This document shows, one piece after another, positions 1 through 33,960 of a stretch of 33,960 nt of DNA. The notes under the pieces were generated by a model. It saw only the letters and a list, made by a program, of their open reading frames with translations, was not told where the DNA came from and searched no databases. Source of the stretch: Bacilli bacterium (lineage in GTDB: Bacteria; Bacillota_I; Bacilli_A; ML615J-28; CAG-313); assembly GCA_017398545.1 (NCBI GenBank), contig JAFQFT010000021.1:159261-193220 (forward strand). Direction: 5' to 3'. Numbering within the stretch: position 1 is the first letter of the stretch; every line of letters starts with the position of its first letter. Position numbers and translations under genes: made by a program.

Positions 1-474
1 TAGTTTTGCAACTTCTACACAATTTATTGAAGAGTGATCCCAACCTGTTCTAATTTTAACTGTAATTGGTTTATTAATATTATCAGTAAGTGTTTTAACT
101 ATTGTATATATCTTATCTGGTGTTTTCATTAAAGCAGAACCACTTCCTGCACGTACTATTTTTTGGACAGGGCATCCCATATTAATATCTATAATATCAA
201 CATTTGATCGTTCTTCAATCATTTTTGCAGCAACAAGAATTGTATCTGGACTAGAACCAAATACTTGCATTGAAATAGGGTGTTCATTTTCCCATATTTC
301 AATCATATCTAACGTTTTATTATTTTCATATGATAATCCTTTATCACTTACCATTTCAGCATATACAAGTCCCGCACCATGTTCTAGACATATTGTTCTA
401 AATGCTGATGTTGTAACTCCTGCCATAGGAGCTAATATTAAATTATTTTTTGTTTCGACATTTCCTATTTTCAT
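1..474 (-). CDS. dusB: tRNA-dihydrouridine synthase, DusB/NifR3 type (partial)
   Basis: Reduces uridine to dihydrouridine in tRNA D-loops using FMN. The first 158 residues are in the window; the 3' end runs off the left edge. Visible family signatures are the N-terminal LAPMAGVT (FMN-binding strand of the TIM barrel), the segment SMQVFGSSPD, and DINMGCPVQKIV with the conserved Cys region followed by GSGSALM. The ATG at 474 is preceded by AGGAG (complement of 481..485). It is the last visible gene of the minus-strand operon starting with the YwaF-like gene, 16 bp after the symporter stop. The assignment to Dus is secure; the DusB subtype is inferred from similarity to Firmicutes NifR3 proteins. 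Confidence 0.93.
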   Translation of the reverse strand, partial: MKIGNVETKNNLILAPMAGVTTSAFRTICLEHGAGLVYAEMVSDKGLSYENNKTLDMIEIWENEHPISMQVFGSSPDTILVAAKMIEERSNVDIIDINMGCPVQKIVRAGSGSALMKTPDKIYTIVKTLTDNINKPITVKIRTGWDHSSINCVEVAKL

Positions 475-490
475 AGATAACTCCTATAAG

Positions 491-1852
491 TTATAATTGT
501 AATTCTTTAATTGTATCAACTTGTACTATCCTACTTAAGAATATTAATGCAATTAAATTCGGTATTGCCATAAGACCATTAAATATATCAGCTAAATTCC
601 ATATTAAATCTACTTTCAAGATTGCTCCAAAGAATACTGATAATACATATATTAATATATATAATTTTCTAATAAATTTATTATTGTTAGTTAAGTAACA
701 TACAGACTTTTCTCCATATACACACCAACCAATAATTGATGAAAATGCAAATATACATAAACATACAATTAATAATATAGAACTAAAAGTCTCATTAAAA
801 AATAAACCTTCTTTAAAAGCATAGTCAGTGATATATAATCCTTCTAAAGGATTTAACCAGGCATCAGTAACTATTACAACAAGTCCAGTAATTAAACAAA
901 ATATCATTGTAATAACCATTGCAGCCATTGATATTAAACCTTCATCGGTTGCAGAACTTGTTTTAGATGTTGCAAGAGCAATCGGTGTAGAACCAAGTCC
1001 TGCTTCATTTGCAAATATTCCTTTTTGTGCACCTGCTGTTATTGCTTTTAATATCGTGTATCCAGTAATACCACCTACAACACTTTTTGATGAGAATGCC
1101 ATTTTAAATATTGTAACAAATGCACTTGGAACACTGCCTATATTTAATATAATAATTAATAAACATAAACATAAATATAAGATTGCCATAAATGGAACAA
1201 TTTTTTCACAAACAACTGATATTCTTTTTAGACCACCAAATAAAACTATACCACATAAAACAGTAATAAATAACCCAATAATTATAGCAAGTATGGATAC
1301 ATCATAATTAAAGATAGTAATATAATGTTTTGGCTTAAATATTATATTAAATCCATCTACCATTGCATTACTTTGAGTCATTGTTCCCATTCCCATTACA
1401 GCACATAGTGCTGCTAAAAATGCAAATATTTTTGCAAGTGGAATGAATTTTTTTCCCATACCATATTCAATATAAGCAAATGGTCCACCAATAACTTCAC
1501 CGTCTTTATTTATTCTTCGATATTTTATTGCAAGATATCCTTCTGCATATTTGGTGGCAAGACCAAATAACGCAAACATAAACATCCAAAATAAACTACC
1601 TGCACCACCTACTGCAATTGCTGTTGATACACCAATTATATTACCAGTACCAAGTGTTGCAGATAAAGATATACATAAGGCTTGGAATGTTGTTACTTCT
1701 CCTAATTCATTACCTGATGGCTTCAGCATCAACTTAAAACCTTTACCAAGGCGTCTAAATTGAACCCCTTTTAATTTTATTGTTAAAATTATCCCCGTTA
1801 AAAATATTAAAATAAGTATTGGTACATACCAATAATTAATAATAAATTTCAT
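491..1852 (-). CDS. AGCS-family sodium:alanine/glycine symporter
   Basis: Integral membrane protein of 453 residues importing a small neutral amino acid (alanine or glycine in characterised members) with Na+. About ten hydrophobic segments are visible. Family signatures are SLSATLGTGNIIGVSTAIA near residues 63-82, GPFAYIEYGMGKKF near 124, and ANEAGLGSTPIALATSKT near 280. The length matches the AlsT/DagA family. The ATG at 1852 has AAGGGG upstream, and only 10 bp separate it from the dapF stop, so it is cotranscribed with dapF. Pairing with dapF hints at a link to cell-wall amino acid supply, but this is inference; the substrate cannot be read from sequence. Confidence 0.93.
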   Translation of the reverse strand: MKFIINYWYVPILILIFLTGIILTIKLKGVQFRRLGKGFKLMLKPSGNELGEVTTFQALCISLSATLGTGNIIGVSTAIAVGGAGSLFWMFMFALFGLATKYAEGYLAIKYRRINKDGEVIGGPFAYIEYGMGKKFIPLAKIFAFLAALCAVMGMGTMTQSNAMVDGFNIIFKPKHYITIFNYDVSILAIIIGLFITVLCGIVLFGGLKRISVVCEKIVPFMAILYLCLCLLIIILNIGSVPSAFVTIFKMAFSSKSVVGGITGYTILKAITAGAQKGIFANEAGLGSTPIALATSKTSSATDEGLISMAAMVITMIFCLITGLVVIVTDAWLNPLEGLYITDYAFKEGLFFNETFSSILLIVCLCIFAFSSIIGWCVYGEKSVCYLTNNNKFIRKLYILIYVLSVFFGAILKVDLIWNLADIFNGLMAIPNLIALIFLSRIVQVDTIKELQL

Positions 1853-1862
1853 TTTTTTCCCC

Positions 1863-2618
1863 TTATAAAGTTATTTCACCAACTTTAACACTTTCACCTT
1901 CCATATATATATCATTATTATCTATTGTAATTAATAAGTTACCAAGTGATTGTTGAACTATGACTTTATCATTTACAAGGTTTAATATTTTACTTACGAT
2001 TATACTACTACAAGAACCAGTCCCACATGCTTTAGTAAAACCAACACCTCGTTCATAAGTAATTATTTTTATATTTGATTCATCAATAATTTGAACAAAA
2101 TTTACATTCGTTTTATGTGGAAAATATTCATGATTTGATATATATGAACCTAAACTTTCTGTAATCTCACCACTTGTATATATTACTGTATGAGGAACAC
2201 CAAAGTTAAGTGAATAAACAAGATAATTATTGTTATTAAATTCTATGTTAAACTTATCTATTTTATCAACCATTTTTCCCATTTTTACTTTTACAATAAA
2301 TGGAGTAATTGATTTAATTTCTAAATGTTTTATACCATCAAGTGTATAACAATCAAAATTGTTACTTGATACTAAATTATGATTATAACAATAATAACTA
2401 AAACATCTTATTCCATTTCCACACATTTCACCACGAGTCCCATCTTGATTATAAAAAACCATTTCAAGTGGATTTTTTCTTACAACAATTAATCCATCAG
2501 CACCAATACCAGTGTAACGATTACATATAGATTTAATATAATCATGATTATTAATAATAGAAGTATCTTCTGTTATTAAAAAATCATTTCCAAGTCCATG
2601 ATATTTTTCAAATTTCAT
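1863..2618 (-). CDS. dapF: Diaminopimelate epimerase
   Basis: Converts LL- to meso-diaminopimelate, the last step before lysine and the DAP of peptidoglycan; cytoplasmic. The 251-residue product shows both halves of the cofactor-free racemase: N-terminal KYHGLGNDF, the first catalytic Cys66 in MCGNGIRCF, and the second, Cys198, in KACGTGSC, preceded by the substrate-binding ERG. I take the ATG at 2618 as start: it gives the canonical MKFEKYHGLGNDF N-terminus and lies 1 bp after the upstream stop, whereas a longer in-frame start at 2651 would overlap the upstream gene. No strong Shine-Dalgarno precedes it, so translational coupling is likely. This is the only lysine/DAP-pathway gene seen here. 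Confidence 0.96.
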   Translation of the reverse strand: MKFEKYHGLGNDFLITEDTSIINNHDYIKSICNRYTGIGADGLIVVRKNPLEMVFYNQDGTRGEMCGNGIRCFSYYCYNHNLVSSNNFDCYTLDGIKHLEIKSITPFIVKVKMGKMVDKIDKFNIEFNNNNYLVYSLNFGVPHTVIYTSGEITESLGSYISNHEYFPHKTNVNFVQIIDESNIKIITYERGVGFTKACGTGSCSSIIVSKILNLVNDKVIVQQSLGNLLITIDNNDIYMEGESVKVGEITL

Positions 2619-2619
2619 A

Positions 2620-3381
2620 TTATGCTTCTTTCTTTTTATTCTTTCTATCAATAAAATACCAAGGTAAGTATGCTATAACAAATAACGTCAATATTGCAAC
2701 TCCCATTATAAATACTCTTAATACAAAGTTTTTAGGTAAGATATCTAAAACTGATGCAGTATCTTCAGGTGTTGCCATAAATAAATAGTTAGCATCGCCA
2801 CCTAATGTAGTATTTGCGATATAAGCAATTACTGCAAGTACCGCAAGACATGCAAGAGATTTAAAAATTGATTTAAAATTAATTTTCATTCCATGAACAA
2901 ATATCATATAGAATAACGCAATATACCCAAGTAAATGTTCACACCAAAATTGATAATATCTAAATCTTGTAGGACCACAGTAAGCTATAACAGTTGGAGT
3001 TGCAAGAGCAAATAATGTTCCTGAGAACAACCAAAAATATGTTATATCAAATAATGTTTGATTTTTTGTAAGTAAATAGAATGCACTAAATATTACTGCC
3101 CATCCACATACTGTAATTGGTAAGTGATCTACTGGGTTAGGATTTAAATCAGGTACCCCTACTAATCGCCAGAAATACGACATCTCAGTAATGATTAAAG
3201 TAAAACTTAATATTAATCTAATTTTCTCATCCCATTTAGATTCTCTTAAGAAATCTTTATATCTATAAATTAAATATATAATCCCTACCGCAAGTAAAAT
3301 TGGTAAAATATGGGCAAGTGAAAAATACTTAAATTCTATTTTATCTCCAGCACCAAAAAAATAATGAAAAAACTCTCTCAT
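2620..3381 (-). CDS. YwaF-like (TIGR02206/TMEM164-like) membrane protein
   Basis: A 253-residue polytopic membrane protein with about seven hydrophobic segments. The pattern HLPITVCGWAV, WLFSGTLFALATP, RFRYYQFWCEHLLGY and NTTLGGDANYLFM is that of the YwaF family; function is not established in bacteria. The ATG at 3381 sits 8 nt after GGAGG (complement of 3390..3394). An in-frame TTG at 3396 overlaps that Shine-Dalgarno and is rejected. It is the first gene of the operon continuing into dapF, the symporter and dusB. A TATAAT-type -10 (complement of 3406..3411) lies just upstream without a convincing -35. Confidence 0.8.
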   Translation of the reverse strand: MREFFHYFFGAGDKIEFKYFSLAHILPILLAVGIIYLIYRYKDFLRESKWDEKIRLILSFTLIITEMSYFWRLVGVPDLNPNPVDHLPITVCGWAVIFSAFYLLTKNQTLFDITYFWLFSGTLFALATPTVIAYCGPTRFRYYQFWCEHLLGYIALFYMIFVHGMKINFKSIFKSLACLAVLAVIAYIANTTLGGDANYLFMATPEDTASVLDILPKNFVLRVFIMGVAILTLFVIAYLPWYFIDRKNKKKEA

Positions 3382-3439
3382 CTTCAATTCCTCCAAATTA
3401 CATATATTATACTACATTATATAATTTTTTAAAAGAAAA

Positions 3440-3457
3440 AGATATAAAAAAAGGATC
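3440..3457 (-). terminator. Terminator of SRP RNA
   Basis: On the minus strand the 3' arm of the closing helix ends GATCC and is directly followed by seven T and further T-rich sequence. The closing helix itself plus the T tract can serve as intrinsic terminator. Confidence 0.7.
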
Positions 3458-3568
3458 TATATCTTAAGTCCCCCCACCCACAAGTTACAAAAAGTTTAAG
3501 GCTGCTTCAATCACGATCTGACCTGGTTCGCTATGCAACCTTGGATGAAGGTACTTAAGATAAGATCC
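3453..3568 (-). ncRNA. ffs: Small SRP RNA (4.5S-like)
   Basis: Signal recognition particle RNA, which binds Ffh and targets nascent membrane proteins. The transcript strand contains ACCAGGTCAG followed by AUCGUGAUU and GAAGCAGCC, the conserved Ffh-binding helix 8 with its symmetric loop. Aligned to the E. coli core, the apical tetraloop reads UGAU, a URRU-type loop rather than GGAA. The ends form a long closing helix: GGATCTTATCTTAAGT at the 5' end pairs with ACTTAAGATATAGATCC at the 3' end, fixing the RNA at about 116 nt. A run of T follows the closing helix and a consensus promoter precedes it. It lies between the YwaF operon and an IS element. Confidence 0.95.
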
Positions 3569-3574
3569 AATGAT

Positions 3575-3603
3575 ATTATACTATAAAAATATTAATAAGT
3601 CAA
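3575..3603 (-). promoter_or_regulatory. Promoter of SRP RNA
   Basis: Minus strand TTGACT (complement of 3598..3603), 17 nt spacer, TATAAT (complement of 3575..3580). The first G of the mature RNA lies 7 nt after the -10, so start site and RNA 5' end agree. Confidence 0.88.
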
Positions 3604-3630
3604 ATTTAAAACTACTTGATTTTAAAAGAT

Positions 3631-3656
3631 AAAAAGTAGTTTTTAAACTACTTTTT
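3631..3656. repeat. Left copy of IS target-site duplication (duplicated terminator hairpin)
   Basis: A 26-bp near-palindrome, AAAAAGTAGTTT-TT-AAACTACTTTTT, identical to 5308..5333 on the other side of the IS. It directly abuts the left terminal repeat. Outside it the sequence is GAT, which pairs with ATC outside the right copy, so the uninterrupted site was a longer hairpin, the terminator of the acyltransferase gene. Confidence 0.9.
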
Positions 3657-3673
3657 CAGACTGTTGACAAACT
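3657..3673. repeat. IS left terminal inverted repeat
   Basis: CAGACTGTTGACAAACT, perfectly inverted at 5291..5307. Its inner part, ACAAAC, also pairs with GTTTGT three bases further in. Confidence 0.92.
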
Positions 3674-3691
3674 ATGTTTGTGAAAAAAGAA

Positions 3692-3723
3692 AAATTGAAA
3701 TATCTCAAATGGTATTTCAATTT
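3692..3723 (-). terminator. Terminator after the transposase gene
   Basis: On the minus strand AAATTGAAATA pairs with TATTTCAATTT around a 10-nt loop, followed by a T-rich tract. It lies inside the IS, about 40 bp after the transposase stop. Confidence 0.85.
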
Positions 3724-3760
3724 TTTGTTTAAGATATTAAAAAAAGAAATAACAAGCATA

Positions 3761-5209
3761 TTAAGCTATACTTGTTAATTTATTTTTTAGTTTTCGTTCT
3801 CTCTTTACTAATAAGAGAGCTAATTTTTTAATATTTAGGCATGCCAAAAGCAGAGCCAGAAAATTATGATTTTTTTCAAGCCCGATAAATCTTGTAAATC
3901 TAAGACCATGTTGTTCTTTTCCTACTGCAAACAAACGTTCAATTGTCGTCTTACGCATAGGATAGATGGTTTTACCAATTTCCGATAATCTGAAATCATT
4001 AGCAACAAGTCTGCAATCTTCATATATGTGACGTGTAACAGTCTTAAAAGCATAATTTTTTAAACATTCTTTTTTAAAAGGACAATTACCGCAATCTGTA
4101 CTATGGATTTTATATTGAATATTACCATCTTTAGAAATATTCCAAGGAATTAACCATTTTTTATTAGGACATCTATATTGATCAATTTCAAAGTAATAAT
4201 CAAATTCACGTTTTGAAAAAGTAGTAGTAGCACCTTTAGGTCTTGTATATGGAACTAATAAATGACAGTTATTAGTTTGTACATGATGAGCGATTAAATT
4301 ATTAGCGTATCCAGCATCAGCACACCAGATACTAGCATTAAACTTTGGTTGTAATCTATCAAAGAAAGGAAGAAAAGCAGTAGAGTCGTGCATATTACCT
4401 GGATTTAAATCAAAACCTAAAGCCCAACCATTTTTATCGCAAGCAACTTGAGCAGTATATGCGAATTGTCTTTCATGTTCACCTTTTACAAATAATCCAG
4501 CATCAGGATCCACAGTACTAACTGTAATTTCTTTAGTATTCTTATTTTTTACTTCTTTAACTTCCCCAGTTTTTTCATCAATCGTATAGTTTCCATCACC
4601 AAAATCATCATCATCAGATGGATACTTATCTCTTCCATTCATTTCTCTAAATTCATTAACTTCATTTTCTAATTCTTTATGGTATTTGTCAGTTATTATT
4701 TTAACCTGTTTTTTTATTCTTTTATTTTTATTAGCATTAGCTTTTATATGAGTACCGTCTACAAATATAACTTCAGGGTCAATTACATTATTAAATAATA
4801 ATTCTTCTAAAACTCTAGAAAAAATCATATCAAATATATTAGTATTTGAAAATTTACGTATATAATTTTGAGATATTGTAGAGTGGTTTGGAATTTTATC
4901 GGATAAGCCTAAACCTAAAAACCATCTATAAGCTAAATTAACTTTAGTTTCTTCACATGTTTTACGTAAAGAATTAATGCCAAAAATATAATTTATAAAT
5001 ATTAATTTAAACAGAATAACAGGATCAACACAAGGTCTACCATTGTCTTGACAATATAGATCGCGTGTTAAATCATGAATAAAGGAAAAGTCAATAGTTT
5101 TATCTATTTTACGTACTAAATGATCTTGTGGTACAAGTTCATCTAGGCAAGCTATTTCGGCTTTGTTTCTATCGTATTTAATAAAATTAGAATTCTTTTC
5201 GTTATACAT
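3761..5209 (-). CDS. IS1182-family DDE transposase
   Basis: Full-length transposase of 482 residues. The N-terminal helical DNA-binding part includes QDHLVRKIDKTIDFSFI and GRPCVDPVILFKLI; the RNase H-like core carries D151 (FVDGTHIKANANKNK), D298 (CADAGY) and E424 (KTTIERLFAVGKEQHGLR), the expected DDE triad. A small Cys cluster (CGNCPFKKEC, about 373-382) lies before the last catalytic residue, as usual in this family. ATG at 5209 follows AGAGG. No frameshift or internal stop is seen, so the enzyme is probably functional. It is transcribed from an internal promoter on the same strand as the interrupted locus. Confidence 0.95.
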   Translation of the reverse strand: MYNEKNSNFIKYDRNKAEIACLDELVPQDHLVRKIDKTIDFSFIHDLTRDLYCQDNGRPCVDPVILFKLIFINYIFGINSLRKTCEETKVNLAYRWFLGLGLSDKIPNHSTISQNYIRKFSNTNIFDMIFSRVLEELLFNNVIDPEVIFVDGTHIKANANKNKRIKKQVKIITDKYHKELENEVNEFREMNGRDKYPSDDDDFGDGNYTIDEKTGEVKEVKNKNTKEITVSTVDPDAGLFVKGEHERQFAYTAQVACDKNGWALGFDLNPGNMHDSTAFLPFFDRLQPKFNASIWCADAGYANNLIAHHVQTNNCHLLVPYTRPKGATTTFSKREFDYYFEIDQYRCPNKKWLIPWNISKDGNIQYKIHSTDCGNCPFKKECLKNYAFKTVTRHIYEDCRLVANDFRLSEIGKTIYPMRKTTIERLFAVGKEQHGLRFTRFIGLEKNHNFLALLLACLNIKKLALLLVKRERKLKNKLTSIA

Positions 5210-5235
5210 AAATTGACCCTCTCTTTATATTATAT

Positions 5236-5264
5236 ATTATACCACCTTTTGTAATTATTTTCAA
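5236..5264 (-). promoter_or_regulatory. Promoter of the transposase gene
   Basis: Minus strand TTGAAA (complement of 5259..5264), 17 nt, TATAAT (complement of 5236..5241), with TGG before the -10 (extended -10). Located 26 bp upstream of the ATG. Confidence 0.8.
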
Positions 5265-5290
5265 ATATAAAAAAAGTTGACAAACACTTA

Positions 5291-5307
5291 AGTTTGTCAA
5301 CAGTCTG
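5291..5307. repeat. IS right terminal inverted repeat
   Basis: AGTTTGTCAACAGTCTG, the inverse of the left end. Its inner GTTTGTCAAC (5292..5301) also pairs with GTTGACAAAC at 5276..5285, making a 10-bp subterminal stem. Confidence 0.92.
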
Positions 5308-5333
5308 AAAAAGTAGTTTTTAAACTACTTTTT
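5308..5333 (-). terminator. Terminator of the plsC-like gene; right copy of IS target duplication
   Basis: The 26-bp hairpin identical to 3631..3656. The last codons and the TAG stop of the acyltransferase (5325..5327) lie in its 5' arm. On the minus strand the 3' arm ends in TTTTT, so termination should persist despite the IS insertion. Confidence 0.85.
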
Positions 5334-6596
5334 ATCAAAATTAAAGTTTCTCCATTTACCATTATGATATCGATGAAGTGATTCAGTACACAAGAACCAT
5401 TTTTCGACAGTTTCATTTTCTGGATAAAATTCCATAAATTCACCCTTATAGAATGTATAAAAACGTGATAAATCGGTACACATACCATATGTTGGAATTT
5501 CACTTGTATTTAAATGAAAACTAAATGGTTCATTATTACAAGTACCAGTATATGTAAGCCCTGAATGATCTAAAGTAATAATACCTTCTCCTACTATTTC
5601 GGATGTTTTTTGATCTTTTAGATAATCATACTTTGGAAGCATTCCTAGTTTTACTTTTTCAGTTAATTTAAAATCTGGATTCTTTATTTCTTCTTCCGCA
5701 AGTTTTCTTTCTAAATTAAACCACTCTGTTTGAGTATTTGGAATTATACAAGAATCATCAAATGGTATCATCTCATATGTATTAGTAATTTCAGCACCAT
5801 TACCACACTTTGTACAATAAATTTTATTATTAGTTCCTTTCATTGTAAATTCACTCTTACATTTAGGACAATAATATAATAAATGATGAAGATTATATGC
5901 TATAGAACCATTAATTTTATATTCAATTTTAACTTCTTTATTCCATGCGTAATCATCATGATAAAGTTTTTCATTAATAATATCTTCAATTTCAGCAGGA
6001 GATAGTTTTTCTATTTCCTCTTTAGTAAACATAATATCATATACTACTTCTACTTTACCATATCTTTCAGTTAAATCATATTTTGGACTTGTTAAATAAC
6101 CACCTTTTATTACTGAGTAATATACCGGCATTTTAAAATGTTTAATAAACTTTCCTGTACCAACTGCTACAGGTTGATTAGCACCAGATATAGAACTCAT
6201 ACCTTCAGGATAAAGAATAATATTACCACCCTTTTTAATTACTCTTGATACTTCTTTAATTGTATAAATATCAGCTGTAAAATTCTTTTTTGGTATTACT
6301 CTTAATAATTTAAATACCATTGCTAAATGAGATCTAAAAAACTCATTATATCCTGCTACAAAATTAAATCTTTTAGGAAGAAGTGGAATTGCAGTAAACA
6401 TATAGTCAAGACGCGAAGCGTGACTTGATAATAAAATATATGGTTCTTTAACCTTTTTAATATCAGTTTTGAATATTGGTGTAACATTGTATTTTTTATA
6501 AAATAATAATTTCCAAATATATCCTAAAATTAGATATAGAATATTTGGCTTTTTTATTTTTCTAGAATGTAATTTTTGTGCTAATGTTTTCTTCAT
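5325..6596 (-). CDS. PlsC-family lysophospholipid acyltransferase with zinc-ribbon domain
   Basis: Predicted to acylate a lysophosphatidic acid-like substrate in phospholipid synthesis at the membrane. A hydrophobic segment (18-34) precedes the acyltransferase motif HASRLD (H59, D64), and block III YPEG lies at 129-132. The C-terminal half is unusual for PlsC: it holds a CPKC/CTKC zinc ribbon (C243, C246, C261, C264) and a long polar domain of about 150 residues with no recognised function. At 423 residues it is much longer than classical PlsC (about 240). ATG at 6596 has AGAGGT 7 nt upstream. The gene is intact: the IS entered its terminator, not its coding part. It may act on a lipid other than lysophosphatidate. 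Confidence 0.85.
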   Translation of the reverse strand: MKKTLAQKLHSRKIKKPNILYLILGYIWKLLFYKKYNVTPIFKTDIKKVKEPYILLSSHASRLDYMFTAIPLLPKRFNFVAGYNEFFRSHLAMVFKLLRVIPKKNFTADIYTIKEVSRVIKKGGNIILYPEGMSSISGANQPVAVGTGKFIKHFKMPVYYSVIKGGYLTSPKYDLTERYGKVEVVYDIMFTKEEIEKLSPAEIEDIINEKLYHDDYAWNKEVKIEYKINGSIAYNLHHLLYYCPKCKSEFTMKGTNNKIYCTKCGNGAEITNTYEMIPFDDSCIIPNTQTEWFNLERKLAEEEIKNPDFKLTEKVKLGMLPKYDYLKDQKTSEIVGEGIITLDHSGLTYTGTCNNEPFSFHLNTSEIPTYGMCTDLSRFYTFYKGEFMEFYPENETVEKWFLCTESLHRYHNGKWRNFNFDKK

Positions 6597-6647
6597 AACT
6601 TATACCTCTTTATATTAGTTTAACATAAAACAATCTTAAAAACAAAT

Positions 6648-6678
6648 AAAGCAATCATATTATAATTATGATTGCTTT
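6648..6678 (-). terminator. Terminator of tdk-tadA
   Basis: AAAGCAATCAT pairs with ATGATTGCTTT around a 9-nt loop; on the minus strand T-rich sequence follows. The tadA stop codon lies in the 5' arm and loop. Confidence 0.8.
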
Positions 6679-7139
6679 TTAGATCTTATTTCTTTGAAAA
6701 ATGTTTTAAGAAGAAATGATGCTTCAGCCTCAAGAATTCCTTTAGTAAGTTCTACTTTATGATTAAATTTATATTCTGAATTTGATAAATCTAATATACT
6801 ACCAAATGCACCAAATTTAGGTTCACTTGCAGCATAAACAACTCTTTTAATTCTAGATTGGAAGATTGCACCTGCACACATAAGACATGGTTCAAGTGTT
6901 ACATATATTGTTGCACCATCAAGCATCCATGCATTAAGTTTTTTATTTGCTTTTTTAATCGCAAGTATTTCTGCATGATCAAGGGCTGATTTATTTTTAT
7001 GTCTAGTATTATGAGCACGTGATATTATTTCATTGTTATATACAATTACACAACCAACTGGAACTTCTTGTTTAAGATATGCTTTTTTTGCTTCTTTTAA
7101 AGCTTCTTCCATGAAGAAGATATCTAGATTATTTTCCAT
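6666..7139 (-). CDS. tadA: tRNA-specific adenosine deaminase
   Basis: Deaminates A34 to inosine in tRNA-Arg(ACG), needed to read CGN codons. The 157-residue protein carries the zinc cytidine-deaminase motifs HAE (H55, E57) and PCLMC (C85, C88), with typical flanks [10 protein letters not shown] and [13 protein letters not shown] choose the ATG at 7139, which gives the usual TadA length and overlaps the end of tdk by 11 nt (ATGGAAAATAA); the frame extends further up but would intrude deep into tdk. There is no strong Shine-Dalgarno, consistent with coupling to tdk translation. Confidence 0.94.
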
Positions 7140-7722
7140 AATTCTTATGAGGAACTTGGTGACAGAATCTACATCTTGCTTCATACTTTTCAGAAGCACT
7201 TACTAATATAATTGGATCATCATAATCAGCTGGTCTACCATTAATAATACGTTGTGTACGTGTAGCAGGAGCACCACACACATTACATATAGCATTTAAC
7301 TTTGTTACAAATTCTGCTTGTGCAAGAAGTTTTGGCATAATACCAAATGGTTCACCTCTAAAATCAAGGTCAAGCCCTGCACAAATAACTCTTACACCAG
7401 AATTAGCTAATCGTTCACATAAATCAACAATATCTTTTTTGAAGAATTGAACTTCATCAAACGCAACAGCATATGGTAAATTATTAAGATGTTTACAAGC
7501 TTCTTTTGCAGTAGAAACAGGTATTGCATCAACTCTTAAATTTGAATGAGAAACTACTTGGATGTCATCATAACGATTATCAATTTTAGGTTTAAATACA
7601 ATAATGTCTTTCTTTGCATATTTAATACGATTAATTCTTCTAATAAGTTCTTCAGTCTTTCCTGCGAACATACTTCCGCATATAACTTCTATCCAACCAT
7701 CATTGTTACGTCTAATATCCAT
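7129..7722 (-). CDS. tdk: Thymidine kinase, type II
   Basis: Phosphorylates thymidine in nucleotide salvage. 197 residues with P-loop GSMFAGKT (16-23), DE motif FDEVQFF (E90 probable base), and the structural zinc site C146/C149 with C184/C187. Length and order of motifs match bacterial TK1-like enzymes. ATG at 7722 has AGAGG 7 nt upstream. First gene of a two-gene operon with tadA. Confidence 0.96.
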
Positions 7723-7772
7723 AATAATTCCTCTTTCTAAATTTTCTTCTTTAATTTTCTCTTATATTACAT

Positions 7773-7800
7773 ATTATATCAAATTTCTTATTTTCTTCAA
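7773..7800 (-). promoter_or_regulatory. Promoter of tdk-tadA
   Basis: Minus strand TTGAAG (complement of 7795..7800), 16 nt, TATAAT (complement of 7773..7778) preceded by TGA (extended -10). Confidence 0.72.
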
Positions 7801-7854
7801 CTAATAAAATAATCTTTTTATTTTTGTTTTAATGATTATTACCGACTATTATTT

Positions 7855-7883
7855 TTGCAATTTTTATTAAAATATAGTATAAT
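7855..7883 (+). promoter_or_regulatory. Promoter of the 7909 gene
   Basis: TTGCAA (7855..7860), 17 nt, TATAAT (7878..7883). Divergent from the tdk promoter. Confidence 0.78.
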
Positions 7884-7908
7884 ACTACTATGTTATAAAG
7901 GAGTCTCT

Positions 7909-8427
7909 ATGCAAATATCTTATTTAATGTATTTTAATGATTTTTTTACAAAGCAAGTTCCATTTACTGAATTTCAAAATAGAATAGATGAATATATAAA
8001 AACAGTTAACCCTGGAGAGCTAACTCTATTTTGTAATCATATAATAGATGATAGTTTTGTAGAATATGATCCTGATATGGTAATGCTAACATATCTATAC
8101 CTTTGGTTATTCCCAAATAGACTTACTCAACAAAGTCAATTAACAGGTGCAGATAATATGTATTTATCTTTTATTAAAAGTGTCATTGATTCATATCCTG
8201 AAGACTTTAAAGCACCACTTAATACTTTAAAGAAAACATTCAATTATCAAATTTATGAACGTGGAAATATCGTTATTATTTTTAATACAACTGAAGTAGA
8301 TATTAATATTCCCCTACCTGATTCTATTAAAGGTGGTGTACATTATTGTATTAATTGTGGTGATGAAGTTGAATTTGCAGATACAGTAGAACTTTATCCA
8401 TATGGATTTTATATTATAGAAAAATAA
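7909..8427 (+). CDS. Unknown protein with amylase-like C-terminal beta domain
   Basis: 172 residues; the ATG at 7909 follows AAAGGAG (7897..7903) and begins MQISYLMYFND. The N-terminal about 105 residues look helical and match nothing I recognise. The last 60 residues (YERGNIVIIFNTTEVDINIPLP to LYPYGFYIIEK) read like the C-terminal all-beta domain after the barrel in GH13 alpha-amylases and alpha-glucosidases, with the typical closing pattern of hydrophobic-Pro-Tyr-Gly-hydrophobic. No catalytic barrel is present, so an enzyme activity cannot be assigned. No signal peptide. Monocistronic, with its own promoter and terminator. The domain suggestion is inference. Confidence 0.6.
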   Translation: MQISYLMYFNDFFTKQVPFTEFQNRIDEYIKTVNPGELTLFCNHIIDDSFVEYDPDMVMLTYLYLWLFPNRLTQQSQLTGADNMYLSFIKSVIDSYPEDFKAPLNTLKKTFNYQIYERGNIVIIFNTTEVDINIPLPDSIKGGVHYCINCGDEVEFADTVELYPYGFYIIEK

Positions 8428-8450
8428 CAGAGAAAGAATTTTTCTCTGTT
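8426..8450. terminator. Terminator between convergent genes
   Basis: AACAGAGAAA pairs with TTTCTCTGTT around 5 nt, followed by T6 on the plus strand. It overlaps the stop of the plus-strand gene and lies 4 bp from the stop of the opposing chromate-transporter gene, so it can serve both. Confidence 0.82.
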
Positions 8451-8454
8451 TTTT

Positions 8455-9030
8455 CTATTCCAATATGTATGATAATATAATACCAAGTACTCCTGATATT
8501 AAAATTATTTGAATTGAAGAAAGCTTTTTTTTGAATACTTTTAATAATACAAAATAAAGTACTGTAATAATAACTAATATAACTATTGATATATAATTTA
8601 TATTAACATCAAATGCATCAATATCAATACCTATACATTTAATTAATAAAGTAATTCCCGCAAATAATATTAAAGATACAATTACTGGTTTTACACCTTT
8701 AATAAAGTGTTTAAAGTGTTTATTTTTAGTAAATCTTTTAAGACATATTGCAATTAATAAAATAATTATAAAAGAAGGAAGTACCACACCTAGTGTTGCA
8801 GAAATACTACCTAATATTCCACCTTGTGTTGAACCAATATATGTAGCCATATTAACCGCAATAGGACCTGGAGTGGATTCACAAATACCTATAAAACTAT
8901 AAAATTCATCTAGTGTTAACCAACCATTATTAACAACAGTTTCTTTAATTAATGGAATCATTGCATATCCACCACCAAATGTGAATAAACCAATCAAAAA
9001 GAACTCATAAAATAACTTTAGATATATCAT
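8455..9030 (-). CDS. Chromate transporter family protein (CHR domain), second half-size subunit
   Basis: 191-residue membrane protein with one CHR domain. Visible signatures are GLFTFGGGYAMIPLI at the N-terminus and ESTPGPIAVNMATYIGS near residue 52, followed by four to five hydrophobic segments. Short CHR proteins act as pairs, so this and its upstream neighbour probably form a heterodimer. Members export chromate, but in organisms without chromate exposure the natural substrate may be another oxyanion. The ATG at 9030 overlaps the upstream stop (TAATG); a GAGGTG Shine-Dalgarno lies in the last codons of that gene. Confidence 0.9.
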   Translation of the reverse strand: MIYLKLFYEFFLIGLFTFGGGYAMIPLIKETVVNNGWLTLDEFYSFIGICESTPGPIAVNMATYIGSTQGGILGSISATLGVVLPSFIIILLIAICLKRFTKNKHFKHFIKGVKPVIVSLILFAGITLLIKCIGIDIDAFDVNINYISIVILVIITVLYFVLLKVFKKKLSSIQIILISGVLGIILSYILE

Positions 9031-9593
9031 TAGTTATTCACCTCTTTTTGAGTAATAGAATAATATATTATTCCAATTATTCCACCAAATAATATAAAGA
9101 ATATTGAAGAAAATTTAATTGATAAAATTTCAAATAAAATAAGTAAACTTAATACTAAACTAAATATTAAAATAGGTAATAGTTTCTTTTCTATATTTTT
9201 AAGCATATTAATTGCAGTTTTTAAAATTAAAAAACATACTCCAACATTAATTCCTATAAAAGCATATTTTACTACTTTTAAACTCATAAACTGTTCTATA
9301 AATAACGATATAAAAAATATAATAATAAATGAAGGAAGTATTACACCAAGCGTTGCTGCTATACTACCAAGTATTTTTTCTCTTTTATACCCTATATATG
9401 TTGCCATGTTAATTGCTATAGGACCTGGAGTTGATTCTGCTATTGTAATTATTTCTAATAGTTCTTCTTCTGTTATCCATTTTTTCTTTTCAACTATTAT
9501 TTCTTTTATTTGAGCAATCATAGCATACCCACCACCAAAAGTAAATAATCCTATTTTAAAGAAAATATAGAATAAATTAAAAAATTTCTTCAC
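9030..9593 (-). CDS. Chromate transporter family protein (CHR domain), first half-size subunit
   Basis: 187-residue membrane protein parallel to its downstream neighbour: GLFTFGGGYAMIAQI near the start and ESTPGPIAINMATYIGY near residue 53, then hydrophobic segments. The start codon is GTG at 9593 (no upstream ATG), with a clear AAAGAGGTGA Shine-Dalgarno. The product is inferred to pair with the 8455..9030 protein as an anion transporter. A TGG-TATAAT extended -10 lies upstream. Confidence 0.9.
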   Translation of the reverse strand: MKKFFNLFYIFFKIGLFTFGGGYAMIAQIKEIIVEKKKWITEEELLEIITIAESTPGPIAINMATYIGYKREKILGSIAATLGVILPSFIIIFFISLFIEQFMSLKVVKYAFIGINVGVCFLILKTAINMLKNIEKKLLPILIFSLVLSLLILFEILSIKFSSIFFILFGGIIGIIYYSITQKEVNN

Positions 9594-9613
9594 TTATCTC
9601 ACCTCTTTAAATA

Positions 9614-9619
9614 TTATAC
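9614..9619 (-). promoter_or_regulatory. Extended -10 of the chromate-transporter pair
   Basis: Minus strand ATGGTATAAT just before the first subunit; only a weak -35 is seen (TTGTTT at 15-nt spacing), so recognition may rest on the TG extension. Confidence 0.5.
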
Positions 9620-9634
9620 CATAAGAAAGATAAA

Positions 9635-9661
9635 AACAATCTCTAAATGATAGAGATTGTT
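9635..9661 (-). terminator. Terminator of the large GHL10 gene
   Basis: AACAATCTCTA pairs with TAGAGATTGTT around 5 nt; on the minus strand TTTTTATC follows. It lies between the stop of the large gene (9670) and the chromate-transporter promoter. Confidence 0.85.
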
Positions 9662-9669
9662 TTAATTTA

Positions 9670-12600
9670 TTATTTCTTTCTGAAAATAATTATTGCAAGT
9701 GATAATACTGCAAATAAATTCATAAAACTAATTACACCAAATGAACACTTAGATTTATTTGATAATTCTTCATATTTAGTTTTAAATTCATTTTCTAATG
9801 TAACAACCATGTCTTTATTTTCAGCAAGTTCAATTTTTTCAATATATTCAGAAATTAATTCATCTGCACCTTTTTTAGTTTTATCATAACCATTTATTGT
9901 TAAAACAACATTTTTAATCTTTATATATAATACTCTTAATTCTTGGATATATTTATTAAATTCTGTTTTAGCATTATTTAAATAAGTTTTTGTATCTTTA
10001 TAAACATTAATTTTAGTTTCTTGTTTAATAGCATTAATGATTTCATCTTTTTTAGCAGATAAATTACGTTTTGCAAACCATTCATTATCAGCAATATTTT
10101 CATCAATTAAAACTTGAATAGCATCGTCAATTTCCTTGATTTTTTCATTATATTCTGCTTTAAAGCTAGGTACTTCATTCATAGCAGATTTTGCATTAGT
10201 AATAATTTCAGTAATTTCTGATTTTGCATCAATTTGATTTAATTCAGCTATTGCATTTTCTAAAATTGTATTTAGAGTTTGTTGATTAACATCTTCATAA
10301 TAATCTAAACCTAAATTAGTACAATAATCTTTTAATGTTTGAATAGGTTCTTGAATAGATTTATAAAGTTCTTTTAATTCATTAATATAATCATTACAAG
10401 CATTTTTTGCATTGTTAATATATGTAGTGCTATTTTGATATACTAAAACTTTATTTTCATTTTTAATATTATTAATAATATTTTCTTTTGCTACTTCATA
10501 ATTACGATTTGCTAACCATTCATTGTTTGAAGTAAGTTCATTAATAGCAACATCTATTGCATCACTTATTTGATTAATAATTTCATCATATTCTGCTTTA
10601 AATGTTGGTACTTCATTCATTGCTAGTTTTGCATTATTAACGATTGATTCAATTTCATCTTGTGAATTAATTTTATTTAAAGCATCAATTGCATTAGCTA
10701 AAATGCTATCTAAATTTACTTTTTCACTTTCAACATAATAATCTAATTCTAAATTATTATAATAATCATTTAGTGTTTGAATCGGTTCTTGAACTAAAGA
10801 GTATAATTCATTTAATAATGTAATATATTCATTAAAATCACTTTTAGCTTGATTTAAATACTTAGTAGGATTTTTAAATATTGAATATTTAGTTATAGCT
10901 TTAATGTTATTAATAATTTCTTCTTCTTTAGCGCTTAAATCATGATTTTTATACCATTCATTAGAGGCACTAGTTTCAACAACTAAAAGATGTAGTGCAT
11001 CAGTTATTTCTTTAATAGCTTCATCATACTCTTCTTTAAAGTGTGGTGTTGAATTCATATTTTCAATTGTAGTTGTTACAATATCATCGATTTCACTAGC
11101 TGATTTCGCATTATCAATACCATCAAGAGCATCTTCTAAATAACCTTGCATATCTTTTTGATCTTGACTTGCATAATAAGATAAATCAAATGTTGCAAAA
11201 TGATTATTAATCGTTTCTTTGGCAGTAACAATTATTTCTGCAAGTTCCTCACTTAATAGTTTAAATTTATCCATTTCATTTTTAAAATTAGTCATTAAAG
11301 TATTAAGATCTGTTAGATTTGGTTGAATATCTATTTCATCTTGTGTTTTATCAATTAAGGCTTGCATCAAGACTTGTGTATCTGTAGTATAATTATCTAA
11401 ATCTTTATATTTAATAGTTAATTCAACAGAATTATGTTTTTCTTCTAATAAATCAAGTGCATCATTTAAAACTTTAATATTAGTTACTTTTTCACGTTCA
11501 TTTTGAGGTAAAACATTATATACAGCTTCGATTTCTTTAACTTGAGTTTCATGTTCAAATTTAATAACTTCTGGTAGATTATTGATTCTTTCAATTACAT
11601 CTTCAGCTTTTAAATCAATATTTTCTGTACACACAGGAGTAGAAATTTCATTAGCAAGGTTAACTGATGCAACATAATATACATAGTTAATTGTATCATC
11701 TAATTTAATATTTGTATCAGTTCCATAATAATACATATGATTAATATTTCCTTGATCTAATACATTACCGCGTTTTACTTTATAAACAACATAACCACGA
11801 ACATTTTCACATTCATCAAACATTAACACGCCATCTTTTACTTGAACATTTTTAACATCAACAGTATCATAAATATTTGCGTAATATTTCTTAACATCAC
11901 CAGGAATTTTAACACTAAAATAATCATCTTTTACAATGTCCATACCTGTTTTTGTATAAACGTTAGATGAATCTAAGTAATTATAACTATAGAAGGAGAA
12001 ACCACCAACTTCATCATACATTTCAGCATTTAAGATTTGGTCTCTAACTTCATATTTGTTTTTACACCAGTTACTATTAGATGCAGGCATATAAATCCCC
12101 ATTCCTAAATATAAGTTAACGTCTTTTTTTGCAACAGCCCAACTCCACCATCTAGATAAAGAACCAAATTGTGCAACTGTTTGTTCTAATGACCAATATG
12201 TTTGAGGCATAATATAGTCAATCCATTCTTCATTAATCCATTTTAATGTATCAGAATATAAGTAATTACCATAGTGTGCAAAACCACTTGTATTAGAATA
12301 AAGTGGAGATGTTAAATTACCATTTGAATCATATGTAGGAGTTGTTGAATAGCCACCATTTCTATAAATACCACTAGGTGAAATACCAAGTTGAACAGCC
12401 TTATTATGTTCTTCATTATACGCTCTTAATTCGTTAGATAATTGTTCAATAAATAAATCAACTTGTTGTCTTTTCCAATCATCTGATTTATCAGTTTCTA
12501 CACCAGAGATATAGAAATAGTCATCAAAGTGAATTGCATCTACATCATAGTTTTCTACAACTTCCATGCAAGAATCAACAATGAAATCACGATTAGACTG

Positions 12601-13221
12601 AATACCAGGATTTAAAATAATTGAATTACCAGATTGAAGTAATTTACTTGAATCATTAACAGGATTGTTTGCTGGAATTGATCCAGAAACATATTGAGTT
12701 TTACCACCATTTGTTGAAATACGATAAGGATTTAACCATGCATGAAATTCAATTCCTCTTTTATGTGTTTCTTCAATTGCCCATGCAAGTGGATCAAATT
12801 CATCAAAGTTTACATTAGCAAACCAGCTTGCAACTGGATTTAATTCTGATTTATATAATGCGTTATTATGAGTTCTTACATGAAAAATAATACAGTTTAA
12901 ACCATAAGTTTCCATTTTATCTAAAACATATGTATAATCAGCTTTCCATTTATCTTCAGTTGAATAAGATGGTAAACTCGAAATGAAATTAGATACCCAA
13001 CATGCTCTTAAGTTTTGTGTTGGATAATTATATTCTTTTAATCTCATAACAGGTTCACTACTATTACGATGATAAACAACATTACCATTATCATCAGTAA
13101 CTTCTACTAAATTACTAGCAGCGTCAACCGATACATTTTTATTTACTTTAGAATTTGCAACTGCAAGACTAGCACAAATTGCTAAAGTTAAACAAACAAA
13201 TAACTTAATTACTTTTTTCAT
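9670..13221 (-). CDS. Secreted GHL10/DUF187-type glycoside hydrolase with helical repeats and membrane tail
   Basis: 1183 residues. Signal peptide 1-24 (KK, hydrophobic core, ending near AVANS). Residues about 69-430 form a GHL10 (DUF187) barrel: LRACWVSNF, IIFHVRTHNNALY, FHAWLNPYRIS, LNPG, and DAIHFDDYFY with paired Asp 233/234. Residues 445-530 look like a fibronectin III-type domain. A helical region follows with three repeats of about 145 residues (roughly 660-805, 806-950, 951-1098), each with an NEW signature (754, 900, 1046) and EPIQTLNDY-like linkers. The C-terminus has Cys1159, a hydrophobic stretch and RKK, so the protein is probably surface-anchored. Related barrels act on wall or other polysaccharides; the substrate is unknown. 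ATG follows GGAGGT. Confidence 0.85.
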   Translation of the reverse strand: MKKVIKLFVCLTLAICASLAVANSKVNKNVSVDAASNLVEVTDDNGNVVYHRNSSEPVMRLKEYNYPTQNLRACWVSNFISSLPSYSTEDKWKADYTYVLDKMETYGLNCIIFHVRTHNNALYKSELNPVASWFANVNFDEFDPLAWAIEETHKRGIEFHAWLNPYRISTNGGKTQYVSGSIPANNPVNDSSKLLQSGNSIILNPGIQSNRDFIVDSCMEVVENYDVDAIHFDDYFYISGVETDKSDDWKRQQVDLFIEQLSNELRAYNEEHNKAVQLGISPSGIYRNGGYSTTPTYDSNGNLTSPLYSNTSGFAHYGNYLYSDTLKWINEEWIDYIMPQTYWSLEQTVAQFGSLSRWWSWAVAKKDVNLYLGMGIYMPASNSNWCKNKYEVRDQILNAEMYDEVGGFSFYSYNYLDSSNVYTKTGMDIVKDDYFSVKIPGDVKKYYANIYDTVDVKNVQVKDGVLMFDECENVRGYVVYKVKRGNVLDQGNINHMYYYGTDTNIKLDDTINYVYYVASVNLANEISTPVCTENIDLKAEDVIERINNLPEVIKFEHETQVKEIEAVYNVLPQNEREKVTNIKVLNDALDLLEEKHNSVELTIKYKDLDNYTTDTQVLMQALIDKTQDEIDIQPNLTDLNTLMTNFKNEMDKFKLLSEELAEIIVTAKETINNHFATFDLSYYASQDQKDMQGYLEDALDGIDNAKSASEIDDIVTTTIENMNSTPHFKEEYDEAIKEITDALHLLVVETSASNEWYKNHDLSAKEEEIINNIKAITKYSIFKNPTKYLNQAKSDFNEYITLLNELYSLVQEPIQTLNDYYNNLELDYYVESEKVNLDSILANAIDALNKINSQDEIESIVNNAKLAMNEVPTFKAEYDEIINQISDAIDVAINELTSNNEWLANRNYEVAKENIINNIKNENKVLVYQNSTTYINNAKNACNDYINELKELYKSIQEPIQTLKDYCTNLGLDYYEDVNQQTLNTILENAIAELNQIDAKSEITEIITNAKSAMNEVPSFKAEYNEKIKEIDDAIQVLIDENIADNEWFAKRNLSAKKDEIINAIKQETKINVYKDTKTYLNNAKTEFNKYIQELRVLYIKIKNVVLTINGYDKTKKGADELISEYIEKIELAENKDMVVTLENEFKTKYEELSNKSKCSFGVISFMNLFAVLSLAIIIFRKK

Positions 13222-13262
13222 TTTACCTCCATTAATTTTTATATATATTTCTCTTTTAGGAT

Positions 13263-13268
13263 ATTATA
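13263..13268 (-). promoter_or_regulatory. Extended -10 of the GHL10 gene
   Basis: Minus strand TTGGTATAAT about 40 bp upstream of the ATG; no good -35 is visible. Confidence 0.5.
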
Positions 13269-13410
13269 CCAAAAAATATAAATAAACTCCACCTCTTTGC
13301 TACTCTTTACTAGCATTATATCATACACTAATTAATTTTTTATTAACATTTTTTGGTAATTATAAATAACTAATTATCGTTAATACTAATCTTGAAGGAG
13401 ATTTTAAATT

Positions 13411-13602
13411 ATGACTCAAAAAGAATTACTTTACATAATGGATACAGTAAACCATTTAAAACATTTTGCTGAATCATTAAATGAAGTTAAAGATGAACTT
13501 CAAAATGAATCATCTAAACAAGTTGTTTGCAGTGTATTATCAGATGCAATCTGTTCTTATAAAGAATACACTAGCTTAGTATGTACAGGAGGTTGTTGCT
13601 AA
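13411..13602 (+). CDS. Small CotF-like spore-coat-type protein (1)
   Basis: 63 residues, mostly helical. The opening MTQKELLYIMDTVNHLKHF resembles the N-terminus of short CotF-like coat proteins of clostridia, which begin MTxKELLYxxDA with H-x3-L. It ends CTGGCC, a Cys-rich tail. ATG at 13411 is preceded by GAAGGAG. The next gene starts in its stop codon (TAATG), so the two are made together and may pair. The CotF link is from pattern memory; a coat role is inference and depends on whether this organism sporulates. Confidence 0.6.
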   Translation: MTQKELLYIMDTVNHLKHFAESLNEVKDELQNESSKQVVCSVLSDAICSYKEYTSLVCTGGCC

Positions 13603-13874
13603 TGAATGATAAATTTTATTTAGAATCATTACTTACTGAATGTAAGGCACTATGCAACTTACTTTTTGCTGCAACTACAGAATCTTCTAACCCAGAAGTT
13701 CATCAAAAATTCCAAACAGGGTTAAATGTATGTTTAGAATGGCAAAATGCTATCTTTAAACATATGGAACAAATGGGATATTATCAACAACAAAATGTTG
13801 AACAACAAGTTATAAATGAGGAAAAAGCTAATGTAAAACCTTTAGAACTTGATTATTCTACTCCTTGTAGATAA
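13602..13874 (+). CDS. Small CotF-like spore-coat-type protein (2)
   Basis: 90 residues starting MNDKFYLESLLTECKAL, at the ATG overlapping the previous stop, with AGGAGG at 13587..13592. The central part, NLLFAATTESSNPEVHQKF and QNAIFKHMEQMGYYQQ, follows the two-helix CotF pattern (helix, TP/NPEV turn, helix, MxxxGYY). It ends with a polar Gln/Glu-rich stretch and STPCR. An ATG at 13581 in the same frame overlaps the upstream gene and the Shine-Dalgarno, and is rejected. Product function is inferred only from resemblance to coat F proteins. Confidence 0.65.
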   Translation: MNDKFYLESLLTECKALCNLLFAATTESSNPEVHQKFQTGLNVCLEWQNAIFKHMEQMGYYQQQNVEQQVINEEKANVKPLELDYSTPCR

Positions 13875-13876
13875 AA

Positions 13877-13906
13877 AAATATGGTAAGTTTATTCTTACC
13901 ATATTT
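13877..13906 (+). terminator. Terminator of the CotF-like pair
   Basis: AAATATGGTAAG pairs with CTTACCATATTT around 6 nt, followed by TT and A/T-rich sequence. Confidence 0.85.
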
Positions 13907-13959
13907 TTATCATAAAATAAACAATTAATTCATATATATTATTGAAAGGATTTTTTAGT

Positions 13960-14427
13960 ATGAACAAAACATTAAAAAACATTTTATTCTTTTTACTTGG
14001 ATTATTTGTATATTTCCTACCTTCAATTTTATTTAGAAGTGATACAAGTTTTTATAAATCTTTAGAAGGTACATTTATTCCTAATGTTGTATTTATAATC
14101 GTATGGGCAATTTTATTTGCTATATTATCATTTATTAACACTTATTTATTTAGCAATCGTAAAACATATAATAAAAAAGACTTTAGAAAATACTTTATTC
14201 TAATGTTTATAAATTATGTTTTTATCTTTTTATTTCCACTTGGATTCTTTGTTCTTGAAAACTTATTTTTAGGCTATTTATTTACATTATTTACTTGTGT
14301 TACAGCAATCTTATTATCTATGCAAGTACTTTTATTAAATAAACGTATAACTCTTTTATATATTCCATATATCTTATGGACTACTTTTGCAACAATATAT
14401 TCAATTATGTTATATCTTAAAAATTAA
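13960..14427 (+). CDS. TspO/MBR-like membrane protein
   Basis: 155 residues with five hydrophobic segments, the TspO count and length. Matching features are FIPNVVFIIVWAILFAIL (TspO has P..W.F..VWT.LY..) and the C-terminal LLYIPYILWTTFATIYSIMLYLKN (TspO: LxPYLLWxxFAxxLN). TspO proteins bind porphyrins and other ligands and act in stress responses. This copy is divergent. The ATG at 13960 follows AAAGGA; an upstream TTG at 13942 overlaps the Shine-Dalgarno and is rejected. Monocistronic between two terminators. Confidence 0.7.
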   Translation: MNKTLKNILFFLLGLFVYFLPSILFRSDTSFYKSLEGTFIPNVVFIIVWAILFAILSFINTYLFSNRKTYNKKDFRKYFILMFINYVFIFLFPLGFFVLENLFLGYLFTLFTCVTAILLSMQVLLLNKRITLLYIPYILWTTFATIYSIMLYLKN

Positions 14428-14455
14428 TACTCCACTCAATTATTAGTGGAGTATT
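14426..14455. terminator. Bidirectional terminator
   Basis: AATACTCCACT pairs with AGTGGAGTATT around 8 nt, followed by TTT on the plus strand and T-rich sequence on the minus strand. Lies between the convergent tspO-like and ABC genes and touches both stops. Confidence 0.85.
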
Positions 14456-14456
14456 T

Positions 14457-16235
14457 TTAATTATATTGTGAATTATGGAGTTCATAATAAAAACCATGCT
14501 TATCTATTAATTCTTGGTGTGTACCTTGTTCTACAATATTACCACCATTTACTACTAAGATTAAATCAGCATTTTTTATTGTTGATAGTCTATGTGCAAT
14601 AATAAATGATGTTTTATCTTTCATCAAGTTTTTCATAGCATCTCTAATCTTAAGTTCAGTAATGGTATCAACATTAGATGTAGCTTCATCAAGAATTAAC
14701 ATTTTCGCATCAAGTAGCATTGCACGAGCAATAGTTAATAATTGTTTTTGTCCTTTAGATATATTTGTTCCACCTTCTTTTAGTATTGTATCATAACCAT
14801 TAGGCAGGCTTTCTATAAATGTATCTATTCTTGCAGCTTTTGCTGCTTCTTTTACTTTCTCTAGAGTTACATCATTACTTCCATAACTTAAGTTTTCATA
14901 TATAGTTCCTTCAAATAGCCATGTATCTTGAAGAACCATTGCATATGATTTTCTTAAAGAAGTTCTTTTTATTAACTGAATGTTATTTTCATCTAAATAT
15001 ATAGAACCACTATTTATATCATAAAAACGCATAAGTAAATTTACGATTGTTGTTTTACCTGCACCAGTTGGACCAACGATTGCTATTTGTTTACCAGGTA
15101 ATGCATTAAATGATACATCTTTTAAGATTATTTTATTTTGTTCATAACCAAAGTATACATTTTTAAATTCAATATGACCACGTTCTACTTCTAAATCAAT
15201 TGCATCTATCATATCAAGAGTTTCTATTTCTTCATCAATAAGTTCAAATACTCTTTCAGCAGCAGCAAGTGCACTTTGTAAGTCTGTTAAAATGTTTGCT
15301 ATTTCATTAATTGGTCCAGAGAATTTCTTGGAATATAAAACAAATGAAGATATATCTCCAAGTGATAATAAACTATTTTTATATAAAATTGCACCAAATA
15401 AACAAATCAGTGATAAAGATAAGTTATTAACAAAATTAACTCCAGGTCCTGTATATGCACTATAATATTCCGCAAGATAAGAAGAATTAGCAGCTTCTTC
15501 GTTAACATTATTAAAGTTATCAATTATTTCTTGTTCTTTACCGTATGCTTTTATTGTTTTAATGCTTGTAATCATTTCTTCATTATATGCAGATAAAACT
15601 CCAAGATTATGTGATCTTGCTTTAAAGTGCTTACTAGTTTTCTTAATCATAATTCTTGTAAATAATAAGCTAATAGGAAGTGTTACTGCAAATACTAATA
15701 CTAGTAATGGTGATACAATTATCATCATCACCAAAGAACCTATAATTGTAATAATACTTGTTAATATTTGTACTAAATCAGTAGATAAAGAAGTATTAAC
15801 CGTATCAATGTCATAAGACATTCTACTAATAATATCACCTGTTTGATTTTTATCGAAATAAGATATTGGTAAACTAAGAAGTTTATTAAATGCATCACGT
15901 CTCATTGTATAAACACATCGTTTACTAATATTGGTCATAACTAGTGAAATAACAAATGTAAATATGCTTGAAGATAAATAGAATAATATCATTAACCCTG
16001 CATAATAATATATGTTACTAAAATTGATATTAGATTCTCCCATATCAATTTCATCCATTATAAGTCCTGTAAGTTTTGGACCAAAAAGAGCTATGATGTT
16101 TGATACAATTGTTAGTATTAACGCAAGAATAAGTAGAAATCTAAACTTGAATAAGTAATTCCAAAGTCTTTTAAATGTATATTTTTTATTTTTTGCTTTA
16201 CCTTTAGAGAACGATACTCCACGTCTTCTATTCAT
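14457..16235 (-). CDS. ABC exporter half-transporter, catalytic-site subunit
   Basis: About 592 residues: six hydrophobic segments in the first about 330 residues, then an ATPase domain with Walker A GPTGAGKTT, Walker B LILDEATS with the catalytic Glu, and a normal switch IAHRLST. Its signature reads ISKGQKQ instead of LSGGQ. With the partner it fits the asymmetric heterodimeric exporters (BmrCD, LmrCD, TM287/288 type): this subunit gives the consensus Walker/H-loop side. The ATG at 16235 is 8 nt after AGGAGG and overlaps the partner's TAG; ATG 16241 and GTG 16244 overlap the Shine-Dalgarno. Substrate unknown, possibly drugs or lipids. Confidence 0.93.
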   Translation of the reverse strand: MNRRRGVSFSKGKAKNKKYTFKRLWNYLFKFRFLLILALILTIVSNIIALFGPKLTGLIMDEIDMGESNINFSNIYYYAGLMILFYLSSSIFTFVISLVMTNISKRCVYTMRRDAFNKLLSLPISYFDKNQTGDIISRMSYDIDTVNTSLSTDLVQILTSIITIIGSLVMMIIVSPLLVLVFAVTLPISLLFTRIMIKKTSKHFKARSHNLGVLSAYNEEMITSIKTIKAYGKEQEIIDNFNNVNEEAANSSYLAEYYSAYTGPGVNFVNNLSLSLICLFGAILYKNSLLSLGDISSFVLYSKKFSGPINEIANILTDLQSALAAAERVFELIDEEIETLDMIDAIDLEVERGHIEFKNVYFGYEQNKIILKDVSFNALPGKQIAIVGPTGAGKTTIVNLLMRFYDINSGSIYLDENNIQLIKRTSLRKSYAMVLQDTWLFEGTIYENLSYGSNDVTLEKVKEAAKAARIDTFIESLPNGYDTILKEGGTNISKGQKQLLTIARAMLLDAKMLILDEATSNVDTITELKIRDAMKNLMKDKTSFIIAHRLSTIKNADLILVVNGGNIVEQGTHQELIDKHGFYYELHNSQYN

Positions 16236-17937
16236 GAACATCACCTCCTAATTGAACATTATAAATACTTTTATATAATTCATTATTATTAAGAAGTTCT
16301 TTATGTGTTCCGATACCTGTTATTGTACCATTTTCTAAAACAATTATTTTTTCTGCATGCATTATTGAACTAATACGTGATGCGATAATTATTTTAGTTG
16401 TATTTTTATAATTATTTTTAATTGTTTCTCTTAATGCAAGATCAGTTTTATAATCTAGTGCACTAGATGAATCATCTAAAATTAATATTTTAGGATTACC
16501 AGCAAGGGCACGTGAAAGTATTAATCTTTGACGTTGTCCACCTGAAAGGTTTGTTCCTTTTGCAGAAAGAAGTGTTTGTTCTTTTAATTCAAGGTTATCT
16601 ACGAATAAAGACTGAGAAACTAGTAATGCTTTTTTAATTTCTTTTTTCGATAATTTCCTATAGAAATCAACATTATTATATATTGTATCCGCAAGCAGTG
16701 TATCATTTTGAAAAGATACGCCAAATAATGATTTAAGTTTTCGATAAGAATAACTTCTTATATCTTTACCATTAATATATATAGCACCACTACTTACATC
16801 GTAAAGTCTAAGTAATAAATTTATAATTGTACTCTTACCACTACCAGTAGGTCCAATAATTCCTAGTGTTTCACCCTTCTCTAGTTTAAAAGAGATATTA
16901 GATACATTATTAACTTTACCAAGATATGAGAAGTTTACATTCCTAAATTCAATATAGTGTTTAGATGTATTGTTATACGTTTCTTTTCTTAAATCAAGTC
17001 CTAAATCAAATATATAATCAATTCTTTTTGACGATGCGTATGCTTTAGAAATAATTGTAATCATTCTGTTTAAAGCAATTAATGCATTTAATATCATTGC
17101 AAAAAACGTAGTAAATGCAAGCACTTTTCCAGGTAGTATTATACCATTATTAACACGATATGCGCCCGCAACAATTACAAGTATTAAACCAAAATTAAGT
17201 ATTAAGTTAATTATTGGATTAAGTGAGGACATTACAATACTTGATTTCAGTTCATAATCCATTAATTCTTTATTAACAGTATTAAATCTTTTTTTCTCAT
17301 AATCTTCCTTTGATAATGCTTTTATTACTCTAATTCCTGTCATATTTTCTCTAATAGATAATACCATTTTATCTACTTTTGTTTGTACTTTATCATATAA
17401 TGGAATGCCATATTTTGAAGTAAGATATAAAACAAGTACTACAAGTGGTAAAATAAGTACCATTATTAATGTAAGCATTGGATCTAAGAATAATGTACAA
17501 ACTGTACCACCGATTAATAACATTGGAGCACGAACTCCAAGACGAAGAATCATTCCACACATTTGATGAATATTATATGTATCACTTGACATTCTTGCTA
17601 TTAAACTTGGCATTGTAACACTATCTACTTGAGATTGACTAAGTGACATTATTTTAGTAAATAAATCTTTTCTTAAGTTAACTGATACGCTTTTTGCAAC
17701 ACCAGCTGCTATTTGATTTGCTTTACAATTTCCTAAAAATCCAAGTCCCGATAAAACTATCATTAATAATCCATATAAAACAATATCTAAAATTGTACCA
17801 GTCTCTACAACAGTATCTAAAATATATGAAAGAATAATAGGTATGAATAATTCAGCTATTACACCAGATATTTTAATTGTTAAACATAATATTACTTTTA
17901 ATAAATTAGGTCTAAAATAACTAATTACACGTCTCAT
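16228..17937 (-). CDS. ABC exporter half-transporter, degenerate-site subunit
   Basis: 569 residues: six hydrophobic segments, then an ATPase domain with Walker A GPTGSGKST, canonical LSGGQRQ signature, but Walker B LILDDSSSALD with Asp in place of the catalytic Glu, and the switch His replaced by Ser (IASRISS). These are the marks of the non-hydrolysing site of heterodimeric exporters, and match the partner's altered signature. ATG at 17937 follows AAAGGAG. It follows an EamA exporter gene by 20 bp, so one transcript probably makes all three membrane proteins. Confidence 0.94.
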   Translation of the reverse strand: MRRVISYFRPNLLKVILCLTIKISGVIAELFIPIILSYILDTVVETGTILDIVLYGLLMIVLSGLGFLGNCKANQIAAGVAKSVSVNLRKDLFTKIMSLSQSQVDSVTMPSLIARMSSDTYNIHQMCGMILRLGVRAPMLLIGGTVCTLFLDPMLTLIMVLILPLVVLVLYLTSKYGIPLYDKVQTKVDKMVLSIRENMTGIRVIKALSKEDYEKKRFNTVNKELMDYELKSSIVMSSLNPIINLILNFGLILVIVAGAYRVNNGIILPGKVLAFTTFFAMILNALIALNRMITIISKAYASSKRIDYIFDLGLDLRKETYNNTSKHYIEFRNVNFSYLGKVNNVSNISFKLEKGETLGIIGPTGSGKSTIINLLLRLYDVSSGAIYINGKDIRSYSYRKLKSLFGVSFQNDTLLADTIYNNVDFYRKLSKKEIKKALLVSQSLFVDNLELKEQTLLSAKGTNLSGGQRQRLILSRALAGNPKILILDDSSSALDYKTDLALRETIKNNYKNTTKIIIASRISSIMHAEKIIVLENGTITGIGTHKELLNNNELYKSIYNVQLGGDVHE

Positions 17938-17957
17938 ACTTTTCTCCTTTCATTAAT

Positions 17958-18857
17958 TTAATTTTTTTTAAATAGTTTTTTAAAATCAATTTGTGCGCAT
18001 ATTACTGCTATAAATATTAAACTACAACCAATTATTAATTTAAGTGTTAATTCTTCTTTTAAAATAACAACTCCACTAATAAGAGCAAAAACACTTTCTA
18101 AACTCATAATCATAGAAGCAATAGTTGGTTCTGTAGATTTTTGAGCAACTATTTGTAAAGTAAACGCAATACATCCAGAAAATATTGCAGCATACATTAT
18201 TGCAGGTAGTGCTCTATATATATCATTAATATTAATGGTTTCAGTAAATAGCATAAAAATTATTGATAATACTCCTGCTACCATAAACTGTATCGCAGAT
18301 AATTTAATACTATCAATATGAGGATTAACAATATCAACAAGAACTATTTGAACTGCAAACATTACAGCACATATAAGTGTTAAAATATCACCAAGTTCTA
18401 ACCTAAATTCTCCATTGATTGAAATCATATAAGAACCTACTATTGCAACAACTAAATACAACCATATAATTGACTTTGGTTTTTTCTTTATAAAATATCC
18501 AATTATAGGAACAAACATCATATATAGTGATGAAATAAAACCAGACTTACTTGGAGATTTTGTAATATTAATTCCAAGTTGTTGAAAAGTTGCACCTAAA
18601 AATAACGCAACACCTACAAATATAGACATAATAAATATCCATGTTACATTCTTATTTGTAGGAATATATTCTTTTACTTTTCTTTTTCTAATTAAAGATA
18701 TTATCAATAATATAATACCAGTTGTTATAAATCTACCTGCATTATACGTAAAGGCACCTACATGATCACTTCCAAGGCTTTGTGCAACAAATGTTGTTCC
18801 CCATAAAAATGCAGTTATTAGTAATAATAGTGGTCCTTTTAGTTTTTTAAAGTTCAT
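17958..18857 (-). CDS. EamA/DMT-family transporter
   Basis: 299-residue membrane protein with ten hydrophobic segments in two EamA repeats. The first starts LLLITAFLWGTTFVAQSLGSDHVGAF, the classic EamA opening; the second (from about GDILTLICAVMFAVQIV) ends in LKEELTLKLIIGCSLIFIAVI, the typical closing motif. It exports or imports a small metabolite, which the sequence does not reveal. The ATG at 18857 has AGGTGA upstream; the GTG at 18866 lies inside that site. First gene of the DMT-ABC-ABC operon. Confidence 0.92.
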   Translation of the reverse strand: MNFKKLKGPLLLLITAFLWGTTFVAQSLGSDHVGAFTYNAGRFITTGIILLIISLIRKRKVKEYIPTNKNVTWIFIMSIFVGVALFLGATFQQLGINITKSPSKSGFISSLYMMFVPIIGYFIKKKPKSIIWLYLVVAIVGSYMISINGEFRLELGDILTLICAVMFAVQIVLVDIVNPHIDSIKLSAIQFMVAGVLSIIFMLFTETININDIYRALPAIMYAAIFSGCIAFTLQIVAQKSTEPTIASMIMSLESVFALISGVVILKEELTLKLIIGCSLIFIAVICAQIDFKKLFKKN

Positions 18858-18879
18858 AAATTTCACCTATTTAATATAT

Positions 18880-18885
18880 ATTATA
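18880..18885 (-). promoter_or_regulatory. Extended -10 of the DMT-ABC operon
   Basis: Minus strand GTGATATAAT, a TG-extended -10, about 23 bp upstream of the DMT start. The -35 is weak. Confidence 0.55.
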
Positions 18886-18935
18886 TCACTTTTTTTATAA
18901 ATTTGATTTAGATTTGATTTTATAGAAATAGAAAA

Positions 18936-18971
18936 AGACTTTACTGTAAAATAATTTTTACAATAAAGTCT
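18936..18971 (-). terminator. Terminator of the CDF-YbjN-like operon
   Basis: AGACTTTA-C/A-TGTAAAA pairs with its inverse TTTTTACA-ATAAAGTCT; on the minus strand TTTTTCTATTT follows. Located just after the stop at 18979. Confidence 0.85.
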
Positions 18972-18978
18972 AATAATT

Positions 18979-19410
18979 TTATTCTTCTACAGGATGTGTT
19001 AATTCAGAAAGAGGTTTTAGATAATCCATATTTTCTTTATCTACAAATTCACTTAGGATAAATGAAACATTATTTTCCAAAGTATCAAGTGAAATATATC
19101 TAATTGCATATTCAACAACTAAGTATTCATCTTCTCTTACATAACAATGTAACCAGTTAGAGTTTGCGTTGTAATCATAAATTAATTTACATACATATGA
19201 TGAAAAATCAATTTTATCTAAAACAAATTGAATATAAAAAGCATCATCATTAGAAACTCCAACTTTAAAGAATATACCATCATCTATTCCTTTTGCGGTA
19301 AGGTTTGCAGTAAATACTAACCAATCTTCACGTATTTCAGATTCAACATCAAATTCCCATTCTTTTTTTAATACTTTATATAATACTTGTTCAGCTTGCT
19401 TTAAATCCAT
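18979..19410 (-). CDS. Unknown protein, possibly YbjN-like fold
   Basis: 143 residues, acidic, no signal peptide or membrane segment. Its alternating pattern (long N-terminal helix; strands such as WLVFTANLT, IFFKVGVS, FYIQFVLDKI; LHCYVREDEYLVVEYAIRYIS; C-terminal helix NNVSFILSEFV) resembles YbjN / secretion-chaperone-like alpha-beta folds, but I cannot name a family with confidence. ATG follows AAGGAG. It sits 23 bp behind the CDF transporter gene, and shares its terminator, so it is cotranscribed. Confidence 0.6.
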   Translation of the reverse strand: MDLKQAEQVLYKVLKKEWEFDVESEIREDWLVFTANLTAKGIDDGIFFKVGVSNDDAFYIQFVLDKIDFSSYVCKLIYDYNANSNWLHCYVREDEYLVVEYAIRYISLDTLENNVSFILSEFVDKENMDYLKPLSELTHPVEE

Positions 19411-19433
19411 ATTTATCTCCTTAATATATATTA

Positions 19434-20639
19434 TTATTTTATAATACGGTTATACATTAAATCAATATGTATAACTGGTATCCATTTTTCATTATGTGAT
19501 TTAATTTTATCACATATTGCATCTTTTAATTCCTTAGGCGTTATTGGATATTCAAACGGCATAACTACATCAAATAAGATGTTTGTATGTGTAACACCAG
19601 GAACAATTCTAAAATCATGAAACTCTAACAATTCATCAATCTCATTTAATATATTTTTAACAACTTCTTTTATTTTATTCGTTTCGTCATCATTTACTTC
19701 AATTGGATCCATATGAATAACAAGTTCAATATTTAGTTCTTTTGATACTTCTTTTTCAATGTTATCAATTAAATCATGACTTTCCATAACATCTACTTCA
19801 CGAGATACTTCAACGTGCACGGTTGCAAAATTCATATTAGGTCCATAACTATGAACAACTAAATCATGAATACCATATACACCTTCATATGAAAGTATTT
19901 TAGATGAAATCGCTTTAATAAATTCATCACTAGGAATCTCACCAAGTAATGGATTAATTGTTTCTTTAATTAAACTAATACTTGATACTATAATAAATAC
20001 CGCTACAAGTAAGCTTGCAATACTATCAATATTAATTCTACCTTCACTTACAATAAAGATTATAGTAGATACTAATATCGCAACAGTTGTAATACAGTCA
20101 TTTAGTGAATCTTTGGAATTAGCACGAAGTGCATCACTTCCTATTTCTTTTCCTATATTAGTATAGAATATTGCTTGCCAACATTTAACTAAAATAGATA
20201 AAACTAAAGAACCAATAACGATATATATATTTGATATATCAAGTGGCGTAGCATTATTATTAATTAAATCATAAATACCTAATGCTGAATCTTTTAATAA
20301 AGAAAGTCCAATCATTAAAATAATAAATGAAATAATCATTCCAGTAATATATTCAAATCTTTGATGACCAAATGGATGATCTTTATCAGCTTTTTTAGTA
20401 CTTATTTTAAAACCAATAATAGTAATAATAGAACCTAATCCATCGGAAAAGTTATTAACCCCATCTGCAAATATTGCAGGTGATATACAAATAGTACCTA
20501 TAACCATTTTAATAGCAGCTAAGATAATATTACTAATAATACCAACTATTCCAGCAAGTGTACCATATGACTCTCTAACTTTTGGATTTGATATATTTTT
20601 ATAATCTTTTATAAATAATCTAATAAGTAATTTTCTCAT
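19434..20639 (-). CDS. Cation diffusion facilitator (CDF) metal exporter
   Basis: 401 residues in the cytoplasmic membrane; exports divalent cations (Mn, Zn or Fe) against H+. Metal-site motifs are FADGVNNFSDGLGS in TM2 and the NSKDSLND segment in TM5, with DHPFGHQRFEYI between TM2 and TM3, as in the Mn-exporting branch. Two C-terminal cytoplasmic dimerisation modules are present (HDLVVHSYGPNMNFATVHVE and the region after DPIEV), making it longer than single-module CDFs. The ATG at 20639 has no Shine-Dalgarno; a TATAAT ends only 6 nt before it, so a leaderless mRNA is possible. A frame extension to 20759 is rejected because it overlaps the divergent gene. Confidence 0.92.
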   Translation of the reverse strand: MRKLLIRLFIKDYKNISNPKVRESYGTLAGIVGIISNIILAAIKMVIGTICISPAIFADGVNNFSDGLGSIITIIGFKISTKKADKDHPFGHQRFEYITGMIISFIILMIGLSLLKDSALGIYDLINNNATPLDISNIYIVIGSLVLSILVKCWQAIFYTNIGKEIGSDALRANSKDSLNDCITTVAILVSTIIFIVSEGRINIDSIASLLVAVFIIVSSISLIKETINPLLGEIPSDEFIKAISSKILSYEGVYGIHDLVVHSYGPNMNFATVHVEVSREVDVMESHDLIDNIEKEVSKELNIELVIHMDPIEVNDDETNKIKEVVKNILNEIDELLEFHDFRIVPGVTHTNILFDVVMPFEYPITPKELKDAICDKIKSHNEKWIPVIHIDLMYNRIIK

Positions 20640-20718
20640 ATAACTATTATACTCTTTTTTATAAAATAAATAAACCGATTTAATAATTTTTTCATATATT
20701 AAATTAGGAGTGATTAAA

Positions 20719-21075
20719 ATGAACAATGAAATGATAAAAAGAATTAAAGCTAATAACAAATGTTTATTAGTATCAAGTTATAATGATGATGTAAGTGTAG
20801 GTATATGTAACTATAAATACTGTGATAATAGAATTTTAATTGAATGCATTAACTATACAAATTTATTAGAAAGTCTAAACAATAATAATAACTGTATTAT
20901 ATATATAACTGTGTGTGATGAAGACTATGTTTATTATATAATTATTAAAGGAATTGCAAGTCTTTCATCAACAAGTTTTAGATGTCCATCAATATGTAAT
21001 CAAAATAATAGATATCTAATTGATATTGAAATTACTAACATAGATTGTTACCAAGAAAAAAGAAACAGAATTTAA
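20719..21075 (+). CDS. Small PNPOx-like (split-barrel) protein, tentative
   Basis: 118 residues. The order of strands (CLLVSSYNDDVSVGICNYKY, ILIECINYTNLLESL, NNCIIYITVCDEDYVYYIIIKGIASL) follows the flavin-binding split barrel of PNPOx-like proteins, where a chain is tested for clash with substrate or cofactor and ends in a KGxAxL strand. Key residues for FMN cannot be confirmed. The ATG at 20719 has AGGAG at 20706..20710; the GTG at 20710 overlaps the Shine-Dalgarno. Divergent from the CDF gene, convergent with the zinc-knuckle gene, whose stop overlaps its own (TTAA). Confidence 0.5.
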   Translation: MNNEMIKRIKANNKCLLVSSYNDDVSVGICNYKYCDNRILIECINYTNLLESLNNNNNCIIYITVCDEDYVYYIIIKGIASLSSTSFRCPSICNQNNRYLIDIEITNIDCYQEKRNRI

Positions 21076-21087
21076 TCTGTTTCTTTT
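21058..21087. terminator. Bidirectional terminator made from two gene ends
   Basis: AAAAGAAACAGA (21058..21069) pairs with TCTGTTTCTTTT (21076..21087); the 6-nt loop holds the two overlapping stop codons. Both arms are coding sequence of opposite genes. Confidence 0.88.
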
Positions 21088-21533
21088 AATTTATACTTCT
21101 TCGTTGTAACTCTAAATAATTGTTTCCTACATTTAGGACAAACTTGTGGTGAACCATCATAAATTAATTGAATATGTCCACACTCTTTACTACATACTGC
21201 TAACGCAATATGTATTTCTTTAATATCACCAATACAATCAACTTTACCATTTATTAAATCATCAAAAGTAATATCATCTATCCAATCTAATGATTCATCT
21301 TGATTACCTTTATCAGATAATAATTGATCATAATAATTACATTTATTGAAAAGTTTATTATTTACTAAATCATATTTTAAATGATACATCTTTTTAAATT
21401 CATTACCACAATCACAATAATGAATAAAGTTTGAAGTTCCCAAATATGCATATGAGCATTCTTTTGTACAAACTAATAAACACATATCAATTTGATTTGG
21501 AAAATATTTATTTTTAAATAAGACTTTCTTCAT
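21072..21533 (-). CDS. Duplicated zinc-knuckle protein of unknown function
   Basis: 153 residues, cytoplasmic, with two similar Cys clusters: VCTKECSYAYLGTSNFIHY-CDCG (C-x3-C-x13-C-x-C) and VCSKECGHIQLIYDGSPQV-CPKC (C-x3-C-x13-C-x2-C), each followed by a basic Lys/Tyr-rich strand (KMYHLKYDL; VTTKKYKL). The two halves are separated by an acidic linker. I do not recognise the family; a zinc-binding protein is inferred from Cys spacing. The gene begins 15 bp after the lipoprotein stop and has only a weak Shine-Dalgarno (GAAG). Confidence 0.6.
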   Translation of the reverse strand: MKKVLFKNKYFPNQIDMCLLVCTKECSYAYLGTSNFIHYCDCGNEFKKMYHLKYDLVNNKLFNKCNYYDQLLSDKGNQDESLDWIDDITFDDLINGKVDCIGDIKEIHIALAVCSKECGHIQLIYDGSPQVCPKCRKQLFRVTTKKYKLKETD

Positions 21534-21548
21534 TTATGCTTCATATTA

Positions 21549-23099
21549 TTAGATATTTTCTTTATTTGCGTTTAATGATATTTTCGCTTTACTTGGATTA
21601 AAATTTACAGACCAAGTATCTGGTATACTTTCACTTTCAATATATAGTGTTGATTTACCACATGCATAAAATGCACCATCACCAACAGTTACTACATTTT
21701 TTGGAATAAATGCTTTTTGTAGTCTTAAACAGTTTTGGAAAGCATATTGTTCTATTGTAGTAAGTGTACTTGGAAGAATTGCTTCTTTTAAGTATACACA
21801 TGCCGCAAAAGCACTTATATTAATCTTTTCAAGTCCTTCATTAAATGTAACACTTTCTAAATATTCACATCCACTAAATGCATATACACCAACTTCTTTT
21901 ACAGATGATGGTATTTCAACTTTTGTAAGTCCTGTTTCTCTAAATGCTCTATCACCAATATAGATAATATTATTATTAATTATTACTTCTTCTAAATTAG
22001 TGTTTTTCATAAATGCAGAGTTTTCAATTTTATTTACAATCACACCATTAATTTCAGTTGGTATTACAACACTATTTGAATCACCAACATAGTTAAGTAT
22101 ACTTGCAGTTTGATCTACATAATATTCAAAGTTATCTTTTTTAATGATTTTAGATAAATCAAGACCTGTATGTATATATACTAAATTATCATCAAAAGCA
22201 CCACTATTCCAAGAAGATATATCTGTTTTATCAGTATAAACTAAAGTTGTGTTAGCAAATGCATAATCTCCTATTGTTTTTAATGTTTTATGTAGTGTAA
22301 CACTTCTTAAGTTTTCACAGTAATAAAATGCTGCTTCTTTAATCACAGTAACAGATTCAGGTATATTAATTTCAGAAATTGATGAATTGGCAAAAGCATT
22401 TTGTTCAATTGTTTCAATTGTATCTGGAAGAGTTACTTTTTTAATAACTTGATTACCATTAAAAGCATATGTCATAATTCCTGTAACAAGATATCCATCA
22501 TAAGATGATGGAATAACTACTTCATTATCAGTTCCATTATAGCCTGATACTACATACCCATCAAGTGTTTTATTTACAGAAAAAGTTAAACCTTCAGTAT
22601 AAAACTCTTTTTCAATAAAATTAAGTGTTAATTCTTTTTTCACACCTTCATAATTAATTATAAATGTATAACTTCCAACTATAAATTCACTTGGATAATT
22701 TTCAATTAAATCTGTTGATAGATTTACTTCTTTAACTTCATCATCAATAGATATAGATATTTTAATTGTACTAATATCAAATTCATCAATATAGTATTCA
22801 TCTTCTACTGTGTTTTCAATTATATTAATTATTATTACTGGTTTATATGTAGAATCTATTTCACCACATTCACAAACACCTTTTATAAAGTTATGCACAT
22901 GTGGGGGAACATAGTTTGGATCAACTTCTCCACATACGCATTTACCTTCAATAAATTCATGCACATGTGGGGGGACATAGTTTGAATCTATTTCACCACA
23001 TTCACATTTACCTTCAATATATGTATGTTCATGTTTATTTTTACATGAACAAATAAGACATATAGTCAAACACATAAAAATTAAAATTATTTTTTTCAT
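21549..23099 (-). CDS. BspA-type leucine-rich-repeat lipoprotein
   Basis: 516 residues. Lipoprotein signal MKKIILIF...LICS-C with lipid Cys19. Residues 23-88 are three 22-residue repeats HxHxFIEGKCxCGExDxNYVPP. Residues about 88-165 look like a bacterial Ig-like domain. From about 185 to the end are LRR_5/BspA units (IPSSYDGYLVTGIMTYAFNGN; LPDTIETIEQNAFANS; IPESVTVIKEAAFYYC; IPSSVKEVGVYAFSGC; LPSTLTTIEQYAFQNC). BspA-like proteins mediate surface binding to hosts or other bacteria. The ATG at 23099 is chosen because it begins the signal peptide. Shine-Dalgarno is moderate (GGTGAT). Confidence 0.9.
   Translation of the reverse strand: MKKIILIFMCLTICLICSCKNKHEHTYIEGKCECGEIDSNYVPPHVHEFIEGKCVCGEVDPNYVPPHVHNFIKGVCECGEIDSTYKPVIIINIIENTVEDEYYIDEFDISTIKISISIDDEVKEVNLSTDLIENYPSEFIVGSYTFIINYEGVKKELTLNFIEKEFYTEGLTFSVNKTLDGYVVSGYNGTDNEVVIPSSYDGYLVTGIMTYAFNGNQVIKKVTLPDTIETIEQNAFANSSISEINIPESVTVIKEAAFYYCENLRSVTLHKTLKTIGDYAFANTTLVYTDKTDISSWNSGAFDDNLVYIHTGLDLSKIIKKDNFEYYVDQTASILNYVGDSNSVVIPTEINGVIVNKIENSAFMKNTNLEEVIINNNIIYIGDRAFRETGLTKVEIPSSVKEVGVYAFSGCEYLESVTFNEGLEKINISAFAACVYLKEAILPSTLTTIEQYAFQNCLRLQKAFIPKNVVTVGDGAFYACGKSTLYIESESIPDTWSVNFNPSKAKISLNANKENI
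22836..23033 (-). repeat. Three tandem 66-bp repeats coding HxH...CxCGE units
   Basis: Three in-frame 66-bp units in the lipoprotein gene. The second and third boundaries share nearly identical DNA (catgcacatgtggggg and acatagtttg), so the repeats are recent enough to be visible at DNA level. Each unit carries two His and two Cys, a potential metal site. Confidence 0.85.
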
Positions 23100-23120
23100 A
23101 TATATCACCAACCTATTGTT

Positions 23121-23149
23121 ATTATAGCACAAGTATTGATTTTTGTAAA
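23121..23149 (-). promoter_or_regulatory. Promoter of the BspA-like lipoprotein
   Basis: Minus strand TTTACA (complement of 23144..23149), 17 nt, TATAAT (complement of 23121..23126), with TGC before the -10. Confidence 0.78.
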
Positions 23150-23169
23150 CGATTTTAAAAGTAAGGTAT

Positions 23170-23198
23170 TTGTTTTTTTAGATATTTTTATATATAAT
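23170..23198 (+). promoter_or_regulatory. Promoter of mgsA
   Basis: TTGTTT (23170..23175), 17 nt, TATAAT (23193..23198). Confidence 0.65.
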
Positions 23199-23224
23199 GT
23201 TAATGAAAGGAGAAAAGTATATAT

Positions 23225-23602
23225 ATGGTTTTAGCATTAATTGCACATGATAAAATGAAAGATGCCATGATTTATTTTGCTAAAAAATATGAATACATCC
23301 TAAGAGAACATACGATTCTTGCAACAGGTACAACTGGTAAGAAAATTATGGAAAACACAGGTCTTACTGTTAGATGTTTTAAATCTGGTCCACTTGGTGG
23401 TGATCAAGAAATTGGTTCTAGAATTGCTAATGGTAAAGTAGATGCAGTATTCTTTTTTAGAGATCCTCTTACTGCGCAAGCACATGAACCTGATATTTTT
23501 GCACTTCTACGTCTTTGTGATGTATATCATGTCCCACTTGCAACTAATCCAGCAACTGGTGAATTACTTATTAAAGCAATAGAAAATGGTTTTAAAAATT
23601 AA
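23225..23602 (+). CDS. mgsA: Methylglyoxal synthase
   Basis: Converts dihydroxyacetone phosphate to methylglyoxal and phosphate, a bypass of lower glycolysis under phosphate shortage. 125 residues with LIAHDKMKD (H8), [23 protein letters not shown] with catalytic Asp60, [14 protein letters not shown] (D80, H87) and [22 protein letters not shown]. All correspond to E. coli MgsA active-site positions. The ATG at 23225 is 12 nt after GGAG, a longer than usual gap. Monocistronic, divergent from the BspA-like gene. Confidence 0.96.
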
Positions 23603-23643
23603 ATAACCTTACCTTGTAATATATATACAAAGTAAGGTTATTT
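23601..23643. terminator. Bidirectional terminator between mgsA and nagZ
   Basis: AAATAACCTTAC pairs with GTAAGGTTATTT with further pairing TTGTA/TACAA inside; T tract on the plus strand, and A-rich upstream giving T on the minus strand. Lies between convergent stops. Confidence 0.88.
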
Positions 23644-23652
23644 TTATTTTAA

Positions 23653-25200
23653 TTATAATTTAATTGTAAGTTTACCTTTTGGAAGTAACTCTTTCTTTAA
23701 ATATTTAACTACTGTTCTAATTGAATTTGGTGTGTATTCATATAAACATAAGTAGTTATTTAAGTTATTATATTTATTAAAGTCCATAGGTCCTTTTAAT
23801 GAAATAACAGTAACTTCTTGTTTCTTTGCAAGTACTGCATTGATAAACTCTACTTGTTTAGGAGATGTTGCAGCATTGTAACTAAAGATTACTACATTAT
23901 TATATTTATCTAAGCTATTTAATACACTTTCTTTAAATTCATCTGTATTAAGAAGTTCTAATACATCTATGGTTTTAAATTCTTTCTTTAATACTTTAGC
24001 AAGGTTTCTATCATCAAATTCATCTTCAATAATAGTTCTTGCCATTGCAACAGGTGCAATTAATAAAGTATTAGAAGTTAAAGTTACATTATTACCTTTT
24101 ACCATAGTAAGTGAGTTGTCCACTATTTCTTGTGCAAGGCACTTATTTTCTTCACTAAACTTCATTTCTTGGTTGTAGAAGTATTCTTCTAAATAAGGTA
24201 GTGTTTTTTCTTTAGCTTTTAATATTCTTTCAACTTTTTTGTCAAGTTCTTCCATTGGAAGTCTTCCATCATTTACTGCTTCTTCTAAAAGTTCTAATGC
24301 TTTTAATTGAAATTCTAATGTATGAGAAATGTCACATAAATCAGCACCAGCTAAGACTGCTTTTAATGCGCCATTTGCAGTACCAAATTCATTTTGAATT
24401 GCTTTCATTTCTAAACAGTCTGTAAGAATTAATCCTTCAAAGCCAAGTTCTTCTCTTAAAACATTAGTTAAGATTTTTTTAGAAAGAGTTGCAGGAACAG
24501 TGTCATATGCAGGGAATAAGATATGTGCACTCATAATTGCAGGAACATTTATGTTTTCAATAAATGGATACATTTCAATTTTATGAATTCTATCTAAATC
24601 ATAGTTAATAATAGGAAGACCTAAATGTGAATCTACTTCACAGTCACCATGACCTGGGAAGTGTTTTGCACAAGCTAAAACTCCATATTCTAAAGACCCT
24701 TCAATAAATCTTTTACCTAATTTTGCAACAACAGCTGGATCATCTGAATAACTTCTTACATTAATTACTGGGTTATTTGGATTGTTATTTACATCTAAGC
24801 TTGGTGCAAGATTAAGGTTCATCCCAAGTCTAATCATATCTTCTGCAAGCATTCTCCCTGTATAATATGTTGCATCTTCAATTGATGCAGATGCAGTCAT
24901 TGGACCTGGTGCAAAAGTTACATCTTTCATCATTCTTGTTACAAGTCCACCTTCTTGGTCGATTGCAATAAAAGGAATATGACCAGTAGATTTATAGATT
25001 TCTTCGTGAATCTTTTTAGTAAGCTCTCTCATTTGATTAGCATCAGTAAAGTTTCTTGTAAATAAGATTACATTACCTACATGATAGTCTTCAATTAATG
25101 TCTTAATTTGATCATCATAATATGTTGAATGAAAACCAGGTAAAATAAGTTGTCCTAGTTTTTCTTTTAATGTCATTTCTTTAACTGTTTTTAATTTCAT
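23653..25200 (-). CDS. nagZ: Beta-N-acetylhexosaminidase, GH3 family (NagZ-like)
   Basis: Removes terminal N-acetylglucosamine from cell-wall muropeptides during recycling. 515 residues: GH3 barrel with DQEGG (81-85), KHFPGHGDCEVDSHLGLP (acid/base dyad D190/H192 of the NagZ type), and nucleophile Asp261 in LILTDCLEMKAI. A C-terminal GH3 domain follows (residues about 370-515), as in Bacillus NagZ rather than the short E. coli form. No signal peptide, so probably cytoplasmic. ATG at 25200 has AAGGAG 8 nt upstream. It follows the ArsB-type gene with a 58-bp gap and may have its own weak promoter. Confidence 0.93.
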   Translation of the reverse strand: MKLKTVKEMTLKEKLGQLILPGFHSTYYDDQIKTLIEDYHVGNVILFTRNFTDANQMRELTKKIHEEIYKSTGHIPFIAIDQEGGLVTRMMKDVTFAPGPMTASASIEDATYYTGRMLAEDMIRLGMNLNLAPSLDVNNNPNNPVINVRSYSDDPAVVAKLGKRFIEGSLEYGVLACAKHFPGHGDCEVDSHLGLPIINYDLDRIHKIEMYPFIENINVPAIMSAHILFPAYDTVPATLSKKILTNVLREELGFEGLILTDCLEMKAIQNEFGTANGALKAVLAGADLCDISHTLEFQLKALELLEEAVNDGRLPMEELDKKVERILKAKEKTLPYLEEYFYNQEMKFSEENKCLAQEIVDNSLTMVKGNNVTLTSNTLLIAPVAMARTIIEDEFDDRNLAKVLKKEFKTIDVLELLNTDEFKESVLNSLDKYNNVVIFSYNAATSPKQVEFINAVLAKKQEVTVISLKGPMDFNKYNNLNNYLCLYEYTPNSIRTVVKYLKKELLPKGKLTIKL

Positions 25201-25258
25201 AAGTTTAACTCCTTATAATTTATAATACATTATTAGTATATCATAAATAAATTTATTT

Positions 25259-26545
25259 TTAAATAATTGTAATCATTAAAATTACAATTAGAATAGCTGG
25301 TATAGCGAATATGCTTCCATACTCCATAAAACTAACAAATGAAAATTTAAGTTTTTGTTTCTTTAAAAGTGATAACCACATAATTCCAGCTAGAGCTCCA
25401 ATTGGTGTTAAGAAAGCACCAATATTACTTGCAGCAATAACTGTATATATATTATTCATATTAGCATGAGAAAGTTCTAATATTTCAGTAAATAGTACAC
25501 TCATTGGAATATTATTAAGTAAGTTACATGCAAAAAACGATGTTATACCATATACAAAGTTAGAATCAGTACTTTCAAATATATTAATTAATATATCTAA
25601 TACACCACTTTTTGTTACTGCAAACACAATCGTAAACATTGATAGTAAGAATGGAACTAAATTCCATGGAGCTCTTTTTAATGTGTTTTTAAGTTCAACT
25701 GGTTTTTCACGTTTTACAAGCGCATAAATAAGTGATGATATTATTAGTGACAATGCAAATATAAGTGTTACAATCCACATTTCAATATTAATATATGATG
25801 ATATAGCTAAAATTACAGTACATGTTATTAAATTAAATAATCCAACAATAAGTAAGAATTTATTTTTAATAGTTGAGTGTTCTTCATCTAAAATAATAGG
25901 TTCATGAAGTTTTTTAGAGAATACTATAACCATTAAAAGAAGTGTTGTAAGTCCTGTAATAATAGTAGGCATTGCCATCTTCATAAAATATTCTGCAAAA
26001 TCAATATCAAAGTAACTTGCTATATATATATTAGTAGGGTTACCTATTATTAACATCATACTCCAAGTATTAGCTGCAATAAACTCTGCAATTAAATATG
26101 GAATCGGATTTATTTTAGCATGTTTTGCAAAGTAACATATAAATGGAGTAAATGTTAGAATTATAATATCATTAGATGTAAAGACTGTTAAAATACTAGT
26201 TAGTGCATAAAGACTTAAAAAGATATATATTTGTTTACCTTTTACATGATTAGTTACTTGAGTTGCAAGATACTTAAAGAAATTTACTTCATCTAAAAAG
26301 ATTGATAAAATTGTCATTGAAATAAATAAAATAAGTATTTGCAAAGGACCTATCTTTGAACTAGTAAAATGAGTATAAAGTTCAGATATTGTTACTTCTT
26401 TAATAACAAGTAAACTAAGTGCACCAACAAGGGCTACAATCCAATATGTTTGTAGCTTAATTTTTTTAATTTTAATTTGAGGCAGTAATAAACTTGATAG
26501 AATTATTAATATAATTGTAATTACTGCAATAATTAAAGAGGCCAT
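25259..26545 (-). CDS. ArsB/NhaD/CitM-superfamily permease
   Basis: 428 residues, about ten to eleven hydrophobic segments. TSNDIIILTFTPFICYFAKH and IIGNPTNIYIASYF in the first half, and CNLLNNIPMSVLF plus AASNIGAFLTPIGALAGIMW in the second, are the paired signatures of the ion transporter superfamily that holds ArsB and SLC13 carriers. Whether it moves arsenite, a dicarboxylate or another anion is not clear, and no arsR or arsC is nearby. ATG is 2 nt after the SGNH-gene stop; its AGAGG Shine-Dalgarno sits in a hairpin (26535..26559) that suggests translational coupling. Confidence 0.88.
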   Translation of the reverse strand: MASLIIAVITIILIILSSLLLPQIKIKKIKLQTYWIVALVGALSLLVIKEVTISELYTHFTSSKIGPLQILILFISMTILSIFLDEVNFFKYLATQVTNHVKGKQIYIFLSLYALTSILTVFTSNDIIILTFTPFICYFAKHAKINPIPYLIAEFIAANTWSMMLIIGNPTNIYIASYFDIDFAEYFMKMAMPTIITGLTTLLLMVIVFSKKLHEPIILDEEHSTIKNKFLLIVGLFNLITCTVILAISSYINIEMWIVTLIFALSLIISSLIYALVKREKPVELKNTLKRAPWNLVPFLLSMFTIVFAVTKSGVLDILINIFESTDSNFVYGITSFFACNLLNNIPMSVLFTEILELSHANMNNIYTVIAASNIGAFLTPIGALAGIMWLSLLKKQKLKFSFVSFMEYGSIFAIPAILIVILMITII

Positions 26546-26559
26546 TTTTAAGCCTCTTT
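26535..26559 (-). promoter_or_regulatory. Hairpin enclosing SD, stop and start at the SGNH/ArsB gene junction
   Basis: AAAGAGGC and GCCTCTTT pair (26535..26542 with 26552..26559). On the minus strand the 5' arm carries the Shine-Dalgarno AGAGG, and the 9-nt loop holds TAA of the SGNH gene and ATG of the permease gene. Likely translational-coupling element. Confidence 0.72.
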
Positions 26560-27849
26560 TTCCATATCAGCCACTAGTGCACGATAGAAGACATCACCAA
26601 TTTGAAGGTATCCCTCCATTGTAGGATGTACACCATTAGTACCAACACGTTCTAATCTTTCATTACGATTATTTACTTTTAGCATTGTAGCAGGCATATT
26701 GTTTTCTACATCAAATTGAGCTTTCATATCAATATATCTACAGAAATCTTTATATTCATCACGTTTACATAAGTTTTCTAAATATAAGTCATAATTAAAT
26801 GCAGTAGTAACTTCACCAAATACATCTGAATAGAATCCACTTGCACCATAGTTTGCTGCAATACCACCATCAATAGAAGGTGAATGAATACCAATAAGGC
26901 GAACCTTTATATTTGGAAAGTCTTCTTTAGCACGATTAATAAACTCTACAATAAATGGTTCAAAGTGAGAAAAATCATCGTTAAATGGTTTATATTGACC
27001 ATTCCAAGTAAGTAAAATATATAAATAATCAATTCCATCAAAGTTATTATCTAAACAATATTTCTTAAAGTTAGGTCCGTCAAGCGTTTCATCATAAAAT
27101 GGATTACCTTTTTCAAAGTAATATTTAGATACCTTTATATCCTCTTTATGAATACCACCATCTACATTAGTAAATACATCTCCAACAGTAGGTAAACATG
27201 AATAATTACCAGGACCACGTTTAAATTTTAATTTCTTATCTTCAATTGATTCTAATACCCACTTTAAATTATTAGATTGCCAAGTTGAGTGTTGATCGTT
27301 CTCATCTAGATTATGATTTTCAACTTCTACCCATACAGAAGATGTTGTTGAAACTGCTTCATTTTTAACAAAATGACGCCATTGCCAACCACCATATCCT
27401 TCATATCCAACTTCTTCTTTTTTCATTGTTCCAATAAAGTTAAGACTATCATTAAAACCTAATCCAACTGGAGCACCATCATTTTTAGTAAATCTTCTAA
27501 ATCCTTCATATGGCCATACACCATTAAATGTAATAGAGTCTCCTACACATAAAATATTCATTTTTTTCTTAGGACGAACAGGTTTTACGACATGGAGGTT
27601 AGTTGTAGCAGTATCAATTACATTACCAAAATCATCATATAATGTAATTGTAAGAGGATAGTCCCCCTCATCACCTACACCTGGTGTATATGTATAGTAT
27701 CTAGGATAAGGGCGCCCTTTAGGGGATGTTACATATATATAATATTTATATGGATTCATACTTCTAACTACTCCACGATAGAATAATTCAAATGTATCAC
27801 CAATAACTAAATCATAATTTTCTGCAAGATATAATAATTTCTTATTCAT
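26548..27849 (-). CDS. SGNH/GDSL-family hydrolase with N-terminal beta domain
   Basis: 433 residues. N-terminal about 95 residues form a beta (Ig-like) domain; then KKMNILCVGDSITFNG (nucleophile Ser105), GGWQWRHF (block II), LTWNGQ (block III Asn), and TNGVHPTMEGY (block V with His408). The residue three before that His, usually Asp, is Asn405 here. Such enzymes are esterases or deacetylases of carbohydrates. No signal peptide is visible, so either cytoplasmic or exported otherwise. ATG has AAAGGAG 7 nt upstream. First gene of a unit with the ArsB-type permease and perhaps nagZ. Confidence 0.85.
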   Translation of the reverse strand: MNKKLLYLAENYDLVIGDTFELFYRGVVRSMNPYKYYIYVTSPKGRPYPRYYTYTPGVGDEGDYPLTITLYDDFGNVIDTATTNLHVVKPVRPKKKMNILCVGDSITFNGVWPYEGFRRFTKNDGAPVGLGFNDSLNFIGTMKKEEVGYEGYGGWQWRHFVKNEAVSTTSSVWVEVENHNLDENDQHSTWQSNNLKWVLESIEDKKLKFKRGPGNYSCLPTVGDVFTNVDGGIHKEDIKVSKYYFEKGNPFYDETLDGPNFKKYCLDNNFDGIDYLYILLTWNGQYKPFNDDFSHFEPFIVEFINRAKEDFPNIKVRLIGIHSPSIDGGIAANYGASGFYSDVFGEVTTAFNYDLYLENLCKRDEYKDFCRYIDMKAQFDVENNMPATMLKVNNRNERLERVGTNGVHPTMEGYLQIGDVFYRALVADMEKEA

Positions 27850-27916
27850 ACGAATACTCCTTTAACAATTAATTCTTATATAGTTTAGCACATTTTGTAT
27901 TTTAGATAAAGAAAAA

Positions 27917-27942
27917 AGCCATATCTTTTAAAAGATATGGCT
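27917..27942 (-). terminator. Terminator after the broken subtilase gene
   Basis: Perfect 26-bp palindrome (AGCCATATCTTTT and its inverse). On the minus strand TTTTTTC follows. It has outlived the gene it served. Confidence 0.88.
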
Positions 27943-27949
27943 AATGTAA

Positions 27950-29252
27950 TTAATCAGTAATTGATAAATTAATATATATTCTCACTCTAGGGTTTAGTCT
28001 ATACGTACCTATAATTACACATACACCAGGACCATGGCTTCCCTCATCATCATACATAATTGAGTTCTTATTTACATAATCATATCCCCTAACCAAATTA
28101 GAATTTAAATCTTCGTGTATAGCTATTCCAGTATCCATTACTCCAACTCTAACTTTTTTTGTTCCTGTGGAAAATTTCCATGCTTCACTTATATTAATTC
28201 CCATATCCCCACTGCTTATCAATAATAGAAGAAACAATAGAGCTTGAAGAAGAACTATAAATATAATTAGATCCTACATATAACACTTCATCAAATCCCT
28301 TTATCTTAGTTATAACATTAATAACATCTTGTTTTGAATTGGTTTTTAAATTTATTTTAATTATTTGTTTAAATTCAATTCTTTTTAAATAATCAATTGT
28401 TTCAGATGAACTATTGATTAAAGTATATTCGTTTAGTAGAATATCACTTGGAACTTCAGTCAAATCTTTTAATGAATCTATTTGTTCAAACTCAAATAAT
28501 TTCATTGAAAATATTTCGGATACTCCACTATATTGACTAAATTCTGGCTTTAATACTATTATTAAAGAATTTAAGTCAAACTCTTTATCATAATTTTATA
28601 CTCCTCCTGTTCCAATATAATCAGGATTTACTCTTTTTACAAATTCTAACTTTTCTAATTTTCTAATGGATTCAATTAATTGTTCCCTACCTAACGGATT
28701 AAAATATATATATACTACTTGTCTATAGTTATCTAATAAATGATTATATTCCGTTTGAAAAAAATAGTCTGGTGGCATTACACCCCCTGAATATTTTAAA
28801 TCAATAGCATTATTCAATCCAAAACAACTAAGATCAAGTTCTGGAAAAGTACTAGTTTTCTTTAACGTAACAATAATAATCGTATCATTATATTCTTCGT
28901 TTAAATTGCCATTCCAAATTTCCTTTTCGTCATTAACATCAAAGTTATTAATAATCCATTCATATGAAATCATATTAGGCGCCACATTATTAATTTCAAA
29001 AATCGCATCATCTTTTATTCTTTGGATTTCATCAATACTATCCTGTATATCTATTAAATTATTTTTTTCTATACATATTTCTTTTATTTTATTCCAGTTT
29101 TCTAAAGAATAATCACTCTCATTTAATAATTCAATATAATCATTTAACTCTTGTTTTGCATTATCTTTTACAATCTTTAATTCTTTTTCGTCACATCCAA
29201 CTAAACATATTATACACATTAAACACATAAAAACAACAAATATCTTTCTCGT
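27950..29252 (-). pseudogene. Broken S8 (subtilisin-like) lipoprotein peptidase
   Basis: One gene in pieces. The signal part RKIFVVFMCLMCIICLVG-C begins at an ACG (29250..29252) placed 9 nt after GAGGAG where an ATG is expected. Residues up to TAA at 28596 encode a helical stretch and one beta-alpha prodomain unit ending FVKRVNPDYIGTGGV. The same frame continues after the TAA with a second, homologous prodomain unit (LIIVLKPEF ... VLYVGSNYIY). Near 28200 the frame shifts (DKQWG then MGINISEAW). The catalytic domain follows with Asp (MDTGI) and His (GSHG), then breaks off: after HG comes unrelated sequence to TAA at 27950, and the Ser region is missing. The parts match the gut-Firmicutes S8 family with repeated prodomains. 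Confidence 0.85.
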
Positions 29253-29258
29253 TTTATA

Positions 29259-29354
29259 TCACTCCTCAATCATATTAATTTTATTAGTTAATAATACATT
29301 TTCAAAATAATCACCATATTTAACAAACGAATCATAATCATATGTACCCTCCAT
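29259..29354 (-). CDS. Tiny ORF upstream of the broken subtilase (31 residues), doubtful
   Basis: MEGTYDYDSFVKYGDYFENV... to a TGA that overlaps the GAGGAG of the next gene. Acidic, plausible codon use. It has no Shine-Dalgarno of its own; a TATAAT ends 4 nt before the ATG. Could be the remnant of a longer gene or a leader peptide. Not recognised. Confidence 0.25.
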   Translation of the reverse strand: MEGTYDYDSFVKYGDYFENVLLTNKINMIEE

Positions 29355-29377
29355 TTATATTATATGTTTTAAATACA

Positions 29378-29481
29378 AAAAACTCCCTTATTTCTAAGAG
29401 AGTTAAAATTAATTAATATTATAATATACATACTTTAAGATTTTATTTTAACTTTTCTTAGAGTATGAGATTTTGCCCCAC
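29378..29481 (-). ncRNA. Candidate small RNA or attenuated leader
   Basis: A consensus promoter at 29488..29516 would start a transcript near 29481. The roughly 104-nt RNA begins GUGUGGGGCAAAAUC, forms a 12-bp hairpin with one mismatch (CATACTCTAAGA with TCTTAAAGTATG, 29423..29467 approximately) and ends in a second hairpin (AACTCTCTTA with TAAGGGAGTT, with an A bulge or mismatch) followed by TTTTTTG. No coding frame is inside. It could be a free small RNA, or the leader of the broken subtilase gene ending in an attenuator. I do not match it to a known RNA family. Confidence 0.5.
29382..29405 (-). terminator. Terminator of the candidate small RNA
   Basis: AACTCTCTTA and TAAGGGAGTT pair with one mismatch around a short loop; six T follow on the minus strand. 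Confidence 0.75.
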
Positions 29482-29487
29482 ACTAAC

Positions 29488-29516
29488 ATTATATAATTTT
29501 TATAATATTATGTCAA
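29488..29516 (-). promoter_or_regulatory. Consensus promoter upstream of the candidate small RNA
   Basis: Minus strand TTGACA (complement of 29511..29516), 17 nt, TATAAT (complement of 29488..29493): the only perfect consensus promoter of the window. It lies 10 bp after the yqeY stop, with no protein gene starting at its +1. Confidence 0.88.
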
Positions 29517-29525
29517 GCAAGTTAA

Positions 29526-29951
29526 TTACTTACATTCATTAGCTAGTTTATTAACTAGTTTCATGTCACATTTGCCTAAATAGTTTTGTTTAAAATGTTT
29601 CATTATATTAGGCATTGATTTATCTTCTAAAGAATTGATGATTTCTCTTATTTCTTCTTCTGTTAGTTTTGCAGGAAGATATGCTTCTAGTATTTGCTTT
29701 TGAAGAGTTAATTCTTCTACTTTTTCTAATCTATTTGCATTTTTAAACGCAACAATTTCTTCATCTAATTCTTTAATTACTTTATTAATTACAAGTAATA
29801 CATCATCATCTGTTAATGATTCATTTTTAGTTCTTTTTTCAATTTCTGCTAGTTTTGCTTTACCTGTAACAATTTGTAAAATACTTCTTTTTAAAGTGTT
29901 CTTTTCTTTTAAAGCTTCTATTTGAGCTTTTTTAAGTTCATCAATTAACAT
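29526..29951 (-). CDS. GatB/YqeY domain protein
   Basis: 141 residues, helical, similar to free-standing YqeY proteins related to the tRNA-binding tail of GatB. Typical parts are LKKAQIEALKEKNTLKRSILQIV at the start, NESLTDDDVLLVINKVIKELDEEI, LEAYLPAKLTEEEIREII in the middle, and the Gly-rich-like MPNIMKHFKQNYLGKCDMKLVNKL near the end. Role uncertain (probable tRNA binding or amidotransferase-related). ATG follows AGGAGG. Last gene of the six-gene operon. Confidence 0.93.
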   Translation of the reverse strand: MLIDELKKAQIEALKEKNTLKRSILQIVTGKAKLAEIEKRTKNESLTDDDVLLVINKVIKELDEEIVAFKNANRLEKVEELTLQKQILEAYLPAKLTEEEIREIINSLEDKSMPNIMKHFKQNYLGKCDMKLVNKLANECK

Positions 29952-29964
29952 AAATATTTTCCTC

Positions 29965-30486
29965 CTATTTATAAATTACATAATTTTCTTTTCTTGGCTT
30001 TGGTAGGATATCTGATTTATCAACAGGATATCCTAAGATACAGTTACCAATCCCTTTATAAGATTCAGGTAGTCCCCATTCTTTTAAGATGTTTTTCCCC
30101 TCTTCTGTTTCAAATGTTTCTTTAGCACGATGGATCCAACAACTTGATACTCCTACTGAATGTGCGGCATTCATTAGATTACCCATAACTAAACTACCAT
30201 CTTCGATATATGTTCTTACATTACTATCTGCAAGTACTACAATTACAATTGGTGCGTTATAGAATGGGTCTTTATCTATTCCCATGATTGATGCATTTAA
30301 TTTAGATAATTTATCTCTTAATGCTTTATCTTTTACAACTACCATTACTGCAGATTGCTTGTTCATTCCGCTTGCAGAATAAGTTGCAGCTGTTGTGATT
30401 TCATTAAGTAGATAATCACTTACTAGTTCATCAGTGTATGCTTTTACACTTCTTCTTGAAATAATTGTGTTAATAGTTTCATTCAT
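29965..30486 (-). CDS. Nitroreductase-family flavoprotein
   Basis: 173 residues, FMN-dependent NAD(P)H oxidoreductase of the nitroreductase superfamily. RRSVKAYTDELVSDYLLNEI (FMN-phosphate-binding Arg), AATYSASGMNKQSAVMVVV, DGSLVMGNLMNAAHSVGVSSCWIHRA, and C-terminal GIGNCILGYP ... KPRKENYVIYK are family features. Short form, typical of anaerobic Firmicutes. The ATG is 1 bp after the upstream stop and lacks a strong Shine-Dalgarno, so coupling is likely. Confidence 0.93.
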   Translation of the reverse strand: MNETINTIISRRSVKAYTDELVSDYLLNEITTAATYSASGMNKQSAVMVVVKDKALRDKLSKLNASIMGIDKDPFYNAPIVIVVLADSNVRTYIEDGSLVMGNLMNAAHSVGVSSCWIHRAKETFETEEGKNILKEWGLPESYKGIGNCILGYPVDKSDILPKPRKENYVIYK

Positions 30487-30487
30487 A

Positions 30488-31246
30488 TTATGCTGGGTCT
30501 ACTTTCTTCCAATTTTCAATATATACTTTTTTAATATTCTTTTCTTCACGTCCCCAGTAGTCATAGAAGTCATGACGTTTAAGGCGTGCATATGCAACGC
30601 TATCTGTTTCTTTAGAAGGCTCTGCATCATCACTATCTGAATTAAACCAACCTAAGAATTCATATCCTGCTACTCTAATTTTAGGAAGACCAACTTGTGG
30701 AAGTGGTGTCATAAATGTTCCTGGAATATTATCAATTGCGTATTTTACGCGATAGCTTTGCCAGAAGTGAACAGTTTCAGCTGTATAATAGAATAGTTTT
30801 GATGTATCTACAAGGGCTGCCCAACTTCCAACAAAGAAATTATCGGCATAGTTATATGGATCCATACAAGTACAGCCTTCATCGTTTCTCCACCATGCAA
30901 AGAAAGTGATTAAAAAGTTAATAAAATCTACATATTTATTGTTTTTCATACACCAACCAATAAATGTATTCTCAGGTTCATTTTGAAGGTTACCATTCAT
31001 TCTAGCTTCTAAAAAGTATTTATGGAAGGCAAATCCGATTGCATAACAGTCTTTCATACCTCCTGCATAGAAATCTGCAAAGGCAACAAATTCTTTTGCA
31101 TTATTAATGTTATGTGCTTTTAAGTCGCTTTCACCATTATTGTTTTTAATAAAGTTATAAAAGTCAGTATAGAAACTTTGTTTTAGTGATTCTTTTGATT
31201 CCCATAAATCAACACCAAGTTCATGGTCTATATATACATATTTCAT
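30488..31246 (-). CDS. Unknown cytoplasmic protein, aromatic-rich
   Basis: 252 residues; ATG at 31246 follows AAAGGA and starts MKYVYIDHELGVDLWESKESL. A frame extension to 31291 overlaps the PPTase gene and is rejected. No signal peptide. It is very rich in Trp, Tyr and Phe (FFAWWRNDEGC, NYADNFFVGSWAALV, FYYTAETVHFWQSY). The segment VAGYEFLGWFNSDSD resembles InlB/Listeria-Bacteroides repeat units (GYxFxGW), but one unit alone in an intracellular protein may be coincidence. Not recognised. It lies between the PPTase and nitroreductase genes, each 1 bp away, so they share a transcript. Confidence 0.75.
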   Translation of the reverse strand: MKYVYIDHELGVDLWESKESLKQSFYTDFYNFIKNNNGESDLKAHNINNAKEFVAFADFYAGGMKDCYAIGFAFHKYFLEARMNGNLQNEPENTFIGWCMKNNKYVDFINFLITFFAWWRNDEGCTCMDPYNYADNFFVGSWAALVDTSKLFYYTAETVHFWQSYRVKYAIDNIPGTFMTPLPQVGLPKIRVAGYEFLGWFNSDSDDAEPSKETDSVAYARLKRHDFYDYWGREEKNIKKVYIENWKKVDPA

Positions 31247-31247
31247 A

Positions 31248-31877
31248 TTATTTTTTCCTTTCAAGTAATTCTTTTGGAATATATCTTTCATCTATTGTTA
31301 AAGACATTGAGTTAGTTACTGCAAGCATATATTCATTATTATCAATTATTATTCTTTTAATTAAGATATCTTCATCTATTTCTATATTAGATGGATTAAG
31401 TGAAATAGTAGTACCTAGTTTTTTTACATATGCTTCTTTTGATGTCCATACTTCATAGAAGTATGTGATTTTTTTATTTTTATCAAGTGAAGAATAAATA
31501 TTATATTCTCTATCATTCATAATACGTTTTACAACACTTTCTTTTATTGGTTTAATAAGTTCAATATCCAGTCCTATTTCTTCTTTAGAAACTGTTAACG
31601 CAACAATTCCATTTGAGTGACTTAAACTAAAATATAAATTATCATCTTTCAGGTAAGGCTTACCAGATTCATTATATACATATTCTAATAAATTAATATC
31701 TTTAAAATAGTTATTTTCTAATATATCATTTAGTAATAAATTACTTCCAAGTTGTTCTTTAATAAATAACTGGTTAGTACTTTTTTTAATTTTTTCAAGT
31801 CTTTTATTATTAATATTATCGTATCTTGATATATCAGTTGTTAGTTTATTTGCGTTTAATATATATACAACTGCCAT
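31248..31877 (-). CDS. 4'-phosphopantetheinyl transferase, Sfp type
   Basis: Transfers the phosphopantetheine arm from CoA to carrier proteins. 209 residues with GKPYLKDDNLYFSLSHSNGIVALTVS, EEIGLDIELIK (Mg-binding Asp, Glu), and YFYEVWTSKEAYVKKLG (WxxKEA, conserved Glu and Lys). Sfp-type enzymes are usually about 220-240 residues, so this is a compact member. Its carrier-protein partner is not in the window. The ATG overlaps the asparaginase stop (TAATG), with AAAGGT upstream. Confidence 0.92.
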   Translation of the reverse strand: MAVVYILNANKLTTDISRYDNINNKRLEKIKKSTNQLFIKEQLGSNLLLNDILENNYFKDINLLEYVYNESGKPYLKDDNLYFSLSHSNGIVALTVSKEEIGLDIELIKPIKESVVKRIMNDREYNIYSSLDKNKKITYFYEVWTSKEAYVKKLGTTISLNPSNIEIDEDILIKRIIIDNNEYMLAVTNSMSLTIDERYIPKELLERKK

Positions 31878-32881
31878 TAATTCTTACCTTTAAATAAAAT
31901 ATCATAGTTAATTGTTGTATAGAATAATTCTTTTATTTCATTCATATTGCTAGTAACTGATAATATCCACATCATTTTTGTTAGGACACTTGGTAAGTTC
32001 ATATCAAAAGCTTCTAGGAATTCTAACTTTTCTTTTGTTCTTAAAGCCACATGATATATTGACATATCTGAACCTTCCTGCTGTACTTGAGTAGCCATTA
32101 CTAAGATTTTTCCTTGTTTCAACCAATGTTCAATTGTACCTAAAATACTATATGATTCTCTACTTGGAATACCACCTGTACCATAACTAGATACGATTAC
32201 TGCATCATTTTCTTTAAAGTATGAATCAATAATATTTTTATTCATACCTGGTGTAAGTGTTACAATTGATACTTTTTCATTTAGTTTATTATAAAATTTA
32301 ACATTTTCTTTTATCTCTTGATATATATAGTGAAATACGTGTCCATCTACTATTTTTGCAAGTTCAGGTAAATTAATTGAATTAAATGCATTAAAACTTT
32401 TACTTCTTATCTTTTGTGCTTTAGTCCCCGCAATGACTTTTCCATCAAATACTACTACTACACCACTTGCTTTATCACTTACTGCATATCTAAAACTATC
32501 AATTAGATTGTTTCTTGCGTCTGTTGAATCAGTACTAATTGGTTTTTGAGCACCAGTTAAAACAATAGGTTTTTTAGAATTTTGAATAAGGTATGATAAA
32601 GCTGATGCAGTATAAGACAATGTATCTGTCCCATGGCATATAACAAATCCATCATAATCTTCATAATTATCTTTAATACACTCTGCTATTTTAATCCAAT
32701 CAGAAGGGAGCATATCAGTTGAATCTATACACATTAAGTTAAGTCCAGTAGGGATACAGAATGTTTTTACTACTTCTACTTCATTAAGTAGTTCTTCTGG
32801 TGTTGCGTGTGGAATAAGTCCAGATGGAGTCTTTATGCACGCAATAGTTCCGCCAGTTGTAATTAATAATATTTTTTTCAT
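31877..32881 (-). CDS. ansA: L-asparaginase, type I
   Basis: Hydrolyses asparagine to aspartate and ammonia. 334 residues. Catalytic motifs are TTGGTIACIKT (nucleophile Thr12), DSTDM, and HGTDTLSYTASALS (Thr85, Asp86), with GVVVVFDGKVIAGTKAQK and SSYGTGGIPS. The missing signal peptide points to the cytoplasmic type I class. ATG follows AAAGGTGA; the HAD stop lies 9 bp away. Within the operon it may supply ammonia or Asp, but no pathway link is evident. Confidence 0.93.
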   Translation of the reverse strand: MKKILLITTGGTIACIKTPSGLIPHATPEELLNEVEVVKTFCIPTGLNLMCIDSTDMLPSDWIKIAECIKDNYEDYDGFVICHGTDTLSYTASALSYLIQNSKKPIVLTGAQKPISTDSTDARNNLIDSFRYAVSDKASGVVVVFDGKVIAGTKAQKIRSKSFNAFNSINLPELAKIVDGHVFHYIYQEIKENVKFYNKLNEKVSIVTLTPGMNKNIIDSYFKENDAVIVSSYGTGGIPSRESYSILGTIEHWLKQGKILVMATQVQQEGSDMSIYHVALRTKEKLEFLEAFDMNLPSVLTKMMWILSVTSNMNEIKELFYTTINYDILFKGKN

Positions 32882-32890
32882 AATTCACCT

Positions 32891-33553
32891 TTAATTAATT
32901 TTATCAATAATTTCTTGATAATCTTTAATATAAAAATCAGCAACTTCTTTTTTTCCACTTTCTTCTTTACAAGTTGCATCATATACAGCACAAGTAACAA
33001 ATCCAGCTTTGCAAGCAGTATTAAGTGCCATTAATAAATCTTCAAATACAACACATTTATCAATTTCTACACCTAATTTTTTAGCTGCTTCTATATATAT
33101 TGTTGGTTTATCTTTACCATCTTTAAAATAATTAACTTCTAAAATAAAATCAAACAAATCAAAGATACCATTTCTTTCTAAACACTTCTTATAGCAATCT
33201 TCATCGTTTGCGGTAGCTGCACAAAATGGAATATTATGTTCTTTTAATAACAATAAGAACTCTTTAACATGAGGTTTTAAAATAACTTCATTAGCGTATA
33301 ATTCTAAAACTCCATCTTTCCATTCTTTAATGATATCTTCTTTTTTCTCATTTAGATTAAATCTATTAATTGTATAATCAGCTGCTTTATCAAGTCCAAT
33401 ATGACCGATTGCTTCTTGATAATCTTTTGGCATTTCCATATTTCTTTTCGAAAAGAATCTAATATCAACTTCTCCCCAAATTCCACAGGAATCAATAAGT
33501 GTACCATCTATATCAAATATGATACCTTTAATTTCTCTACTTTCTATTTTCAT
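32891..33553 (-). CDS. HAD-superfamily phosphatase (beta-phosphoglucomutase-like)
   Basis: 220 residues. IFDIDGTLIDSCG (D14, D16) is motif I; FCAATANDED motif II; KDGKDKPTIYIEAAKKLG motif III Lys; CVVFEDLLMALNTA motif IV (Glu, Asp). A helical cap lies between motifs I and II. Belongs to subfamily IA near beta-phosphoglucomutase and phosphatases of sugar phosphates; substrate cannot be told. ATG follows CGAGGT. First gene of the operon; a TGG-TATAAT extended -10 lies 23 bp upstream. Confidence 0.9.
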   Translation of the reverse strand: MKIESREIKGIIFDIDGTLIDSCGIWGEVDIRFFSKRNMEMPKDYQEAIGHIGLDKAADYTINRFNLNEKKEDIIKEWKDGVLELYANEVILKPHVKEFLLLLKEHNIPFCAATANDEDCYKKCLERNGIFDLFDFILEVNYFKDGKDKPTIYIEAAKKLGVEIDKCVVFEDLLMALNTACKAGFVTCAVYDATCKEESGKKEVADFYIKDYQEIIDKIN

Positions 33554-33575
33554 ATTATACCTCGTATCTATGTAT

Positions 33576-33581
33576 ATTATA
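33576..33581 (-). promoter_or_regulatory. Extended -10 of the six-gene operon
   Basis: Minus strand ATGGTATAAT; the -35 is weak (TTTAAA at 16 nt). Confidence 0.55.
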
Positions 33582-33592
33582 CCATATAATGG

Positions 33593-33697
33593 AATAATTT
33601 AAATTAAAATAATTATATTTTTTAAAATAAAAATTCGAATGATAATTAATCACTCTGGTTGATAAATTTTGAAAATTATTCGTGTCGAAAACTTTTC
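33593..33697. other. AT-rich gap
   Basis: Between the operon promoter and the structured-RNA-like stretch. Contains TTGATA and GTGTCGAAAAC but no clear promoter, ORF or hairpin that I can defend. Confidence 0.4.
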
Positions 33698-33823
33698 TTA
33701 AATAAAAAGAGCAATTCACCCTAGTTCTGCTAATTATGTATATGAAGTGATTTGGTTTACTCGTATACAGTATTATATATATTACCTGGGGATGTGTACT
33801 CTTCTTCTTTATTTCTTATTTAA
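33698..33823. ncRNA. Candidate structured RNA, strand undetermined
   Basis: In a 370-bp stretch with no gene. Successive complementary segments nest around one apex: TTAAATAA (33698) with TTATTTAA (33816..33823); AAGAG with CTCTT; CACCCTAG with CTGGGG-ATG; TGTATATGAAGT with ACTCGTATACA around the loop GATTTGGTTT. Two internal loops interrupt it. The shape of a long hairpin with a central bubble is like 6S RNA, but I cannot confirm a family, and no clear promoter or terminator decides the strand. Confidence 0.35.
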
Positions 33824-33900
33824 TAGCCTACTATAAATAAATCAAGTAATTAGATAAATAATTTTGTATTTAATTAATTTTAAAAGTTTATAACACGCAA

Positions 33901-33919
33901 AAAAGGGCCTTTCACCCTT
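33901..33919 (-). terminator. Terminator of the gene at the right edge
   Basis: AAGGG pairs with CCCTT around TGAAAGG; on the minus strand six T follow (TTTTTTGCG). Confidence 0.78.
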
Positions 33920-33924
33920 AAAGT

Positions 33925-33960
33925 TTATGAAGCTTTAATAGCTTCAGAAGTTAAAAAATA
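33925..33960 (-). CDS. C-terminus of an unidentified gene (partial)
   Basis: The minus strand reads ...YFLTSEAIKAS-stop with TAA at 33925..33927, followed by an intrinsic terminator. Only 11 residues are visible; the end of a small ribosomal-type protein is possible but not provable. Confidence 0.45.
   Translation of the reverse strand, partial: YFLTSEAIKAS

Follow-up and report, generated by a model that had tools for sequence, protein, structure and literature searches.

An IS1182-family clade that duplicates whole hairpins, mostly at the ends of genes

The element and the duplicated hairpin in the window

How can an insertion sequence be inserted at the very end of a gene and leave that gene with its own stop codon and a full hairpin behind it? 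The question was raised by a locus in the window, which is the whole 33,960-nucleotide stretch of DNA analysed here, from a draft genome of a Bacilli bacterium. An IS1182-type element had been predicted at 3631-5333, and the annotation bore this out. The insertion sequence was 1,651 bp long and was located at 3657-5307 on the minus strand, with bounds given by the duplication and the identical 16-bp ends. The terminal inverted repeats, CAGACTGTTGACAAAC, were identical in 16/16 bp. They were found at 3657-3672 (plus strand), on the side of the 3' end of the transposase gene, and at 5292-5307 (minus strand), on the side of its 5' end. The transposase gene (3761-5209, minus strand) was intact and coded for 482 aa with DUF772 and DDE_Tnp_1_6 domains (Pfam, NCBIfam). 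The score of the transposase against the NCBIfam model NF033551 (IS1182) was 394.8 bits, compared to a curated cut-off of 270. The layout was that of the IS1182 family, with one ORF, terminal inverted repeats and a length within the family range of about 1.5-1.9 kb.

A repeat search gave two copies of a 26-bp sequence, AAAAAGTAGTTTTTAAACTACTTTTT, on both sides of the element, at 3631-3656 and 5308-5333, and the two copies were 100% identical. The sequence was a perfect 12-pair stem around TT, which folded as 11 pairs with a 4-nt loop. The second copy adjoined the host acyltransferase gene (5325-6596, minus strand; ORF with Pfam PF01553) and contained its TAG stop codon at 5325-5327 (minus strand). 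This confirmed the original prediction of a duplication that is itself a hairpin with a stop codon in one arm. A longer hairpin had also been expected upon rejoining the flanks. The outer GAT (3628-3630) and ATC (5334-5336), both read on the plus strand, paired in the rejoined site and gave a 32-nt hairpin, lengthening the stem to 14 pairs as folded. DNA folding gave −10.4 kcal/mol (z −6.5), with 0/200 shuffles as good, and RNA folding gave −15.0 kcal/mol (z −6.8).

The hairpin had been called a rho-independent terminator. It was located behind the gene, with the stop codon inside the stem and TTTTTATCTTTT after it, and was kept in the sister species G004 of the same genus. However, the stem had just two G-C pairs and the terminator scan gave no call. 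This meant that it was an AT-rich, terminator-like hairpin and not a classical terminator, and that its putative terminator role was based on its position and its conservation in G004.

G004 also provided an empty site. Its orthologous acyltransferase showed 91% amino-acid identity, and the gene ended in ...GAAAAAAAG TAG TTTAAAACTACTTTTTTTT, with exactly one hairpin copy, the stop codon at an equal position and no insertion sequence. The DNA of the window and G004 was 86.7% identical in the acyltransferase gene up to the end of the hairpin. On the other side of the element the identity was 85.5%. There the element was immediately followed by a bacterial small SRP RNA gene (3462-3557, minus strand; Rfam RF00169, 44.9 bits), and a TMEM164-family gene came next. 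In G004 the acyltransferase terminator was separated from the SRP gene by about 4.1 kb that was absent from the window, so the site was an orthologous empty terminator in a sister species rather than an identical empty strain. Small peptide-like ORFs were observed within this 4.1-kb stretch (about 1712-5823 of locus L231).

Hairpin targets and empty sites among relatives

The window element was present as a single copy in its draft genome. A search for a second copy there gave just a 36-bp fragment match, and no relatives of the transposase were found in genomes of the same genus. Since no other copy was available in this genome, the targets of other copies were examined in relatives. Scanning 84,980 species genomes yielded 282 relatives, and the best 80 of the 282 were kept. 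Both flanks were readable in 58 elements, including that of the window. An exact duplication of 15-34 bp was found in 43 of the 58, with 42 different sequences. All 43 duplications were hairpins. The dyad of the best hairpin coincided with the exact centre of the duplication in 42/43 and was one base off in the remaining one. Copies with unrelated, non-palindromic targets, which would speak against a choice by DNA structure, were looked for, and none was found among the 43 exact duplications of the clade.

The duplications started with A in 40/43 and ended with T in 41/43. The paired stem ran beyond the duplication in 33/43, which indicated that the cuts fell between paired bases in the A/T-rich lower part of the stem and did not always coincide with its very foot. 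Of the 126 element ends, 112 (89%) abutted a stem of six or more Watson-Crick pairs; the figure was 3.5% for random positions nearby and 4.0% when the flanks were shuffled. Copies that were 98-99.8% identical within one genome had different hairpins in Streptococcus varani, S. ictaluri and Lactococcus laudensis. Together with the hairpins in all 43 duplications, this supported the prediction that the target is chosen by DNA structure. In the complete genome G243, additional copies were also located at terminator hairpins. In S. ictaluri, the 24-bp hairpin AGGTTGAGACATATGTCTCAACCT was duplicated by two elements (L051 and L061) whose surroundings differed; this terminator is either repeated in the genome or was the target of two insertions.

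In a quick maximum-likelihood tree of 75 transposases, which was used for the clade assignments, 44 rows formed one clade (SH-aLRT 99), and the window element belonged to a subclade of 14 members (98). The ends in this clade were CAGNNTG..., with CAGACTG... in the window element. Its hosts were Mycoplasmatota, Erysipelotrichaceae, Clostridia, streptococci, lactococci and bacilli.

Exceptions were also observed. Among the elements readable at both ends, at least 11 had two different full hairpins, one per end, or a damaged copy (two different full hairpins: L035, L040, L042, L048, L068, L072, L073, L087, L093, L097, L099 and L271). The two-hairpin elements are probably the result of recombination between copies or of misjoined contigs in metagenome assemblies. 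Three elements (L055, L060 and L089) were left out as damaged, N-containing or assembly palindromes. The ISEfa7 copy L267, located in a rearranged stretch, lacked both a duplication and clean hairpins and counted neither for nor against the pattern. The plasmid copy L274 had no exact duplication, and its flanks were rearranged.

The whole palindrome might also belong to the element, with one hairpin at each end and a tiny or absent target duplication. The inverted repeat in the window did not stop at the palindrome but included it (46 nt at 96%), so that the window sequence alone cannot distinguish element-borne hairpins from a target duplication. The empty sites of relatives were decisive. 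For an element-bearing Listeria plasmid with a 21-bp duplication, the IS-free site with a single hairpin was found in four Listeria plasmid records (100% over 516 bp). The same was observed for a Streptococcus canis prophage element with a 26-bp duplication, with the IS-free site in phage Javan90 (100% over 207 bp), and for a Lactococcus plasmid element with a 20-bp duplication, with the IS-free site in Lactococcus plasmids (98.3% over 422 bp). One hairpin copy was present at each of the three sites, as the original prediction required of an empty site, and the duplication of the whole hairpin was thus demonstrated rather than assumed. The single hairpin of the G004 ortholog and the different hairpins of near-identical elements also stood against hairpins carried by the element. 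Hairpins as element parts were rejected by the single-copy empty sites, and we consider this reading practically untenable.

Target choice and the proposed joining

The targets were enriched at gene ends. They were located outside ORFs in 41/43, and 86% of random positions fell inside ORFs. A stop codon facing the target within 60 bp was present in 29/43, compared to 6% at random, and a T or A tract was beside the target in 35/43, compared to 8% of random positions. These counts indicated that most targets were terminators. The tract was also more common at the targets than among intergenic hairpins outside this set (24/53; Fisher p = 3e-4). The orientation of the element relative to the flanking gene showed no bias (21 vs 20).

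This location could be produced by selection alone, if insertion were nearly unspecific and the survivors were those behind genes, where terminator hairpins abound. Nearly all surviving copies were indeed at gene ends, where insertion does no harm. However, selection cannot give cuts that are dyad-symmetric in 42/43 duplications, nor a duplication length that tracks the length of the hairpin, and the stems abutted 89% of element ends against 3.5% of random nearby positions. We therefore regard unspecific insertion as very improbable. The survival of harmless insertions could still partly explain why terminators are preferred to hairpins of other kinds. It was also considered whether the target is transcription termination itself, in the form of a paused RNA polymerase, an RNA hairpin or an R-loop, and not a DNA hairpin. 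The excess of T/A tracts over non-target intergenic hairpins and the small number of targets within ORFs agreed with this. However, the duplication was symmetric on the DNA hairpin and disregarded the asymmetric tract, eight targets had no clear tract and two were inside ORFs. The unbiased orientation to the flanking gene and the use of non-terminator hairpins by IS1272 (PMC4923244) also argued against it. A target defined by termination is unlikely, though less so than unspecific insertion.

We favour, with a probability of about 0.86, that the transposase of this clade picks a DNA hairpin and joins the element at its 5' feet, and that gap filling duplicates the whole hairpin. The transposase would choose an extruded cruciform or a hairpin in single-stranded DNA, and in most cases an intrinsic terminator would supply it. 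On each strand, one 3' end of the element would be linked to the 5' foot of this hairpin; the joints would lie where the bases are paired, usually immediately 5' of an A. The long gaps would then be filled in, so that the whole hairpin is copied, one on each side, and the element ends up between two terminators. All insertion events were read from sequences, and from them we infer that the transposase reads folded DNA and that the strand chemistry of joining is of this kind. Since unrelated hairpins were used by more than 40 relatives, the element seems to choose DNA shape and not sequence. The original prediction was that duplication of the hairpin left the host gene its terminator and put one terminator on each side of the element, and two identical copies were indeed located at 3631-3656 and 5308-5333. 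With a full hairpin on each side, the upstream gene would retain the stop codon and the terminator that it had before, and the insertion would be neutral for the host gene.

The ends of the element might contribute to this insulation. The scan gave a terminator-like hairpin facing inward, formed from the terminal repeat and followed by TTTTTTT, at 5276-5301 (minus strand). It was located between the host gene and a promoter-like TTGAAA-17-TATAAT at 5236-5264 (minus strand), which lay ahead of the transposase start and was recognised by consensus only (11/12 matches). Such inward-facing terminator-like hairpins, partly built from the terminal repeat, were found at 38/43 upstream ends and 40/43 downstream ends of the clade, with 15/215 in the shuffled control for the upstream ends. 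The inward hairpins and the duplicated host terminators may jointly keep outside transcription from reaching the transposase and protect the neighbouring genes from the element.

Joining geometries and known systems

Hairpin targeting in the IS1182 family is not new. Siguier 2015, as cited in PMC4923244 and PMC5678879, described some IS1182 members as targeting palindromes, and the window element and its clade behaved in this way. Hairpin and terminator targeting was published for IS1272 and TnSha1 of staphylococci (PMC4923244, PMC5678879). These elements share with our clade the IS1182 transposase family and the use of any hairpin, often a terminator, with no primary sequence consensus. However, IS1272 removes the hairpin and leaves no duplication, whereas the clade of the window retains and duplicates the whole hairpin, and the ends also differ (CAGACTG... 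here). Stem-loop replacement, in which the hairpin is deleted and no duplication is made, did not describe the window, where the hairpin was intact and duplicated. Wan et al. 2017 (PMC5678879) presented one model with pathways a, b and c and gave data for a only. Their pathway b (Fig. 13) predicts the structure found here, with 3' ends at the 5' feet and the stem-loop duplicated on both sides. It was theoretical and had no example in that paper, whereas more than 40 insertions show it here. What is marked by whole-hairpin duplication is an entire transposase clade. No published report of such duplication as a rule of a clade was found among the papers searched.

Among the named elements of the family, ISEfa7 and IS1562 were close relatives by transposase (39-40% identical), with different hosts. 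A copy annotated as IS1562 in phage Javan87 had a 26-bp duplicated hairpin. Duplications of 4 bp are known for the other IS1182 members ISPse1 (PMC3281130) and ISCaa15 (PMC3196728). Elements that target REP sequences (ISPsy8, ISPa11, ISPpu9, ISRm19 and others; PMC1525189) also use palindromic, extragenic sites, but they recognise a repeated sequence family, whereas the targets of the clade all differ in sequence.

The hairpin-duplicating clade was one of three groups defined by ends and geometry, each on one branch of the quick tree (SH-aLRT 99, 100 and 100). The outcomes in the three groups are the ones that Wan et al. 2017 drew as pathways a, b and c. The other two groups consisted of more distant IS1182-family elements. 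In one of them, which follows pathway c, with ends GAGGYCACTGAAAAA or similar (L118, L120, L125, L126, L243 and others), the duplications were 8-9 bp. The clearest cases, such as aaaaaaagacca[AATAAGTT]tggtcttttttt, showed a duplication that covered the loop of a terminator hairpin together with two or three of its pairs. This group probably duplicates the loop of the hairpin; a long perfect stem was located just outside only 5 of 17 duplications, the rest being weak or a base off, which is why we keep this reading at probable. The other group, with ends GGGGCTGT/GAGGCTGTAACG or similar (L129, L138-L142, L145, L236, L244 and L246-L257), showed no duplication and had A and T runs as flanks. These elements looked as if they had replaced a terminator hairpin in the mode of IS1272, which would explain the flanking runs; the link to IS1272 is one of behaviour and not of sequence. 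On balance, we lean towards one family with three hairpin-recognising clades that attack different bonds, one joining at the 5' feet, one in the loop (GAGGYCACTGAAAAA) and one replacing the hairpin (GGGGCTGT). If this split is true, the published model would describe an actual evolutionary series, open to comparison at the level of single residues. With three clades of different geometry, the determinants of target joining become directly testable.

A theoretical branch of the transposition model thus becomes the documented behaviour of a widespread clade, and the clade offers a clear example of a target chosen for the shape of its DNA. In practice, where long palindromic repeats flank an IS1182 element, they should be interpreted as duplicated target and not as parts of the element. 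Terminators are also known as harmless landing places from Tn7, which inserts at the glmS terminator. However, Tn7 recognises the sequence of one gene and makes a 5-bp duplication. In the hairpin-duplicating clade, duplication of the terminator would explain how these elements enter compact genomes behind genes, with the stop codon and the terminator of the host gene kept.
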